A DNA stretch of 64,000 bases from Luteolibacter pohnpeiensis (lineage in GTDB: Bacteria; Verrucomicrobiota; Verrucomicrobiia; Verrucomicrobiales; Akkermansiaceae): assembly GCF_016595435.1 (NCBI RefSeq), contig NZ_JAENIJ010000019.1, positions 1 to 64,000 on the forward strand. Reading direction: 5' to 3'. Numbering within the stretch: the stretch's first letter is position 1; each line of letters opens with the position of its first letter. Below are positions 1-64,000 of this stretch, piece by piece. Both the position numbers and the translations under genes were made by a program. The notes beneath the pieces are model-generated. The model was not told the DNA's origin, searched no databases, and saw only the letters and a list, made by a program, of their open reading frames with translations.

Positions 1-138
1 ACGCAGTGGAATCTTCGAATCAAGTATGGTGATGCATCAGCTTTGTCACACGGCAGTAACGCATACCCACCCAAGCGAGATTTCGAGCAATTCCGAGCTG
101 CGGTCGTGAAGCTTCTTGACGGACAGGCATTCCAATAA
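1..138 (+). CDS. C-terminal end of a truncated hypothetical protein
   Basis: Frame 1 is open from the first base to a TAA at 136-138 and gives a 45-residue C-terminal fragment with ordinary composition, ending RAAVVKLLDGQAFQ. The start lies outside the window. No family is recognisable from so short a tail. It is called a gene end because the frame is uninterrupted from the window edge and reads like a helical C-terminus. It could be a chance frame, so confidence is modest. Confidence 0.45.
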   Translation, partial: TQWNLRIKYGDASALSHGSNAYPPKRDFEQFRAAVVKLLDGQAFQ

Positions 139-275
139 ATTCCAACGCAGAACAAGTCATGGGTGGCAACGGCGGACAAGCTCGCTAGTTCGCCTTCCCT
201 CTGAATTCTCGACACCGCCGTGCCATGAACTTGTCACCTTTGAATAGAGTGTTGGTGAGTCGGGTTGTTTTTGGT

Positions 276-377
276 TTAGGCGGCATATTCGGCGACCTTA
301 CGGCAGATGAACTGCTGGTAGATGCGCACGACGGTGGCTTTGCCGAGATCGAGGACATGATGGCATCCGTGCCTCAT
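276..377 (-). pseudogene. Possible gene remnant, 33 codons
   Basis: A short minus-strand frame runs from an ATG at 377 to a TAA at 278-276; upstream it stays open at least to about 420. It translates to a helix-like tail with the core VLDLGKATVVRIYQQFI. It resembles the 3' end of a decayed gene more than intergenic DNA, but I recognise no family. The rest of 139-424 holds nothing I can assign. Confidence 0.2.
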
Positions 378-424
378 GCCCCCAATCTTTGAGGATGAGT
401 ATCCTGTGGTGCTAGCTGGATTTT

Positions 425-1687
425 CTATTTTTCCATCTTTTGGAGAATCCGTTTAATGTCCTGTCCCGGATCGATTTTCCAGATAATTTTCCCAACCAAG
501 TCACGGCTTTTGATGTGCTCCTGCAGCAACTCGCCAGATTCATCCTCATTATTTCTGCCAACTAAAGTCAGTGATGTTCCTTCGCGTTGAATGATTTTAC
601 TGAATCGCAACTCGCCTTGGCTCGAACGATAAAGAACGGCATCACCAGCTTGAGCTGATTTTTCATTGAAAGCCGGTCCTCGCAGGTAGAATGCCACGTC
701 ATTCTTCTCATAATCAGGCGAAAGATGATTGCTGGCGAGACGGGCATAACCGACGCACGAAAAACAGAGCATCAACACCACGACGATCGAAAATGTGGTC
801 GTCATTCCAATAAAACGGAGTCGAGGAGTAACAAGTGGTGGGCACTCGACAAGCGGGCCTGCCACCGACTCTGGCATAGTTCTAAATCGACGTATCGATT
901 CCCACGCCAAGACTAAGAAAATTACAGCAGACAGAATCGAAACACCCATAGGCATCACGAATTTAGCACCCCCGAAATAATAAATTAAAACCGCCAAACT
1001 GTTATTGATCGCGTGCCACATGACTGCTGGCCATAGGGATTGAGTTCGCCATGTCACATACCCCAAGGCGATACCAATAGCTGCAATGGGGAGCATGTTG
1101 AATGGGTTCATATGGACCATCGAGAAAGAGAGTGCACTCCAAATGATTGCGTAGCGCGGCCCTTTTCTCTCTAGGCAACCTTGCAAAGCACCACGGAACA
1201 TAAATTCTTCGCACAATGGACCTAAAAGCCCGATAACGATCAAGTGCCCGAATAATGCAGATGCCGTTTCCGGCGTGAGCATGTCGGTCATGGCGTTGAA
1301 TTGATTGGCGAAATCGGGAAAAGCACGTTGTAGAAAAGGTAAGGTCAAACGTTGCACAAGCTCAATCAGACCGACGCTCGAAAGTGCTAATAAAGCAATT
1401 CTCCATACGGTTCCTCGGTCAACTACACGGAGTCTGAGAGATCTGCCGACAGAGCCCGTTCTCCAGCGCACGAAAAGAATCGAGGGAAGTAGAAAGCAAA
1501 TTAGTTGCCCAAGGGCCAGCCCACCCAATACTGAAATTTTGGCAAAGGGTAAGGATGTGAGGGCGTAAAGCCCCATAGCAACGCCTAGTAATAGCCATGC
1601 GTCGAATGTAGTTCGCGTTCTCGTGGAAGTTGCTGTGCTAACTCTCGAGATTTTATCGGATAGGCAACATCGTGTGTCGTTATTCAT
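425..1687 (-). CDS. CPBP-family intramembrane metalloprotease with extra C-terminal domain
   Basis: 420 residues, multi-pass. The CPBP (CAAX protease / bacteriocin-processing) signature is complete. There is a Glu-Glu pair with Arg at residues 160-165 (EEFMFRG), a His after an aromatic-rich helix at 192 (SMVHMNP), and His-Asn at 225-229 (WHAINN). These are the presumed metal and catalytic residues of membrane-embedded CPBP proteases. Unlike typical 200-300 residue family members, the protein goes on through a further membrane segment (about 295-315) into a 90-residue soluble domain. That domain has the pattern GDAVLYRS ... LVGRNN ... SRDLVGKIIWKI, reminiscent of the beta-barrel of S26 signal peptidases. 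The family call is solid; the substrate is unknown. It is divergent from the glycosyltransferase at 1979. Confidence 0.88.
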   Translation of the reverse strand: MNNDTRCCLSDKISRVSTATSTRTRTTFDAWLLLGVAMGLYALTSLPFAKISVLGGLALGQLICFLLPSILFVRWRTGSVGRSLRLRVVDRGTVWRIALLALSSVGLIELVQRLTLPFLQRAFPDFANQFNAMTDMLTPETASALFGHLIVIGLLGPLCEEFMFRGALQGCLERKGPRYAIIWSALSFSMVHMNPFNMLPIAAIGIALGYVTWRTQSLWPAVMWHAINNSLAVLIYYFGGAKFVMPMGVSILSAVIFLVLAWESIRRFRTMPESVAGPLVECPPLVTPRLRFIGMTTTFSIVVVLMLCFSCVGYARLASNHLSPDYEKNDVAFYLRGPAFNEKSAQAGDAVLYRSSQGELRFSKIIQREGTSLTLVGRNNEDESGELLQEHIKSRDLVGKIIWKIDPGQDIKRILQKMEK

Positions 1688-1978
1688 TTATTTCGGTCAA
1701 ATTCCCAACAAAAGCGCCAGACTCACAGATTTTTGTGCATTAAACGGATAAATCTCTGATCGCATGGTTTCCCTGGTTTGGAATGAATGAAAATTTCAAC
1801 TACCAGCCAGTGATTTTCGTAGAATCCAAAAGCTGAATCTAGGATTTCATGGATTCGAAAGTGGATCATCTATTTAATGCCAATTCCATGATCGGCCTGT
1901 AAATTTCCACTTATTCTCATCACAACATCATGAGATGAAAGCCAACTTATCCGGACAACTCACCCGATTCTTATCCGG
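1688..1978. promoter_or_regulatory. AT-rich divergent intergenic region
   Basis: This 291-base gap separates two divergent genes and should hold both promoters. I see no coding frame. The octamer TTATCCGG occurs twice, at 1947-1954 and at 1971-1978, directly before the plus-strand start codon. The 24-base spacing, about two helical turns, would suit an operator or a leader element. No convincing -35/-10 pair was picked. Confidence 0.3.
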
Positions 1979-3487
1979 ATGCAATCAAACAATATTTCGT
2001 ATTTCAACGCACGATCAAAGCGATTGCTTCTTGCCACCCTAGGTCTCATTTGGGTGGTGAGATTGCTGATGCTCGCACAAATACCGCTCATCGACAATAG
2101 TGAGTCTCGTTATGCAGAAATGGCACGAAAGATGGCAGCAACCGGTGATTGGGTGACACCGAGATACATTGGAAATCAGCCATTCTGGGCTAAACCACCA
2201 CTATCCATGTGGTTATCTGGAGCTGGAATAAAATTATTCGGTGAGAATGAATTTGGTGCTCGAATTTTTATATTTCTAGCAAGCTGTGCCATATTGCTTT
2301 TGCTATACTCATGGATCAAAGGAATAAAAGGCAAGGACACGGCGCTCGCGGCCACATTCATTCTCGCCACATCGAGCGCCTTCGTCATTACCTCAGGGAC
2401 AGTCATGACTGACCTTCCGCTATGTGCCTCTACGACACTGGCAATGGTCGCTTACTGGCACGCAATTCATCGAAAATCAAAATGGTGGGGAATGGTTTTC
2501 TTTATTGCACTGGGATTGGGCATGCTCGCGAAAGGTCCAATCGCCCTGGTTTTAACAGCTCTGCCAATCGGGATCTGGCTGATTGGTAGTCGTCGCTTGA
2601 TTGAGGGCATCAAGTGTCTACCTTGGATCTCAGGGGTGCTTCTAGCATTGGCAATCGCCCTTCCGTGGTATGTTTTAGCAGAAATACGAACACCGGGTTT
2701 CCTCAACTATTTCATTATTGGTGAGCATTGGGATCGATTTTTGATCAAGGGTTGGAACGGCGATCTCTACGGGAATGCCCATTCAGAGCCACCAGGCACG
2801 ATCTGGTATTTTGGTTTGATCTCGCTGTTACCTTGGACGCTCATCATGCCCTATTTGATTTTCAAAATCCCCCGCGTCTTTCAAAATATCCAATCCGAGG
2901 AAAAGCCCTATTTGGGTTACCTGAGTGCATGGCTCGTATCACCTCTTCTCTTCTTCACTGCCGCGAGAAACATTATTCCAACTTATGCACTGACGGGAAT
3001 TCCAGCAGGAGCCATACTGTTTTTTGAACTTACTGCATTAACCAATGATAAAACGACCAACAGAATCGTGATCCGATACTTAAAATGGGGAGCCGCGGCA
3101 TCAACCATCCTCATCACATCGACGTGGCTGCTATTCTCCTATTTCCCGGATCGAATGCACAAGCAAAGTCAACGCGAAATGGTGAAATACATTGAAAGTC
3201 GAAGCGATCTCAAAGAGATACCACTATCCTATCGGGGCAAACCACTTTGCTCTGCTTGGTTTTATCGGAAAGGCCAGGTGAACTTTATCGATGATGAAGG
3301 CATTAAGAAATTATTCTGCAATCACCATCCCGATTTATTAGTCGTGCCAGCGAGAACAGACTCAGCACAACCACCTCTGATACATGATCATTTTACGCAA
3401 ATTGCAACAATTGGTCGGTTTAGCTTGATGCGAGAAAATGTGAACCAAAATTCCGACTTGGTTGCCGCTGAGAAAGGAAATCCTTGA
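1979..3487 (+). CDS. ArnT-like / GT39-family membrane glycosyltransferase
   Basis: 502 residues with many hydrophobic segments. The N-terminal loop carries an acidic motif followed by RYAEMARKM and then a WAKPPLSMW-type stretch. This is the hallmark first extracytoplasmic loop of the PMT/ArnT superfamily, which moves sugars from polyprenyl-phosphate carriers to lipid A or proteins. The acidic residues of the loop (D-N-S-E) are the likely catalytic/metal site. It is an isolated gene without arn neighbours, so neither 4-amino-arabinose nor any other donor can be claimed. It is visibly more AT-rich than genes beyond 9.4 kb. No strong ribosome-binding site precedes the chosen ATG. It converges on the RND operon. 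Confidence 0.82.
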   Translation: MQSNNISYFNARSKRLLLATLGLIWVVRLLMLAQIPLIDNSESRYAEMARKMAATGDWVTPRYIGNQPFWAKPPLSMWLSGAGIKLFGENEFGARIFIFLASCAILLLLYSWIKGIKGKDTALAATFILATSSAFVITSGTVMTDLPLCASTTLAMVAYWHAIHRKSKWWGMVFFIALGLGMLAKGPIALVLTALPIGIWLIGSRRLIEGIKCLPWISGVLLALAIALPWYVLAEIRTPGFLNYFIIGEHWDRFLIKGWNGDLYGNAHSEPPGTIWYFGLISLLPWTLIMPYLIFKIPRVFQNIQSEEKPYLGYLSAWLVSPLLFFTAARNIIPTYALTGIPAGAILFFELTALTNDKTTNRIVIRYLKWGAAASTILITSTWLLFSYFPDRMHKQSQREMVKYIESRSDLKEIPLSYRGKPLCSAWFYRKGQVNFIDDEGIKKLFCNHHPDLLVVPARTDSAQPPLIHDHFTQIATIGRFSLMRENVNQNSDLVAAEKGNP

Positions 3488-3533
3488 ATCCTTTCAATAG
3501 CAAAAAAGCATTTTCTCATGCACTTTAAAAATC

Positions 3534-3566
3534 AGAGTTAGAACGTTTCCAGTTGTTCTGACTTTT
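3534..3566. terminator. Bidirectional rho-independent terminator
   Basis: A 9-bp stem with one T-G wobble pairs 3536-3544 (AGTTAGAAC) with 3555-3563 (GTTCTGACT) around a 10-base loop. T-runs flank both sides: TTTT at 3563-3566 for the plus strand, and AAAAA before the stem for the minus strand. It lies between the convergent ends of the glycosyltransferase and the RND pump. Confidence 0.7.
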
Positions 3567-6500
3567 CTAATCGGCACCTAATTTCGTAAATCTCCCAGCA
3601 AGAACCGGCATCACCAACAAGGTCATCAAGGTTGATGAGATCAGCCCGCCAAGAATCACAAGAGCCATGGGACCTTCGACTTCACTTCCGGGAGACTGGG
3701 GAGAAAGCGCTAGAGGTAACAGCGCCAAACCGGTAACTGCAGTGGTCATAATAACCGGAACCAATCGCTCCCGCGCCCCGCGCAGTACCGTAGAAAGATT
3801 CCAGTCACATCCTTCAACTCGAATTAGATGTTCATAGTGCGTCATGAGCATAATTCCGTTTCTCAAGCTCAAGCCCAATAAGGTGATGAATCCAATCAAC
3901 CCACCGAGCGAGAGCAATTGATCCGATGCCACCAGGGCTATCAGTCCACCAGCAAGCGCAAATGGAAGAATCGAGATCACAATCATAAAGACAGAAAAAC
4001 GCTTGAAAACCATAGCGAGTAAAATCCCTATGAGAATGAGCGCTCCAGCGGTTGCTGCCAGAAGCTCAAAATGGGCACGTGATTCAGCTTCTGCTGCACC
4101 CGAAAAAGTCACATAAATTCCCGAAGGAAGAAATCCAGGAGCATTGATTTTCTTCTTTAACTCGGCTACGAGATCGGAAACTCCCCTTCCCTCCACACTG
4201 CAGGTCACCACTTGGCGTCGTTTCCCAGCCTCGTGATCGATCATGGTCCGATGTTCGCGAATGCCGATATCCGCAATATCACCCAAATGGACCAAACCTC
4301 TCGTGGGAGTTGTAATCAATAGTTTTTTGATTGATGTAACATCGGTACGGTCCGATTCTTTAAATCGTAGTGAGATGGGAATAATTTGATTCCCCCGGTA
4401 TATGCGAGTCATTTCAATTCCCTGAAAGCTAGCCTGGATAGCCTCTAGGACCGGAATCGGTTCCAGCCCGTATTGCTTCAATTTTGAATGATTCAAGACG
4501 ACATCAATGGATGGCGAAGAACCTCCACCCGTGTATCTCACTTCTCTTGCCCCATGGGTTTTCTCCATCAAATCTCGGATTTTTTGAGCCGGGGCTTCCA
4601 GCTGATCCAGCTCAGGACCAAAGATTCCAACAACGACAGGAGCAGTTTCACCGCTCAGGGATTCGCCAATTCGGTCTCCGAGAAATGTCAGTGTCTCGGA
4701 TTGCATATTCGGATACCCTTCAAAAACCTTGCTGATCTGCCTCTGGATCTCAATTTCAGAATCCTGGTGACTCGGTTTCAATTCTATATGAAATTCACAA
4801 CGTTCAGGCCCCCAAGTATCGACCCCGCGCTCGGATCGACCAGCTTGCATCTCCACGGTTTGAATATTTGGATTGGACAACAATTCAGCACTGGCTTTCT
4901 CGCCGAATCGCATAGTCTCCTCCAGCGAACTTCCTGGAATTCCAAATGCTTGCGCCACAAAATGCCCTTCACGGAATTCGGGTAGAAGCTCGGTCTGAAT
5001 GTCCCACCCCATCCATCCCGCGACGATGACACTGGTCAAAGCAAACCATATTACCAGATAAGGAAATCGATACAGTTTGCGGAGAAGAAATTCATGCAGA
5101 TTTTTCATCCATCTGAGGTGAAACGGATCTTTTTTGAATTTAGCACCAGCTAACAACAACATGCATAAGGCGGGTGTTACCGTCATAGCAATGGTCAGGG
5201 AGACCAATACAGCTAAAATAAAAGCAATCGCCAACGGTTGAAAAAATCGACCCTGAACGCCACTGAGTGCAAAAATTGGCAAGAACACCGCAAGAACCAT
5301 AAAAGTCGCATATATGACTGAACCACGAACTTCCACCGATGCCTCATGAATAATCTTCAATGGGTTACATGGTCTTTCTCCAGCACGATTTTCACGTAAG
5401 CGACGGAGTATATTTTCGACATCTATAATTGCGTCATCCACCACCACTCCGACCGCGACCGCCAAACCGCCAATCGTCATGGTATTGAGCGTGATGCCAG
5501 CAAAATGTAAAACTATCACCGCACCTAACAACGATAATGGGATTGATATAAATGAAATAAAAGCCGTCTTCGGATCGGCCAGAAATACAATCAGCACCAA
5601 CGCAACAAGTAGCCCTCCCAGCCATAATGAATGGGATAGATGCTGAATTGCAGATTCGATGAAATTGGCAGGTCGATGAAGTCCATCCATCAGTAGGATT
5701 CCTCTGGACTTAAAAAGAGGCTTCAAATCATCGAGTGCGGCTTCCACTTTCCGGGTGGTCTCAAGTGTATTCGCTCCGCTTTGACTGGTAAGAGCTATCA
5801 AAACCCCACGTTTGCCATTAATCAGCGCATCTCCAAACTTAGGCATCGCGCCGTAGCGAACGTCTGTGACATCTCCAACCGTAATCGCATCCTGGCCTGC
5901 TCCCCGAATGGCGAGCGCCCGAATGACCTGCGGGTCATCAGGTGGATTTGAGGCATTTAAGGTGAGCCGCTGATTTCTCGTCTCCACGTATCCCGCACCT
6001 CGGATTCCGATGCTTGTGGCAATCGCTTTTTTAATATCTTCCAATGACACCTCCAATGCAGCCATCCGCTCCGTTTTCGGGATGACTTGTAGTTCCTCCA
6101 CCTCCCCTCCGACCACAGTTACATCCGCAACACCCGGGACAGCTAACAGAACCGGACTAACAGTCCAATCGGCCAGGCTACGCAAGTCTCGGGGACTAGC
6201 AGCTTCGGACACCAAACCGATTTTCAATAAATCCATCGTCGATGACACCATGGGTGAAATCGTTGGAGTGGCCGCTTGTTCCGGCAGGGTCGCACCCAGC
6301 CCTGTGAGCCTTTCCGCTAAAAGTTGCCTGTCTGCGAGTTGATCTGATCCTTCCTTGAAAACAACAGTTACCACAGACAAGCCCTGGATTGACTGTGAAC
6401 GAATCGAATCCATACCGGGGATACCCCCCATCGCAGCTTCAATCGGGAAAGTCACCAAAGACTCGACTTCTGCAGGTGAGAATCCGGGCGCTTCGGTTTG

Positions 6501-6647
6501 AATTGTGACACTCGGCGGCACAAATTCAGGGAACACATCGAATGTGGTTCGCGAAGTTAGCCAAGCACCGTAGCCAAGTATCAATAAAGAAGCTAATAGC
6601 ACCAATCCCTTGAACCGAAGCGCCGAAGTGATGATAAAATCCAACAT
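3567..6647 (-). CDS. RND efflux pump, CusA/CzcA-like permease
   Basis: 1026 residues, the usual RND length, with TM1 at about residues 10-30, two large periplasmic loops and the internal duplication. The fourth transmembrane helix holds the proton-relay aspartates (VVVDDAIIDVEN, D404/D405/D409), as in heavy-metal efflux (HME) members. The N-terminus FPEFVPPSVTIQTEAPG and the PIEAAMGGIPG block are also of the CzcA/CusA type. It should export a substrate from periplasm or inner membrane through the outer membrane by proton antiport. It is the third gene of an outer membrane factor - adaptor - pump operon with a 1-base gap to the adaptor. The metal or drug cannot be told from the sequence, and no sensor-regulator pair lies beside it. 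Confidence 0.93.
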   Translation of the reverse strand: MLDFIITSALRFKGLVLLASLLILGYGAWLTSRTTFDVFPEFVPPSVTIQTEAPGFSPAEVESLVTFPIEAAMGGIPGMDSIRSQSIQGLSVVTVVFKEGSDQLADRQLLAERLTGLGATLPEQAATPTISPMVSSTMDLLKIGLVSEAASPRDLRSLADWTVSPVLLAVPGVADVTVVGGEVEELQVIPKTERMAALEVSLEDIKKAIATSIGIRGAGYVETRNQRLTLNASNPPDDPQVIRALAIRGAGQDAITVGDVTDVRYGAMPKFGDALINGKRGVLIALTSQSGANTLETTRKVEAALDDLKPLFKSRGILLMDGLHRPANFIESAIQHLSHSLWLGGLLVALVLIVFLADPKTAFISFISIPLSLLGAVIVLHFAGITLNTMTIGGLAVAVGVVVDDAIIDVENILRRLRENRAGERPCNPLKIIHEASVEVRGSVIYATFMVLAVFLPIFALSGVQGRFFQPLAIAFILAVLVSLTIAMTVTPALCMLLLAGAKFKKDPFHLRWMKNLHEFLLRKLYRFPYLVIWFALTSVIVAGWMGWDIQTELLPEFREGHFVAQAFGIPGSSLEETMRFGEKASAELLSNPNIQTVEMQAGRSERGVDTWGPERCEFHIELKPSHQDSEIEIQRQISKVFEGYPNMQSETLTFLGDRIGESLSGETAPVVVGIFGPELDQLEAPAQKIRDLMEKTHGAREVRYTGGGSSPSIDVVLNHSKLKQYGLEPIPVLEAIQASFQGIEMTRIYRGNQIIPISLRFKESDRTDVTSIKKLLITTPTRGLVHLGDIADIGIREHRTMIDHEAGKRRQVVTCSVEGRGVSDLVAELKKKINAPGFLPSGIYVTFSGAAEAESRAHFELLAATAGALILIGILLAMVFKRFSVFMIVISILPFALAGGLIALVASDQLLSLGGLIGFITLLGLSLRNGIMLMTHYEHLIRVEGCDWNLSTVLRGARERLVPVIMTTAVTGLALLPLALSPQSPGSEVEGPMALVILGGLISSTLMTLLVMPVLAGRFTKLGAD

Positions 6648-6648
6648 C

Positions 6649-7596
6649 CTAATCGTTTTCCAAAAATGATGCCTGCGAGCGATTCTGAAGCTTTAGAGCA
6701 AGAATTGACTGTGCGCCTTCAATCACAATCGGCAATTCCACATTGAGCGATTCTTTCCTTACAAACCAACCACCCTCCACCGGATCATCCAATGAGATGG
6801 CCTTTTGGACAAATTGGCCGTCACCCTCTGCCTGAAATACCCAAGCCTTTTCAGAATCAAAAATTACCGAGTCCGCAGGCACCATCACTCCATCTAACAA
6901 TGGCATATCTGGATTCAACCAACCCGTCACACTGTATCCCATCGGCCAATCGTGAGAGTTTCCTGACACAATGATGAAATATCCCGGCATGCCACCTATA
7001 CTTACCTTCGGCGCGGGCCAAATCGATTGACTGGAGATCGCCTTGTTCGGTTCTGATCGACTTGAAATTTTCGCACTTCTAACAATCTGTGACCGTGAAG
7101 TTGAAAGCGGCATCGATAAGCGAATCATTTTCACTTTATCATCAACCAGATTATCAATGAGCTTTTGCTGATCCTCTTCCTTCATTCCCGCGATATCCAT
7201 CCCCCACGTCATATTGAGAGAGATTCTTGCAAGTCTGGTCTTAGCTACTGCCAATTCGAGGGCTTGATTCGCTTCTTCCAAAGAACGCTCGGATGCAAGT
7301 CCGCCACTTGAATGCAGTTTCGTCGTACGATCAACCACTGACTGGGCGACACTTTCTTGTATTCTGGCAGACTTAACTGCTTCCCATTGCTGGATTAAAT
7401 CCGCCGGATCCACCACTTCGCCAAATACCTCGATTTCCGGCGAATATTGATGCGTCTTCAAGGATTCAACTTTTATACCAAAATGCTCCTGAGTTACCGG
7501 AGATATTTTGATAATATCTTCCTCGCCTTGACTGAATCCAATTCCACCGAATAATCGGAGAAGGATGAAGATCTGTAGAATTCGATATCTCATCAT
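6649..7596 (-). CDS. Divergent RND periplasmic adaptor protein
   Basis: 315 residues with an N-terminal hydrophobic signal (about 5-24). The position between the outer membrane factor and the RND pump identifies it as the adaptor that bridges them. The opening KISPVTQEHFGIKVESL and VFGEVVDPADL match the start of CzcB/CusB-like adaptors. Residues 70-125 form a helical hairpin with alternating Ala/Glu/Leu. The protein is short for the family (350-450), and the lipoyl half-motifs that normally flank the hairpin are hard to find. Its ATG overlaps the upstream stop by one base (TAATG), implying translational coupling. The assignment rests mainly on context. Confidence 0.75.
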   Translation of the reverse strand: MMRYRILQIFILLRLFGGIGFSQGEEDIIKISPVTQEHFGIKVESLKTHQYSPEIEVFGEVVDPADLIQQWEAVKSARIQESVAQSVVDRTTKLHSSGGLASERSLEEANQALELAVAKTRLARISLNMTWGMDIAGMKEEDQQKLIDNLVDDKVKMIRLSMPLSTSRSQIVRSAKISSRSEPNKAISSQSIWPAPKVSIGGMPGYFIIVSGNSHDWPMGYSVTGWLNPDMPLLDGVMVPADSVIFDSEKAWVFQAEGDGQFVQKAISLDDPVEGGWFVRKESLNVELPIVIEGAQSILALKLQNRSQASFLEND

Positions 7597-8933
7597 TACT
7601 TGATTAGTTTAACTCCTGAGGCAGCTTCGAGTTCGGCGAGAGCCCGCCACGCATCAAACCTGGCAACCGCTACCCATGCCTTATCCTGACTTTCGAGATA
7701 GCGCGCCTGTAACACCGACAGCAAGTCTCCCTCTCCAGCGTCTAGCAACACTGACTTGGCTTTGCATAGTTCAGTGGATTTACCTGCAATCTTGATTGCG
7801 TTTTCGAGTTGAAAGAGGCTCCCTCGATATTCCTCCCATGCGATTGCAACCTCTCCTAAGGCAGTGGTTTGAGTTTCCAAAAATACCGCCCATGCTACTT
7901 TTCGAGCTGCCTCTGCCTTCGCGATCCCGGCGCGATTTAGATCTGGCAAGATGCTGGCAGACGGGGCGAGCAGCCATTTGCGTTGCCCTTGATCAAAGCT
8001 GAAGCCAGGACCCAGATGAACATCCGGATATTGATTGGCGATTTCCAAACGTAGATCCGCCTCACTCAATGCATAGCTGGCCAGCTTCTCCAATACATCC
8101 GGCCTGGAAAGCGCTGCCAGCTGTTGCAGTTTTTGTAGCTCTGGTGCTGGTGGCAAATGATCTGGGAGTGGCTCTAGCGCAATCGCCCTCATCTCCGAGG
8201 AAGGCACACCCACTGATTTACCCAGTTCTGCATTGGAGGTTCGCCCCAGCTTCTTGGCTTCCAAAAGGTCACGATCCAGAACCGCCCGCTCCCTGGACAG
8301 AGTGAATTGCTCCAGGCGATCGGTCTCGCCGAGCTTTTCTTGTTTTTCGAGTGCCGACTGCCATTCCTGGAGTAATGAGGATTCCCTGGATAAAGCTGCA
8401 GATCGCTCTGCTGCGCCTAGATGGTTTACATAGGCCAACGCAATAGCTTTTCTAACATCGAGCCGGGTCTTCGAAACAGCCAACGCCGCTTCATCAATAC
8501 GCCGCGTTGCAGTGATTTGGCGGAGCCCTTTTTTGCCAGCGGTTTCAAAAGTGTAGTCCAGAGAAAAGCCGACGGTCCAAGGGTCTAAACCCGACAGAGC
8601 CCGTTGCAAATCCATGGAAACGCCAATGGGCGGAGAGGCGGAAGCGAGAACCAAATCTGATTTAGCCAATTCGAGTTCCGCTTTCGCACGCAGAATCGTC
8701 GGCATCGTCACTTCTGCCGCTGTCTCTAGCTTTCCGATATTCCAGCTACCCGACCTTCGATAATGGCCGGATTCCAAAGCCACATCTACGGCTGGGGCCG
8801 CGAGCGACTTCCCATCGTAGCCTTCTAACAGAGCTTTCGGTTCTAGTGATAACTCGTGATAGGATTGGCAAGAGACCGCGCACAACGCCATCAAGGCCCA
8901 CAGACCGTACAATCCAAAATTGGCCTTTTTCAA
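7596..8933 (-). CDS. TolC-like outer membrane efflux lipoprotein
   Basis: 445 residues from a TTG at 8933, chosen because it starts exactly before a lipoprotein signal (MKKANFGLYGLWAL then CAVSC). A GTG start at 9020 would add 29 Arg-rich residues and bury that signal. The mature part is mostly long amphipathic helices rich in Ala/Leu/Glu with two similar halves (for example RPDVLEKLASYALSEADLR), as in the outer membrane factor family that forms trimeric channel-tunnels. It is the first gene of the efflux operon, overlapping the adaptor by one base. The start is uncertain; the family is likely. Confidence 0.82.
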   Translation of the reverse strand: MKKANFGLYGLWALMALCAVSCQSYHELSLEPKALLEGYDGKSLAAPAVDVALESGHYRRSGSWNIGKLETAAEVTMPTILRAKAELELAKSDLVLASASPPIGVSMDLQRALSGLDPWTVGFSLDYTFETAGKKGLRQITATRRIDEAALAVSKTRLDVRKAIALAYVNHLGAAERSAALSRESSLLQEWQSALEKQEKLGETDRLEQFTLSRERAVLDRDLLEAKKLGRTSNAELGKSVGVPSSEMRAIALEPLPDHLPPAPELQKLQQLAALSRPDVLEKLASYALSEADLRLEIANQYPDVHLGPGFSFDQGQRKWLLAPSASILPDLNRAGIAKAEAARKVAWAVFLETQTTALGEVAIAWEEYRGSLFQLENAIKIAGKSTELCKAKSVLLDAGEGDLLSVLQARYLESQDKAWVAVARFDAWRALAELEAASGVKLIK

Positions 8934-9150
8934 AAGTGAAATGACGGACCACCCACACCGACTAAGTTGGCGTGCTCTCCTAACAGAATCACGATGACCC
9001 AATGGTATTATCAAAAACACTGAATCTACCTAACCGCTCGTTGGTGAGAATCGGATGAGAAGCGTTGCCTTGTAGGCATTTTTCGCAGATTCCTAAAGTT
9101 CTGCATCTGCACTGCCAAATGGTGACTGGTTCTACGCCGATGCTTCGCAA

Positions 9151-9192
9151 CAAAAAGGAGAAGGCCTTAACCCGTTGAGGATTAAGGCCTTC
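9151..9192 (-). terminator. Terminator of tRNA-Asn
   Basis: A perfect 11-bp inverted repeat pairs GAAGGCCTTAA at 9160-9170 with its complement at 9182-9192 around an 11-base loop. Read on the minus strand it is followed by TCCTTTTTG. It sits just 3' of the tRNA and is a classic intrinsic terminator. Confidence 0.85.
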
Positions 9193-9195
9193 AAG

Positions 9196-9270
9196 TGGCT
9201 CCGGCGCTTGGGATCGAACCAAGGACCTAGTGATTAACAGTCACCCGCTCTGCCGCTGAGCTACGCCGGA
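9196..9270 (-). tRNA. tRNA-Asn(GTT)
   Basis: On the minus strand a full cloverleaf is visible. The acceptor stem TCCGGCG pairs with CGCCGGA. The D-arm contains TAGCTCAGCGG. The anticodon loop CTGTTAA carries GTT, and the T-arm contains GGTTCGATCC. The 3' CCA is encoded at 9198-9196. It stands alone, with its own terminator. Its 3' end points toward the more AT-rich first 9 kb. Confidence 0.97.
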
Positions 9271-9367
9271 GTTGCGTTTGCACCGTTTCGTCGGCGCGGG
9301 CGGACCATGAAACCCAACCCCCATCTGAAGCAAGGGAAAAATACTTCTGTTTTGCAAATTTTTCGAA

Positions 9368-9577
9368 TCAGCCGCCTGCCGCCAAGGTCACAACCTCGAC
9401 CCTAGATCCATTCGAAACCTCGCGGTTGCTGTAATCCCTAGGAAAAACCGCTTCCTCGTCCAATTCCACCACCACCGGTTTGCCCTCAAGGCCGAGCTGG
9501 GTCAGCAAGTCTGCGAGATTCATCGGGCGATCCAATTGGTAAGGTCCGCCGTTCAAAGTGATGGTTTCTGAGTTCAT
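9368..9577 (-). CDS. thiS: Sulfur carrier protein ThiS
   Basis: 69 residues with the beta-grasp pattern: MNSETITLNG at the start, a central VVVELDEEAVFPRDY strand-turn, and the obligatory C-terminal Gly-Gly (VVTLAAGG). In thiamine biosynthesis ThiS is adenylated and thiocarboxylated at this Gly-Gly and donates sulfur to thiazole formation. The start at 9577 gives an ATGA overlap with the stop of the DUF2851 gene. An ATG two codons earlier is possible. No thiG, thiF or thiH lies nearby, so it sits at the end of an unrelated operon. It may serve another sulfur-transfer route. Confidence 0.88.
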   Translation of the reverse strand: MNSETITLNGGPYQLDRPMNLADLLTQLGLEGKPVVVELDEEAVFPRDYSNREVSNGSRVEVVTLAAGG

Positions 9578-10965
9578 TTCCATTGGGTGAGTTGTTCTGG
9601 GAACGGACACTTGGCGCAATCCGAAGCGTCTTCCAGGCAGAAGTCCTGATAAATTTGCATCAAGCCCTGATGGTGGCAAACGCGTTTGAGCCACGGTTTG
9701 GCGGCTTCGATCGATCCAAACAGCCTGAGCGCGCAGCGTTTGACCTTTTCGTTCGGCGTCGCTGCCCGGATTTTGTGGTAGTCCGAATAGGCGAGCCCAT
9801 CTTCATGCATCGCCAGCGGGATCAGGTGGTTCGCCAGAAGTTCCAGGCCTTGGGATTTCCCGAAAAGGGCGATTTTACCCGCAGCTGCGGAGGACCCGAG
9901 TGTGTGGTGGTGCGACCAAAAGGGATGTTCCAAATTCCCCAGAAAATCCAGAACCTGACTGATGTTGAAGGGGCGCGCCAAGGCCAGTTTCCTGAAGTGC
10001 GACCATTCCTTCGTCAGAACCGCCAGGGTTCCGATCCGGCGGTGGGGATGGTTGGCAGGACGCTGGCCGTGGGTTTTCCACAGGATCGGCGATCGGGACG
10101 GCACCTCGAAGCCTGCGCGCTGCTTCCACCAGGTTTCCCACAGGTTTTGCAGGTAATCTTTCGTTTCCGGTGGCGCCACCTCGTGCAGCTTGGGAGAAAG
10201 GAATCCGGCAGTGCCGAATAAAAGTGGCTCGGCTAGAGAAGGATCGGGCTTGAGATCGCGCAACATGACTCGCTGCGACAACACTTTCATCGGCAGGCTG
10301 TTCCCCCGATAGCCCAAGGTCTCTGCAACGGCTTGGAAAAGGGCCTGATCACGCCCCTGCGCATCGATGAGGCGCAGAAACCGCGTGGCTTTCAACCCGG
10401 CACGATGCCGCGCGGCTTCATCGAGCAGGCTCGCGACTGCAGCCTCTGGCAAGGATTTCAACGGCGCAAGGCAACGTCCGGGCCTGGCAATCGCCACCTC
10501 GCGCGCAGGCCGTGCCAAAGCGTCTTCCAGGCGCGCTGATGGAATGACGACCATGGGCACTTCCCGATGCTCTGCGGTCCGGGTAAACCGAGCCACAGCT
10601 TCGCCATGAAATACGACGTGCAAAACCACCTGGTTGAAATTCGGGTTCTCGGAATGCCCGTGCGTCTCCCAATCGCTGGCATGCGGGTCCAACTCAAGGT
10701 CCCCTTTCGTCGCGATGCCTTCGATTTCCACGACCGCTTGCGAGAAATCCGGACCGGCACTTCGGTTCCACTCGCCAAACTGGACGATCCGAACCGCCCG
10801 CCCATCGCTGGAGCGGAATTCCCGACCAAAGGCGCCGGAAAACCAAAGCGCTTGCAGCTCAAGCTCAGATGGCAGCGATTTTTCCGCCACCTCTGCAAAC
10901 GCAAGTGGCGGGTGCCAAACGGATTCCAGCAAGTAGCTGTATGTCATCCGGGCGGTGTTCATCAT
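9574..10965 (-). CDS. DUF2851 family protein
   Basis: 463 residues from the ATG at 10965, which overlaps the upstream TGA as ATGA. The first third has the DUF2851 signature: ESVWHP near the start, then RSAGPDF, GDLELDPHASDWETHGH and FNQVVLHVV. The acidic/His cluster resembles a nuclease-like fold but no function is established for the family. The C-terminus has four cysteines (CHHQ...CLED...CAKCPFP) that could bind metal. It is coupled to TIGR03790 upstream and thiS downstream. The family call rests on recall of the motif set; the role is unknown. Confidence 0.8.
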   Translation of the reverse strand: MMNTARMTYSYLLESVWHPPLAFAEVAEKSLPSELELQALWFSGAFGREFRSSDGRAVRIVQFGEWNRSAGPDFSQAVVEIEGIATKGDLELDPHASDWETHGHSENPNFNQVVLHVVFHGEAVARFTRTAEHREVPMVVIPSARLEDALARPAREVAIARPGRCLAPLKSLPEAAVASLLDEAARHRAGLKATRFLRLIDAQGRDQALFQAVAETLGYRGNSLPMKVLSQRVMLRDLKPDPSLAEPLLFGTAGFLSPKLHEVAPPETKDYLQNLWETWWKQRAGFEVPSRSPILWKTHGQRPANHPHRRIGTLAVLTKEWSHFRKLALARPFNISQVLDFLGNLEHPFWSHHHTLGSSAAAGKIALFGKSQGLELLANHLIPLAMHEDGLAYSDYHKIRAATPNEKVKRCALRLFGSIEAAKPWLKRVCHHQGLMQIYQDFCLEDASDCAKCPFPEQLTQWK

Positions 10966-12512
10966 TTCGGAAGCGCCTTGGGCGGTGCTGGTGGCTCCAG
11001 AATGTCCAGCCAACCGGCCAAGGCTTTGGCCTCAGGCATGGGACCGTATCTCGCCTGTGCCTCGCGGATTTCCTGCACTGCCGCAGCCTTGCGCCCAGCT
11101 TTGCGATCGATCGCAATCAAATGAAGGTCTTGCCGGAGCTTGTCCTCTGCTTTTTCGAAATGTTCCTTTGCATTGCGGAACCAAACTGCGGCCTGGGTAT
11201 CCTTTCCAGCGGCCAGTAAATCCAGCCCAAGTGCCTCCGAGACGGTTCCACTTTTCAAGCGCTCTGCTGCCATTCCGAGCTGCTTGTTGAACTCCTCCGG
11301 ATCATTTCCCCAGCGCATGGCGGCCGATCGCAGCAGCAGGTAATCCTTGTCCTCAGCCAGCATCTTGCCATCTCCGTTCAAATGCAGAAATGGCCGGTAA
11401 AGTGGGTCACCGAGCACAACTCCCTGCCACGAGGTCACCGGCATCGCCATCCAGCACGCCTCGACCCAGGAATTTCCATCTAACAAGCGGTCGTGCAGGA
11501 CATCGAACCAATGCGTGAGGTGGAGATAAGGTTCGTAAACATTGCCGACCGTGACCGCCGCCCCACGCTCTAACAGACCGGCACTCCAGTTTTTCGACGG
11601 ATTGCGCAATTGCTCCGCACTGAACGAGTGCAGATGAATCGCGACCGCGCCTTTTTTGAAATAGAATTTACCGTTCAAAAACGGACCGCTCACATTCCAG
11701 TCATACCACCCGTAATAAATCGACGCATCGGTCATCGGGTAGTTCAGCGGAAGCGTGTCATTGAATCGATCCACAACCGTCGGAATCCCGATCTCCAGAT
11801 TTTTCTTCGCGATCGCTTCAAGCCAGTTGTCGCCCTGCGGAAATTTATTGGCGATGTCGATGTAGGCGCGCCCCCAGAGGCCGGTTTTCTCCGCTTCCAC
11901 GGCGTCCTGAATCATGCGCTCGCAGGTCGATTCGCTGGCGGCATCAATCCGTGCCGTGAGCATCAAAAATGGCAGGTTGGCCTCCCGAATCGATTTCTTG
12001 CTCTGGAAATACTGATTTTTGAGCGCTCCCTGAACCGGCAGGCCATCGATCCCGAAAATAGCCAATTCTGAATCCACCGCCGACTCCGTGCGCCCACCAA
12101 TCGGGTCTTTCGGGTCCACTTTGACACCTTCCGGCAGTGGTGAGGGCTTGATTCTCAACGGCACCCCACGCATCAGAACAACGACCCGGATTTCGTTTTG
12201 GACCGGAATGATCAGTCCTTCGGGATTCTTGCTACGTTTCCACCAGGCCCGGTCGTCGAAGGTCTTGCGCAGTGGAGCGACTAGGGTTTTCTGATATTCG
12301 TCGTAGGAAATATCCTGTTCAGCGGAAAGTTCGAGGCCGATCAGATGGTCTTGCGGGATGTTTCTGGCGTCGCGGTAAACCTCCGCGAGCTTTTTGGAAT
12401 CCGGCTGATTCGCATTGTAAACCACCACCACCTCCTTGGGCGAAAGCGGCAAGCCAGCCGACCAACCAGCGCCCACGAGCAACGCCCAAAACACCACGAC
12501 TCTCTTGAACAT
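10962..12512 (-). CDS. TIGR03790 family secreted protein
   Basis: 516 residues from ATG 12512, which begins a clean signal peptide (MFKRVVVFWALLVGAGWSAG). An upstream ATG at 12584 would overlap the previous gene and place the signal internally. The mature protein opens with SPKEVVVVYNANQPDSKKLA and later has RNIPQDHLIGL and VVVLMRGVPLRI, the hallmarks of the TIGR03790 family of unknown function. The last ~130 residues are helical and TPR-like (LDLLAAGKDTQAAVWFRNAK). It is exported, probably periplasmic. It is the second gene of the MBL-TIGR03790-DUF2851-thiS operon. Confidence 0.82.
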   Translation of the reverse strand: MFKRVVVFWALLVGAGWSAGLPLSPKEVVVVYNANQPDSKKLAEVYRDARNIPQDHLIGLELSAEQDISYDEYQKTLVAPLRKTFDDRAWWKRSKNPEGLIIPVQNEIRVVVLMRGVPLRIKPSPLPEGVKVDPKDPIGGRTESAVDSELAIFGIDGLPVQGALKNQYFQSKKSIREANLPFLMLTARIDAASESTCERMIQDAVEAEKTGLWGRAYIDIANKFPQGDNWLEAIAKKNLEIGIPTVVDRFNDTLPLNYPMTDASIYYGWYDWNVSGPFLNGKFYFKKGAVAIHLHSFSAEQLRNPSKNWSAGLLERGAAVTVGNVYEPYLHLTHWFDVLHDRLLDGNSWVEACWMAMPVTSWQGVVLGDPLYRPFLHLNGDGKMLAEDKDYLLLRSAAMRWGNDPEEFNKQLGMAAERLKSGTVSEALGLDLLAAGKDTQAAVWFRNAKEHFEKAEDKLRQDLHLIAIDRKAGRKAAAVQEIREAQARYGPMPEAKALAGWLDILEPPAPPKALPK

Positions 12513-12577
12513 GCCCGGTAGCATGCCCGCTTCAGCCGCGCATGCAAGTTTGCTCATTGTAGGGCGCGACAAATCGC

Positions 12578-13369
12578 CTAGCAAATGCCTGGCAAGCGCA
12601 GCCCGTCCCAGGCGACGTGCACCCCTTTCGGCAGCGATTTTTCCAGCGCAGCGTGATCGTTATCATGCCCAAGATGGGTCAGCCAGGTCTCACGGGCGCC
12701 GACTTCTTCAGCAGTCAACAACGCCTCGCCGAGAGAAAAGTGGGTTGGATGCACCTCAGGTCGCAACGCATCCAGGATCAACACGTCGACTTCACGGATC
12801 AGCTCAAGCGTTGCTTCCGGAATTCGCTTCACATCAGGCAGATAAGCCATACGCCTCGCCCCTGGGTAGTCGAACAAAAAGCCGATGGTCTTCACCGAGG
12901 CGTGCTCCACCGGAAGCGGAGTGACTTTTAGGGCACCGATCGTGAAATCCCCTTCAATCAGACGTTCTCCGGGCTTGATGTAGCCTTTGAAGACGTTTTG
13001 CGGGGAAAATGCCCAACTGAACATCGTTTTGAGGGTGCTCATGCACTCTTCCGTCGCATACAGCGGCAATGGCTCGGTTCGCGCCCAGCAAAATGCTCTC
13101 AGCTCGTCGAATCCGACGACGTGATCCATGTGCGCATGGGTGTAGAGCACCGCATCCACCACCCGCAGATCCTCGCGCAACGCCTGCTCCCGCAAGTCAG
13201 GACCGGAATCGACCAGAATACTCTGATCTCCAGCTTGCAGGATCACCGAAGAACGGGTCCGCTTGTTTTTCGGGTCGGTCGATCGGCAAACATTGCAATC
13301 GCAGCCGATGACCGGCACTCCCACCGAGGTTCCAGTTCCAAGAAATGTGAGAGAAAAATCCAGCGCCAT
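12578..13369 (-). CDS. MBL-fold metallo-hydrolase, PhnP/RNase Z-like
   Basis: 263 residues from ATG 13369 (an ATG at 13393 adds eight residues). The metallo-beta-lactamase fold is shown by LTFLGTGTSVGVPVIGC at the start, a two-cysteine segment (GCDCNVCRS), THAHMDHVVG (the HxHxDH metal motif) and late GHDND and DHAALE. Cys-containing N-termini of this kind occur in PhnP-type cyclic phosphodiesterases. A phosphodiester substrate is likely but unproven, and there are no phn genes around. It is divergent from recN with a 50-base gap, and first in the minus-strand operon. Confidence 0.88.
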   Translation of the reverse strand: MALDFSLTFLGTGTSVGVPVIGCDCNVCRSTDPKNKRTRSSVILQAGDQSILVDSGPDLREQALREDLRVVDAVLYTHAHMDHVVGFDELRAFCWARTEPLPLYATEECMSTLKTMFSWAFSPQNVFKGYIKPGERLIEGDFTIGALKVTPLPVEHASVKTIGFLFDYPGARRMAYLPDVKRIPEATLELIREVDVLILDALRPEVHPTHFSLGEALLTAEEVGARETWLTHLGHDNDHAALEKSLPKGVHVAWDGLRLPGIC

Positions 13370-13419
13370 TGATTCCGGCAGCGACCCTTGCATAATCGCC
13401 CTGCCTCAGCAAACCCCAG

Positions 13420-15075
13420 ATGCTCTCCCTTCTCAAAATCCGCAATCTCGCCCTGGTCGATGAACTCGTCTGGGAACTCGGCTCCGGCCTTATCGGCGTC
13501 ACCGGCGAAACCGGCGCGGGTAAATCCGTCATCGTCGGCGCACTCAAACTCGTTCTCGGTGAACGCGCCGATAAATCCCTGATCCGCACCGGCGAAGACA
13601 GCTGCTCGGTCGAAGCCATGTTCGAACTGAGTGACGCTTCGGAAATCAACGCCATTCTAACCGATGGCGGCCTCGATCCATGCGAAGACACCCAGCTGAT
13701 CATCCGCCGCATCATCGGCACCAGCGCCAACCGCCAGTTCGTCAACGATTCACCCGTCACCCTGACCCTGCTTAAAAAACTCGGCGAGCATCTGGTCGAT
13801 CTCCACGGCCCGCATGATCACCAGTCCCTGCTTTCCACCGAGCGGCAGCTGGCGATGCTGGATGCCTATGCCGGCAATGAAAAATTGCTCACCGCGTATC
13901 GCTCCACCCATCGCATCTGGCGGGAAAAATCCAACGAACTGGAAGAACTCCGCAATGCCGAAAGTGCAACGGAGCAAGAGCTTGATCTGCTGCGGCATCA
14001 GGTCGACGAAATCGATGCCGCAAACATTCGCCCGGAAGATGAGCAGGATCTGGAAGACCGCTGGCGCCGGGCGTCGAATTCGACGCGCTTGCTCGAATCC
14101 GCCTCCGAGTCGGTGGCCATTCTGAACGGAGAAACCGGGATTCTCAGTCAATTGGGCGATGTCCAACGTCTGATCCGCGACCTGGAAAAGCTCGATCCTT
14201 CGGTGAGTGATCGGGTCCAGTCCCTGCAAACCGCAACTCTGGAACTTCAGGACCTTGAAGCGACGCTTACGGATTATTTGGACGAACTTGAGATCAATCC
14301 AGAAGAGGCCGCCCAACTCGAAGAGCGGGTGAATTTGTTAGAATCGCTGAAGCGGAAATACGGTCCATCGTTGAGCGATGTGCTCAACCGCCGGGAAACC
14401 GCGGCCAGCCGACTCGACAACATCGACAACCGCGGCCAAAAGCTGGAGACCTTGCAACGCGAGGTCGATGCAAGCCGCCAGGAACTCGAAGAAGCGGCGA
14501 AACATCTCACCGCCGCACGCCGCAAGCATGCGCCGCGGTTGGCCAAGGAAATTTCCTCCCAGCTGAAGGACCTCGGGTTCAAACAATCCAGTTTCGAAGC
14601 CCCGATCATTTCGCTTTCCGAGCCGTCGCCCCATGGACTGGAAGGCATTGATTTCCAATTCGGTCCCAACCCAGGCGAACCGCTTCATCCATTGCGGCAC
14701 ATCGCCTCATCCGGTGAAATTTCACGAGTCATGCTCGCGGTCAAATCCGCGCTGGCGGATCAGGATTCCACGCCGTTGATGGTGTTCGACGAAATCGACG
14801 CGAACGTCGGCGGCGAAGTGGCCCGCGCGGTAGGCCGCAAAATGGCAGCTCTCGGGACACGCCACCAAGTGGTCGCCATCACCCACTTCCCCCAGGTTGC
14901 GGCGACCGCCGCTCACCATTTCGTGGTGGAAAAGGAAGTCACCGGTGGGCGCACCCGCTCCAGACTCTATCCGGTTCACGGCGAAACCCGCATTCAGGAG
15001 TTGGTCCGCATGTTAGGCGGTGGCGGTGAACAAGCCCGCGCGATGGCTTCGTCACTACTGCATTCGTCGGAGTGA
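13420..15075 (+). CDS. recN: DNA repair protein RecN
   Basis: 551 residues, normal RecN length. MLSLLKIRNLALVDEL starts the SMC-like head. Walker A GETGAGKS lies at about residues 29-36. A long coiled-coil middle follows. The C-terminal half has the ABC signature SSGEISRVMLAVKSAL and Walker B LMVFDEIDANVGG, then a His switch (ITHFPQVAATA). RecN is an SMC-family ATPase that helps double-strand break repair with RecA. It is a single gene with no evident partner. No LexA box was confidently seen in the short divergent gap. Confidence 0.97.
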   Translation: MLSLLKIRNLALVDELVWELGSGLIGVTGETGAGKSVIVGALKLVLGERADKSLIRTGEDSCSVEAMFELSDASEINAILTDGGLDPCEDTQLIIRRIIGTSANRQFVNDSPVTLTLLKKLGEHLVDLHGPHDHQSLLSTERQLAMLDAYAGNEKLLTAYRSTHRIWREKSNELEELRNAESATEQELDLLRHQVDEIDAANIRPEDEQDLEDRWRRASNSTRLLESASESVAILNGETGILSQLGDVQRLIRDLEKLDPSVSDRVQSLQTATLELQDLEATLTDYLDELEINPEEAAQLEERVNLLESLKRKYGPSLSDVLNRRETAASRLDNIDNRGQKLETLQREVDASRQELEEAAKHLTAARRKHAPRLAKEISSQLKDLGFKQSSFEAPIISLSEPSPHGLEGIDFQFGPNPGEPLHPLRHIASSGEISRVMLAVKSALADQDSTPLMVFDEIDANVGGEVARAVGRKMAALGTRHQVVAITHFPQVAATAAHHFVVEKEVTGGRTRSRLYPVHGETRIQELVRMLGGGGEQARAMASSLLHSSE

Positions 15076-15328
15076 CATTTTGATCATACCGACCAGGCAA
15101 GTCGGCGATTTCCTCAGTGACTATCGACTGTCACGGGATGCACCGCTTGCCTCGGTTGGGAATAGACGGTCGTGATACGGGTCACGACCATTCCTAACAA
15201 AATCGCGGCGACCATTCGCAACAGCCAGACACAAGCATTCTCGGGATCCTTCATACTCTTCGATATGCCGATACCGATGAGATTTGGATGAGAACATGAG
15301 AATCAAGTGACCCTATCGTCACAATGGC
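15076..15328. other. Intergenic region, no gene seen
   Basis: A gap of about 250 bases between the convergent ends of recN and the permease. Short frames exist but have no coding character. It contains one copy of the recurrent octamer (CCTAACAA at 15193-15200) outside any gene, and a weak GTGAC/GTCAC hairpin near 15117-15134. No strong terminator with a T-run was found. Confidence 0.5.
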
Positions 15329-17884
15329 TCAAACACCGCTGCGGAGAATCTCCAGCGGCGAGGTTTTGTTCACCCCGCGGCCCAGTAAAATGCCGCCGAG
15401 AATCGACAGGCCGGTGGTCACTGCAAACGCGGCCGCGAGAATCCAAAAATCCGGCCATGGCGAGGCCTTGAATACTCGCGTCGCCAGCACCGCATTCGCA
15501 CCAACTGCCAATGCCAGGCCCGTCACCGCTGACAGAAACCCAAGCGCCGCATACTCGATCAGCAGAATGATCCTGACCTGCCGGGCAGAAGCTCCCAAGG
15601 TCCGCAGCAACACGCTTTCACGCACTCGCAGATCCCTGCCATTGAGAAAGGTTCCGGTTAAAATCGGGATCGCTGCCAGCAGGGTAAATCCCGCAAGAAC
15701 GGAAATCACCTGGGAAATGCCATCCACGATTTTACGAATCGTCTCCAGCACCACCGCCAGATCGATCGCTGTGACGTTGGGAAATCCGCGCACCAGTTCA
15801 CGCTGCAAATTCCCAGAAGCAGCGGCATCCGGCGCTTTGGTTGTCACCACATGAAATCCCGGCGCATCGGCCAACACATCCGGTGTGAACACCATGAAAA
15901 AGTTCAGATTGAACTTACTCCAATCGACTTGGCGGATGCTGGTAACCTGAGTTTCGATCGGCACGCCTTGGACATCCATGGTGATCGAGTCGCCAACTTT
16001 GACTCCCAGATCCTTGGCAATGCCTTCTTCCAACGAAACCGGGGCCGGGGCATCCGCTCCATCGCGCTGGGTTTTCCACTCGCCGTCCATCAAGGTCTCG
16101 GTCGAGTTCAATTCAGTCCGAAAAGTGGAGCGAAATTCACGCCGCGCCAACCAACGAGGGACTTTTTTCTCCTTTAACAAATCCTGAACCGGAATGCCAC
16201 GGATGGACGCGATCCGCATGGTGACCATCGGCGCGCTTTCCAGCACCGGCAGTCCCTGGTTTTTGACAACCTCGCGAACGCCGGGCTCTTGATCCGGCTG
16301 CACATCGATCAAATACAAATTCGGGCTTTCCGCGAGTTGGGACACGGAAAGTTTCCCTTTCAACAAGTTCCCTGTCAGCAGAATGGTCACCAGCAGAAAG
16401 GTTCCCAGCCCCAGCGAGAGCAGGAACAACACCGTCTGGTTGTGCGGGCGATGCAAATTGGAAATCCCTTGCCGCAAGAGGTAGGGCCAGGATGGACGAA
16501 CCAGTTTCCGCGAGAGCCAGGTCAGGCATTTCGCGACCAGCAGCAGCACCAGAAAAGCACCGGCCAAACCAGCCACCATGGCCAGGGCGCGTTTCCAATT
16601 GGAATCCCCGGGAATCGACAACAGCACCAACAATCCGGCCAACAACAGATAAACCGGCGTCGCCGCCAGCCAATTCCGCCCGGCCAACATGGCCCCGCCG
16701 CGCAAGGTTGCCGCCGGCGAAATCCTCCGGATCTTGAGCAACGGGATCAGCGCGAATCCGCAACATACGCCAAAGCCCGCAGCGGTGGTTTGCAAGACCA
16801 CTCCCCATTGAGGAGCGATTGGAATTTCAAAGGGCAGATCTCCTGCGAAAAAAGTCAGAACGCTGACTTGCAGGCCGATGCCAACCGCAGCGCCTAACAA
16901 CGCACCGATCAGCCCCAGAACAGCCGCTTGGATGAGATAGATCCCAAAAGCCACATTTCCCGGGCATCCCAAGCAACGCAAAATGGCAATCACCGGCACG
17001 CGCTTGTTGATGTGGGCATGCACCGCACCTGCCACACCAATCGCGCCCAGGACCAGAGCCGCTAGTGCAATGATGGCCAGAAACCGCTGAAAGTTGTCCA
17101 ACGCGTCGCCCAAATTCTGCTGCCGATCTTCCGGAGTTTCGAGTCGCCACGGCGCATCCGCGAAATCTTCCTGCAGCTTTTTCTTAAGCGCCACCGCGTC
17201 AGTTCCGGCTGGCAGTTTCAGCTGCATCAGGTGAGTGCTCATGCTCGCCACCCCCATCAATCCGGTCGCTTCCAGCTGATTCCTGCCTAAATACACCTCC
17301 GGCGCAAAACCGCTGAAGCGACTGCTCTGCGGAGCTGGATCGGTCACCACACCGAGGATTGGCAGCTCAGCCGATCCCAGTTTGACCGTATCGCCAACTT
17401 TGACGCGGAATTGATCCAACAACGCCGGCTCTAACAAAACTCCCTTTTCCTGCTGGATTTTTTGCCAAGCTCCGGCCGGCTCCGTCTTCACTTTCCCATA
17501 AAACGGGAACGCACCATCGATTGCCCGGACCTGGACCAATCGCGCGCCATTGGTGGATGGGAAGAACATCATCGAAGACAGGCTCGTTTCCCGGCTGGAA
17601 CGAGTGGCATAGCGGTTCAGCTTCGCCGCATCCTCATCACGGATCGGTTCCCGCGAGGAAACCATCAGGTCCGAACCGAGCAGCGATTTCGCCTGAGTGT
17701 TGATCCCCTGTTGAACACTTTCCTTGAGGGAATGAATGGAAACCAGCGCTGCGACGCCTGCCACAATGGCTAGCGAAAAGATCACCAAGCGAGCCCGCTG
17801 GGAACGGCTATCGCGCCATGCCATCCGCCACGTCCACGGATGCAGCAATGCTGCGATGGGGTTGCGCGGAAGTGCTGAATTCAT
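15329..17884 (-). CDS. ybbP: YbbP-like ABC transporter permease (FtsX/MacB superfamily)
   Basis: 851 residues from ATG 17884, one base after the stop of the ATPase gene; an ATG at 17899 overlaps that gene. The protein has an N-terminal TM anchor (VIFSLAIVAGVAALVS), a large extracytoplasmic domain, then two FtsX-type blocks of membrane helices separated by a second soluble domain, about twice the size of LolC-type permeases. With the adjacent YbbA-like ATPase it forms the YbbAP transporter next to a TesA-like esterase, the same divergent order as in E. coli. The transported molecule is unknown; lipid or hydrophobic compounds are suggested by the family and by tesA linkage. Confidence 0.88.
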   Translation of the reverse strand: MNSALPRNPIAALLHPWTWRMAWRDSRSQRARLVIFSLAIVAGVAALVSIHSLKESVQQGINTQAKSLLGSDLMVSSREPIRDEDAAKLNRYATRSSRETSLSSMMFFPSTNGARLVQVRAIDGAFPFYGKVKTEPAGAWQKIQQEKGVLLEPALLDQFRVKVGDTVKLGSAELPILGVVTDPAPQSSRFSGFAPEVYLGRNQLEATGLMGVASMSTHLMQLKLPAGTDAVALKKKLQEDFADAPWRLETPEDRQQNLGDALDNFQRFLAIIALAALVLGAIGVAGAVHAHINKRVPVIAILRCLGCPGNVAFGIYLIQAAVLGLIGALLGAAVGIGLQVSVLTFFAGDLPFEIPIAPQWGVVLQTTAAGFGVCCGFALIPLLKIRRISPAATLRGGAMLAGRNWLAATPVYLLLAGLLVLLSIPGDSNWKRALAMVAGLAGAFLVLLLVAKCLTWLSRKLVRPSWPYLLRQGISNLHRPHNQTVLFLLSLGLGTFLLVTILLTGNLLKGKLSVSQLAESPNLYLIDVQPDQEPGVREVVKNQGLPVLESAPMVTMRIASIRGIPVQDLLKEKKVPRWLARREFRSTFRTELNSTETLMDGEWKTQRDGADAPAPVSLEEGIAKDLGVKVGDSITMDVQGVPIETQVTSIRQVDWSKFNLNFFMVFTPDVLADAPGFHVVTTKAPDAAASGNLQRELVRGFPNVTAIDLAVVLETIRKIVDGISQVISVLAGFTLLAAIPILTGTFLNGRDLRVRESVLLRTLGASARQVRIILLIEYAALGFLSAVTGLALAVGANAVLATRVFKASPWPDFWILAAAFAVTTGLSILGGILLGRGVNKTSPLEILRSGV

Positions 17885-17885
17885 T

Positions 17886-18614
17886 TCAGAGTGCGCCATT
17901 TTCTTCCTCGGAAATGATGGTTCCTGCGCCCATTTTGATCACGCGACGAGCCTTCGCCGCCAAACCTGGATCGTGTGTCACCAACACCAGCGCCGTGCCC
18001 GCCTCGCGATTCAACCGGAATAGCATATCCACGATCGGCGCACTGGTTTCAGCATCGAGATTTCCCGTCGGTTCGTCCGCAAAAAGGATTTTCGGCCGAT
18101 GAATGAAGGCCCTGGCCAATGCCACGCGTTGTTGCTCGCCTCCGGAAAGTTGGAGTGGGTAATGACCCAAGCGTTTTGACAGGCCGACATCGCCCAAAAT
18201 CGCTTCGGCATCCTTGCGACGCCCGGTTTCCCCGCGCAGCTCAAGTGGGACGAGGACGTTTTCCAAAGCCGTCAGGGTCGGGATCAGTTGGAAATTCTGG
18301 AACACGAAACCGACCAAGCGATTCCGCAGCGCGGCTCGGGCATCCTGGCTCAAGGCCTCAACCGCCTGACCATCTAACAAGACAGAGCCGGCACTTGCAT
18401 CATCCAGCCCGGCACAAAGCCCCAACAACGTGGTTTTTCCACTGCCGGATGGTCCGATGATCGCGCAGGTATCACCCGCCGCCAGTTGGAGATCAATCTC
18501 CTTGAGCACGGTGAGTTCGCGATCGCCGCTGCCGTAGGTTTTCCGGAGTCCCCGCACTTCCAGCACCGGTCCTTGTTTTCTGCCGATTTCGGGATTAGAT
18601 GAGGCTGATGACAT
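17886..18614 (-). CDS. ybbA: YbbA-like ABC transporter ATP-binding protein
   Basis: 242 residues, LolD/MacB-type ATPase. Walker A GPSGSGKT is at residues 54-61, with Q-loop FVFQNFQLIPTL, signature LSGGEQQRVALARAF, Walker B ILFADEPTGNLD and switch His in LVTHD. It energises the permease encoded immediately downstream. The ATG at 18614 lies inside the 5' end of the divergent tesA gene, so the two coding regions overlap by 16 bases. A GTG at 18566 just before the first ABC strand (LEVRGLRKTYG) would remove the overlap, and either start is possible. Confidence 0.93.
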   Translation of the reverse strand: MSSASSNPEIGRKQGPVLEVRGLRKTYGSGDRELTVLKEIDLQLAAGDTCAIIGPSGSGKTTLLGLCAGLDDASAGSVLLDGQAVEALSQDARAALRNRLVGFVFQNFQLIPTLTALENVLVPLELRGETGRRKDAEAILGDVGLSKRLGHYPLQLSGGEQQRVALARAFIHRPKILFADEPTGNLDAETSAPIVDMLFRLNREAGTALVLVTHDPGLAAKARRVIKMGAGTIISEEENGAL

Positions 18615-19273
18615 TGGCGCGCTTTTTCATGCTTTTTCTCATTCTGGGAATGAACGGCAAACTCTTAGCCCAAGAGAACCCAAAAGCAAATTCCACGGAT
18701 GCAAAACCGGCTCCAGGTCGCATCGTCATTCTTGGCGATAGCATCACCGCGGGTTACGGGCTTGATCCTGACGAGGCTTACCCCTCGATTTTACAGGAAA
18801 AAATCAAGGCCGCCGGGCTGAACTACGTGGTCGTCAATGCCGGTGTCAGCGGTGACACCACCGCCGGAGGCCTGCGCCGGGTCGCGTGGGCGCTCGGATC
18901 AGGGGCGGATGTGCTGGTGATCGCGCTGGGAGGAAACGACGGCCTGCGCGGAACCCCTCCAGCGGAAACAGAAAAAAATCTAGATGACATCATCAAAAAG
19001 GCGAAGGCCAAGCAGCCGGATATCAAGATCATCATCGCTGGCATGCAGATGCCTGCGAATTTCGGCCAAGATTACGTGACTAAATTCCGGGATGTGTTTC
19101 CCAAAGTCGCGAAAGACAACAATGCAGGGCTGGTGCCGTTTTTGTTAGAACATGTCGGCGGCATTCCCAGCCTGAACCAGGCGGATCGCATCCACCCGAC
19201 CAAGGAAGGACAGAAACTTGTCGCCGAAAACGTCTGGCCCACCTTGGAAAAAGTTCTCAAATCCGGCAACTAA
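18599..19273 (+). CDS. tesA: TesA-like GDSL arylesterase / lysophospholipase
   Basis: 224 residues with an N-terminal signal (ARFFMLFLILGMNGKLLAQ). The SGNH-hydrolase blocks are complete. These are block I GDSITAGYG with the Ser nucleophile, block II NAGVSGDTTAGG with Gly, block III GGNDGLRG with Asn, and block V DRIHPTKEG with the Asp-His pair. TesA hydrolyses thioesters and lysophospholipids in the periplasm. Starts at 18599, 18608 or 18629 are all possible. The later ones shorten the positively charged lead and reduce or remove overlap with ybbA. The cupin gene converges on it. Confidence 0.92.
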   Translation: MRLMTLARFFMLFLILGMNGKLLAQENPKANSTDAKPAPGRIVILGDSITAGYGLDPDEAYPSILQEKIKAAGLNYVVVNAGVSGDTTAGGLRRVAWALGSGADVLVIALGGNDGLRGTPPAETEKNLDDIIKKAKAKQPDIKIIIAGMQMPANFGQDYVTKFRDVFPKVAKDNNAGLVPFLLEHVGGIPSLNQADRIHPTKEGQKLVAENVWPTLEKVLKSGN

Positions 19274-19287
19274 ACGCGGAATCCCCC

Positions 19288-19605
19288 TCACCCGACCGGA
19301 TAGGCGGGTGGCGAGTAGACGGTGAAGGCGACGGCGGATTCCTCACTGTAGTTGAGAATCCGGTGACGCGATCCTGCGGGGATGATGAGACTCTCGTTAC
19401 GGCGAATGATGATCGGGTGATCCTCAATTTCGGCGACCAATTCGCCCTCAATGATGAACAAGGTCTGTTCGCTATCCGGATGGACGGACGGACGCTTGGA
19501 GCTGACGCCTCCGGGTTCGAGACGCATGACCGCCGTTTGGCTGTGACGACGGGTTTCAAGAATGCGGAAATCGCTCTTCATCTTCGGCAGATCAATGGCG
19601 TGCAT
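19288..19605 (-). CDS. Small cupin-domain protein
   Basis: 105 residues forming a single cupin barrel. The first motif is PSVHPDSEQTLFIIEGELVAEI with a metal-ligand His and Glu. The turn RRNESLIIPAGSRHRILN provides the second motif His. There is no catalytic or DNA-binding extension. Such stand-alone cupins bind small ligands or metals, and the substrate cannot be predicted. It is divergent from the moxR operon across 300 bases and ends 14 bases from the tesA stop. Confidence 0.85.
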   Translation of the reverse strand: MHAIDLPKMKSDFRILETRRHSQTAVMRLEPGGVSSKRPSVHPDSEQTLFIIEGELVAEIEDHPIIIRRNESLIIPAGSRHRILNYSEESAVAFTVYSPPAYPVG

Positions 19606-19906
19606 GGCATTTGGGTTTTGTAGTTTGGGACAGATTTTATGGGTTTTCCACTGCGAATCATCGGGAAAGATCGAATGGGAAGCTGTCAGTATTCCTGCTT
19701 TTTTCGAAACAAACCATTCAAAAGAATGAAGGTTTCAAATTTATCTGAATGATCAAATTTTCCGGATGTTACAATTTTGATCAATTCCTCTCAGCAATTT
19801 GCACGAATTCTGCCCATCGTCCCGCTAACCATGTGGCTGTGTCTTTGGCTATCCGGCTTTGTCGGTTGCAACAAAGCACCGGCATGTCAGAATCAACGCG
19901 AAATCG
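19606..19906. promoter_or_regulatory. Divergent promoter region with inverted repeat
   Basis: 301 AT-rich bases before the moxR-bat operon and the cupin gene. An 8-bp inverted repeat, TGATCAAA at 19750-19757 and TTTGATCA at 19776-19783, has half-site centres about 26 bases apart. It could be an operator about 120 bases upstream of moxR. A small hairpin (CATTC/GAATG) lies near 19708-19722. A 63-codon frame at 19777-19968 resembles a lipoprotein signal but overlaps moxR and is not called a gene. Confidence 0.35.
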
Positions 19907-20890
19907 ATGACTACCGAAACTTTGCAGGAACATATTGCGGCAACAAGCGGCTGGATCCAGGCCGTTAAGGATGAAATGAGTCAGGTCCTCGTCGGCCAGG
20001 AAAGGTTGGTGGACCGGCTGTTGGTCGGCTTGCTGTGCAACGGCCACATCCTGCTCGAAGGTGTCCCTGGACTCGCCAAAACCCTTGCCGTGAAAGCACT
20101 TTCCGGCTCGCTTCACGCCAGTTTCGCCCGCTTCCAGTTCACTCCTGACCTTCTCCCTGCTGACTTGGTGGGAACCATGGTTTACCATCCGCAGGAGGCG
20201 AAATTTGAGCCAAAGCTCGGACCGATCTTCAACAATTTGATTCTGGCGGACGAAATCAACCGCGCCCCGGCTAAAGTGCAATCCGCGTTGCTGGAAGCGA
20301 TGCAGGAGCGCCAAGTCACTCTCGGCGACCGTTCTTACCCGCTGCCCCAGCCTTTCCTGGTATTGGCGACCCAGAACCCGATCGATCAGGAAGGAACTTA
20401 CCAACTGCCCGAAGCGCAGCTCGACCGCTTCCTGCTCAAAGTCACCGTCGGCTACCCGACCAAGGACGAAGAACTGACGATTCTCGACCGGATGGCGACT
20501 TCAGTTCCGCCTTACAACACCAAGACAGTCGCAACGCCTGAGCAGGTCGCCGCCTCCCGCGAGCTGGTAAACCAGGTTTACCTCGACCCATCGGTCCGCC
20601 AATACATCGTGCAGATCATCCACACCACGCGCTTCCCGGTGCATGTCGATGCTCCATTGAAAAATCTCGTCCGCGCCGGTGCTTCACCACGCGGAACCAT
20701 CAACCTGGCGCTGACCGCACGTGCACGCGCCTTCATGCAAGGTCGGGCATTCGTCACTCCACAGGATGTCAAGGACATGGCGCTCGATGTTCTGCGCCAC
20801 CGGATCCTTCTCACTTACGAAGCTGAAGCGGAAGAAATGACCACCGATACCATCATCGAGCGCATCCTCGCCAAAGTTCCCGTCCCTTAA
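19907..20890 (+). CDS. MoxR-family AAA+ ATPase
   Basis: 327 residues from ATG 19907; an upstream frame start at 19859 adds 16 residues without support. Walker A GVPGLAKT is near residues 52-59, Walker B is ILADEINRAP, the sensor region is VLATQNPIDQEGTYQLPEAQLDRF, and a C-terminal helical lid follows. MoxR ATPases act as chaperones or metal-insertion and assembly factors for VWA-domain partners. This one heads an operon of exactly those partners (DUF58, BatA, BatB). The next start is 12 bases after its stop. Confidence 0.95.
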   Translation: MTTETLQEHIAATSGWIQAVKDEMSQVLVGQERLVDRLLVGLLCNGHILLEGVPGLAKTLAVKALSGSLHASFARFQFTPDLLPADLVGTMVYHPQEAKFEPKLGPIFNNLILADEINRAPAKVQSALLEAMQERQVTLGDRSYPLPQPFLVLATQNPIDQEGTYQLPEAQLDRFLLKVTVGYPTKDEELTILDRMATSVPPYNTKTVATPEQVAASRELVNQVYLDPSVRQYIVQIIHTTRFPVHVDAPLKNLVRAGASPRGTINLALTARARAFMQGRAFVTPQDVKDMALDVLRHRILLTYEAEAEEMTTDTIIERILAKVPVP

Positions 20891-20902
20891 TCTCTACGAA
20901 CG

Positions 20903-21796
20903 ATGCTTTCCGAGCAACAGATCGAGGAAATGATGAGCCGGGTTCGCAAGCTCGAGCTCAAGGCCAGGCGTCTGGTTCGCGAGTCATTTTCGGGCGAATA
21001 CCTCTCATCCTTCCGCGGTCAGGGGCTCGATTTCGACGATTTCCGGGAATATCAACACGGTGACGAAGTCCGGTTTATCGACTGGAACGTCACCGCGCGG
21101 ATGAACCAACCGTTCGTGCGCAAATTCCGTGAGGAGCGTGAACTCGCGGTTGTCATCGCCGTCGATGTTTCCGGCTCAGCCGACTACGGCAGCAAGAATT
21201 TCAGCAAACGCGAGCTGGCCGCGGAAACTGCCGCCGTTTTGGGATTCAGCGCGCTGCAAAATGGCGATAAGGTAGGCCTACTGCTCTTCGCTGAAGAGAC
21301 CGAGCTCTACATTCCTCCGGCAAAAGGCAGCCGCCACTTGCTGCGGATGATTCGTGAAATCCTGGTCGCCAGGCCGAAGAGACAAGGCACTTCCATCGCG
21401 GAAGCCTGCAACTTTCTGGTCCGGACACTCAGCCGCAAGTCCTTGGTGTTCATGATTTCCGATTTCTATTCGGACCCGCTTGACAAGCCTTTGGGCAAGC
21501 TTTCGAAAAAGCACGAAACGGTGGCGTTGCAAGTCTCCGATCCGCTGGAAGCCCGGCTGCCGCGAGCGGGCAAGGTCGTCATGATCGATCCGGAAACGGG
21601 ATTCGAGACGCTGGTCAACACCAACAACCAGAATCTCCGCAACAGCTATCGCCGCCTGATGCAACGACAAGCCGAAGGCGTGGCGGCAATTCTCAAGAAG
21701 CACGGGATTGATTCCGCCTCCCTGCAAACCGACGAGGACATGCTCCCAGCCCTGCACCAACTCTTGAAACGCCGGAGCCGCAAACGCGCCCGATAA
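20903..21796 (+). CDS. DUF58 family protein (VWA-like)
   Basis: 297 residues. The DUF58 core is clear: GQGLDFDDFREYQHGDEVRFIDWNVTAR, then a VWA-like strand VIAVDVSGSADYGS and later SLVFMISDFYS. DUF58 proteins are almost always encoded with MoxR ATPases and are thought to be assembled or activated by them. It has no membrane segment, so it is probably cytoplasmic or peripheral. It is the second gene of the bat operon. Confidence 0.93.
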   Translation: MLSEQQIEEMMSRVRKLELKARRLVRESFSGEYLSSFRGQGLDFDDFREYQHGDEVRFIDWNVTARMNQPFVRKFREERELAVVIAVDVSGSADYGSKNFSKRELAAETAAVLGFSALQNGDKVGLLLFAEETELYIPPAKGSRHLLRMIREILVARPKRQGTSIAEACNFLVRTLSRKSLVFMISDFYSDPLDKPLGKLSKKHETVALQVSDPLEARLPRAGKVVMIDPETGFETLVNTNNQNLRNSYRRLMQRQAEGVAAILKKHGIDSASLQTDEDMLPALHQLLKRRSRKRAR

Positions 21797-21804
21797 TTTA
21801 TTTC

Positions 21805-22314
21805 ATGGAAGAAAAAACGCCAGATCTCCGCTTGCTGGAGCCAGTGTCACCGGAGTCGTTATTGCCGGATGCCTCCCCGCCTGTTTGGCCCTTGATCGCT
21901 GCCGCCGTCCTGATTTTATTGCTCATCGGCTGGCTGATTTTCCGCAAGAACACCAAGGAGTCCGCAGCGGTTATCAATCGCCGCAAAGAAGCTTACGAGA
22001 AGGCGAAAAAAGCCATCAGCGGGATTAAGGTCGAGCACGCCCGGCATGCGGCCATCCAGGTTTCGCTCATCTTGCGGCGTTATCTTGCGGAAGCGACCAA
22101 TGATCCCGCTTTGTTCGAAACCCATGAGGAGTTCGTCACCCGCCGGGATAGCCTTGAGCGCCTGACTCCAGCCGCCAGATCTGCCTGCGGTGATGGTTTC
22201 CAACAATTAGCGGCGTTGAAATACGCACCTGAGGTCCCGGACGTGGACCCGCAAGGCGTCGTCAACGATGGTGCTCAACTTCTCGAAACCATTCACGCCG
22301 GATTCCGACCATGA
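21805..22314 (+). CDS. DUF4381-type single-pass membrane protein
   Basis: 169 residues. A Pro-rich N-terminus (LLEPVSPESLLPDASPPVW) precedes one transmembrane helix (about 30-47). A cytoplasmic helical domain with YEKAKKAI and a conserved ALKYAPE-like segment near the end follows. This matches DUF4381, found between DUF58 and the VWA genes in MoxR operons. Its stop overlaps the batA start as ATGA. The biochemical role is unknown. Confidence 0.82.
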   Translation: MEEKTPDLRLLEPVSPESLLPDASPPVWPLIAAAVLILLLIGWLIFRKNTKESAAVINRRKEAYEKAKKAISGIKVEHARHAAIQVSLILRRYLAEATNDPALFETHEEFVTRRDSLERLTPAARSACGDGFQQLAALKYAPEVPDVDPQGVVNDGAQLLETIHAGFRP

Positions 22315-23327
22315 ACGCGTTCTTTGAACATTTTCGATTTTCCCAACCCTGGTGGTTGTTCCTGCTCATTCCCGTCGCGTTCCTGCCGATTTTGCGCCGG
22401 GGCCGCGGTGCTGAAGCCGTAGTGACCTTCCCCAATCTCGGAGTGCTGGTCAGCCTGGGTCGGCGCGTCCGTCAGTCCGCCTGGAGTTATGGCTTTCCTC
22501 TGGCAATTCTCGCATTGACCGCCGCGGTTTTGTCGATGGCACGCCCGGTTTGGCGCAATGTTTATGAAAGCCGGATGGCGAGCGGCATCGACATCATGAT
22601 CGCCTTCGACGTTTCGCTTTCCATGGACATCGACGATTTCCGCCAGAATGGGATGCCGTTGAAGCGGATCGACGCGGCCAAGGAGGTGGTGGACGATTTC
22701 ATCAATCGCCGGACTGATGACCGCCTGGGCCTGGTTGCATTTGCCGGGCGGCCTGTTTCCGTAAGCCCGATCACTCTGGATCACGATTGGGTCCGCGCCG
22801 GCTTGAAAAACCTGAAACTGAATGATGACCGTGAAACCGGTTCGGTTCAGGAACAAGGCACAGCCATTGGCTCCGCCATCGCGGCATCCGCCACGCGACT
22901 GGATGAGCGGGAATCCGCGAGCAAGGTCATCGTTTTGATCACCGATGGCGCCAGCAACTCCGGAAAAATTTCCCCTTTGGAAGCAGCAGAACACGCCAAA
23001 ACCCTGGGCATCAAAATCTACACCGTAGCGATCGGCACCAAAGACGGGCGGGTTTCACGTGGAATCCAACGCTTTCCGCGGCAGGAATTTGACCTTCCGA
23101 CTCTGAAGGAAATCGCCCGGAAAACCGGCGGTGAAGATTACTGGGCGCAAGACCTGACCGCGCTTCAGGATACCTTCAAATCCATAGATAAACTGGAGAA
23201 AACCGAAACCAAGAGCTTCACCACGATCGACGACATCGAGCTCTGTTCTTGGTTTACCGGAGCGGCAGTCCTGCTGGCGCTGCTTGCCGCCATGCTGATT
23301 ACCTTGAACCCGCCACCTTCTGCCTAA
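22311..23327 (+). CDS. batA: BatA-like VWA membrane protein
   Basis: 338 residues. An N-terminal BatA segment with two hydrophobic stretches (PWWLFLLIPVAFLPI and FPLAILALTAAVLSM) is followed by a VWA domain. The MIDAS motif DVSLS is at residues 100-104, with LITDGASNSG later. A C-terminal transmembrane helix (WFTGAAVLLALLAAML) ends the protein. VWA MIDAS sites bind Mg2+ and mediate protein contacts. Bat proteins were linked to aerotolerance in Bacteroides, but the molecular role is unsettled. It is coupled to DUF4381 (ATGA) and lies 3 bases from batB. Confidence 0.93.
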   Translation: MNAFFEHFRFSQPWWLFLLIPVAFLPILRRGRGAEAVVTFPNLGVLVSLGRRVRQSAWSYGFPLAILALTAAVLSMARPVWRNVYESRMASGIDIMIAFDVSLSMDIDDFRQNGMPLKRIDAAKEVVDDFINRRTDDRLGLVAFAGRPVSVSPITLDHDWVRAGLKNLKLNDDRETGSVQEQGTAIGSAIAASATRLDERESASKVIVLITDGASNSGKISPLEAAEHAKTLGIKIYTVAIGTKDGRVSRGIQRFPRQEFDLPTLKEIARKTGGEDYWAQDLTALQDTFKSIDKLEKTETKSFTTIDDIELCSWFTGAAVLLALLAAMLITLNPPPSA

Positions 23328-23330
23328 TCC

Positions 23331-25286
23331 ATGTTGACGCTCGCACATCCAGCCTGGCTCCTCTTGCTCCTGCTGCTTCCGCTGTTTGCAGTTCTGGCAC
23401 TGTTGGTGTTTCGCCTTCGCAAACGTCATTGGGATGCCTTCGTCGCACCCCGGCTGCGGGGAGCGCTGATTCGCCGCAGCAGCAGTATTCCCCGCTGGGT
23501 CTCGCTATTCCTGCTTCTCGCTGGCAGCGCCTGTCTCATCGGCGCGCTGAGTCGCCCGCAAGGTGATGCCGGAACACGCACCGAAACCGCCCAGGGAAGA
23601 AACGTGCTGATTGCCCTCGACTTGTCGCGCAGCATGCGTGTGACCGACGTCAAACCGGATCGACTCGGCCAGGCAAAGGTCATCATTTACGAGCTGTTGG
23701 AAAAACTGAACAACGACCGCATCGGACTGATCGGATTTGCCGGGCAAGCCAATATTTATGCCCCTCTCACTGTCGATCACGAAGCCGTTCGCGAGACCGT
23801 CGAGCAAATCGATGAAACCTGGCCACCTGAAGGAGGATCGAATCTCACCAAGGCACTTGAGCTTTCGATCAAAACTCTCAAGCAGACAGGCCAGAACAAC
23901 AACACGCTCGTCATCCTGAGCGATGGCGAGGAAAACGAAGGTGAGGTCGACTCACTGATTCAGGAAGCTGAACGCGCCGGTGTTTGCATATTCTCCATCG
24001 GGATCGGCACCGATGACGGTGGTTTCGTGCCAAATCCCGATTATCCGAACAATCGAATGCTGGATCGGAATGGTCAGCCGGTGCTCAGCGTGCTGCATAA
24101 TGAAGTGATGCAAAAATTAGCAAACGGCACCAATGGCCGCCATGCCATCGCAGGAACCGGTGCCAATATTCCGGAAATGGTGGCGGCTACCGTCGAGCAG
24201 ATGGATACCTTCGAGCTGAAAGGCCGCGAGCGCCGGGTGATTGTCGAGTATTACCAGTGGTTGCTATTTCCCGGCATCATTTTCCTGATTCTCTCGGTCG
24301 TCCTCGGCACCCGCTGGCGTGCCTTGAAACCCCACACCATGACCGCAACCGCCGCCTTGGTTTTTGGACTGCTTTTCTTCAGCAACCAACCCGTCCGGGC
24401 AGATGAGGTGAAGGATGCCAAGCAAGCCTTGAAGCAAGGCAAGCTCAAGGAAGCTCAAAAGGATTACAAAAAGCTGGCCGATGAGTCCACAAATCGGGAA
24501 CAGGCTGCGAAATTTCGCGTGGGTGAAGGCACAGCGGCGTATCGAGGAGATGATTTCCGTTCCGCACGTGGCGCATTCAGCCAGTCGCTATTATCGGACG
24601 ATCCAAAGGTCCGCGCCGGTGGCCACATCGGCATGGGCAACACCTTGTTCCAGCTAGGTTGGCAAGGGCTGGCAGACGAAACCTATCCGGAAGAATCCCA
24701 ACAGCCGCCGGATCTGAATAAATTCAAAGAGCTGGTGCTCAAACGCTTGGCCGCGATGCAGAAAAGTGATCTGCAGGATGAGGGCGACACTCAGGACTTC
24801 ATCCGGATCGACTCACTGATGGCGAACTGGGCAGATGCCATCCGCCACTACCGCTCCGCGCTCGACGATGATCCGGGCAATGCCCGTGCTCGTCACAACA
24901 GCGAAACGACCATGATTTACCTGAAAAAACTTCAGGAAATTCTGAAGGAAGAGCAGGAAAAGGCGAAGCAAGCCATGCCTCAAATCATTCCCGGCCAAGG
25001 GCCACCCCAGGAAGGTGAAGGTGATGATGGTGATAACCCCGATGGCGAGAATGGAAATGGAGATCAGGAGGGCAATCACGGCAAAGGCGATAAACAATCC
25101 GACAAAGACGGCAACGGCGATAAGAAGAAAGACGATAAAGACGGCGAGGACGGTAAGGACAAGGGCGATCCCAATGAGTCCGCCGAAGAACGGGCCCGTC
25201 GTCTGTTGAAAGAAAACTCCGACTTAGAAAAAGGGCCGCTAAACCCAGGCCGCTACAGAGAAAATTCTCCCGAGAAAGATTGGTAA
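23331..25286 (+). CDS. BatB/BatC fusion: VWA plus TPR membrane protein
   Basis: 651 residues. Two N-terminal hydrophobic helices precede a VWA domain with MIDAS DLSRS at residues 97-101 and ILSDGEENEGE. Membrane segments follow at about 307-325 and 340-350. After VRADE comes a TPR-type helical region (ALKQGKLKEAQKDYKKLADES; ALDDDPGNARARHN) that corresponds to a separate BatC in other operons. The last 90 residues are extremely charged (Gly/Asp/Lys-rich repeats such as GDKKKDDKDGEDGKDKG). The domains indicate a fusion of BatB and BatC. It is in the middle of the operon. Confidence 0.9.
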   Translation: MLTLAHPAWLLLLLLLPLFAVLALLVFRLRKRHWDAFVAPRLRGALIRRSSSIPRWVSLFLLLAGSACLIGALSRPQGDAGTRTETAQGRNVLIALDLSRSMRVTDVKPDRLGQAKVIIYELLEKLNNDRIGLIGFAGQANIYAPLTVDHEAVRETVEQIDETWPPEGGSNLTKALELSIKTLKQTGQNNNTLVILSDGEENEGEVDSLIQEAERAGVCIFSIGIGTDDGGFVPNPDYPNNRMLDRNGQPVLSVLHNEVMQKLANGTNGRHAIAGTGANIPEMVAATVEQMDTFELKGRERRVIVEYYQWLLFPGIIFLILSVVLGTRWRALKPHTMTATAALVFGLLFFSNQPVRADEVKDAKQALKQGKLKEAQKDYKKLADESTNREQAAKFRVGEGTAAYRGDDFRSARGAFSQSLLSDDPKVRAGGHIGMGNTLFQLGWQGLADETYPEESQQPPDLNKFKELVLKRLAAMQKSDLQDEGDTQDFIRIDSLMANWADAIRHYRSALDDDPGNARARHNSETTMIYLKKLQEILKEEQEKAKQAMPQIIPGQGPPQEGEGDDGDNPDGENGNGDQEGNHGKGDKQSDKDGNGDKKKDDKDGEDGKDKGDPNESAEERARRLLKENSDLEKGPLNPGRYRENSPEKDW

Positions 25287-25288
25287 CG

Positions 25289-27736
25289 ATGATCACACGA
25301 AAACTCCATATTCCGTTCCTGCTGCCGCTTCTTGCCGTCAGCTGGGTGGTATCCACGCTCGCCAGCGCGGAAATCACGACCGACATCTCCACTCATTTCC
25401 TCGCTCAGGGAGAACAGGGAATTTTTGAAATCCGCATCTCTGGAGGTGACCCGGATGTGCCGCCAGTCGTTCCCAAAATACCTCAGGTTGGATTCCGTGC
25501 GATGGGCAGCGGTAGGATTCCCGGACGCAACCGACGCAATCTGGAATACGTCTTCCAATATGGCATCACCAGCTACACCAACGGCACCTATACGATTCCG
25601 CCGATCGAAATCAGCGTCAGCGGTGAAAAGCAGCAATCCAAGCCGATCGAGTTCCAGGTATTTGATCCCAACACCTTACCATGGGCAGATGCCGAAGTGA
25701 ACGGTCATTCGTTCCACTACGCTGCCGCATTCATGTCGCTCCGGGACCACCCGTATCTGGGCGAAACCATGATCAGTGAGATCAAACTCTACGTACCGAG
25801 TGATCTCGCGTCGGTTGTTCAGGATTGGGGCGTTCCAGAGTTCAAGCGGGACGGGGTCGCCGCCTGGCGTTACCAGCTTTCTGAAATGCCGAGCCAGATC
25901 AGCTTGCGCGGGGTCGAATACCGTGGACGGACCTACCCAAGCACCATGACCGCCACCCGGACCGGGCGTGTCGAAATTGGCCCTGCAACCGTTCGTTTGA
26001 CGACGGTCCAGCTCATGATGGATCCGTTCGCACGGCGGAGCTACGAACCGGTAACGCTGGACATCCCTACACTCGCACTGGACGTCGTCCCGCTTCCCGA
26101 AGGTGCACCTGACGGATTCCGCAATGCCATCGGAGATTTTTCGATCGCTGCCACAACCACCCAAACCGAGCTGCATGAAGGCGAGCCATTGTCCGTGGAA
26201 CTCACGGTCACCGGCAGCGGAAATCTGGATACTCTGCAAGCCCCTGAATTGCAGGACAGCGACGGATGGAAAGTTTATGACGCGGTCAGCAATCAACGTG
26301 GCGATGAACGCCGGGAGCTGAATGGCACCGTAACTTATCAGCAAATGCTCCGCCCTTTGGAGCTCAAGCCATCGATTCCCCCATTCCGGTTGGTTTATTT
26401 CAACCCGAGCACTGCCGAATATCAAACCGTCACCACCCAGCCCATTCCGCTAAAGATCCTCCCATCCACCAATCCCGGAGGCACGCTGGCTGGTCCACCC
26501 CAGGCGCTGCCGATGCCCGTGGAGCAAATGTCGGACATTCTCGGCCTGATCAAGCCAGCCCAACTCACCATGCCGGGTGGTCTTTCGCTGCCCGGATGGA
26601 GTCTTCACCTGATCGGAGCTCTGCTCACTCTTGGTCTGATCGTTAAGGCATCATGGCACAAGGTGGCATCGAAACTGCAAACTCATCCGGATACCGAGGC
26701 GAAGAAGAAAGAACTGCAACAACTTGACCGCATGAAAGATACCGACAGCTTCGGATTTCTCAAAGCCGCCGGAAGCTTCGTGGAGCGCTGGCTGGGCAAT
26801 GTCCAGGAACCGGAAATCCAACAGATTCTTGCCGAGCGCGATCAGATTTGCTTCCGCGCGGAAAAGCCAACTGACGCCGAACTTTCTTCATCGAGAAAAT
26901 CAGAGATCGTCAAACAGCTGCGAAAATTCGCTCTAGCCATCGCGCTTCTGTTTTTAGTCGGAGCTACCGTCCAACCTGCAAATGCGGCGGAATCCGTGAG
27001 CGACAAGGCTGCTCAGGCCTACAATTCCGCAGATTATCAGGAAGCCATCAAACTTTGGCTCGGCGCGGGCGATTACAAATCTCTCAGTGCCGACGTTCTG
27101 TATGATATTGGCAATGCTTGCTATCGCCTCGGTTCGCCCGGAAATGCCGCACTTTACTATCGCCGTGCCCTGAATCGGGATGCCACTCACCCGGAAGCTC
27201 AACAAAATCTACGATTCATTGAGCGGAAATACGGGGCCATCACCGTTCACCATCAGCAATTTCAATATCAGCTCTCCAAAGTCTCTCTCAACACCTGGAA
27301 GGGCACCTTCTGGCTTGGTATCTGGCTCTGCATCCTGGCCATTCTGGTATTTCCCGCCACCCAACCGACCTCCAAGCTGCGTATGGCCGCGATCCCTGCA
27401 TTCGTGATCGCCCCTCTGCTCTTCCTGATTGGTGCCGTTGGTTGGAAATATTATCCAGATGAAGCCAAGTTTGCCCCCATCGCTGAACAAGCCGTGGTGG
27501 TCGACAAGGACGTCGTTGCTCACACCGATGCCGCACGCACTTCACCTACCGTGATTCATGCCCCTCCCGGATCGCTCTGCCGAATCCTGCACCAAAGCGG
27601 GCGCTGGTCCTACGTGTCCTTCGCCACCCAAACCCGCGGCTGGGTGATCACCTCATCTTTGGAAAAAGTCCAATCGGACAAAACTCCGGAGCCGCCGAAG
27701 ATCAATATCTCGGCACCTGACGGCAGCAATGCATGA
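25289..27736 (+). CDS. BatD/BatE fusion with C-terminal SH3-like domain
   Basis: 815 residues from ATG 25289, two bases after the batB stop; a TTG at 25280 was rejected. A signal peptide (PFLLPLLAVSWVVSTLASA) leads into BatD beta-sandwich repeats (ITTDISTHFLAQGEQGIFEI; FSIAATTTQTELHEGEPL) and a TM helix near 440. A second hydrophobic segment near 550 is followed by TPR units (AYNSADYQEAIKLWLGAGDY; DIGNACYRLGSPGNAALYYRRAL) typical of BatE. Two more TM helices come next. The end is an SH3b-like module (AAVRTSPTVIHAPPG-type segment, WSYVSFATQTRGWV). So BatD and BatE are joined in one polypeptide. It is the last gene of the operon. Confidence 0.88.
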   Translation: MITRKLHIPFLLPLLAVSWVVSTLASAEITTDISTHFLAQGEQGIFEIRISGGDPDVPPVVPKIPQVGFRAMGSGRIPGRNRRNLEYVFQYGITSYTNGTYTIPPIEISVSGEKQQSKPIEFQVFDPNTLPWADAEVNGHSFHYAAAFMSLRDHPYLGETMISEIKLYVPSDLASVVQDWGVPEFKRDGVAAWRYQLSEMPSQISLRGVEYRGRTYPSTMTATRTGRVEIGPATVRLTTVQLMMDPFARRSYEPVTLDIPTLALDVVPLPEGAPDGFRNAIGDFSIAATTTQTELHEGEPLSVELTVTGSGNLDTLQAPELQDSDGWKVYDAVSNQRGDERRELNGTVTYQQMLRPLELKPSIPPFRLVYFNPSTAEYQTVTTQPIPLKILPSTNPGGTLAGPPQALPMPVEQMSDILGLIKPAQLTMPGGLSLPGWSLHLIGALLTLGLIVKASWHKVASKLQTHPDTEAKKKELQQLDRMKDTDSFGFLKAAGSFVERWLGNVQEPEIQQILAERDQICFRAEKPTDAELSSSRKSEIVKQLRKFALAIALLFLVGATVQPANAAESVSDKAAQAYNSADYQEAIKLWLGAGDYKSLSADVLYDIGNACYRLGSPGNAALYYRRALNRDATHPEAQQNLRFIERKYGAITVHHQQFQYQLSKVSLNTWKGTFWLGIWLCILAILVFPATQPTSKLRMAAIPAFVIAPLLFLIGAVGWKYYPDEAKFAPIAEQAVVVDKDVVAHTDAARTSPTVIHAPPGSLCRILHQSGRWSYVSFATQTRGWVITSSLEKVQSDKTPEPPKINISAPDGSNA

Positions 27737-27775
27737 GCAGTCCGGGTCGTGCTCAATCCGCAGACCTGAAACACA

Positions 27776-27812
27776 TGGCGCTGGCGGGCTCAACCAAACA
27801 GCCCCGCCGCGC
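27776..27812. terminator. GC-rich hairpin between convergent genes
   Basis: GGCGGGCT at 27783-27790 pairs with AGCCCCGCC at 27800-27808 with one bulged C, and flanking GCGC bases can extend the stem. It lies between the convergent ends of the bat operon and dinB. No T-run follows on either side, so termination is possible but not shown. Confidence 0.35.
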
Positions 27813-28861
27813 TAAGCGAGTCCCTCAAACAAATCGAGTTGTTCTTCGTCTTTGCGATCCGCGAAGCGAACGCCAGCTCCGATCAAGCGCACCGGGCGTC
27901 CCCGTCCCCGTTTCCACGCTTCAGCAGCCAGCTCTTCATAGATCTCCGGATCCGGAATATTTCCCGCACGTTCTGCCGTAGTTCGCTCGAAATCGGCGAA
28001 TTTCAGCTTCACGACCAACGACCTGATTTCGCGATCCGAGTGCTTCAGCGAAATTTCTTCAACCACCTCCGCAATGAGGCGGCGCATCGGTGGGATCAGA
28101 TCCTCAAGCGAAAGCAGATTTTCAGCAAACGTCCGCTCACTGCTCACCGATTTGCGGGTTCTTTCCGGGGAGACGGCTCGGTCGTCGATCCCACGGCACA
28201 GATTCCAAAGTTCGATGCCCCATTTGCCGAATAAGCGGGCGAGTTCCACCTTCTCGAATTTCTGCAAATCGGCACACGTTTCGACTCCCATTTCAGCGAG
28301 TTTCTCGCGCGATTTTTTGCCGACTCCCCACAGTTTGCCGACAGGTAGGGCAGTCACAAACGCAGAAAGATTTTCCTCGGTCACTTCATACTGGCCGTTC
28401 GGCTTGTTCCAATCGGACGCGATCTTCGCCAGCATCTTGTTAGAGGCAATCCCGGCGGATGCGGTCAATCGGGTTTCCTCCCATATCTGAGCCCGGATTT
28501 CCCGAGCAATCGCCGCGCTGCTAGTCGATAAGTGAGAAACATCCAGGTAGGCTTCATCCAATGACAACGGCTCGATCAATTCGGTGAAACGACTGAAGAT
28601 CGATCGAATCCGCGCGCTTGCCGCCCGGTAGAGCTCGAACCGAACCGGCACGAGAATCAGATGCGGACAAAGCTCGAGTGCCTTGAAAACCGGCATCGCC
28701 GAGCGGCACCCGTATTTCCGGGCTTCATAGTTCGCCGTGGTAAGCACGCCGCGGCGACTGCTGCCTCCGACAGCCACGGGTTTTCCGCGCAGCGACGGGT
28801 TCTCACGTTCCTCGATCGCTGCGTAAAAACAATCCATGTCGATATGGATGATCTTCCGCAC
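27812..28861 (-). CDS. dinB: DNA polymerase IV (Y-family)
   Basis: 349 residues from a GTG at 28861 that places the polymerase motif right at the N-terminus (RKIIHIDMDCFYAA). The longer frame to 28921 overlaps the YkgJ gene. Catalytic carboxylates are in HIDMDCFYA and PLSLDEAYLDVS. The palm/fingers block is GVLTTANYEARKYGCRSAMP. The helix-hairpin-helix is GVGKKSREKLAEMGVE. The little-finger domain follows, and the end DLFEGLA resembles a beta-clamp-binding tail (QxDLF type: QLDLFE). It performs error-prone translesion synthesis. It is the third gene of amidase-YkgJ-dinB, with a 10-base gap. Confidence 0.95.
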   Translation of the reverse strand: MRKIIHIDMDCFYAAIEERENPSLRGKPVAVGGSSRRGVLTTANYEARKYGCRSAMPVFKALELCPHLILVPVRFELYRAASARIRSIFSRFTELIEPLSLDEAYLDVSHLSTSSAAIAREIRAQIWEETRLTASAGIASNKMLAKIASDWNKPNGQYEVTEENLSAFVTALPVGKLWGVGKKSREKLAEMGVETCADLQKFEKVELARLFGKWGIELWNLCRGIDDRAVSPERTRKSVSSERTFAENLLSLEDLIPPMRRLIAEVVEEISLKHSDREIRSLVVKLKFADFERTTAERAGNIPDPEIYEELAAEAWKRGRGRPVRLIGAGVRFADRKDEEQLDLFEGLA

Positions 28862-28871
28862 CTGGCAATTG

Positions 28872-29270
28872 CTAGACCGGATCGATTCCCGGCGCCACTC
28901 GCGGAACCGGAATTGCTTCACAAACTTCGCGCCAGCCGGGGAAATTCCATTTATTCGGGAATCCCCCGCATTGGGAGGGCTTCACCGCGTGAATGCGACA
29001 CGAATTGCCATCTAACATGATGCACTCGTGGTTCTCTTTTTCGAGCAACGAGAGCCCCTGGCGATTCGTTCTCAGCCGGGTGTAACGGGAAATAAAATCC
29101 ATTTCCGAAAGCTGCAAATGCTGCGCGATGGGGGCGATTTCATCCTCTTCAATCCGCACATCACCCGGCCATTTGCAGCACGCGGTGCAGCGCTGGCAGA
29201 CATAAAAAACGTCGGGATTCAGTTCGGTATCGCGGTTGCCCGGGCTTCCGCAGGAATCGACATGAGACAT
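28872..29270 (-). CDS. YkgJ-family cysteine-cluster protein
   Basis: 132 residues from ATG 29270 (the frame start at 29339 overlaps the amidase). The Zn/Fe-S-binding pattern CQRCTACCKWPGDV is followed by ISRYTRLRTNRQGLSLLE, then CIMLDGNSCRIHAVKPSQC, giving the eight-cysteine layout of the YkgJ/UPF0153 family. The family has no settled biochemical role; metal binding is likely. It lies 20 bases after the amidase and 10 before dinB, so the three are probably cotranscribed. Confidence 0.88.
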   Translation of the reverse strand: MSHVDSCGSPGNRDTELNPDVFYVCQRCTACCKWPGDVRIEEDEIAPIAQHLQLSEMDFISRYTRLRTNRQGLSLLEKENHECIMLDGNSCRIHAVKPSQCGGFPNKWNFPGWREVCEAIPVPRVAPGIDPV

Positions 29271-29290
29271 CTCACGAAAAAATCCGATGC

Positions 29291-30007
29291 TCAGAGTTTT
29301 TGATAGTAAAAGTTCACCCGACCGAGAAATGCCTGCCACTTCTTCCCGGGCTTGCCATTATCCATCAGGAAATGCGGGCAGTTTTTGTTCGGCGGATTCT
29401 TTCCGTTGCGTGGCCAATGGTAATGCGGCACGACGTTTTTCAGCGGAATGTTGTTCTTTTTCATCAACACCGCAGTCAGCTTGGCTGTCCGGTCGATAGT
29501 CGCGGCCAAATTTGATCCGCGTTGTTCGCACATTTCGATGCCGATCGAATAGCGATTGCCCGGGCCATCGAAATCCGCGTGTTCGCCCTGTTCACTGGTG
29601 GGCATGTGTTGAATGGCGACGTGATCATCCACCGTGAAATGCCAAATGAGGAAACCGATGCGGTTGCCGCCTTTCCGGATCGCTGAGCGCAGCGCTCCAC
29701 GTTTGAGGGCGAGGGCGTGACGTTCTGCATCCGCCGTGTAGTTCTGGGTGCTGTGAATCGTGATGTAGCGTGGAATCATCGGCCGGACCACTTTCCGCCC
29801 ATAAGTTCCGGCCGGAACCATATCCACCTTCAAATTAACCTGCCGCATCATCGCCGCCATCGATGCTGGCGAGCTATGAGTCGCCGAGACGGACTTCTGC
29901 TTCGACCAGCTGTCACTCGTGCCCGATGGCGGGCCAAGTTGTTGGCATTGCAGAGTTAATAAAAGAAGCGGGAAAAGGAGGAGGCAAAGTGTGAAACGTC
30001 TCACCAT
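29291..30007 (-). CDS. N-acetylmuramoyl-L-alanine amidase (Amidase_2/AmpD-like), secreted
   Basis: 238 residues from ATG 30007, where a signal with Cys (MVRRFTLCLLLFPLLLL then LQCQQ) begins. The frame to 30103 adds 32 residues outside the signal. The Amidase_2/PGRP domain shows the Zn ligands ITIHST, VVPHYHWP and NKNCPHF, plus the conserved FLIWHFTVDDHVAIQHMP and SIGIEMCEQ. It should cleave the amide between MurNAc and L-Ala in peptidoglycan or muropeptides outside the cytoplasm. Lipidation is uncertain because the residue before Cys is Gln. It is divergent from the ROK kinase. Confidence 0.9.
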   Translation of the reverse strand: MVRRFTLCLLLFPLLLLTLQCQQLGPPSGTSDSWSKQKSVSATHSSPASMAAMMRQVNLKVDMVPAGTYGRKVVRPMIPRYITIHSTQNYTADAERHALALKRGALRSAIRKGGNRIGFLIWHFTVDDHVAIQHMPTSEQGEHADFDGPGNRYSIGIEMCEQRGSNLAATIDRTAKLTAVLMKKNNIPLKNVVPHYHWPRNGKNPPNKNCPHFLMDNGKPGKKWQAFLGRVNFYYQKL

Positions 30008-30132
30008 GGTGTTGTAACATGCTTTCTTCAGATCCGCGAATCGAAATTTTACAGATCCGTAATAATGAGCCGTGGCCTTGACAGTCCCGAGGCGGAAAAA
30101 CATGATTCGTTAAACCCTGAAACAAACATCTA

Positions 30133-31152
30133 ATGGCAGATCTTCCCTCCTATTTCGTCGGCCTTGACATCGGCGGCACCACCGTAAAAAGCGTGATCGT
30201 CAATTCGAACGGGGAACAGGTCGGAGACCTTGTCGAGGTGCGCAGCCATGTGAAAAACGGCTACGAAGCGACCTTTGCCCAACTGGACAGCGCTATTGAT
30301 CAACTCACCGCCAACGCAGGCGTCACCAAAGAAGCGGTGCGCGGCATCGGACTTGACGTTCCAGCACCTAGCAGCGATGGCGTGATCTGGGGGCGTGCCA
30401 ATTTAGGCGACGATTGGGTCGGCACTGACATTCGTGGCAAATACATGGAGCGCACCGGCATTCCTGTTTTCATGACCAACGATGGCAACGCAGCGGCTCT
30501 GGGTGAATACGCACTGCGGCTCAAGCACCTCGGCAGCCTCCTTCTGATCGCACCAGGCACCGGCTTGGGTGGCGGACTCGTTCTCCCGGGCGGTCGCAGC
30601 TACGAAGGTGCCAACGGCCTGGCTTTGGAAGTCGGTCACATCAGCGTGCCATTTCGTGAAGATGATGGCGAACTACCTCAATGCTCCTGCGGCTTGAAGG
30701 GTTGCGCCGAAGCTTGGGTTTCTCTCGTCGCCCTGCGTCGCCGCGTCGGTTTGGAATTGGCAAAACCTGAGAATGCCGACCATCCGCTCAATCAAGGTGA
30801 TACCACGATTGAAGAAAAAGCATTCCAGCTGCGGGATTACGCGGCAAAGGGTGATCCTCTGGCGGTTGGTATCTTCAAGCAACAGGGTTTCATCCTCGGC
30901 TATGCGATTGCCGATCTGGTGAGAGTCTTCGATCCGGGCTTGGTTGTCATTGGCGGCGGACTCGCCGAGACCTCTTTCCGCGATCTCTACATGGAATGGA
31001 TCATGGATGGCTTCAAGGATCGCGCCTGGCCGGTCTACCTGCGCAGCCCGCTGGATCCGGAAAAAATCACCACCCAGTTCCAGTGGGCAATCGGTGGAGA
31101 CGCAGCTGCAGCCGTGGGCATGGCCTATACCGCTCGCGAGCTTTTCCAGTAA
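30133..31152 (+). CDS. ROK-family sugar kinase (glucokinase-like)
   Basis: 339 residues. ATP-binding phosphate-1 motif LDIGGTTVKSVIV is at residues 11-23. The sugar-binding/catalytic region is TNDGNAAALGE with the catalytic Asp, followed by APGTGLGGGLV. The ROK zinc motif is complete: EVGHIS then CSCGLKGCAEAW. A late VIGGGLA closes the ATP site. There is no helix-turn-helix, so it is a kinase rather than a NagC-type regulator. The natural sugar, glucose or another hexose, is not fixed by sequence. Single gene. Confidence 0.92.
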   Translation: MADLPSYFVGLDIGGTTVKSVIVNSNGEQVGDLVEVRSHVKNGYEATFAQLDSAIDQLTANAGVTKEAVRGIGLDVPAPSSDGVIWGRANLGDDWVGTDIRGKYMERTGIPVFMTNDGNAAALGEYALRLKHLGSLLLIAPGTGLGGGLVLPGGRSYEGANGLALEVGHISVPFREDDGELPQCSCGLKGCAEAWVSLVALRRRVGLELAKPENADHPLNQGDTTIEEKAFQLRDYAAKGDPLAVGIFKQQGFILGYAIADLVRVFDPGLVVIGGGLAETSFRDLYMEWIMDGFKDRAWPVYLRSPLDPEKITTQFQWAIGGDAAAAVGMAYTARELFQ

Positions 31153-31187
31153 TCCTGGAATTCCCCTCGCCTTTTCGCTCGGTTTAA

Positions 31188-31214
31188 AGATGCCCCATCA
31201 CCCCATGGGGCATT
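31188..31214. terminator. Palindromic hairpin after the ROK kinase
   Basis: TGCCCCAT at 31191-31198 pairs with ATGGGGCA at 31205-31212 around six bases, 40 bases after the kinase stop. It lacks a following T-run, so it may stabilise the mRNA end or terminate weakly. Confidence 0.4.
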
Positions 31215-31260
31215 GATCCGATTGAATATCTGAGAGTAAAAAGGGCGTTTTTTCTGGTCC

Positions 31261-31292
31261 CGTCACGCGATTTGTGACGACTTCGTCACGCG
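31261..31292. promoter_or_regulatory. CGTCACGCG direct repeats before the phosphate transporter
   Basis: CGTCACGCG occurs at 31261-31269 and at 31284-31292, 23 bases apart. Between them GTGACG (31274-31279) is the inverse of CGTCAC, so the second copy can also form a hairpin. The element ends three bases before the ATG at 31295, suggesting an operator or a translational element for the transporter. Confidence 0.4.
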
Positions 31293-31294
31293 TC

Positions 31295-33088
31295 ATGCTT
31301 GTCCTCGCCTCTGTCCCGATTCACGTAGTCATCCTCGGTTTGCTCCAGGTTCTTGGAGCTCTCGGAGTTTTCCTGTTTGGCATGAAAATCATGTCGGAGG
31401 GAGTCCAGCGGGTCGCTGGCAAACGCCTTCGACTTGCCCTTGCCGGCCTTACCACCAATCGCTTCAGCGGCATCGCCACCGGATTTTTCACCACATCGCT
31501 GGTCCAATCCTCTTCTGCAACCACGGTTCTGGTCGTTTCCTTTGTAAACGCTGGCTTGCTCACTCTGGTTCAATCGATCGGGGTCATCATGGGCGCGAAC
31601 CTTGGAACCACGGTCACCGCTTGGATCGTGGCAATGGTCGGAAAGTTTGATGTATCCAGCGTCGCTCTGCCATTGATCGGAATCGGCCTCCCTTTCCTCT
31701 TCATCGGCAAGAACAAGGGAAAAAGTTGGGGCGAGACGCTGCTTGGATTCGGGCTCGTGTTTTTCGGCCTCGGACTGCTGAAGGACTCGGTCCCGGATCT
31801 CCGGGAACTGATCAAAACCGACCCTGGCACCGCAGAAACCATCCGCAATGTGGTCACCTGGATGGGTGGGCGCGGGATGGCATCCACACTACTCTATCTA
31901 TTCGGCGGCATCATTCTTACGCTGATGGTCCAATCGTCATCCGCCGCGATGGCCATCACCATGACCTGCGCTCTCAACGGCTGGCTGGGTGACGTCGGCG
32001 ATCCAATGCTGGTGTTCCGGAATTCAGCGGCAATCGTGCTTGGTGAAAACATCGGAACCACCGTCACCGCTTGGCTTGCCGCTCTGGGAGCCAATGTGAA
32101 CGCCCGGCGTGCAGCGCGTGCCCACTTCACCTTCAACGTCATCGGCGTGCTGTGGATGTTGATCATTTTCAAGCCCTTCACAATGATGGCGTGGCATCTT
32201 GCAGGCTACCTGCAGGACCATTTCCCCTCTGCAGCTGGAGATGCCCATAAATCGGAAATCGGATTCGCCACTGCCATTTTCCACTCCGCATTCAACTTTG
32301 CCAACATCTGCCTGCTGGTTGCATTCATCCCACAGATCGCCAAACTGGTCGAATGGTGGGTTCGCGATAAATCGCCGCATGCGAGCGATGTCCGCCTGAA
32401 ATACATCTCCCAAGGTCTGGTCGATCTGGGTGAGCTGAATCTTGCAGAAGCCGAGACCGCAACCAAGCGGATGAACACCATCACCTCCCAGATGTTCGAT
32501 GGATTTGTCAACGTGCTGAATAATCCGCACGAAGACCTATCATCGGAAGTCGTCCGACTAAAGCGAATGGAAGATGACTGCGACCTGCTTTTGCACGACA
32601 TCACCTCCTACCTGATCCAGTGTTCCGCGCGCGAAGTTGGTCCCGGAAATGCCGATCAGATCACCTCCATGCTGCGCATTGTTTCAGAGCACGAGGAAGC
32701 CTCCGACCGGATCTATCGCCTGGTCAAAGTCGTTCAGCGTAAATACGAAAAAGGCCACCAGTTTTCAGATGACCGCCATCGCGAGCTCAGTTCGCTTTGC
32801 ACCCAGGTCCGCGCAATCCTCGACCTCTGCACCAACGCGCTCTCCGGCGTCACCGCCGAAATGTTCGAAAACGCCAATCGCCTGGAAGATCGCATCGATC
32901 AACTCCGCAAGCAGCACAACAAGAGCGCAATGCGCCGCATGCAATCCGAAGGCGAGGTGCCAACGGAAATGCTTTATACCGAGATCAACAATCACCTCGA
33001 AGCCATTGGCAACCACGCTCTGAACGTGATCGAAAGCGCCCAACGCTCCAAAGAATCCAAATCCTACGTTCGCGCGGACGACGATTGA
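31295..33088 (+). CDS. Na+/phosphate cotransporter (NptA/YjbB-like) with PhoU-like domain
   Basis: 597 residues from ATG 31295; a GTG at 31274 lies inside the repeat element. The two inverted membrane repeats each carry the QSSSA signature: SLVQSSSATTVLVV then GANLGTTVTAWIVA in the first, and MVQSSSAAMAITMT then GENIGTTVTAWLAAL in the second. These form the phosphate and sodium sites of the PiT/NaPi-II type family. After the eight or so TM helices, residues 370-590 form a helical PhoU-like domain (LKRMEDDCDLLLHDI). It moves inorganic phosphate across the inner membrane, possibly outward as in YjbB. Confidence 0.92.
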   Translation: MLVLASVPIHVVILGLLQVLGALGVFLFGMKIMSEGVQRVAGKRLRLALAGLTTNRFSGIATGFFTTSLVQSSSATTVLVVSFVNAGLLTLVQSIGVIMGANLGTTVTAWIVAMVGKFDVSSVALPLIGIGLPFLFIGKNKGKSWGETLLGFGLVFFGLGLLKDSVPDLRELIKTDPGTAETIRNVVTWMGGRGMASTLLYLFGGIILTLMVQSSSAAMAITMTCALNGWLGDVGDPMLVFRNSAAIVLGENIGTTVTAWLAALGANVNARRAARAHFTFNVIGVLWMLIIFKPFTMMAWHLAGYLQDHFPSAAGDAHKSEIGFATAIFHSAFNFANICLLVAFIPQIAKLVEWWVRDKSPHASDVRLKYISQGLVDLGELNLAEAETATKRMNTITSQMFDGFVNVLNNPHEDLSSEVVRLKRMEDDCDLLLHDITSYLIQCSAREVGPGNADQITSMLRIVSEHEEASDRIYRLVKVVQRKYEKGHQFSDDRHRELSSLCTQVRAILDLCTNALSGVTAEMFENANRLEDRIDQLRKQHNKSAMRRMQSEGEVPTEMLYTEINNHLEAIGNHALNVIESAQRSKESKSYVRADDD

Positions 33089-33101
33089 TTCCTCGCCATC
33101 G

Positions 33102-34943
33102 TCACCGGATAGGAAGCGTTTTCAGCCGCCTTTCTGTCCGTCTTTCTTCGATCATGCGCAACTGTATCAGGCTCACCTCTTCGAGAGCAGCATCTCGGGT
33201 TTTGGTTTGATCTGGAGTTTTGGATTTCTCAGCAAATGCCTCCAAGGCATCAGCCGCTTTCGGTTGATCCAGTCCGAAGAGATAAGAGCTGGCAGTGATC
33301 GATTCCCATCCATCGGCCTGGAGCTGATCAATTGCCCTATCCATCCATACCGGATCGTGCTTAGCCGCGAGCAAACGCCAAATCCACTCTGAGCCCGCCT
33401 TTTCAACAAAAGCGTCTGTGATCAAAACCTCATCTGCGTCGGAAACTCCTGCCAGGTAAGCACAAACCGACTTCCAGAAAGAACTTTTCCAAGGCTGGCC
33501 AAGTTGCTCTATCATGGCATTCTGCCCCTCCTCCACTTCGGCCAATTGGATCAGTAATGTTTTCCATGGTTGCTCTGGCGTCTCCGCAATCTCATCCGTG
33601 ACGCGCAATAGGTGGACCAACACACGAGCGATACTGGCCCGATCTTCTGGCAAGCTATCCTTCCACAGCTCCGCTAGTTCGTTAGCTAAAGCCTCATGAT
33701 CAGTCGAAGAATCCGCCAACTTGCCATCTGGTGAAACCGGTAGTGAAAATGGATCGTCGTTCGCTCCTAGTCGTCTTACTGCAGGCAGTAGAATCTGTTT
33801 TCTCCAAGACTCGCTTTCGCTCTCAAACAATCTTGCCTTGAGTTCACCGGCTTCAGAATCCGACATGACACGAATTTCCTGAAACCAATCATTCCATCGT
33901 GAATCTTTCTGTCCCAGCAACGAGAAATCAGCTTTCGACATATGGATGAGAGCCGTGAACCTGTCTGTTCGACGATCGAGCAACTCCCAGAGTGCAGCCT
34001 GGAAATCAACCTCACCCGCTACAGCTTTTTTCGCTAAAATATCTACAGCGACCCAATGCCGTGACCACCTTGGATCTTGTTGAGTAGCCTCATCCTGCGG
34101 ATCAGGCAACTCTGGGATGATGCATTTCAAAAGCTCGTCCGGCTGACTCGCAACAGGACTTGCGCGCAGTCGCTGTTCTTCCGCCCAACTGGAAATCCAC
34201 TCAAGTCCATCAGCCTCATCGCTCGCCCTGTATTCCTTTTCCACCGCGGCGACCTGATCGAATAATTCGATCGCTTCGGCATTCCGTCCCGCCTGCCGGG
34301 TGAATTCGGCGCGGAGGTAGGCAAATATCCGTTTCTCATCCTGGCTCGGCCAGTTGGCGCTCGCCGCTTGTTTCAGCTCAGCAATCAGTTTTTCCAGTTC
34401 AATTTTTCTCAATTCCTGCTGCCAATCTTCAAGCGTGCCATTTTCCTCCTGGAACGCTCCAATGGCCTGGAGCCTCCTGCTCTGCATTAACTGTCGACGC
34501 TCGTTGGTTGGTAAAAATTCGCCACAGGTTCGCGCCCATAACTCGTCGAACCACTGACTCCGCCGAAATGCTTCCTCATGCCCAGAGATCGCATGTTTCT
34601 CCGCTTCACTCAGATGCAAGGCCGGGTGATCGAGAAATTCTCGCAGCTTGGATTTTGTTTCCTGATCGACCGATTCCCAATCGCTTTCGCTTCCCGCGAA
34701 AAGATCAGCCGGACAAATAGTTACGCTACCATAGAGGATCGATGGATTGTCGGAAAGATCACGCGCTGCAGGTCCATAACGGGAATAGCTGCACAAACCC
34801 ATAAACACCGATTCTGAACCACAAACCGGGCATCTGTGCATCATAGGCTTCAAAACGGTCGCACTCGCTTTGACAGCCAACAGAACCACCGAAATCGAAA
34901 CGAAAATTATCCGCAATCTCCCGATCCGTGGGCTTGAAATCAT
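33102..34943 (-). CDS. Secreted protein with N-terminal CPVC motif (DUF2225-like start), unknown function
   Basis: 613 residues. An N-terminal hydrophobic signal (RIIFVSISVVLLAVKASA) is followed at once by HRCPVCGSESVFMGLCSYSR and later VTICPADL. This resembles the zinc-ribbon-like start of DUF2225 proteins, but the second CxxC is reduced to CPAD. Residues 180-260 are helical with a TPR-like stretch (AEFTRQAGRNAEAIELFDQV). The remainder is acidic, helical and Trp-rich with no recognised domain. It is convergent with nptA. The function is unknown; the DUF2225 link is weak. Confidence 0.72.
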   Translation of the reverse strand: MISSPRIGRLRIIFVSISVVLLAVKASATVLKPMMHRCPVCGSESVFMGLCSYSRYGPAARDLSDNPSILYGSVTICPADLFAGSESDWESVDQETKSKLREFLDHPALHLSEAEKHAISGHEEAFRRSQWFDELWARTCGEFLPTNERRQLMQSRRLQAIGAFQEENGTLEDWQQELRKIELEKLIAELKQAASANWPSQDEKRIFAYLRAEFTRQAGRNAEAIELFDQVAAVEKEYRASDEADGLEWISSWAEEQRLRASPVASQPDELLKCIIPELPDPQDEATQQDPRWSRHWVAVDILAKKAVAGEVDFQAALWELLDRRTDRFTALIHMSKADFSLLGQKDSRWNDWFQEIRVMSDSEAGELKARLFESESESWRKQILLPAVRRLGANDDPFSLPVSPDGKLADSSTDHEALANELAELWKDSLPEDRASIARVLVHLLRVTDEIAETPEQPWKTLLIQLAEVEEGQNAMIEQLGQPWKSSFWKSVCAYLAGVSDADEVLITDAFVEKAGSEWIWRLLAAKHDPVWMDRAIDQLQADGWESITASSYLFGLDQPKAADALEAFAEKSKTPDQTKTRDAALEEVSLIQLRMIEERRTERRLKTLPIR

Positions 34944-35183
34944 CGATTCAGACTAGGACACCGAAGTCTTTGAGCAATATCAAAGTCGCAGACCTGTCCG
35001 ATTCTGCAGATTATTTCGTGGTTCTTAATCATCGCAACATACTATATCTACCACCATAACCCTCCGTATCATACCACATTTAGTCGTTTCCGCTCTCTTT
35101 CGTTGCGAAGGCCCGAAGTTTCGATACACTCCGGGTTGCCCGTTTTTCCCTCGCGGGCTGAACCTCTAACCTTCCTGTCCGGC
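34944..35183. other. Intergenic region upstream of smc
   Basis: A divergent gap of 240 bases with no supportable gene. It should hold the promoters for smc and the minus-strand secreted protein. The frame open from 35103 into smc lacks any conserved residues before 35184 and is treated as leader. A weak GCCCG/CGGGC hairpin is present near 35137-35160. Confidence 0.4.
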
Positions 35184-38100
35184 ATGTATCTGAAAACACT
35201 GGCGATCCACGGCTTCAAGTCGTTCGCCGACAAGACCACCTTTGAGTTCGCCAAGGGCGTGACCGGCATTGTCGGTCCGAACGGTTGCGGCAAATCGAAT
35301 GTCGTGGATGCAATCCGCTGGGTGCTCGGCGAAACTTCCGCCAAGGCATTGCGCGGTGGAGAAATGGCTGACGTCATTTTCAACGGAACTGAAAAACGCA
35401 AACCGCTCGGCATGGCGGAGGTCACTCTGACGATGGCCGATTGCGAAGGACCTCTGAAGGTCGATTTCAACGAAGTTGGCATCACACGCCGGGTTTTCCG
35501 GGATGGCCGCTCCGAATATCGGATCAATAACACGCTTTGCCGCCTGAAGGACATCCATGACATGCTGATGGATACCGGGATCGGCCGCACCGCCTACTCG
35601 ATCATGGCTCAGGGCCAGATCGACCAGATTCTTTCGTCGAAACCGGAAGAACGCCGGGCGGTTTTCGAAGAAGCGGCAGGCATCACCAAATTCAAGCGCG
35701 AGAAAAAGGAAGCGTTGCGCAAACTGGAATACACCGAGGCCAACCTGCTGCGGGTGTCCGATGTTTTGGCCGAGCAGGAGCGCCGGATGAACTCGCTCAA
35801 GCGGCAGGTTGCCAAAGCCCGCCGTTATCAAGCACTGGCAGCGGATGTCCGGGTGCTGGACACCCACCTCGGTCACAAGAAATTCGTCGAGCTCACGGCT
35901 GAGCGCGATGAATTGCGGAACTCGATCCGTTCGTTGGAAGTTCGCGATACCGAGTTGGAAATGCAGCTGCCGGCCAAGGAGGAAGCGGTGAAGGAGGCCC
36001 GCGCGGCTGCCCGGCTTTTCGAAGGCGAACTGGCTGAACTGCGGCAACAACTCAACGAACATCGCAACCAGCTGACTTCCGCGGAAGGGCGCATGGCCTT
36101 CAATGAGGAGCGCAAAACCGAACTGGAATCGCGCATTCGCCAAAACCACGAGGACATCGCATCGACCCGTGAAAAACTGGCGCAGCAGGAGTTCGAAGTC
36201 GTCGCCGCAAACGAAGCGCTCGACCAATTGAACCGCCGCATCGCCGAGCAAGAGTTGCAGTTGGCAGAACAGGAAAGCCGGACTGCCTCGACCCGTGAAG
36301 ATCGCCAGCGGATCGAGTCCGCATTGCGCGAAACGCGAGGCGAAGCGACGCGTGCGCAAACCTTGATGGCGACGATGCAGGCAAAAATCGAATCCGCCAT
36401 GGCCCAGCTCGAGGGCAATCGCGAGCGCGCCCGCCAGCTGGCCGACGAAGAACAACGGCTATCGCTGGAACTCGAAGAATGCCGCGCTGAACAATCACGG
36501 ATTGCCAACGAAGTCGACGAAACCGGATCACAGCTTTCAGATCTGGAAGATGCGTTCCAGGCCGCAGAGCAGGCATTTCACGATACCCGTGGCGAATTGG
36601 AAACCGCCCGCGCAGCTGCCACGGAATCGAATAAAGTTTTGGCCCAGCGCTCCGCCCGGCTCGATGCGGTTCGCCAGTTGGTGGAAAGTGGTGAAGGTTT
36701 TGAAAAGGGAACGCAGAATGTGCTGAAAGGCCTGGGCAAACCGGATGATTTCAAACCGGGAATCCACGGCGTCCTGGCCTCATTCATCGAGGCGGACAAT
36801 GCCTGTGCTCGCGCAATCGAAGCCGCTTTAGGCAGTCATTTGCAAGCAGTAGTGGTGCAGGATCAGGCCATTGCGGAAGCCATCATCCAACGGCTCACGG
36901 AGGAAAAACTCGGCCTCGCAGCAGTCCTTCCGGAGTCATTTGTGGGTCGCGCCGACGGCGTGAAACCCAACGCCTGCCCTGCGGGGGCTGTCGCATGGGC
37001 GCTGGATCGGGTGAAGTCCGATTCGCGAATTTCCAAGGTCATCGAGAAGTTGCTCAGTGGAGTTTTGGTCGTGCCGGATATGGCGGCGGCGATGAAGCTT
37101 CGCGAATCACAAGCGGGCGTGACGTTGGTCACCTTGGCCGGTGAACTCATCGGCAGCGAGGGCATCGTTCGCGGTGGCGCGGCCGCTGGTGGCAGCACGT
37201 CGGTGTTGGAACAGCAAAACGAAGTGCGCGCCCTGGAAGCGGAGGTCACGGATTTGACCGCTGCAGACGAGGCGGCCCGGGCACGGGTTGCAGATCTGGA
37301 AGGGCGTCAGGAGCAGCTGCGCGAAGAAGTCGAGGTGTCACGCGAGCGCCTGCAGCGCCAGAAAGTTGAACTTTCAACGCTTCAAGGCCAACTGAGCTTG
37401 GCCACGCGTGAGGTGGAGAATTTCGATACGAAAATCGAAAGCATTCACCGCGAGCGCGGCGATCTGGACCATCGGGAAAAAGCAGCTGCCGAGAGCCGTG
37501 AGCATCTGGAAACCGAACTGAGCTCGGTCCGCGAGCGCCTTGAAAGTTTGGAAGATGAGGGGCGCCGCCTGCAATCGGAAGCCGATTCAGCAAGCAGCCG
37601 CGAGCAGGATTTTGCCGATGCCTTGAATGAACTCCGCACGGCCTTGGCGGTGGAGCGCCGAGCCAAGCAGGCTGCTGAGGAGCAGCAAAAGCCGATGGAG
37701 TCACGGCTTTCCGAACTGCGGGAAATCGCGATCCGCCGCGAAACGGAAATCGCATCGTTCGATCAACGCATTGAGGCCGCGATCGCCGAAAACTCACGGC
37801 TTCTGGAGGAAGTGGAAACCCACCGCTGCGAATCAGAGGACTTGCAGGTGGAAATCAACTCGCGTGCCGCTGGCCGGGCCGAGTTGCTGGAAAAAATCGA
37901 ACAGGCTGAAGCCTCGCTTGCCAACGTTCGTCGCGATCATTCGCACGTCAGTGAACAAAAAGGTCGCGAGGAAGTTGCCGTGACCAAACTGGAGCTGCGG
38001 ATCGAAAGCCTCACCTCCACGATTCTTGAACGCCATCAGGTCGAGCTGGCACAATTCGAGCCGGACGCACACGCGCTGCTTTCCTCGATCGCTTCGCAAA

Positions 38101-38957
38101 AAGCGTCGCAAGCGCGCGGTGGCCGTCAGCAGGTTTCAGATGATGATTCGGATGAGGAATCCAGTTCCGACTCCCCTGGCCCGACGGTTGAAAGCGTGAC
38201 CTTGCCGGGTGAAATGACCGGCGAGCCGGATTGGAATTTCGTCGAGTCCATCGTCGCGGACATCAAGCGCAAGCTCGACTCGATGGGCCCGGTCAACCTG
38301 GACGCGATCGAGGAATACGAGGAACTGGAAGAGCGATTCAATTTCGTCCGCAATCAACACGACGATCTCGTAACGTCGAAAACCGAATTGCTGGAGGTGA
38401 TTGAACGCATCAACACCGAAACGCAGCGGCGTTTTGCGGAAACATTTGCCCAGGTGCGCGAAAACTTCCGGGAAATGTTCAAGGAGCTGTTTGGCGAAAA
38501 AGGCCAGGCCGACCTGACCTTGCTTGATGAGTCCGATCCGCTGGAATCCGGCATCGAGGTGATCGCCAAGCCGCCCGGCAAGAAGCTGCAATCAATCACC
38601 CTGCTCTCCGGTGGGGAACGCTCGATGACCGCCGTGGCGCTCCTGTTCTCGATTTACATGATCAAGCCAAGTCCGTTCTGCGTGCTGGACGAGCTTGATG
38701 CGCCGCTTGACGAATCGAACATCAACCGCTTCGTCAAGGTGCTGGACCGATTCATCGACAACAGCCAGTTCATCATCGTCACCCACTCCAAGCGCACCAT
38801 GGCGCGCGCCGACGTCATGTATGGCGTGACGATGGAGGAATTCGGAGTTTCCAAACCGGTCGGCATGCGCCTCACCCACGAGGATGCCGCAAAACCGATC
38901 GTAAAAGGCGAAGCCAAAACCGCCGCACAACGGGCCGCCCTCCGGCTCGACGCCTGA
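35184..38957 (+). CDS. smc: Chromosome segregation protein SMC
   Basis: 1257 residues from ATG 35184, which starts with the standard SMC N-terminus MYLKTLAIHGFKSFADK. Walker A GPNGCGKSN is at residues 31-39. Long coiled coils flank a hinge around residues 515-675 (GIHGVLASFIEADNACARAI; GSEGIVRGGAAAGGS). The C-terminal head has signature LLSGGERSMTAVALLFS and Walker B FCVLDELDAPLDESN. An unusual Asp/Ser-rich linker sits near residues 985-1010 (DDDSDEESSSDS), before the C-terminal head. SMC dimers with ScpAB organise and segregate the chromosome. No scp genes are adjacent. Confidence 0.97.
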   Translation: MYLKTLAIHGFKSFADKTTFEFAKGVTGIVGPNGCGKSNVVDAIRWVLGETSAKALRGGEMADVIFNGTEKRKPLGMAEVTLTMADCEGPLKVDFNEVGITRRVFRDGRSEYRINNTLCRLKDIHDMLMDTGIGRTAYSIMAQGQIDQILSSKPEERRAVFEEAAGITKFKREKKEALRKLEYTEANLLRVSDVLAEQERRMNSLKRQVAKARRYQALAADVRVLDTHLGHKKFVELTAERDELRNSIRSLEVRDTELEMQLPAKEEAVKEARAAARLFEGELAELRQQLNEHRNQLTSAEGRMAFNEERKTELESRIRQNHEDIASTREKLAQQEFEVVAANEALDQLNRRIAEQELQLAEQESRTASTREDRQRIESALRETRGEATRAQTLMATMQAKIESAMAQLEGNRERARQLADEEQRLSLELEECRAEQSRIANEVDETGSQLSDLEDAFQAAEQAFHDTRGELETARAAATESNKVLAQRSARLDAVRQLVESGEGFEKGTQNVLKGLGKPDDFKPGIHGVLASFIEADNACARAIEAALGSHLQAVVVQDQAIAEAIIQRLTEEKLGLAAVLPESFVGRADGVKPNACPAGAVAWALDRVKSDSRISKVIEKLLSGVLVVPDMAAAMKLRESQAGVTLVTLAGELIGSEGIVRGGAAAGGSTSVLEQQNEVRALEAEVTDLTAADEAARARVADLEGRQEQLREEVEVSRERLQRQKVELSTLQGQLSLATREVENFDTKIESIHRERGDLDHREKAAAESREHLETELSSVRERLESLEDEGRRLQSEADSASSREQDFADALNELRTALAVERRAKQAAEEQQKPMESRLSELREIAIRRETEIASFDQRIEAAIAENSRLLEEVETHRCESEDLQVEINSRAAGRAELLEKIEQAEASLANVRRDHSHVSEQKGREEVAVTKLELRIESLTSTILERHQVELAQFEPDAHALLSSIASQKASQARGGRQQVSDDDSDEESSSDSPGPTVESVTLPGEMTGEPDWNFVESIVADIKRKLDSMGPVNLDAIEEYEELEERFNFVRNQHDDLVTSKTELLEVIERINTETQRRFAETFAQVRENFREMFKELFGEKGQADLTLLDESDPLESGIEVIAKPPGKKLQSITLLSGGERSMTAVALLFSIYMIKPSPFCVLDELDAPLDESNINRFVKVLDRFIDNSQFIIVTHSKRTMARADVMYGVTMEEFGVSKPVGMRLTHEDAAKPIVKGEAKTAAQRAALRLDA

Positions 38958-38983
38958 CATTCTCCAGACAGGAGAGGGAAAAC

Positions 38984-39033
38984 GGGGATGGAGTGTTTGA
39001 TCCGGGTGGATCGCACTCCATCCCCAATTTTTT
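38984..39033 (+). terminator. Strong intrinsic terminator after smc
   Basis: GGGGATGGAGTG at 38984-38995 pairs perfectly with CACTCCATCCCC at 39014-39025. The intervening bases form a second helix, GATCC with GGATC. AATTTTTT follows, making a 12-bp GC-rich stem plus T-run 27 bases past the smc stop. Confidence 0.92.
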
Positions 39034-39120
39034 CGCACTTTGTTTCATCCCTTGCCCTGTGCGGATTCTTCAGGCTTGCTTCCGGCGGCACGCCGCCCTA
39101 CTCACTCCTTCCCCGTAACC

Positions 39121-39684
39121 ATGGCTAGCACTCCTATCATCAACCTTCGCAAGGGACACGCCGTCCGCCACAACAACGAGGTCTGCCTCGTGATCGATCA
39201 CGAACTCAAGACCCCTCCACGGATGGCATCCTACGTTCAGATGTCGATCCGCAGCGTTGCCACCAAAAAGGTATTCAACCTCCGGTTGACCTCCAACGAT
39301 TCGATCGAAGGCGTGGTGCTCGAGAAAGTCCCTCACGAATATTCCTACAAGGACAGCAGTGGTTACCACTTCCTCAACCCGGAAACCTACGAAGACATGC
39401 TGGTGTTCGAGGATCTGATCGAGCCAGTGAAAAACTATCTCATCGACGGCCAAGTCTACACCCTTCTGATTGCCGACGGCATCGTGGTGTCGATCGATCT
39501 TCCGCTCACCATGACCATGACGGTTGCGGAAAGCTCCGAAGGCGTCAAAGGCGACTCCGCCAACAACGTCTACAAACCAGCAACCATGGAAACCGGCCTC
39601 GTGGTTCAGGTTCCATTGTTCATCAACGTCGGCGAAAAAATCAACGTGAAGACCGAAGACAATTCCTACCTCGGTCGTGCATGA
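39121..39684 (+). CDS. efp: Elongation factor P with atypical tip residue
   Basis: 187 residues from ATG 39121. The three EF-P domains are present: KOW-like N-terminus with the tip loop, the OB domain (MLVFEDLIEPVKNYLIDGQ), and the C-terminal OB domain (VYKPATMETGLVVQVPLFINVGEKINVKTED). EF-P binds ribosomes stalled on polyproline and speeds peptide-bond formation. Aligned without gaps to E. coli EF-P, the position of the beta-lysylated Lys34 is Arg34, in the loop KTPPRMASY rather than KPGKGQAF. Arg at this place is rhamnosylated by EarP in some bacteria, but no earP gene is next to it here. Strong terminators lie on both sides. Confidence 0.95.
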   Translation: MASTPIINLRKGHAVRHNNEVCLVIDHELKTPPRMASYVQMSIRSVATKKVFNLRLTSNDSIEGVVLEKVPHEYSYKDSSGYHFLNPETYEDMLVFEDLIEPVKNYLIDGQVYTLLIADGIVVSIDLPLTMTMTVAESSEGVKGDSANNVYKPATMETGLVVQVPLFINVGEKINVKTEDNSYLGRA

Positions 39685-39720
39685 TCTGAGATTCGAATAA
39701 TTTTTTTTGGTTTTCGTCTG

Positions 39721-39759
39721 AAAAGGCAACCCTTCACCGGGTTGCCTTTTTTGTTTTTC
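39721..39759 (+). terminator. Intrinsic terminator after efp
   Basis: AAAAGGCAACCC at 39721-39732 pairs with GGGTTGCCTTTT at 39739-39750 around the loop TTCACC, followed by TTGTTTTT. It lies 37 bases beyond the efp stop. Confidence 0.95.
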
Positions 39760-39841
39760 GTGATAACGGAAGGCATTTGAGTGCTTAAGAAATGTAAAAT
39801 TTCACTTGATCCTAACCATAAATTTTGAAAAATACCTTCTC

Positions 39842-40747
39842 ATGAAATCCCCGATCTGGCTCGCAGCCTCCGCCATGTTGCTCACCGCCCCTCTCGGACT
39901 TTCCAAGACCGAGCTCGAAACGCTCCGCTCCCTTTGCAACGAACAGGAACGCCAGATTCATCAGCTGGAAGAGGAGAACGCCCACCTGCGCCTGCTTGCG
40001 GGTGAAAAGGCGAAACCACGCCTTGAAGAAAACTCGCGTGGCCCCAGCGACTCGACCCGGAGCGAACCGTCCTCCAGTGGAAAAGGTCAGTCTTACACCA
40101 TTCGTTCGGGTGACACCCTGGCTGCCATCGCTCGCAAATACGGCACGACCGTCAATCAGCTGACCAAAGCCAACGGCATCAAAAATGCCGGCCTCATCAG
40201 CGTCGGCCAAGTCATCGTCATCCCACAAGCGAGCCCTGCGCCACAAAACGCATCTGCTCCCGCCGCTCCCGCTCCATCCCATCAAGCTGCGGATCAGGAT
40301 GACATTTACATCATCAAACCAGGCGAAACCTTTTACAGCATCGCCAAGGCCCACGGCATGTCGACGGACACGCTGATGGCTGCCAATCCTGGAGTGAAAG
40401 CCTCCCAGTTGAGAACAGGTCAAAAGCTGCATCTTGGCCGCGCCACCAGCAGCCAGCAGATCGCTAAAGCTGAGAAACCTGCACCAGCTCCAGCACCGCA
40501 AGCACCATCTTCCCCCGCACCTGCCAAAGAAGCCTCCCGTCAGGAAGCCAAAACATCCACCGCCCAATCAACGGGTGGCCAGCCAGCCATCCGATCCATC
40601 ACGGTCAATGGAGAAATGACCTATGGCGAAGTCGCCAACAAGTATGGTGTTGATGTTGGACGTTTGAACGACCTCAACGGACTCAATTTTGCAGATGCAA
40701 CCCTCCTGGCCAAAGGTTCGGAACTTTATATTCCCGCCCAGCCATAA
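39842..40747 (+). CDS. Secreted LysM-repeat protein (three LysM domains)
   Basis: 301 residues from ATG 39842; the frame upstream to 39806 is not conserved-looking. A signal peptide (MKSPIWLAASAMLLTAPLGLS) precedes a short coiled coil (NEQERQIHQLEEENAHLRLL). LysM domains then lie at about 84-128 (YTIRSGDTLAAIARKYG), 155-198 (YIIKPGETFYSIAKAHG) and 251-298 (TVNGEMTYGEVANKYGVD), joined by Pro/Ala-rich linkers. LysM modules bind peptidoglycan glycan chains. There is no catalytic domain, so it probably anchors to or organises the wall. Single gene with its own terminator. Confidence 0.93.
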   Translation: MKSPIWLAASAMLLTAPLGLSKTELETLRSLCNEQERQIHQLEEENAHLRLLAGEKAKPRLEENSRGPSDSTRSEPSSSGKGQSYTIRSGDTLAAIARKYGTTVNQLTKANGIKNAGLISVGQVIVIPQASPAPQNASAPAAPAPSHQAADQDDIYIIKPGETFYSIAKAHGMSTDTLMAANPGVKASQLRTGQKLHLGRATSSQQIAKAEKPAPAPAPQAPSSPAPAKEASRQEAKTSTAQSTGGQPAIRSITVNGEMTYGEVANKYGVDVGRLNDLNGLNFADATLLAKGSELYIPAQP

Positions 40748-40781
40748 GCGAATCCGCCTTTGACCAATTGGGAAGAACTGT

Positions 40782-40820
40782 GCCCGCCCGGTAACCAATC
40801 CGGGCGGGCTCTATCGTTTT
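40782..40820. terminator. Terminator between convergent LysM and EEP genes
   Basis: GCCCGCCCGG at 40782-40791 pairs perfectly with CCGGGCGGGC at 40800-40809 around eight bases, with TCTATCGTTTT after it. The 10-bp GC stem lies 34 bases past the LysM gene stop. Confidence 0.8.
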
Positions 40821-40886
40821 CCGAATACGAGGTTCGGCAGATTGATCCTGATTTCGTAAGATACGACCTGCCGGAACCTTCAGAAA

Positions 40887-41804
40887 TCACTTCCAATCGA
40901 CCTCGACCAGCACCGGAAAGTGATCGGATGGCAGACGGGCTTCGTAGTTTTTGAAAACCACCTCACCTGGGAAATTTCCAGAACGTTCACCGGTCTGGTC
41001 GCCTGCTGGAGTGCGGTAGGTATCGGTGAGAATGCCATATTTTTTGGCATCAAACTCCTTGGTTAGAAAAACATGATCGATGCGGCTGTCTGTCATCGAG
41101 TTCACATCAAAGCGATTGGCCGTTCCGTTAAGCGCGAGCCGCAATGGGGCAACCTCATACGAATCGCGCAGAATGCTGGAATCATGGAGGACTTTGTAAC
41201 TTTCACTGGTTTGATCCACATTGAAATCACCGCAAAGAATGGCCGGCGTGTTTTTGGCAATCCGCTGGATGCGCTGAATCAGCAAGTTCGCACTTTGCTT
41301 CCGGGCTTCCACTCCGCGGTGATCGAAATGAACGCTGAGATAATAAAACTTTTTGCCGCTCTCTTTGTCCTGAAACTCCGCCCAGCCGCAAATCCGTGGC
41401 AGCGCAGCATCCCATCCCTTGCCGGGTTGTTCCGGGTTTTCCGATAACCAGAACAAGCCCTCGTTGAGTTTTTTGAACTTATCGGCGCGGTAAAAGATTG
41501 CGATGTTCTCCCCAGCCTCTTTTCCATCGTCACGGCCGTGAGCGGTGCATTCATACTCAGGCAGCAACTTTTCCAGATCGTGGATCTGATGGATGTATCC
41601 CTCCTGCGTGCCAACGATATCGAAACCGTGAAACCGGATCATACCGGCGATGACTGGGGCACGTTGTTCCCAACCATTACCAGCTTTCGCATCAGCCGGA
41701 TTGTCGTAACGAATGTTATACGTCCCGACGTTCATCGCCTGAGCCGTGGTGGAAACGTAGAATGCGGCCAGTCCGGAAAGAACAGCTTTCAAGGTGTAGT
41801 GCAT
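40887..41804 (-). CDS. Secreted endonuclease/exonuclease/phosphatase (EEP) family protein
   Basis: 305 residues with signal peptide (LKAVLSGLAAFYVSTTAQA). The EEP catalytic set is complete: TYNIRYDN (Asn), GTQEGY (metal-binding Glu), SVHFDHRG (His), LCGDFNVD (Asp/Asn), SRIDHVF and PSDHFPV (terminal Asp-His). The family includes DNases, sphingomyelinases and inositol phosphatases, and the exact substrate is open. Export suggests an extracellular or periplasmic phosphodiesterase. It lies downstream of the L,D-transpeptidase gene on the same strand with 56 bases between. Confidence 0.9.
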   Translation of the reverse strand: MHYTLKAVLSGLAAFYVSTTAQAMNVGTYNIRYDNPADAKAGNGWEQRAPVIAGMIRFHGFDIVGTQEGYIHQIHDLEKLLPEYECTAHGRDDGKEAGENIAIFYRADKFKKLNEGLFWLSENPEQPGKGWDAALPRICGWAEFQDKESGKKFYYLSVHFDHRGVEARKQSANLLIQRIQRIAKNTPAILCGDFNVDQTSESYKVLHDSSILRDSYEVAPLRLALNGTANRFDVNSMTDSRIDHVFLTKEFDAKKYGILTDTYRTPAGDQTGERSGNFPGEVVFKNYEARLPSDHFPVLVEVDWK

Positions 41805-41860
41805 TCCACTTGGAAGCGCCTCGGCGGCCCAAAGTCAAATGCCATCCCCGGAAAGTCCTG

Positions 41861-42433
41861 TTAGGCGGATATTTTAACCGGTGTCCCCACCTTGACCGCA
41901 TCAAATGCCTTCGGGACAAAATCATGCGGCAAGCGGATGCAACCGTGTGATGATGGCTGACCGGGTTTGGGGATGATCCCCCCATGCATGCCAACTCCGT
42001 AATTCGTGAGGCGCATCCAGTAAGGCATGGGAGCAGGAACGTAGCGGGCTCCCGCCGGAACAGGATCGTCATACCGAGCGTCCCCATCGATCACCTCACC
42101 GGCAGCATTTTCCATCCAACCATAACGATTCGAATGCTTGTCCACGATCTTTTCCGTAATCTGGTAGCTACCCGGAGTCGTTGCATGCCCTTCTTTGCCG
42201 GTCGTGACATAGGTCCAACCAATTTCTTGCCCACCCCGATTGAAGCGTGCGATTTGCTCCGACAAACTGATGTCGACAGAAACCTCACCTGGCCCGCCAT
42301 CATCGTGCCACTCATACATAACTTGCTGGGCTCTGGGCGGATTGGACGGACTTCCGAGCGGTCCGCATGAGACCAGCACAACGCTGGCCGCCAGCCCCGC
42401 GATGCGGGCAATAATCGAGATTGTTGGAATCAT
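41861..42433 (-). CDS. L,D-transpeptidase (YkuD) lipoprotein
   Basis: 190 residues from ATG 42433, which starts a lipoprotein signal (ISIIARIAGLAASVVLVSC). The frame to 42484 adds 17 residues before it. The YkuD domain has TTPGSYQITEK, GVGMHGG and the catalytic SSHGCIRLP with Cys near residue 165 and His two before it. Such enzymes make 3-3 cross-links or attach proteins to peptidoglycan in the periplasm. It is divergent from the M50 protease. Confidence 0.92.
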   Translation of the reverse strand: MIPTISIIARIAGLAASVVLVSCGPLGSPSNPPRAQQVMYEWHDDGGPGEVSVDISLSEQIARFNRGGQEIGWTYVTTGKEGHATTPGSYQITEKIVDKHSNRYGWMENAAGEVIDGDARYDDPVPAGARYVPAPMPYWMRLTNYGVGMHGGIIPKPGQPSSHGCIRLPHDFVPKAFDAVKVGTPVKISA

Positions 42434-42618
42434 TTGGTCGAGGGAGGTCAAGTCATGCAATTGGTTCTGAGAAATGGAACCCATCAGATAATTTCGATTC
42501 TCTACGAGTGAAATATCTTCAGGTCAAGTGGACGTTATCAGGTGCGCACCTGATTGATCAGCCTCATGATCGCCACGCTCTTGCACATCAATTCATTCTG
42601 ACCTACGGCTTTCCGCGC

Positions 42619-43263
42619 ATGATTCGTTTTAAGATTTTCGGCATCCCCGTGAACGTTCAGCCGTTCTTTTGGATCACCATGGCAATTTTGGGAACGTCCT
42701 TCCTCCCATCATCCACCCCCGAGAAGGACACGATTTTATTGATTGGCCTGTTCGTCCTTGCCGGATTTGTGTCGATCATGATCCATGAGTTGGGTCATGC
42801 CTTGATGGTTAGATACTTCGGACTTCCCACCGCGATCACACTTCACACCTTTGGCGGGTTTGCCACCTACCCTGCCGGGATTCTTTCGCGGCCCAAAAGT
42901 TTTCTGGTCACTGCTGGAGGCCCTGGCCTGCAGATACTCTTCGCCTTCTTAGCCAGCCTGGTTTTGAACAATCCATTGATCACGGAGAACCAGAATCTGA
43001 CTTTCTTCATCAGTGTCCTTTACAAAATCAGCTTATTCTGGGCGCTCTTGAATTTGCTACCAGTTCTTCCATTGGATGGAGGTCAGCTACTTCATGCGCT
43101 TCTTGGTCCTGCGCGTATCCGGCTGACACTTTACATCAGCATCGGCTTTGCCCTGCTAGGAGCGATCTTACTTTCCCAGGTCGGCTTTATGATATTCCCG
43201 ATCTATTTGATTTTCATGGCTTGGGAATCCTGGAAAACTCTGCAAATCAATAGTCCGCGCTGA
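42619..43263 (+). CDS. Site-2 protease family (M50) membrane metalloprotease
   Basis: 214 residues from ATG 42619, where the family-typical MIRFKIFGIPVNVQPFFW begins. The longer frame from 42421 overlaps the divergent transpeptidase gene and has no hydrophobic logic. Zinc motif HELGH lies in SIMIHELGHALMVRYFG, and the second ligand motif is LPVLPLDGGQLLHAL. There is no PDZ or CBS domain, so this is a minimal M50 enzyme with about five TM helices. It cleaves membrane-embedded substrates; the target is unknown. Its stop abuts the convergent TauE gene (43263/43264). Confidence 0.88.
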   Translation: MIRFKIFGIPVNVQPFFWITMAILGTSFLPSSTPEKDTILLIGLFVLAGFVSIMIHELGHALMVRYFGLPTAITLHTFGGFATYPAGILSRPKSFLVTAGGPGLQILFAFLASLVLNNPLITENQNLTFFISVLYKISLFWALLNLLPVLPLDGGQLLHALLGPARIRLTLYISIGFALLGAILLSQVGFMIFPIYLIFMAWESWKTLQINSPR

Positions 43264-44052
43264 TCACCAGATCAACAAGCGCAGCCCGGCGACTAACGAA
43301 AACACGATCACCATCCAGGCAAAAACGGCCTGTGGAACGTGCTTGATCAGCCAACGGCCTGCTATCACTCCGGCAATCACGCCCGGAAGAAGCTTCGCGT
43401 TATCCACCAAGCTCGCAGTCGTTATCAAATCCAGCCCGGCATTGAACGGAACCTTGATAAGATTGATCAAAAGGAAAAAGCGCGCGCTGATTCCGATCAA
43501 TTCCATCTTCGGAATGTTCTTGCCTAACAAATACAGTTGAACGACAGGCCCCGCAGCATTGGCCAGCATGGAGGCGAAGCCTCCGAACGTTCCGGTCACG
43601 AGGCCGAAGCCACGAGAATGCGCGACTCTTTCGAAACGTTCCGGATCGAGGCGACGGAATCCTTGGATACCGACCATGAGCAGGATGCAACCTCCGATCA
43701 AACGACGCGCCAAGTGATCATTGATCGCCCCTAACAACAACCATCCCGCCAAGATTCCGAACAATGCCGGGCCTAACAATTTCCACACCGGCTTCCAGGA
43801 ACCATGATTGATGAAGGCCGGATAGGCCATGAAATCCGCCACGATCATCAATGGCAAGGCAACACCTACGGAGGTCTTCGCTCCATAAACATCCGCCAAA
43901 ATGAAAACACCGATGAGGGATATTCCACTAAAGCCCGTTTTCGCGAGACCTATACAAATCGCCGCAAACAAAGCCAGTGCGTAGGTCCATGGATCAGAAA
44001 GCATCTGCCAGACAGCTTGATCAGGAATCGTCCCAGCGCCAATCCTGAACAT
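43264..44052 (-). CDS. TauE/SafE (TSUP) family membrane transporter
   Basis: 262 residues, seven to eight TM helices in two similar halves. CIGLAKTGFSGISLIGVFILADVYGAKTS is split across helices in the first half, and GTFGGFASMLANAAGPVVQLYLL in the second, matching the TSUP pattern. Family members export or import sulfite, sulfoacetate or related sulfur anions, and the substrate is not determined here. Three copies of the recurrent octamer lie in this gene (43523, 43730, 43772). It is divergent from the ABC exporter. Confidence 0.9.
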   Translation of the reverse strand: MFRIGAGTIPDQAVWQMLSDPWTYALALFAAICIGLAKTGFSGISLIGVFILADVYGAKTSVGVALPLMIVADFMAYPAFINHGSWKPVWKLLGPALFGILAGWLLLGAINDHLARRLIGGCILLMVGIQGFRRLDPERFERVAHSRGFGLVTGTFGGFASMLANAAGPVVQLYLLGKNIPKMELIGISARFFLLINLIKVPFNAGLDLITTASLVDNAKLLPGVIAGVIAGRWLIKHVPQAVFAWMVIVFSLVAGLRLLIW

Positions 44053-44114
44053 TCTCCAGCCTCATGCTGCATTACCGCATTGGCAGCAACGATCTGCATG
44101 ATACAAACGCTACC

Positions 44115-45851
44115 ATGATCCCCCGCATCCTGCGCCACACACTGCGATTTCCCGGGCGAAGTCTGCTCTCCTTGGTCATGGCCGTGATCTGCACCTCGCT
44201 GGTGCTGGTCCTACCAGGAATTACCATGCGCTTTATCGATGTGATCATTGCTCAAAATCGCCCCGATCTGATCCTTCCTACGGCAGGCATCGGAGTTGCA
44301 GCGATCCTAGCGCGCCAATTGCTGTTTTCCCTGCGGACTTTTTTCAACAACATCCTCGAGCTCAAACTGACTCACCTCATCCGCCTGGAACTTTATTCAA
44401 AACTCCAACGTTTGCCGGTGAAGTGGTTCGATGTGAATTCTTCGGGCGAGATCATGTCGAGAGTAGCCGATGACGTCCCGACCATGGATCGGGTCATCGT
44501 GGAAGGCATCGATCAGGCATTCGCCGCCATTCTCCAATTTCTCATCGTCATCGGCTACATGGTTTGGTTTTCCTGGCGCCTTACCTTGGTTGTGCTGCTA
44601 CCACTGCCATTCATCGCCGCGATCACTTGGTGGTGGAGCCGCCATTCGGAGAAAAAATGGCGTGCATCTTCCGAGGCTTCATCCGCACTGAACGCGCTGC
44701 TTCACGACCACTTATCTGGCATCCGGCAAATCAAGGCATATACGGTCGAGCCCGAAGCACTGCACGACTTTGGGCAAGCCTCCCTGCAGGTCGGTGAAAA
44801 GCATCTCACGGTGATGCGTGGTCAAGCCGTGGTTTGGCCAGCAGTTTCATTCATTGCAGAATCCGGAATCATCTTGATGGTGGCCTTCGGCGCCTGGTGG
44901 GCATTGCACGGACAGATTTCACCCGGCGTCGTGATTTCATTTCTCGTCGCCTGGGGATTTTTGTTCGATCCCATTTCCCGCATCAATCCGCTCAGCCAAA
45001 CCTTTTCAAAAGGAGTCGTCGCGGCCAAACGTGTGTTCGCCATCCTCGACATGCCGGATGAAAGCCATCTAACAGAAGGGCTCCGTCCAAGCACCATTCA
45101 AGGAGAAATCCGATTTGAAGATGTTTCATTTCATTATTCGGAAGACAGCCCGGCCGTTTCCCATTTGAATCTAACCGCGCGACCGGGCCAGACCATTGCC
45201 TTGGTAGGTGCCACTGGAGCTGGCAAATCCACGGTGCTGAATTTGCTGACCCGGTTTTATGAGCCCACATCCGGCAGAATTCTGCTGGACGGCGTCCCGC
45301 TGGAAGACCTTTCGAAAGAATGGCTGCGCGATCAAATGGGCTACGTGACCCAGGATAACTTTCTTTTCAACGCAAGCCTGCGTGAGAATTTGAAGCTAGC
45401 CAAAAGCGATGCGACCGATGAGCAAATCTGGTCCGCGCTCCAGTCGGCAAATGCAGCCGATTTCGTCCGCGCATTGCCGGAAGGATTGGACACCGTGGCC
45501 GGTGAGCGCGGTATTCGATTTTCAGGTGGTGAAAAACAACGCTTGTCAATCGCCCGAGCCCTGCTGAAAAACCCGCCGCTCCTCCTGTTAGACGAGGCTA
45601 CTTCGGCACTGGACAATCAAACCGAACGGATGGTTCAGCAAGCACTCGAAAATCTGCGGAGCGATCGAACGTGCTTTGTCATTGCCCACCGGCTCTCTAC
45701 CGTTCAGAAGGCCCACCTCATCTGCGTGTTGGATCAGGGAAAACTGGTCGAACAAGGCACTCATCAACAACTCTTTGCCCAGGGCGGTGTTTATCGCAAA
45801 CTGAGCGAAGCGACTCTAACAACATCAACTACAAAAGAACCCATCCCCTAA
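44115..45851 (+). CDS. MsbA-like ABC exporter (fused TMD-NBD)
   Basis: 578 residues from ATG 44115; the frame start at 44064 overlaps no gene but adds a polar lead. The type IV exporter TMD (about 1-315) contains the coupling-helix-type segment VKWFDVNSSGEIMSRVADDV. The NBD has Walker A VGATGAGKST, Q-loop YVTQDNFLF, signature FSGGEKQRLSIARALL, Walker B LLLLDEATSALD and switch IAHRLST. It exports lipids, lipid-linked molecules or drugs as a homodimer. It does not sit with lipid A genes, so msbA itself is not claimed. The small gene 11 bases downstream is probably cotranscribed. Confidence 0.92.
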   Translation: MIPRILRHTLRFPGRSLLSLVMAVICTSLVLVLPGITMRFIDVIIAQNRPDLILPTAGIGVAAILARQLLFSLRTFFNNILELKLTHLIRLELYSKLQRLPVKWFDVNSSGEIMSRVADDVPTMDRVIVEGIDQAFAAILQFLIVIGYMVWFSWRLTLVVLLPLPFIAAITWWWSRHSEKKWRASSEASSALNALLHDHLSGIRQIKAYTVEPEALHDFGQASLQVGEKHLTVMRGQAVVWPAVSFIAESGIILMVAFGAWWALHGQISPGVVISFLVAWGFLFDPISRINPLSQTFSKGVVAAKRVFAILDMPDESHLTEGLRPSTIQGEIRFEDVSFHYSEDSPAVSHLNLTARPGQTIALVGATGAGKSTVLNLLTRFYEPTSGRILLDGVPLEDLSKEWLRDQMGYVTQDNFLFNASLRENLKLAKSDATDEQIWSALQSANAADFVRALPEGLDTVAGERGIRFSGGEKQRLSIARALLKNPPLLLLDEATSALDNQTERMVQQALENLRSDRTCFVIAHRLSTVQKAHLICVLDQGKLVEQGTHQQLFAQGGVYRKLSEATLTTSTTKEPIP

Positions 45852-45862
45852 TACCTTTTACC

Positions 45863-46165
45863 ATGGAAACCGTTGTCCAGCTAAACGAAGAAGAAACCCC
45901 CAGCACGATTTCCGAAGTTCTCTCCGCACTGCGTAAACAGAAACTCGAACCACGCCATGAGGCCAAATCCTGGGGAGATTGGATTCACCTTAGCGGCTAC
46001 CGCACCGTAATCAGCATCGAGTCTAATCGTGGTCTGAGCAGCAGCGCGACGATTGAGCATGGAGAAAACGAAGAATCAGGAGAACCCATCCCCGCCATCT
46101 TTCGCGCATTTGGCAGCCTCGGCTGGCACGGCATCGATGACGAAGGTGAGTTTCCTCTCGGTTGA
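45863..46165 (+). CDS. Conserved-looking 100-residue protein of unknown function
   Basis: Starts METVVQLNEEETPSTISEVL and ends GWHGIDDEGEFPLG. It is acidic, soluble, with a predicted helix (SEVLSALRKQKLEPRHE) followed by strands (YRTVISIES). The ATG at 45863 is 11 bases after the ABC exporter stop, implying one transcript. I do not recognise a family. The regular helix-strand alternation and codon pattern favour a real gene. Confidence 0.65.
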   Translation: METVVQLNEEETPSTISEVLSALRKQKLEPRHEAKSWGDWIHLSGYRTVISIESNRGLSSSATIEHGENEESGEPIPAIFRAFGSLGWHGIDDEGEFPLG

Positions 46166-46172
46166 TTCAACT

Positions 46173-46664
46173 TCAGCGGCGGATCATTTTGCGGATCAAA
46201 CGACTTGTCCGCGATAGAAACACCAAGCGTCGCCGTTTGTGCGACGCGGAAACCGATTCCAGATACCTGACGATTTCGGTGTGGCCGAATAGAGCGGCGA
46301 AATCGATGGGGCGCCGCCCCCCGCCCTGGTCAGCGGCGGCATCCGCCCCGTGTTCGACCAACAGTTTGGCAAGATCAGGATAGCCTTTGAAGGCCACGCC
46401 AGCCAAAGGTGTCTGATGTCGATCGTTCCGCTGATCGGGATCGGCACCTTGTTCTAACAAAAGCCGCGCGGTTTCAGCGTTGCCATGGTAAGTCGCCAAC
46501 ATCAGCAAGCTGTTGCCCTTTTCATCGGACAGTCCGATCGGCAAGCCGGCATCCAGCATTGGCCGCAGCATTTCCGTATCGCCTTTCCGCGCGGCATCAA
46601 GCGCCATTGCCTGAAGCTCGGCGTAACGGTTCTCCTCCTCAGCAGTTAGAGTTGCAGTCATCAT
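46173..46664 (-). CDS. Ankyrin-repeat protein, catalase-linked (AnkB-like)
   Basis: 163 residues with about four ankyrin repeats: AARKGDTEMLRPMLDAG, GNSLLMLATYHGNAETARLL, QTPLAGVAFKGYPDLAKLL and RPIDFAALFGHTEIVRYL. A basic tail (RRRLVFLSRTSRLIRK) follows. It lies 54 bases downstream of the catalase on the same strand. In Pseudomonas aeruginosa an ankyrin gene (ankB) is cotranscribed with katB and supports catalase activity; this arrangement is the same. That functional link is inference from synteny. Confidence 0.92.
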   Translation of the reverse strand: MMTATLTAEEENRYAELQAMALDAARKGDTEMLRPMLDAGLPIGLSDEKGNSLLMLATYHGNAETARLLLEQGADPDQRNDRHQTPLAGVAFKGYPDLAKLLVEHGADAAADQGGGRRPIDFAALFGHTEIVRYLESVSASHKRRRLVFLSRTSRLIRKMIRR

Positions 46665-46718
46665 TGGAACGAAAACCGGCGGAGCCTCTTGCGAAACCCC
46701 GCCGGTGCCATTTGGGGA

Positions 46719-48215
46719 TTACGCGTTTGCTGGTGCAGGAAGCGGTTCTTCCTGAACGGAAATGTTATTGGTGTTTTGCGTCAATTTCAACGCAGCCCGG
46801 ACTCCTTCGCCATAAGCCGGATCGGCTTTATCGAAATGAGCTAGTTGCCGGTCGATGATGAATTGTGGAACCCCACCCATTGCTTCCGCGATGTTCGAGC
46901 AAAGCTGGCGCTTCTGCTCATTGCTCATGAGACGGAACAGGTTGCCTGGCTGGGTGTAGTCATCGTTGCCTTCACGATGGTTGTAGCGGTCTGCATCGCC
47001 GGAAATTGCCAACGGTGGCTCGTCGAAACGATGGTCCTGTTGAGGTCCGCTAAAGCTATTAGGTTCGTAGTAGGCATCGCTGGACCGACTATAGCCCGCA
47101 TTCATCGGACCATCTGCGTGGTAGGTGTTGACCCCGCTCTTCGGACGATTCACCGGAAGCGCTTCATACCAGGTGCCGACGCGATAGCGATGGGCATCCG
47201 CATAGGAAAAGATCCGCGCTTGCAGCATCTTGTCCGGCGAGAAACCGATACCCGGAACAATGTTCGATGGACTAAATGCCGATTGCTCGATTTCCTGGAA
47301 GTAATTCTCCGGATTTCGATTCAACTCCAAAACACCCACATCGATCAAAGGATAATCGGCATGTGGCCAGACTTTGGTAAGGTCAAATGGATTGATGTGA
47401 TAGGTTTCCGCATCCTTCTCAGGCATGATCTGCACCTTCATGTCCCACTTCGGAAAATCTCCGCGTTCAATCGCTTCGTAGAGATCCTTTTGGGAGGACT
47501 CGCGATCTTTCGCGATGACTTGCTCGCCCTCGGCGTTGGTCATGGTCTTGATGCCTTGCTGGGTCTTGAAGTGGAACTTCACCCAAAATCTTTCGTTATC
47601 GGCATTGATGAACGAGAACGTGTGAGACCCGTAGCCATTGGTATGGCGGTAGCCGATTGGCAGTCCGCGATCTGACATCAGGATCGTCACCTGATGCAGT
47701 GACTCAGGACTGAGCGACCAGAAATCCCACATCGCAGTCGCGCTGCGCATGTTGGTGCGTGGATGACGTTTTTGAGTGTGAATGAAATCGGGGAATTTCA
47801 ATGGATCCCGAACGAAGAACACCGGAGTATTGTTTCCGACCAAGTCCCAGTTCCCCTCATCCGTGTAAAACTTCAGAGCCCAGCCGCGCACATCGCGCTC
47901 CGCATCTGCGGCACCGCGCTCGCCGGCAACCGTTGAAAAACGGAGCAAGCACTCGGTTGTTTTACCGACTTCACCAAAAATCTTCGCCTTGGTGTATTTG
48001 GTGATGTCATGAGTGATGGTGAGGGTTCCGAATGCTCCGGAACCTTTGGCATGGACGGTTCGTTCCGGGATGCGCTCGCGGTTTTGATGGGCGAGTTTCT
48101 CAATCAGCTGATAATCTTGCATCAGCAACGGACCGCGTGGCCCCGCGCTCATCGAGTTCTGGTTGTCGGCAATCGGGTTGCCGCCGGTGGTGGTCATTTG
48201 TTTCGGATCAGACAT
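46719..48215 (-). CDS. katA: Monofunctional heme catalase
   Basis: 498 residues, small-subunit clade length. The active-site His55 is in [13 protein letters not shown], the Asn in [12 protein letters not shown] (the conserved VGNNTPVFF block), and the proximal Tyr in [12 protein letters not shown]. It degrades hydrogen peroxide to water and oxygen in the cytoplasm or periplasm; no signal peptide is evident. It is divergent from oxyR, with candidate OxyR sites in the 118-base gap, and followed by the ankyrin gene. All three form one peroxide-response unit. Confidence 0.96.
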
Positions 48216-48271
48216 GATTGGTTGGCTTGGGTTTGGGTAAATTGCTACCCAGGAAAATAGCAGGTGAAATG

Positions 48272-48319
48272 CGATTGGTTAACTATTTGGTTTTAATACT
48301 TGCCATTGGTTTTACCTAT
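48272..48319. promoter_or_regulatory. Candidate OxyR binding sites between katA and oxyR
   Basis: ATTGGTTTTACCTAT at 48305-48319 matches the OxyR half pattern ATAG-N7-CTAT with one mismatch and keeps the internal T and A positions. A similar copy, ATTGGTTAACTAT, ends at 48286, exactly 33 bases (three helical turns) upstream. Both lie in the gap between the divergent katA and oxyR starts, the expected location for a LysR-type regulator. Confidence 0.5.
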
Positions 48320-48333
48320 CGCAGAATTCCGAT

Positions 48334-49239
48334 ATGGAACTGCGCCAACTGGAGTATTTCGTCGCAATCGCCAAGGAAGGATCCCTGACGACCGCGGCAA
48401 AAGTTTGTCGCATCGCGCAGCCGTCACTCAGCCAGCAACTGCGAGCCTTGGAAGAAGAATTCGGCGAGCCCTTGATGCATCGCAAACCGCGCGGAGTCGA
48501 ACCCACCGCCGCAGGAAAAATCCTGCTGGAACATGCCGAGCGCCTGCTGGACGAAGCCAGGCGCCTGCGCGAACGCTTCGAGCAACGGCGGGAATCTCAC
48601 GAAGGCCGTGTGATTTTCGGCGTCATCCCGACCCTCGCCCCCTACCTACTGCCAAAAATTCTGCGCCCCTTCCGCGATGCCTACCCCAAGGTCGAAGTTC
48701 AAGTTCGCGAAGCCCTGACCAACGGCCTGATCCAGCAAGTTGTCGATGGATCAATCGAGTTCGCGATTCTCAGTGACGTCCTCGATCAGGATCGCAAGAA
48801 GTGGTCGCTGCACGTGAAAGAGTTGTTCCGCGAACCCTTGTTGCTAGCGTTGCCCACGGGCCATTCCTTAGCTCGCAGCGTGCGCGGACCGCGGCCGGAT
48901 CAGCTTTCATCGGAAGATTTGATCCACTTGAAAGACGGTCACTGCCTGACCGATCGCACCCTCAAGGTCTGCCGCCTGACACGGTTTGATCAAAAATTGG
49001 AATGCGACCAGTTGGAAACCGCGCTCGCCATGGTCGCCGCAGGAATGGGCATCGCCGTCGTGCCGGAACTGGCCGCCCGCTCCCATTCAAAAACTGGCGT
49101 AACGTTCAAACGCTTTGGAAATCCGGTTCCAGAACGGACGGTCAGCATCATGCGCCGCCGGTCGAGCGATCTCTCGAAGCCCGCCAAGGAATTGCTCAAC
49201 CTGCTGCAGCATATCCCAGCGGAATGGAGCGGTGCCTGA
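48334..49239 (+). CDS. oxyR: OxyR, peroxide-sensing LysR-type regulator
   Basis: 301 residues. The N-terminal winged helix-turn-helix is MELRQLEYFVAIAKEGSLT with SQPSLSQQLRALEEEFG-type recognition (AQPSLSQQLRALE). The C-terminal sensor domain contains the two redox cysteines in the right spacing, DGHCLTDRTLKVC, Cys204 and Cys213, equivalent to Cys199 and Cys208 of E. coli OxyR (GHCLRDQAMGFC). Peroxide forms a disulfide between them and switches the protein to activation. It is divergent from katA, the classic target. Confidence 0.95.
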   Translation: MELRQLEYFVAIAKEGSLTTAAKVCRIAQPSLSQQLRALEEEFGEPLMHRKPRGVEPTAAGKILLEHAERLLDEARRLRERFEQRRESHEGRVIFGVIPTLAPYLLPKILRPFRDAYPKVEVQVREALTNGLIQQVVDGSIEFAILSDVLDQDRKKWSLHVKELFREPLLLALPTGHSLARSVRGPRPDQLSSEDLIHLKDGHCLTDRTLKVCRLTRFDQKLECDQLETALAMVAAGMGIAVVPELAARSHSKTGVTFKRFGNPVPERTVSIMRRRSSDLSKPAKELLNLLQHIPAEWSGA

Positions 49240-49323
49240 CCCTGTTGAGCTTTTGTAAATTCGGCGTAAAGCAAACGAAGTCGCTTTTCTGCGGTGTCCG
49301 ATCGGACTATCGACAGGATTGCT

Positions 49324-50640
49324 ATGAATGCACTTCAATTGATCACCACCGCCGGACTTTTGTTCGCGCAAGCGTCATTCGGCTTTGAAATCCACGAATG
49401 GGGCACCTTCACCACGGTATCCGGATCGGATGGAAAATTACTAACAGGTCTGCAACGCGAGGAAGAATCGCTGCCCGCATTCGTCCATTCGCATTACGGA
49501 TTTGAGAATGGCAACCCGGTCGACAAGTCGAAAATCATGGAAATTCTTTCCACTCACGGCTACGTGCCATTCGCTCCCGGCAACAAGGGTTTCGGCAGCC
49601 GACCATTATCCGGGGTAACCGTGAAAATGGAAACACCGGTAATCTATTTTTACTCGGACGAATCCTTTCGCGCCCACGTCGAGGTCGGATTTAACGGCGG
49701 CACCATCAGCCAGTGGTATCCATCGCGCAGCGGTGGTGAGACACCGCCCGAACCCAAACCGCTCCCGCCAAACCAAGTTGCCAACGGAAAGATCAATGTC
49801 CTCAGGGATTGGTCGCTCGACTTCTCAAAGGGCTGGAATGGGTCGATCCAATGGGACGTTGATGTGCTTTCCCGCGAAGCATCTGCCAAGACTGTTTTGT
49901 TCCAGCCTGAGGACACGCTCAACTGGGAACGGGCACGAGTTCCCGATGCAAATGTGGTTCGAACCGACGTGGGTGAGATTGAAAATTATCTATTTTACCG
50001 CGGCATCGGCAACTTTGACCCTGGTCTCAAGCTCACCGTCACGGCCGATGAATCACTCCACCTCGAGAACCAAAGCGGCGGCAAAATTCCCTTCCTGCTG
50101 ATCTTCGAAAAACTCGCGGACGGTTCGACTCGTTGGAAAGCGTTCGACCAAGGGATGGATTCGTCCCAGCGCCTCAGTTGTCCGGTGGATGAGATCGCCA
50201 TCGACGACAACGCATTTCCCCAAGCGATCTATAACTCCATGCGCGACGGACTGGCTGGATGCGGACTAACCGATCACGAAGCGAATGCCATGGTTCAAAC
50301 GTGGTGGAACAGCTACTTCGCCACGCCGGGCTTGCGCGTGTTCTGGGTGCTGCCCGATGCCGCTACCCATCGAATTCTGCCGCTCAAAGTAAGCCCGAAA
50401 CCGGAATCCATTACCAGAGTCCTCGTAGGTCGATCCGAAGTGCTGCGTCCCGGCCGGGAGAAACAATGGCTGCAGCTCGCCAAGTCCGAAGACTCGGCCG
50501 CAAAAAACCAATGGTTCCAATTCGTTCAAAATGACCGATTTGGACTGGCGATCGAGGCCAGAATCAGCGATCTCCAAAAATCTCTTAACGAAAAAGCGAC
50601 TGCAGCAGCAGCCCATAAACCTGCCGTCGAGGCACCTTGA
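49324..50640 (+). CDS. Secreted protein opening with HEWGTFT, unknown function
   Basis: 438 residues from ATG 49324 with signal peptide (MNALQLITTAGLLFAQASFG), after which the mature chain begins FEIHEWGTFTTVSGSDG. Such HEWGTFT proteins occur in Verrucomicrobia and Planctomycetes and have no assigned function that I know of. Features include VKMETPVIYFYSDE, an FNGGTISQWYPSR beta region, and NYLFYRGIGNFDP. A helical C-terminus ends in an Ala-rich tail. The 3' end overlaps the convergent squalene/phytoene synthase gene by 56 bases. It is exported or periplasmic; beta-rich. Confidence 0.75.
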   Translation: MNALQLITTAGLLFAQASFGFEIHEWGTFTTVSGSDGKLLTGLQREEESLPAFVHSHYGFENGNPVDKSKIMEILSTHGYVPFAPGNKGFGSRPLSGVTVKMETPVIYFYSDESFRAHVEVGFNGGTISQWYPSRSGGETPPEPKPLPPNQVANGKINVLRDWSLDFSKGWNGSIQWDVDVLSREASAKTVLFQPEDTLNWERARVPDANVVRTDVGEIENYLFYRGIGNFDPGLKLTVTADESLHLENQSGGKIPFLLIFEKLADGSTRWKAFDQGMDSSQRLSCPVDEIAIDDNAFPQAIYNSMRDGLAGCGLTDHEANAMVQTWWNSYFATPGLRVFWVLPDAATHRILPLKVSPKPESITRVLVGRSEVLRPGREKQWLQLAKSEDSAAKNQWFQFVQNDRFGLAIEARISDLQKSLNEKATAAAAHKPAVEAP

Positions 50641-51499
50641 TGCGATTCTGAAGTTCGCTCCAACTAGCGCCCTTCATTCGACTCAATGTCTCTGCCGCAA
50701 TCCGTGCCGGCAGCACACTGGCCATGCGCAGTCGCCGCGATTTCAACTCTCGCCCATACTCCTCCCCATCACCGATCCACTGCGATGCTCGCTCCAACCA
50801 TCGGGCATGCATCGCCATCAGTTGAGGAATGTCCTGCGGATTTTCCACCGGAAGGTAGCAGCGCCCTGCTGCCAGATCTTCTGGCAGATCCCGCAGGATG
50901 TTCACCAACTGAAGCCCCTTGCCATAACGAATCCCCTTTTCTAACAAACCGGAAATAGGCGATCCCGAAAAGCGATCGCCCAGGGTCAGATGTCCAAGTT
51001 TGGTCCAAAACGCTCCCACACATCCGGCCACATGCCAGGTGTAGTTCTCCAGCTCAGCTTCATCTGTTAGAGCAACTGGCTCACTCGCCGAAGCGTTCGC
51101 AAACCGTTCCAGATCGAACCGCTGGCCTGCGATGATGGTCGACACCACTTCCTCGATCAACTCGCGCTCATCACTCACGATCGACCAATACCATTTCAAA
51201 ATTTCATCGCTGCGCTGGAACAAAGCTCTTTCGCTCGGACTCAGTTGTTTCATTAAATTCGGAGACCACTTGAGTCCTTCATCAGAAACCACTGCAGCTG
51301 AAAATCGCTCCAACCATTGTAATCTCAGATCCACGGGTAACCCTGCCGTGTCCGCGATCGTATCGCTGGTCCGAGCCAGCAGATAGCCAATACTCGTTCC
51401 CGTCCGCATTTCGCGAGGCAGTAGCCGCAAGCTCAAATAGAACGAGCGCGAAACCTCCTTCAGCACCGACTTTCCGAGATTGCTTTCCACTCGGAACAA
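50585..51499 (-). CDS. Squalene/phytoene synthase family protein
   Basis: 304 residues. Both prenyl-diphosphate motifs are seen: first ARTSDTIADTAG (DxxxD) and second RDLPEDLAAGRCYLP (DxxxD with the conserved RCYLP). VSRSFYLSLRLLP and YTWHVAGCVGAFW are also typical. It joins two polyprenyl diphosphates head to head to make squalene or phytoene, in carotenoid or hopanoid synthesis. No ATG precedes the conserved start; TTG at 51499 or GTG at 51490 are likely starts. No other isoprenoid gene is nearby, so the product cannot be fixed. Confidence 0.92.
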   Translation of the reverse strand: MFRVESNLGKSVLKEVSRSFYLSLRLLPREMRTGTSIGYLLARTSDTIADTAGLPVDLRLQWLERFSAAVVSDEGLKWSPNLMKQLSPSERALFQRSDEILKWYWSIVSDERELIEEVVSTIIAGQRFDLERFANASASEPVALTDEAELENYTWHVAGCVGAFWTKLGHLTLGDRFSGSPISGLLEKGIRYGKGLQLVNILRDLPEDLAAGRCYLPVENPQDIPQLMAMHARWLERASQWIGDGEEYGRELKSRRLRMASVLPARIAAETLSRMKGASWSELQNRIKVPRRQVYGLLLQSLFR

Positions 51500-51590
51500 T
51501 CAATCAGGTCCGTCCAAGTCGGACAAGAGTGCGTAAGCATCCCAACTTTTAAATTTGCCCTGGTAGCTGATTATTTCGAGGGTTGGCTTC

Positions 51591-52151
51591 ATGAAAAAGA
51601 TTCTCCTGCGCCTCAAATGGTCCATCTTGTTACTGGTCATTGCCTTTGGATTCTTCGGTACATTTGCGGTTTCATTTATCAAAATATTAACTCCGACTGA
51701 TACCATGATCATCGCACCGGGAACGACAGCCGTGCAGGTCACGGAACCGGGTGAGTATGTGCTTTGGGCCTACACCAGTGTGATGGAAAACGGGACGATC
51801 AGAGAGTATCCGCTGGCCTTGCCAGATGGTGCTAAATTTGAACTCAGTGACCCTGATGGTATTAGCGTCAATGATCTGTCTGCCTATACCTATGCGACCC
51901 GGAGTGTGAATGCTACGTCATTTTCCTCATTAGCGAAGGTCACACTAAACAAGCTCGGAACCTACAATTTGACGGTGAGCGGTTTTGACGAACCTCGTCC
52001 GCTTTCGTTCGCCCAAAACCTCATGAGTCCGAAGCATTTCATCTCACTCTTCGGATTAGTTGGAGCAGGATTTATCTTCCTACTCAGTGCGGTCGCAACC
52101 TGCCTTTACAGCCTGCTGAAAAAGCCAACTCCGCCACCACTTCCGCGCTGA
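51591..52151 (+). CDS. Two-TM membrane protein of unknown function
   Basis: 186 residues. An N-terminal transmembrane helix (WSILLLVIAFGFFGTFAVSF) leads to an extracytoplasmic beta-rich domain of about 100 residues (PGTTAVQVTEPGEYVLWAY; KVTLNKLGTYNLTVSGF). A second TM helix (LFGLVGAGFIFLLSAVATCLYSLL) and a basic Pro-rich tail (KKPTPPPLPR) end it. The soluble part resembles small immunoglobulin-like or beta-sandwich modules, but no family is recognised. Single gene. Confidence 0.7.
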   Translation: MKKILLRLKWSILLLVIAFGFFGTFAVSFIKILTPTDTMIIAPGTTAVQVTEPGEYVLWAYTSVMENGTIREYPLALPDGAKFELSDPDGISVNDLSAYTYATRSVNATSFSSLAKVTLNKLGTYNLTVSGFDEPRPLSFAQNLMSPKHFISLFGLVGAGFIFLLSAVATCLYSLLKKPTPPPLPR

Positions 52152-52260
52152 GCTCTAGCGTTGGCTTGAGCGATATCCCGTGCCAGACCCCACGCATTGG
52201 ATACCCTAGTACCATCACAGGTTGTTAGAAAAGCGACTTCGAAGCTTGTCACTTCGTTAA

Positions 52261-52298
52261 CAAAAAAGCCGCCCGGGGACGAATCCACGGGCGGCTTT
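52261..52298 (-). terminator. Intrinsic terminator of rpoA-rplQ
   Basis: AAAGCCGCCCG at 52265-52275 pairs with CGGGCGGCTTT at 52288-52298. Read on the minus strand the stem is followed by TTTTTTG, 25 bases past the rplQ stop. Confidence 0.92.
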
Positions 52299-52322
52299 GA
52301 AATGAATCTCAATCAGAGGAGC

Positions 52323-52736
52323 TTACTTTGCAGCAACTTCCTCGGCGGCGACTTCAACGGCGTCGTCTGAAGTGGAAACCGGACGGTCCACCCATTCGAT
52401 GATTGCCATTGGAGCGGCATCGCTAGGACGTGGTCCGAGCTTGGTGATACGGATGTAACCACCTTGGCGATCCTTTGCAGCTGGAGCGACCTTTTCGAAC
52501 AGGCCTTTCACAGCGTCCTTCTGGCGAAGGAATGCGATCGCGAGGCGGCGGGAGTGAAGATCATCGCGCTTGGCGAGGGTGACCATCTTTTCAGCAACCG
52601 GGCGGAGTGCCTTGGCTTTGCCGAGAGTGGTTTTGATGCGGCCGTGCTCGATCAGGCTGCAGGTGAGGTTGGCGAGCAGCGAGCGGCGGTGGGATGCCGT
52701 GCGCTTGAGTTTGGTGGTGTTGCGTCGATGTCTCAT
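52323..52736 (-). CDS. rplQ: 50S ribosomal protein L17
   Basis: 137 residues. The L17 core is plain: MRHRRNTTKLKRTASHRRSL, then HGRIKTTLGKAKALRPVAEKM, LAIAFLRQKDAVKGLFEKV and GYIRITKLGPRPSDAAPMAIIEWV. An acidic Ala-rich tail (VAAEEVAAK) follows. It follows rpoA by 34 bases, as in nearly all bacteria, and is terminated just downstream. Confidence 0.98.
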   Translation of the reverse strand: MRHRRNTTKLKRTASHRRSLLANLTCSLIEHGRIKTTLGKAKALRPVAEKMVTLAKRDDLHSRRLAIAFLRQKDAVKGLFEKVAPAAKDRQGGYIRITKLGPRPSDAAPMAIIEWVDRPVSTSDDAVEVAAEEVAAK

Positions 52737-52770
52737 CGGGTGCTTCCTTTTCTAAATGAGGTGAATGTTC

Positions 52771-53853
52771 TTAGTCGTCGAGGTTTTGGGCAATCAGATC
52801 GGCGAGACCGACTGGGGCTTCGTCTTCGGCACCGAGGCGTGGTGCGCGGGACGCTGCAACCGGACCGGAAAGCAGCGATGCATCGAAGGTCATACCAAGG
52901 CCAAGTCCGAGCTCGACGAGCTTGTCCTTGATCTCGTTGAGGGACTTTTTGCCGAAGTTGCGATATTTGAGCATCTCCGCTTCCGACTTCATGGCGAGTT
53001 GGCCGACGGAGGTGATGTTCGCGTTGTTCAGGCAGTTTGCGGCGCGGACCGAAAGTTCGATCTCGTTCACCGACATGTTGAGAAGTTTCTTGAGTGCTGC
53101 GTTTTCCTCGCTGGATTCTGCAGGTGCTTCTTCGAAGTCGACTGCGTTTTCGTCGTAGTTGACGAACACGTCGAGGTGGTGACGAAGAATCGCGGAAGCT
53201 TGGAGCAACGCGTCCTGTGGGGTCACGCGGCCATCCGTCCAGATGTCGAGCACGACCTTGTCGTAGTCGGTCATTTGACCCACTCGGGTGGTTTCAACCG
53301 CGTATTTGACGCGAGTCACAGGCGAGAAGATCGAGTCGATGGCGATGACGCCGATCGGTTGATCCTTGCGCTTGTTTTCGTCACCGGTGGAGAAGCCGCG
53401 ACCGACGCGAACTTCGAATTCGGCGTCGAACTTCACCTTCTTGTCGAGGGTGCAGATGACTTGGTCCTTGTTGACGACTTCGTAGATGTGGTCGCCTTGA
53501 ATGTCACCAGCGGTGACGACACCTTCTTTTTCAACCTTGAGGGAAAGGATGCGTGGCTCCTTTTCGTTGTGGCTGAACTTTACCTTCTTCAGGTTGAGAA
53601 CGATGTCGGTGACGTCTTCAACCACACCTGGAAGGCTGGAAAATTCGTGTTGAACCCCTGCGATACGAACGGAAGTGATCGATGCACCTTCGAGCGATGA
53701 CAGAAGCACGCGGCGAAGTGAGTTACCGATGGTGTGGCCGTAGCCCCGCTCGAATGGCTCGGCGGAAAACTGGGCGTAGGTATCTGAGGCGGTTTCCTCG
53801 TTGCGAACGAGGCGGTTTGGAAGCTCGAATCGAGCTAGCTTGATGGCTGACAT
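52771..53853 (-). CDS. rpoA: RNA polymerase alpha subunit
   Basis: 360 residues from ATG 53853 (the frame to 53907 adds 18 basic residues). The N-terminal domain has FERGYGHTIGNSLRRVLLSSLEG, HEFSSLPGVVEDVTDIVLN and LDIWTDGRVTPQDALLQASAIL. The C-terminal domain has LSVRAANCLNNANITSVGQL and FGKKSLNEIKDKL, the DNA- and activator-binding HhH region. An extra acidic tail (GAEDEAPVGLADLIAQNLDD) extends it. rpsM, rpsK and rpsD, which usually precede rpoA, are absent, so the gene heads its own unit with rplQ. Confidence 0.98.
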   Translation of the reverse strand: MSAIKLARFELPNRLVRNEETASDTYAQFSAEPFERGYGHTIGNSLRRVLLSSLEGASITSVRIAGVQHEFSSLPGVVEDVTDIVLNLKKVKFSHNEKEPRILSLKVEKEGVVTAGDIQGDHIYEVVNKDQVICTLDKKVKFDAEFEVRVGRGFSTGDENKRKDQPIGVIAIDSIFSPVTRVKYAVETTRVGQMTDYDKVVLDIWTDGRVTPQDALLQASAILRHHLDVFVNYDENAVDFEEAPAESSEENAALKKLLNMSVNEIELSVRAANCLNNANITSVGQLAMKSEAEMLKYRNFGKKSLNEIKDKLVELGLGLGMTFDASLLSGPVAASRAPRLGAEDEAPVGLADLIAQNLDD

Positions 53854-53951
53854 GGATGTTTTCGTTGACCGGGTTACCCTCCTGCGAGCGATCTCCCCTG
53901 TTTCCACAGGAAAGTTGGAGGACCTACGGTGTTCTTTGAAGCTCGCGGGGC

Positions 53952-53973
53952 GCAGACTAAAGAGGCAGTCTGC
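53952..53973. promoter_or_regulatory. Hairpin in the rpoA leader region
   Basis: GCAGACT at 53952-53958 pairs perfectly with AGTCTGC at 53967-53973 around eight bases, about 100 bases upstream of the rpoA start. A second small stem (CCTGT/ACAGG) lies near 53891-53905. No T-run follows, so leader regulation is a guess. No promoter was assigned in the 260-base divergent gap 53854-54113. Confidence 0.3.
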
Positions 53974-54113
53974 CGCGCTGGCAACAGGATTTTTATCAAA
54001 TCAAGCGAAATCCTGATGCAAAATGGAGACAAAAGGCAAAAAACCCATGAAAATGCTTGGAATCAGATGCTTGAATCAGATAAAGCTTATGGGTTGATAC
54101 TTAATTTTCGGTA

Positions 54114-54374
54114 ATGAAATCAAAAAGGAACCTCACCCGCTTTACATACGAAACTGCTGCCTTCGAAGGTTGGCGCCTGTCGCTTAGCCGAGCGGGCACC
54201 ACATTCACCAAATATTTTCCCGACAAGAAATACGGCGGCGGGAAAAAATCTCTATCAGCTGCGGAGTCCGCTCTTACGGAAATTCGCGACTTATTGGACA
54301 GTGCCCGCCGGATTAATGGAAAACTGAGTGCCACCACGGTGAAGAAAGTGGAAAAGATCCTCGAATCCGCCTGA
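54114..54374 (+). CDS. Stand-alone AP2-like DNA-binding mini-protein
   Basis: 86 basic residues. The central part reads GWRLSLSRAGTTFTKYF then DKKYGGGKKSLSAAESAL. This matches the AP2-like fold found in bacterial integrases and homing nucleases (pattern: W-x-hydrophobic ... R-x-G-K/T ... KYF-x-D-x-KYGG-K ... AL-x-A). The three strands plus helix are followed by a short helical tail (SARRINGKLSATTVKKVEKI). There is no recombinase or nuclease domain; the whole protein is this domain plus tail. It is divergent from rpoA. The fold call is from pattern and the role is unknown. Confidence 0.68.
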   Translation: MKSKRNLTRFTYETAAFEGWRLSLSRAGTTFTKYFPDKKYGGGKKSLSAAESALTEIRDLLDSARRINGKLSATTVKKVEKILESA

Positions 54375-54431
54375 TTCAACCTGGCCCTCTTTGAATAGTT
54401 GCAGGAATGGCAGCGCTTGCTTTGCTAGGGC

Positions 54432-55847
54432 ATGCCAAAACGTGACTGTGTGATTCATTGGTTTCGCCGCGATCTCCGGATCTCGGACAACACTGCCCTT
54501 TGGCATGCTGCGAAGCGGGGCCTCCCCGTTGTCCCTGTATATATCCGCAGCGAGTGGAAAAACCATCACGCCTGGACCGGAAGCAACCGGCAGGCGTTTC
54601 TTTGTGGGTCGCTGGAATCGTTGGCTAAAAATCTACAAACCCTGGCCGGCGAACTCATCATTCGCAAAGGCGAAGCCGTTAACGAATTAGCGACTCTGAT
54701 CCAGGAAACCGGCGCCAAAGCCATTTTCTACAACTCGGATCCTGATCCATTTGGGAAAAAGGTCGAAGCCGAGCTTCGCGATTACTGCAGTGAGAATGGC
54801 ATCGAGTGCTGCGCTTTTCACGATGTGACACTTCATGCACCAGGCGAGGTTTTAACCAAATCCGAGCAACCTTACCGGGTTTTCACCCCATATTCGAAGA
54901 GCTGGCTCGAACTTGAGAAACCATCGCCACATCCGAAACCCGGCCCACTTCACACTCCATCCGGAATTCACTCGCTTGAACTCCCCACCATCCGGACCTG
55001 GGGATTGAAAGAACCCGAAGCGGAAATTTTAACACCTGGTGAACACGCCGCACGGCAACGATTGAAATCGGCGATCAGCGGGACGGTTCAGCGTTATCAG
55101 GAGTTACGGGACTTGCCTGCAGAAGAGGCGACGAGCCGACTTTCCCAGGATCTGCGCTTTGGCCTGATTTCCATCCGGACAGTCTATCAACGAGTGATGC
55201 AGGCTCGTGAAACATGCAAACCGACGGAGCGAAAGAACATCGACACCTTCATCAAGGAGCTCGCTTGGCGTGAATTTTATATGGCCATCCTGCACCACTT
55301 CCCGGATGTCCTGAAGCACGAGTTCAACGAGGACTGGCGCGGTTTACCCTGGAATGAACCGGGCGAATCCTTTGAAGCGTGGAAGGAAGGTAAAACGGGC
55401 TTTCCCATCATCGACGCCGGCATGCGCCAACTTAAACAAACCGGCTTCATGCACAATCGGGTGCGGATGATCACCGCCATGTTCTTAACCAAGGACCTGC
55501 ACCTCGATTGGAAACTTGGTGAGTCCTGGTTCATGCAACATTTGGTCGATGGCGAAATCGCCTCGAACAACGGCGGCTGGCAATGGTCCGCCGGCACCGG
55601 AGCCGATGCGGCACCGTATTTCAGGATTCAAAATCCATGGACGCAAACGGAACGATACGATCCCGCTGGCAAATACATCAAACGCTGGGTCGAGGAACTC
55701 AAGGATGTGCCAGCTGAACGCTTCATGGCTCCACCGAAAAATGGTCGTCCGATTGCCGATGGGTATCCACTCCCAATCGTGGATCATAAAACCGAACGGG
55801 AGAAAACACTGGCAATCTTCAAAAAGCATCGCCCGGCGAAGCACTAA
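54432..55847 (+). CDS. phrB: Deoxyribodipyrimidine photolyase
   Basis: 471 residues, the class I length. The N-terminal alpha/beta antenna domain starts CVIHWFRRDLRISDNTALW. The FAD-binding C-terminal part has TFIKELAWREFYMAILHH, DAGMRQLKQTGFMHNRVRM, GEIASNNGGWQWSAGTG and ADAAPYFRIQNPW. These are the conserved FAD and lesion-contact residues, and SAGTGADAAPYFR fits CPD photolyases rather than DASH types. It repairs UV cyclobutane dimers with blue light. Single gene upstream of the methyltransferase. Confidence 0.96.
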   Translation: MPKRDCVIHWFRRDLRISDNTALWHAAKRGLPVVPVYIRSEWKNHHAWTGSNRQAFLCGSLESLAKNLQTLAGELIIRKGEAVNELATLIQETGAKAIFYNSDPDPFGKKVEAELRDYCSENGIECCAFHDVTLHAPGEVLTKSEQPYRVFTPYSKSWLELEKPSPHPKPGPLHTPSGIHSLELPTIRTWGLKEPEAEILTPGEHAARQRLKSAISGTVQRYQELRDLPAEEATSRLSQDLRFGLISIRTVYQRVMQARETCKPTERKNIDTFIKELAWREFYMAILHHFPDVLKHEFNEDWRGLPWNEPGESFEAWKEGKTGFPIIDAGMRQLKQTGFMHNRVRMITAMFLTKDLHLDWKLGESWFMQHLVDGEIASNNGGWQWSAGTGADAAPYFRIQNPWTQTERYDPAGKYIKRWVEELKDVPAERFMAPPKNGRPIADGYPLPIVDHKTEREKTLAIFKKHRPAKH

Positions 55848-55924
55848 GAACATCGTAGGTCCAGGAACTGGAATCGCCCCACAATCCCATTGCGAACCGA
55901 TTCCTGAGGGCACACTGTCCAGCC

Positions 55925-56518
55925 ATGGATTGGAACAGCCGATACGCAAATCAGGACACTCCCTGGAACAAAGGGACTCACACGCCGGTTTTGGAAGAGT
56001 TCCTGGCTCGCCACGCAGAAAAATTGCACGGAAAAGTCGCAGTGCCAGGCTGCGGTGCAGGGCATGACTGCCGTTGGCTGGCGGAGATTCCAGATTGCGA
56101 AGTTTCTGGGTTTGATATCGCCCCATTGGCCATTGAGGAAGCGCGCGGGCTGGATGTGGCAGAAAAAGTTAGCTACCGCCTTTATGATTTCCTCAATCCG
56201 TGCCCCGATGACACCGAGGGATTCGATCTACTGTGGGAGCACACCTGCTTTTGCGCTTTGGAGCCGTCCATGCGCGATGGCTATTTAAAAACTGCCGCCA
56301 CTTTATTGAAACCGGGCGGAAGGGTTGCGGGTGTGTTTTTTATCAACCCCGAGATGGATGAAGGCGAACAAGGCCCCCCTTTCAAAATCAGCGTCGAGGA
56401 GTTGAAATCCGCTTGGGACGCGGCGGGATTTGAAATCCTCGATTCCTGGACCCCGACGAGTGGGTATGATGGCCGGATCGGCCGCGAACTTGCGCTGATG
56501 CTGCGCAAGCGCGGCTAG
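55925..56518 (+). CDS. TPMT-like SAM-dependent methyltransferase
   Basis: 197 residues. It begins MDWNSRYANQDTPWNKG as in thiopurine S-methyltransferase relatives. The SAM motif I is VAVPGCGAGHDCRWLAE, motif II is VSGFDIAPLAIEEA, and the active-site region is LWEHTCFCALEPSMRDGY. Members methylate thiols, halides or selenium and tellurium compounds, or thiopurines. The natural acceptor is not predictable. It converges on the TlpA-like gene (23-base gap). Confidence 0.85.
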   Translation: MDWNSRYANQDTPWNKGTHTPVLEEFLARHAEKLHGKVAVPGCGAGHDCRWLAEIPDCEVSGFDIAPLAIEEARGLDVAEKVSYRLYDFLNPCPDDTEGFDLLWEHTCFCALEPSMRDGYLKTAATLLKPGGRVAGVFFINPEMDEGEQGPPFKISVEELKSAWDAAGFEILDSWTPTSGYDGRIGRELALMLRKRG

Positions 56519-56540
56519 ATCCGGCTCAAACAACCAATAC

Positions 56541-57728
56541 TTATTCCTTGGAATCTTTCTCGGCAGCAGCTTTCGCGGCGGCAGCTTTCTCTGCCGCTTT
56601 CTTTTGCATCTCAAGCTGCACGTTTTTGATACCTTCCTTGAGCCACCCCGAAAGCTCTTCTTCGGTTGGCATCTCACCCTCATGGAGTTTTTCCGAGTAA
56701 GGCCTGATCAAGAACACCAAATAAGGCGTGCCTGCTTGTGGAGTGACCGGATTTTTGGCGATTTCCAGAGCTTCATCAGCCGTCTTCACCGCTTGTTCCT
56801 TGTCGCCAAGGAGCCACTGCAGCTTGGAAGCCTGAAACACGGCGATCGGATCCCTGCGGCCGGTTGAATTCGTTTGTTGCAACGGCTCGAGCAATTTGCG
56901 GAACAGATCTTCCGGGATGTCCTCACGCATCCAGCTGACAAGCTGAGCGATCACGTTCGCCTTCACCGGGCGCTTGTCTTCGCTGGTGGACATCAGTTCG
57001 TTATCGAGCGCTGCCCAGTCTTTTTTGGCGACCTTGACTTGCAGATCCATGGTAGGAAGCATGGCGTTCTTTGGATCGAGTTCTTTGATCTTATTGAAAG
57101 CGACTTCCATCGCCGCGCCATCATGAGCGGAGTTAGCCTTAGCAAACGCTTCCCGTTGCTGCTGGACGATCTCGACGTTCTTTTTAGCGGTCTCGATGCT
57201 GGCAAGCGCCTTTTCCTGAGCGTCTCCACCTGCCAGAAGTCCTTCAACGACTTCGTCCGTGATGAAGGTTGGGTGAATGTTCAGCAAAACTTTGCCATCC
57301 TTCACCACTAAGGCACGTGGAATGGAATTCACCTCTGCCGGCTTAAGCCATTCCGTTTCAAAAACACCACCTCTGCCGGTGTAAGCCACCGGATAGGACA
57401 TGCCATCGCCTTTTTTCGCGACAAACTCAGCAACCTTGTCTTTGCCGTCTTCGAAAACGTCCATGCCGTAAACCTCGAAGCCCTTGTCGTGGTATTTGTC
57501 GTAAAGTGCATCAACGTGTGGAATACCCAGAACGCATGGCATGCACCAGGTCGCCCAGCATTCGAACATGTAGACTTTGCCGGATTCCCATTGAGTTGGC
57601 GCGGAGCCTTGGATCCAGTCCAGTTTGCCGAACACCTCAGGGGTTACGCTGTCACCTTCTTTTTGGGCCGTAGCTGTCAGACACGAAGCAGCTGTGATCC
57701 CTAACGCGATCAAGGTTTTGAATTTCAT
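56541..57728 (-). CDS. Secreted TlpA/ResA-like thioredoxin with helical C-terminal domain
   Basis: 395 residues. Signal peptide (KTLIALGITAASCLTATA) then a thioredoxin fold with redox motif ECWATWCMPCVLGIPHVD, Cys62 and Cys65, and cis-Pro in EVNSIPRALVV. Residues 180-330 are helical with TPR-like character (QAVKTADEALEIAKN). The end is a long Lys/Ala/Glu helix (KKAAEKAAAAKAAAEKDSKE). It probably reduces disulfides or acts in an extracytoplasmic redox relay. The helical half may bind a partner. It is divergent from the esterase across an AT-rich gap (57729-57946). Confidence 0.88.
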   Translation of the reverse strand: MKFKTLIALGITAASCLTATAQKEGDSVTPEVFGKLDWIQGSAPTQWESGKVYMFECWATWCMPCVLGIPHVDALYDKYHDKGFEVYGMDVFEDGKDKVAEFVAKKGDGMSYPVAYTGRGGVFETEWLKPAEVNSIPRALVVKDGKVLLNIHPTFITDEVVEGLLAGGDAQEKALASIETAKKNVEIVQQQREAFAKANSAHDGAAMEVAFNKIKELDPKNAMLPTMDLQVKVAKKDWAALDNELMSTSEDKRPVKANVIAQLVSWMREDIPEDLFRKLLEPLQQTNSTGRRDPIAVFQASKLQWLLGDKEQAVKTADEALEIAKNPVTPQAGTPYLVFLIRPYSEKLHEGEMPTEEELSGWLKEGIKNVQLEMQKKAAEKAAAAKAAAEKDSKE

Positions 57729-57946
57729 GATGGATTAAGGGAATGGTTACAGATGCTTATGTCAATCACCGCAACATAAATCACTGGAAATCAGCAGCAA
57801 ATAAATTCCACATAATCGCGACACAAGTCCAATTGACATACAAAACCGCAAAGAAGAATATATGACAAAATCCATATTCTTAGTAAGGTTTAACTTAGGT
57901 AAAACGTTTTGGATATAGATTTCCAATCATCTCCGTATCACGTGCC

Positions 57947-58909
57947 ATGAAAGTTCCGATTTTGCTGAGTTTTGCCTCTACGCTCCTCATGACCGCCAAT
58001 TCGCTCAACGCCGAGGCAACCGCCCGCTCGATCGAAATCGGCCCCGATTATCAGGATGCAGCGGAATTGCACATCACTTCAGAAATCCAACGCGGAACGA
58101 TCGAGAAATTTGTGATGGAATCCAAGGATAGCGCGCTCTATCCCGGCATTGCGAAAAACCGTGAAGGGACGGTTCCGTATTCACGAAAAGTTGCCGTTTA
58201 TTTACCATTCAATCTGGATTCTAACAAAACCTACCCGCTTTTGGTGGTTCAGGATGGAACTGGATATATCGATGTCGTTTCCAAATCGCTGGATGCCCTG
58301 ATCGCACAAAAACGAGTCCCTGCGATGGTGGCGATCCTGATCGCATCGGGCGGAGGAGATGCCCAGGGTAGCGAACGCGGACTCGAATACGACACGCTCA
58401 GCGGCAAATATGCCGAGTTCATTGAAACCGAAGTCATTCCCCGGGTTGAGAAGGATTATAAGGTGAAAATTACGACCGATCCCGAGGGCCGGGCAACCAT
58501 GGGCGGAAGCTCAGGTGCCGCAGCAGCTTTCACCATGGCCTGGTTCAGGCCGGACCTGTATCATCGAGTGCTCAGCTATTCCGGGACATTTGTGAACCAG
58601 CAGTCCCCTTTGAATCCGGAAAGCCCGCATGGAGCATGGGAGTATCATGAAAATCTGATCCCGAATGCTGCCAAAAAACCGATCCGGATCTGGATGGAAG
58701 TCAGCGAGCATGATAATGGATACGATCGCGATGAAGCCTCACTTCACAACTGGGTGATGGCGAACGATCGAATGGCGGAAGTTCTCAAAGCCAAAGGCTA
58801 CGAATACCGATACGTGTTCGCCAAAGATGCCGGGCACACCGACGGCAGAGTCACCAAACAAACACTGCCCGCCGCATTGGAATGGCTGTGGCAGAGTTAC
58901 CCGCGCTGA
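57947..58909 (+). CDS. Secreted alpha/beta-hydrolase esterase (PF00756-like)
   Basis: 320 residues with signal peptide (MKVPILLSFASTLLMTANSLNA). The esterase-D/enterochelin-esterase-like fold is shown by KVAVYLPFNLDSNKTYPLLVVQ being split by the oxyanion turn, then TMGGSSGAAAAFTMAWFRPDLY with nucleophile Ser188, and late His297 in FAKDAGHTDG. Related enzymes cleave feruloyl or siderophore esters. Substrate unknown. It lies near sugar-related genes. The 3' end overlaps the convergent histidine kinase by 13 bases. Confidence 0.85.
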   Translation: MKVPILLSFASTLLMTANSLNAEATARSIEIGPDYQDAAELHITSEIQRGTIEKFVMESKDSALYPGIAKNREGTVPYSRKVAVYLPFNLDSNKTYPLLVVQDGTGYIDVVSKSLDALIAQKRVPAMVAILIASGGGDAQGSERGLEYDTLSGKYAEFIETEVIPRVEKDYKVKITTDPEGRATMGGSSGAAAAFTMAWFRPDLYHRVLSYSGTFVNQQSPLNPESPHGAWEYHENLIPNAAKKPIRIWMEVSEHDNGYDRDEASLHNWVMANDRMAEVLKAKGYEYRYVFAKDAGHTDGRVTKQTLPAALEWLWQSYPR

Positions 58910-61900
58910 TGATGAATTGCGTTACTGGCGGCCGCCAATGTCTCCCGTAAAAGACTCCTGCGGATGGGTTTGTTCAAGTAGCCGGACATCCCCACCTCGA
59001 AGCAAAGTTCTCGATCCGCGGCGACGGTGTTTGCCGTGAGCGCAACAATGTAAATCGGTGAACTGCCCTGCTCCCGCTCCAGTCTACGGATCGCTGCGCA
59101 AGCCTCAATGCCGCTCATTTCGGGCATTTGCAAATCCATCAGAACACAATCGATTGGTTCGTTCTGATAAATCTCCACCGCTTCTGCGCCGTTGAACGCG
59201 GAAAACGGCTCATAGCCAAGTTTGCGCAAAACGGACAGGGTGAGCTTCATGTTGATCCTATCATCCTCTGCCACCAAAATCCGCAGTGGATACTCTGCGG
59301 CGAATTTCTCATCCAGCACCATGGGGAGCGCTCCAGATTTCTCGCAGGCCGCTGCTTCCACGGCATCCAATGGAATCAGCAACTCGAACACAGAACCTGC
59401 ACCATTCCTGCCATGCATCGTCAAGTCCCCGCCGAGCAATCCAGCCAGTCTCTTGGAAATCGCCAGACCCAACCCGGTTCCACCATGCTTTCTGGATGCA
59501 CCCGCATCGGTTTGCGAAAATGGCGCAAAAATCAATTCCTGCTCCGCATGTTCAACTCCTATGCCGGTATCGATGACCGAAATTTTCCACCAGGTAGATT
59601 CTCCGGCTCGCAGGGGTGAAGCGATGATTTCGACCAATCCCTCGTCCGTAAATTTGATCGCATTGCCCACCAAGTTGAGCACGATCTGCCGGATTCTACC
59701 CTCGTCCCCCAATAGCTTCTCGGGGACTTCCCCAGATATATCCAAACTGAGTGTGATCCCTTTTTGGCTGGCAGTCGGCAGCAGAAGCTGTCGGATACCT
59801 CGAAGCAGATCGCTAAGCGAGAACGGGCGACGTTCCACCCGTAGAGCACCAGCTTCGCTACTGCTGAAATCCAGAATGTCATCGAGAATCCGCAACAATG
59901 CCTGAGCGCTTTGATGCAGCGTAGCGGCATATTCGTGATTCTCCGCAGTCAGATCCGGCGACTTTGCCAGTAATTCCGAAAATCCGATGATGCCGTTCAT
60001 TGGAGTCCGGACCTCGTGACTCATGACCGCCAGGAATTCACTTTTTGCCTTTTCTCCAGCCTGGGCGCGAACCGTCAACTCACGTTGTAAATCGAGAGCC
60101 TTCGCCAGATCATTGGTTCGTTCAGCGATGCGATCCTCGAGTTTGGCATTAAAGCTCCGGAGCTCGCTTTCAATCTGCCGTTGATGAGTAATATCGCGAG
60201 AAACGGCCAGGAGACGAACCGGCGTGCCATTGCCATCATGGATCGGTGAGACGACAACATCCCACCATTTCGGGGTTCCCGCAAATGTCGCACAAAACGC
60301 CTGGAATCTGCCATGGTTCCCTTTCAGCGCCTCCTCCATGGCACTGCGGACCATAGGCTGATCACGCTCACCCCAAAATGAGATCCAATCACTTCCCTCA
60401 ACCAAACTAAGATCGCCGATTTCGAGGGCTTTCCTTCCCTGCTCCGCCATCTGCAACAGCTTGCCATCGAGGCTGATGACCTTGAGACAATCTTCCGTGC
60501 TCTCGACGATGCTGCGGTTGTATTCCTCACTTTCTCGCAGCTTCTCCTCCGCAAGCTTACGCTCATGGTGTTCGATCGCGAACATCACGGAAGCGGCCAA
60601 GCTGCTGGCAAACTTGATTTCTTCCGGTATCCATTGGCGTATCTCTGAAACTTGCTCACAGCAAAGTACCCCAACCAATCTACCTCCGGTGCGAATCGGA
60701 ATATCGAGCATCGATCTTATCCCATTCGGTTTGAGATAATCTTCAGCCAGGCATCGGGTCGATTCATCTGCCATCGCATCAGCTGCAACCACCGGGAGAA
60801 ATTGGGAAAGCGCCTCCAAATAAGGCCTGTAGTCCTGCTTCTTCAGTTCATTCCCAGCACTGAATTTCAGGCTATCAGCGTCATACAATGCCGCACATCG
60901 GATCAACGACTTGCTGTCATCATAGATCCAGACACTTGCCCGATCAATGTGCAAACTTTCAAGACACTCCTTCGCCGCAAGCTGATAGAACTCGGTAAGG
61001 CTTGAATATTCCGCATCGCGGAGATTCAGCAGTGCCCGCTGGAATCGTTGGATTCTAGCAGCTCTTTCTTGTTCCCGAATTTGGACCCTGCGCTCGTTGG
61101 TGACGTTCCTGAGAACCAACACCACTCCGACAATTTCCCCATCCGAGTTTCGGATCGGTGCCGCGCTATCCGCAACCGGGCACTCTGAGCCATCGCGGTG
61201 AATCAGCACGCTATCCATCGCAAGGTCGACGGTATTTCCCGTAGTTAAAACCGCTTCCACCGGGATTTCCACGGCTTCGCGGGTGATCTGATGAACGATT
61301 TTGAAGACCTCGGCGATCGGTAATCCCCTTGCATCCGCCAGCGACCAACCGGTCAACCTTTCGGCAACCGGATTCATTCTCAGAATGTTGCCGCGACCAT
61401 CCGTTACCACCACCCCATCACCGATCGATTGCAGGGTGATGGCTAAATTCTCCTCGCTTTCGCGCAAGGCTTCCTGAGCCTGCATGAGCTCGGTGACATC
61501 CCTGGCCACCGCATAAATTGAGCCTGAATGGATTGAGGAAATTGCATTCCAGGACAGGTGCTTCCAGCTGCCATCTTTACAAAGATAGCGATTGGTAAAG
61601 TTCGTCGTGCTGTATCGGGTTTCGACGGAGTTTACGAGAAACTCCATCTCTTGCAGCGTAGCAGCCCGATCATCGGGGTGGATGAACTCGATAATGGGGC
61701 GCGAAGTCAGTTCGCTCTCCGTGTAATGCAGGGTGCGCAGAAATGCCTCGTTCACCCGCACGAATCTTCCAGAACTGTCGGCAAAACACATCATGTCCAC
61801 CGATAGCTCAAAGAACTGCTCCAACTCTTCAGTCCGATCCCGGAGCGTATCCAGCATCTGGTTGAAATTGCGCGCCAGAACTCCAAATTCGTCCTTCCCA

Positions 61901-62628
61901 CCAGATTCCATCCGGCGCGCCCGATCCCCGCTTGCTATTGCCTCTGCGTCAGAAGCCATTGCCTCAAGTGGCGGCACGATGAGACGAGTCAGGCCGATGC
62001 AGGCAGCCGCTGCAATCACGGCTGCGATGCCGATGCTCGCGATCAAAATCTTGCGGGAACCCACAATGATTTCCAATGCACTCTCTGCCTCAGATGCCAT
62101 GTCAGAGCTGGATTTCCGATCATAGCCACCTAGCCGGGGCAACACGAGATCATCCAAAATGGCAATGATCTCAGCTTTTGATTGAGTCTGATCTTCACCA
62201 AAACCCTCAGCCAGCAGTTTAGAGATCCGCGATATACCGGATTCCACGTCCGCCAAAAAACTCAGCTCATATTGCTCTTCTCGGGACCGCTGTTCCGCCC
62301 TTAAGTTCTCAGCAGTCGATCTGGCATTTTGGGTAGCCTGTTTTGCTCGCTCATAATTGCGTTGAAGCTCCGCAAGCGATGCATCCACTTGAGCTAATTC
62401 TTCCGCGCTAAGTGTGCCTGGATTCCCGACGAGGATTCGGATTTCCATCGCTGATTTTAACATCTTACCGGCCGAAACATCTTCATTGTAAGAAGTCCGG
62501 TAGGCATCCCGAAGATGAACCTCCACCTGTTGGGATCTCCAGATCTCAATTGCCCCCTGAAACAGCATCATCAAAACCACCACGGAAAATCCGACCAGTA
62601 ATTGATTCCGAATGCTAAATGACTTCAT
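58897..62628 (-). CDS. Membrane-bound hybrid sensor histidine kinase
   Basis: 1243 residues. TM helices are at about 8-28 and 193-215 with a helical periplasmic sensor between, and HAMP at 216-268. PAS domains are near 270-388, 393-510 and 700-820 (first with SVDMMCFADSSGRFVRVNEAF). A GAF-type domain lies at 545-690. HisKA has the phospho-acceptor His871 in VMSHEVRTPMNG. The HATPase holds NLVGNAIKF and TGIGV, GGTGLGL. A receiver at about 1114-1235 has Asp1165 in CVLMDLQMPEMSG. It senses signals and relays phosphate through its own receiver. No cognate response regulator lies adjacent; the AraC gene is divergent. Confidence 0.94.
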   Translation of the reverse strand: MKSFSIRNQLLVGFSVVVLMMLFQGAIEIWRSQQVEVHLRDAYRTSYNEDVSAGKMLKSAMEIRILVGNPGTLSAEELAQVDASLAELQRNYERAKQATQNARSTAENLRAEQRSREEQYELSFLADVESGISRISKLLAEGFGEDQTQSKAEIIAILDDLVLPRLGGYDRKSSSDMASEAESALEIIVGSRKILIASIGIAAVIAAAACIGLTRLIVPPLEAMASDAEAIASGDRARRMESGGKDEFGVLARNFNQMLDTLRDRTEELEQFFELSVDMMCFADSSGRFVRVNEAFLRTLHYTESELTSRPIIEFIHPDDRAATLQEMEFLVNSVETRYSTTNFTNRYLCKDGSWKHLSWNAISSIHSGSIYAVARDVTELMQAQEALRESEENLAITLQSIGDGVVVTDGRGNILRMNPVAERLTGWSLADARGLPIAEVFKIVHQITREAVEIPVEAVLTTGNTVDLAMDSVLIHRDGSECPVADSAAPIRNSDGEIVGVVLVLRNVTNERRVQIREQERAARIQRFQRALLNLRDAEYSSLTEFYQLAAKECLESLHIDRASVWIYDDSKSLIRCAALYDADSLKFSAGNELKKQDYRPYLEALSQFLPVVAADAMADESTRCLAEDYLKPNGIRSMLDIPIRTGGRLVGVLCCEQVSEIRQWIPEEIKFASSLAASVMFAIEHHERKLAEEKLRESEEYNRSIVESTEDCLKVISLDGKLLQMAEQGRKALEIGDLSLVEGSDWISFWGERDQPMVRSAMEEALKGNHGRFQAFCATFAGTPKWWDVVVSPIHDGNGTPVRLLAVSRDITHQRQIESELRSFNAKLEDRIAERTNDLAKALDLQRELTVRAQAGEKAKSEFLAVMSHEVRTPMNGIIGFSELLAKSPDLTAENHEYAATLHQSAQALLRILDDILDFSSSEAGALRVERRPFSLSDLLRGIRQLLLPTASQKGITLSLDISGEVPEKLLGDEGRIRQIVLNLVGNAIKFTDEGLVEIIASPLRAGESTWWKISVIDTGIGVEHAEQELIFAPFSQTDAGASRKHGGTGLGLAISKRLAGLLGGDLTMHGRNGAGSVFELLIPLDAVEAAACEKSGALPMVLDEKFAAEYPLRILVAEDDRINMKLTLSVLRKLGYEPFSAFNGAEAVEIYQNEPIDCVLMDLQMPEMSGIEACAAIRRLEREQGSSPIYIVALTANTVAADRELCFEVGMSGYLNKPIRRSLLRETLAAASNAIHHQRG

Positions 62629-62768
62629 GGGAGAGAATTGAACTGAAGACGCTTTATCACCGTTTCATGGAAAGTCTGGAGCCTATGTTAGATAAGGTCT
62701 AGCATCGAATCGAAAACAAATCCTAATCTTTAACACTCCCAACAACCCAATTTGAACGGGATTGGGAC

Positions 62769-63605
62769 GTGACCTCAATATCATCTTTAAAACCCGTTAT
62801 GGGAGAGAGCATTGTCATCGGAAAACGCACCAAAGAGATTGTTAAGGGGTATTCCCAGGAACTGACGAGCATCGGACTCATGGCGGCTGGCAAGACGACA
62901 GCCCATGCACCCTATCAGATTATCCGCGATCAATTGAAAGGCGGCCATCTGATCGCGACCGTTGCAGGACAAGGCGAATTCCTGATTCAAGACCAATGGT
63001 GCAAAAGCACTGCCGGCTCCGTGTTTATCGCACCGCCAGGAGCTGCTGAATCTTTTAGACCCGCCAAAGGAAAATCATGGACGTTCTGCTGGCTCCATAC
63101 CTACCCGGCATTTTTCCATGATTTCGAACCGACCACCTGCGGTCTGTTCGATGCGGATATCACATTATTTTGCCACGCGATCGAAGGTTTCATCCACTCC
63201 TCACTATCTGAAGACTATGCATCTACAGCAGCGCCCTGGGCGGACTTGATCCGAATCTACGCCCAACGTTTCATGCACGCTCAACGCGGGCAAACGCGCC
63301 TGGACAAACTCTGGGCAGCAGTGGCCATGGATCCGGGTAAAGCATGGGATGTGGAAGCACTGTGTCGGATCGCTGCCGTGAGCCGCGAACAACTGCGCGT
63401 TTTTTCACGCCGGGAAACCGGGCGCTCGCCGATGCAGCAAGTGACCCACCTTCGCATGCTCCGAGCGATCGAGCTTCTTCAGACTTGCTACTACAAGTTG
63501 GAAGTCGTTGCCGAATTGGTCGGTTACGACAACGCCTTCGCCTTCTCCAATGCCTTTCTCAAATCCACCGGCAAACGCCCATCGGCATACCGGTCGATCC
63601 AGTAG
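62769..63605 (+). CDS. AraC-family transcriptional regulator
   Basis: 278 residues from GTG 62769; ATG 62799 would drop ten residues and is also possible. The N-terminal cupin-like ligand domain (TVAGQGEFLIQDQWCKSTAGSVFIAPPG, split by loops; SWTFCWLHTYPAF) precedes a two-HTH DNA-binding domain at the end (VEALCRIAAVSREQLRVFSR; VAELVGYDNAFAFSNAF). AraC proteins of this shape usually sense a sugar. The gene directly downstream on the same strand is a DUF1680-type glycosidase, the probable target. It is divergent from the hybrid kinase. Confidence 0.92.
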   Translation: MTSISSLKPVMGESIVIGKRTKEIVKGYSQELTSIGLMAAGKTTAHAPYQIIRDQLKGGHLIATVAGQGEFLIQDQWCKSTAGSVFIAPPGAAESFRPAKGKSWTFCWLHTYPAFFHDFEPTTCGLFDADITLFCHAIEGFIHSSLSEDYASTAAPWADLIRIYAQRFMHAQRGQTRLDKLWAAVAMDPGKAWDVEALCRIAAVSREQLRVFSRRETGRSPMQQVTHLRMLRAIELLQTCYYKLEVVAELVGYDNAFAFSNAFLKSTGKRPSAYRSIQ

Positions 63606-63663
63606 GTTTTTTGGGATTTAAGACATTCCAACCGCCGGCAAATCGATAGAGACTGAGCCGATC

Positions 63664-64000
63664 ATGTTTCCTTTTTCCCGTCGCCAACTCATGGTGTCCG
63701 CTGGCTTGGCTTGCTTTGTCGTAGCACCAGCTGCCGGACAATCGGCTGTGCCGAATCGTCCCCCACTGCAATCCACGCCCTTCATTGCACTCGATCTCGG
63801 CTCGGTGAAACCGATCGGGTGGTTGCAGCATCAACTGGAAATGCAAGCTGACGGCCTAACGGGTCATGCTGAGGAAGTGATCCCTGAACTTGGACCAGAA
63901 AACGGCTGGCGCGGCGGCGATGGCGAAGCCTGGGAAAAAGGTCCCTACTATTTGCGCGGACTGGTCAGTCTTGCCTATGTCAGTGACGATCCGAAGTTGA
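63664..64000 (+). CDS. DUF1680 / GH127-like glycoside hydrolase (5' part)
   Basis: 112 codons from ATG 63664 to the window edge with no stop; the 3' end is missing. A twin-arginine-like signal (SRRQLMVSAGLACFVVAPAAG) precedes STPFIALDLGSVKPIGWLQ, QADGLTGHAEE and GPYYLRGLVSLAYVSDDPKL, the N-terminal hallmarks of the DUF1680/beta-L-arabinofuranosidase family (GH127 and relatives). It lies 58 bases after the AraC gene. It probably acts on arabinose- or galactose-containing glycans. The catalytic residues are outside the window. Confidence 0.8.
   Translation, partial: MFPFSRRQLMVSAGLACFVVAPAAGQSAVPNRPPLQSTPFIALDLGSVKPIGWLQHQLEMQADGLTGHAEEVIPELGPENGWRGGDGEAWEKGPYYLRGLVSLAYVSDDPKL

Follow-up and report, generated by a model that had tools for sequence, protein, structure and literature searches.

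The window is a stretch of 64,000 nucleotides of a Luteolibacter pohnpeiensis genome (4.67 Mb, 254 contigs, 98.8% complete). The gene under study, efp, sits between smc and a gene for a LysM protein, and its neighbours also include genes for an endonuclease/exonuclease/phosphatase, a YkuD L,D-transpeptidase and an M50 peptidase. The features of the locus are as follows.

39121–39684, + strand: efp, elongation factor P, 187 aa (translation, Pfam, sole EF-P match in the genome, Foldseek).
39208–39234, + strand: tip loop K30-T-P32-P33-R34-M-A-S-Y38, the β3-Ω-β4 loop (gap-free alignment with E. coli EF-P, invariance).
39220–39222, + strand: codon CGG of Arg34, counterpart of E. coli Lys34 (sequence and alignment).
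39720–39751, + strand: terminator-like hairpin of 13 pairs with a T-run, directly 3' of efp (consensus scan).

The consensus scan gave four terminator-like sites between 38900 and 39900, against 1.1 expected in shuffles. The hairpin after efp suggests that the gene is transcribed apart from the downstream LysM gene.

All three EF-P domains, PF08207 (EFP_N), PF01132 (EFP) and PF09285 (Elong-fact-P_C), scored above cut-off in the encoded protein, and it is the sole EF-P detected in its genome by profile search (one match each to PF01132 and PF08207). Among the NCBIfam models, NF001810 'elongation factor P' was passed with 178.2 (cut-off 161), and the EF-P equivalog TIGR00038 gave 179.3, 6.5 bits short of its cut-off of 185.8. 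An AlphaFold model calculated from an alignment of 40 sequences had a mean pLDDT of 86.6 and a pTM of 0.67. The best PDB matches found by Foldseek were EF-P structures, several with TM-scores of 0.84–0.88, including 6enj, EF-P on a polyproline-stalled ribosome (0.88), and 1ueb, Thermus EF-P (0.86); the scores against full-length EF-P chains ranged from 0.57 to 0.88. The predicted structure supports an EF-P fold and is silent on the stiffness or chemistry of the loop. In Verrucomicrobiales this protein serves as the housekeeping EF-P.

The tip KTPPRMASY was matched, in an alignment of 111 rows, to VKPGK34GQAF of E. coli EF-P with identical numbering and, as the earlier note had claimed, without gaps. 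R34, P33 and P32 correspond to K34, G33 and P32 of the E. coli protein. The Lys that is modified in E. coli is thus replaced by Arg and the essential Gly33 by Pro, with Pro32 retained; translation and alignment uphold both substitutions that had been read from the sequence, Lys34 to Arg and Pro-Gly to Pro-Pro. The coordinates needed adjusting. The interval 39211–39240, to which KTPPRMASY had been assigned, lies on the loop and encodes TPPRMASYVQ, but K30 begins earlier, at 39208. A DNA pattern of the tip had a single match in the window, and 100 shuffles gave none. Among 40 non-redundant sequences (the window protein and 39 others, 61–91% identical to it), 48 of the 187 columns were invariant, and residues P32 to V39 (PPRMASYV) formed an unbroken invariant run. 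K30 was likewise invariant across the 40 sequences.

A search of a species-genome collection with a degenerate DNA pattern for PPRMASYVxM returned at least 112 stretches, at least 111 of which encode EF-P. All 111 listed EF-Ps contain PPRMASYV, which rules out a sequencing accident or a pseudogene; the one listed match without an encoded EF-P came from Paludifilum (L137). According to the record titles, 110 of the 111 belong to Verrucomicrobiota and one to a bacterium without assignment, and 96 are named to Verrucomicrobiales, including Akkermansia (42), Prosthecobacter (7) and Haloferula (3). Among the matches listed, the closest EF-P sequences were from metagenome-assembled genomes (90–91%), several titled Akkermansiaceae or Verrucomicrobiaceae, and Luteolibacter-titled records were 74–88% identical to the window EF-P.

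EF-P was detected by profile search in 281 of 288 Verrucomicrobiota genomes. Tips were read at 110 loci from 104 of these genomes, chosen among the best-ranking matches by E-value: PPR-Arg in 30 genomes, RTPGN-Asn in 30, KPGK-Lys in 22, RTQGR-Arg in 10, RTPPN-Asn in 5, RTPGK-Lys in 5 and RTPGR-Arg in 1, with only an EfpL locus read in one further genome. The motif K[TC]PPRMASY was present at 30 of 30 loci (L003–L032) from the family and order of the window. Two genomes of the same family, in genus g4 (G237, G240), have RTPGK instead of PPR. The order is represented by 37 genomes; tips were read in 32, and the other five are four genomes with an EF-P match and G096, without one. The RTPGK tips inside families with other tips are possible replacements or reversions.

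An EF-P tree, as proposed in the earlier note, was built without the tip columns after removal of rows more than 97% alike (96 of 111 left). The PPR rows formed one clade with support 100, nested in a class whose other tips read are mostly Asn (RTPGN), and the PPR tip is a clade trait of Verrucomicrobiales. The branch leading to the clade is long, at 0.78 changes per column. Four RTPGN rows lie nearest to it, in a 20-row group with support 95. An Asn tip ancestral to PPR was considered on the strength of these neighbouring rows, but the long branches were flagged and it is kept only as a lead. Two separate origins of Arg tips, in the PPR and in the QGR/PGR proteins, were also considered. The tree gives two changes, but a single origin is compatible with the AU test (p 0.566), and two origins are therefore not claimed; a single clade of all PGN rows was likewise compatible with it (p 0.38). 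The second Arg-tip type, RTQGRQAGF, was seen in ten genomes from three other families of the class (L034, L036, L038, L048, L051, L053, L055, L070, L079 and L081), in a phylum sample with no EarP match among 288 genomes.

Genes for the known tip-modifying enzymes were searched with profile models. The earlier note had found no earP next to efp, which the neighbour genes in the window confirm, and had proposed a search of the whole genome. EarP (PF10093) was detected neither in the window's own genome nor in any of the 288 phylum genomes. No control genome in this search gave a signal, so the model was tried on two plasmids annotated with earP beside efp. Both were matched strongly (E 5.5e-162 and 8.2e-152) while the window's genome stayed silent, and with this positive control an overlooked EarP was ruled out. 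These earP–efp pairs lie on plasmid-classed records, NZ_CP085705.1 from Pseudomonas sp. HN2-3 (L240) and NC_009035.1 from Shewanella baltica OS155 (L241).

For EpmA (TIGR00462), which the note had also named for a genome search, no match above cut-off was obtained in 93 genomes of the class, and 128 of the 288 phylum genomes had one; the two samples overlap. Among the matches listed above cut-off all were from other classes, and several adjoin efp (e.g. G142, G206, G216, G056 and G074). The top match in the window's own genome scored 193.2 bits against a cut-off of 286.9, and the best in the class reached at most 232 bits; the best class matches are presumably lysyl-tRNA synthetases. The deoxyhypusine synthase (DHS)-like family PF01916 was above cut-off in 47 of 288 phylum genomes, in none of the 30 PPR genomes with tips read, and gave no match in the window's genome. 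YmfI is a FabG-like SDR, beyond the power of family models to single out. A Pfam scan of 30 ORFs in the window revealed no evident cytosolic EF-P modifier; the same scan gave a membrane mannosyltransferase-like protein at 1979–3484.

Genes beside efp were compared across the listed loci, 98 of the 112 including at least 700 nt upstream of efp. In 20 of the 112 (e.g. L130, L150 and L176), from close relatives of the window, efp is preceded at a distance of 66–150 nt by a same-strand gene identified as DUF5069 (PF16798, 37.4 bits against a cut-off of 27), which adjoins efp in the same-genus genomes G215 and G251 as well. In the window's own genome the DUF5069 copy is on another contig than efp. 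All 37 genomes of the order have the gene, and in the phylum sample overall 81 of 288 do. RTPGK, RTQGR and many RTPGN genomes are among its carriers, so its presence does not follow the tip type. As a candidate modifier encoded beside efp it was set aside, being widespread in the class whatever the tip, and is only a lead. The commonest neighbour besides DUF5069 was the LysM family, near efp in 30 of 111 listed loci. A family upstream of efp in 12 listed Akkermansia-type loci had no Pfam match.

The demand for EF-P was assessed from polyproline motifs. A DNA pattern for the ValS motif PPPNVTG was found in 36 of the order's 37 genomes, the exception being G184. The order's matches are known as a DNA pattern alone; four matches that were read, all outside the class, gave [IM]PPPNVTG.L..GH.LNN, which we take to be the expected ValS signature. 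Counts of Pro-Pro and Pro-Pro-Pro were taken from the window and from two PPR genomes (G251, G248; 160 kb sampled from each), in ORFs picked by length and codon-position GC, a selection that discards some real genes. Pro-Pro was at 0.89 of expectation in the window (30 against 33.8), 0.92 in G251 and 0.95 in G248, and Pro-Pro-Pro occurred 2, 15 and 22 times against 1.9, 7.3 and 10.2 expected. Three comparison genomes with other tips gave 0.94–1.11 for Pro-Pro, and 1, 10 and 24 Pro-Pro-Pro against 2.1, 8.4 and 11.8. With Pro-Pro near expectation, Pro-Pro-Pro at or above it and the ValS pattern kept, the lineage has not given up polyproline proteins and is likely to need EF-P. From these motif counts the EF-P is probably functional. 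Its synthesis may depend on itself, because the protein has a Pro-Pro of its own.

The EarP-type EF-Ps of Pseudomonas, Neisseria and Shewanella resemble the window protein in the Arg tip, the unextended loop and the EF-P fold. They differ from it in the residues before the tip, as the window loop has Pro32 and Pro33 and is without Gly33, and in the enzyme, for which the genome and the phylum sample gave no match. The rule applied for the EarP type, a Gly just before the tip and a residue other than Pro at the position before that, is from the cited passages of PMC6544042. According to these passages, 14.75% of 1166 EF-Ps have an Arg tip, and only 2.33% combine Arg with Pro32. They further report that in vitro rhamnosylation of the P. 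putida EF-P variants S30P and G31A was below 1%, that S30P had 4% activity even once modified, and that Pro32 bars rhamnosyl-Arg activation of E. coli EF-P; EarP overproduced in vivo modified E. coli K34R and P. putida loop variants. E. coli EF-P had only 20% activity as K34R and was inactive as G33A or G33S, and the Arg-type EF-P of P. putida was inhibitory without its modification. According to the same passages, no known EF-P modification enzyme is present in over half of bacteria.

The EpmA-type and the 5-aminopentanolylated (Bacillus) EF-Ps have a Lys tip where the window protein has Arg34, and the Arg tip also separates it from DHS-linked Asn/Lys-tip EF-Ps. EfpL (YeiP) has an Arg tip with a Pro upstream, but its loop is extended (SPTARGAAT, more than seven residues) and it is described as a paralog beside EF-P. 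The window protein has no insertion, is the sole EF-P of its genome and scored 109.5 bits with the yeiP model (cut-off 264), so that an EfpL taken for EF-P was ruled out. The EF-P of Thermus thermophilus also has an Arg tip, in the context Leu-Gly-Arg-Gly without Pro-Pro, and is 27% identical to the window protein in the Foldseek alignment. Actinobacterial EF-Ps with a stiffened loop reportedly have a Lys tip, and the window differs from them in its Arg and in an extra Pro before the tip. The idea of working unmodified through a stiffer loop is common to both, as far as the actinobacterial case (Pinheiro 2020) is described in the cited part of PMC11611912. The same part names stiffness or greater length as modification-free loop strategies and gives R33 of E. 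coli EfpL as unmodified by mass spectrometry. In the cited passages of PMC2821294, Arg32 of Thermus EF-P lies near the peptidyl transferase centre and contacts C75, and is described as an adaptation to the missing modification.

None of the searched tip-modifying enzymes was detected, so the EF-P is probably unmodified or uses an undiscovered modification. The suggestion of an unmodified or differently modified EF-P class thus gains support, as the protein fits none of the EarP, EpmA, EfpL and DHS-linked Asn types; the PPR tip class of Verrucomicrobiales fits none of the searched modification systems, and Arg with Pro32 was earlier counted as a rarity. On balance, we favour with moderate confidence a modification-independent EF-P in which a Pro-Pro-stiffened loop presents a bare Arg. 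Verrucomicrobiales would use a bare Arg34 where E. coli adds β-lysine to Lys34 and Pseudomonas rhamnosylates Arg. The consecutive prolines P32–P33 would stiffen the loop and hold Arg34, and its guanidinium may touch the CCA end without modification. An unmodified Arg, stiffening of the loop by P33 and the sufficiency of both for activity are inferred. In the bold form of this proposal, the Pro-Pro-Arg loop would be a third modification-free EF-P design, the other two being the long loop of EfpL and the stiff loop of actinobacteria. The precedents of EfpL R33 and Thermus Arg32, as described in the cited parts of those papers, count for a bare Arg. The reported values for K34R, G33A and G33S and the inhibitory unmodified P. 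putida protein indicate, as far as the cited passages go, that a bare Arg or a residue other than Gly33 is poor in those proteins.

The searches would have come out no differently if an Arg-modifying enzyme outside the list of models were at work. In the main alternative, which we hold tentatively, Arg34 would be modified by a still-undiscovered enzyme unrelated to EarP and encoded elsewhere in Verrucomicrobiales genomes; the order, Akkermansia included, might then have an arginine EF-P activated by a new modification, with an enzyme that recognises the PPRMASY loop, which we likewise regard as the less probable case. The invariance from P32 to V39 would also be expected of an enzyme recognition site, and the weak activity of a bare Arg in E. 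coli EF-P and the large share of bacteria said to be without a known enzyme (both from the cited passages of PMC6544042) point the same way, as does the DUF5069 gene upstream of efp in the relatives of the window and throughout the order. Nevertheless, that gene does not track the tip and is on another contig in the window's genome, LysM is near efp at a minority of loci, and EfpL and Thermus EF-P are known bare-Arg factors. The invariant K30 could itself be a modification site. A modification on another residue such as Lys30, or one introduced by a YmfI-like, 5-aminopentanol-type pathway, is nevertheless unlikely, as K30 is four residues before the tip, at the position of E. coli V30, and the Lys modifications named in the cited papers are on the tip residue.

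An EarP-type rhamnosylated EF-P, with EarP missed or too divergent to be detected, is very improbable. The Arg tip is as in Pseudomonas and Neisseria, and overproduced EarP accepted the E. coli K34R protein in vivo, but the PF10093 model found nothing in 288 genomes with its positive controls working. Moreover, the loop has Pro32 and is without Gly33, and, judging by the mutants equivalent to these residues in the cited passages, a Pro32/Pro33 loop is unlikely to be activated in the EarP manner. The polyproline function might also have been lost, with the tip serving something else, as the usual Lys34 and Gly33 are gone and the branch to the PPR clade is long. The invariant tip, the retained ValS pattern and the proline-motif counts given above argue against such a loss, which we consider quite improbable.

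The case bears on how EF-P acts in bacteria for which no modification enzyme is known. The bare-Arg proposal concerns a well-delimited case: one clade that includes Akkermansia muciniphila, one invariant tip loop, and none of the searched modifiers detected. Comparison is possible with sister lineages whose tips are Asn or Lys, and the outcome would be either an Arg EF-P that works unmodified or a modification not seen before. A literature search found no description of a PPR-tip clade, a prior mention in Brewer and Wagner 2024 being possible; a search combining elongation factor P, Akkermansia and polyproline found no paper.

The same class holds a second testable lead, a DHS-like gene that matches Asn tips. 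Among class genomes with tips read, PF01916 was detected in all 30 RTPGN genomes and in none of the 50 others; the RTPGN proteins, which include the rows nearest to the PPR clade, differ from it in the Asn tip and in this gene (30/30 against 0/30 PPR genomes). The pairing amounts to one independent pair on well-supported branches and three on all branches, and is phylogenetically not significant. Lys-tip RTPGK proteins without a DHS-like gene were seen in two lineages, at L064 and L065 (G237, G240) and at L078 and L080 (G223, G286). The ValS pattern was absent from 7 of the 30 RTPGN genomes. Nine class genomes outside the order are without it (G008, G042, G054, G072, G078, G152, G166, G262 and G277), and the seven of these with tips read all have the Asn tip (RTPGN). 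The absence of the pattern from the nine hints at an altered dependence on EF-P.
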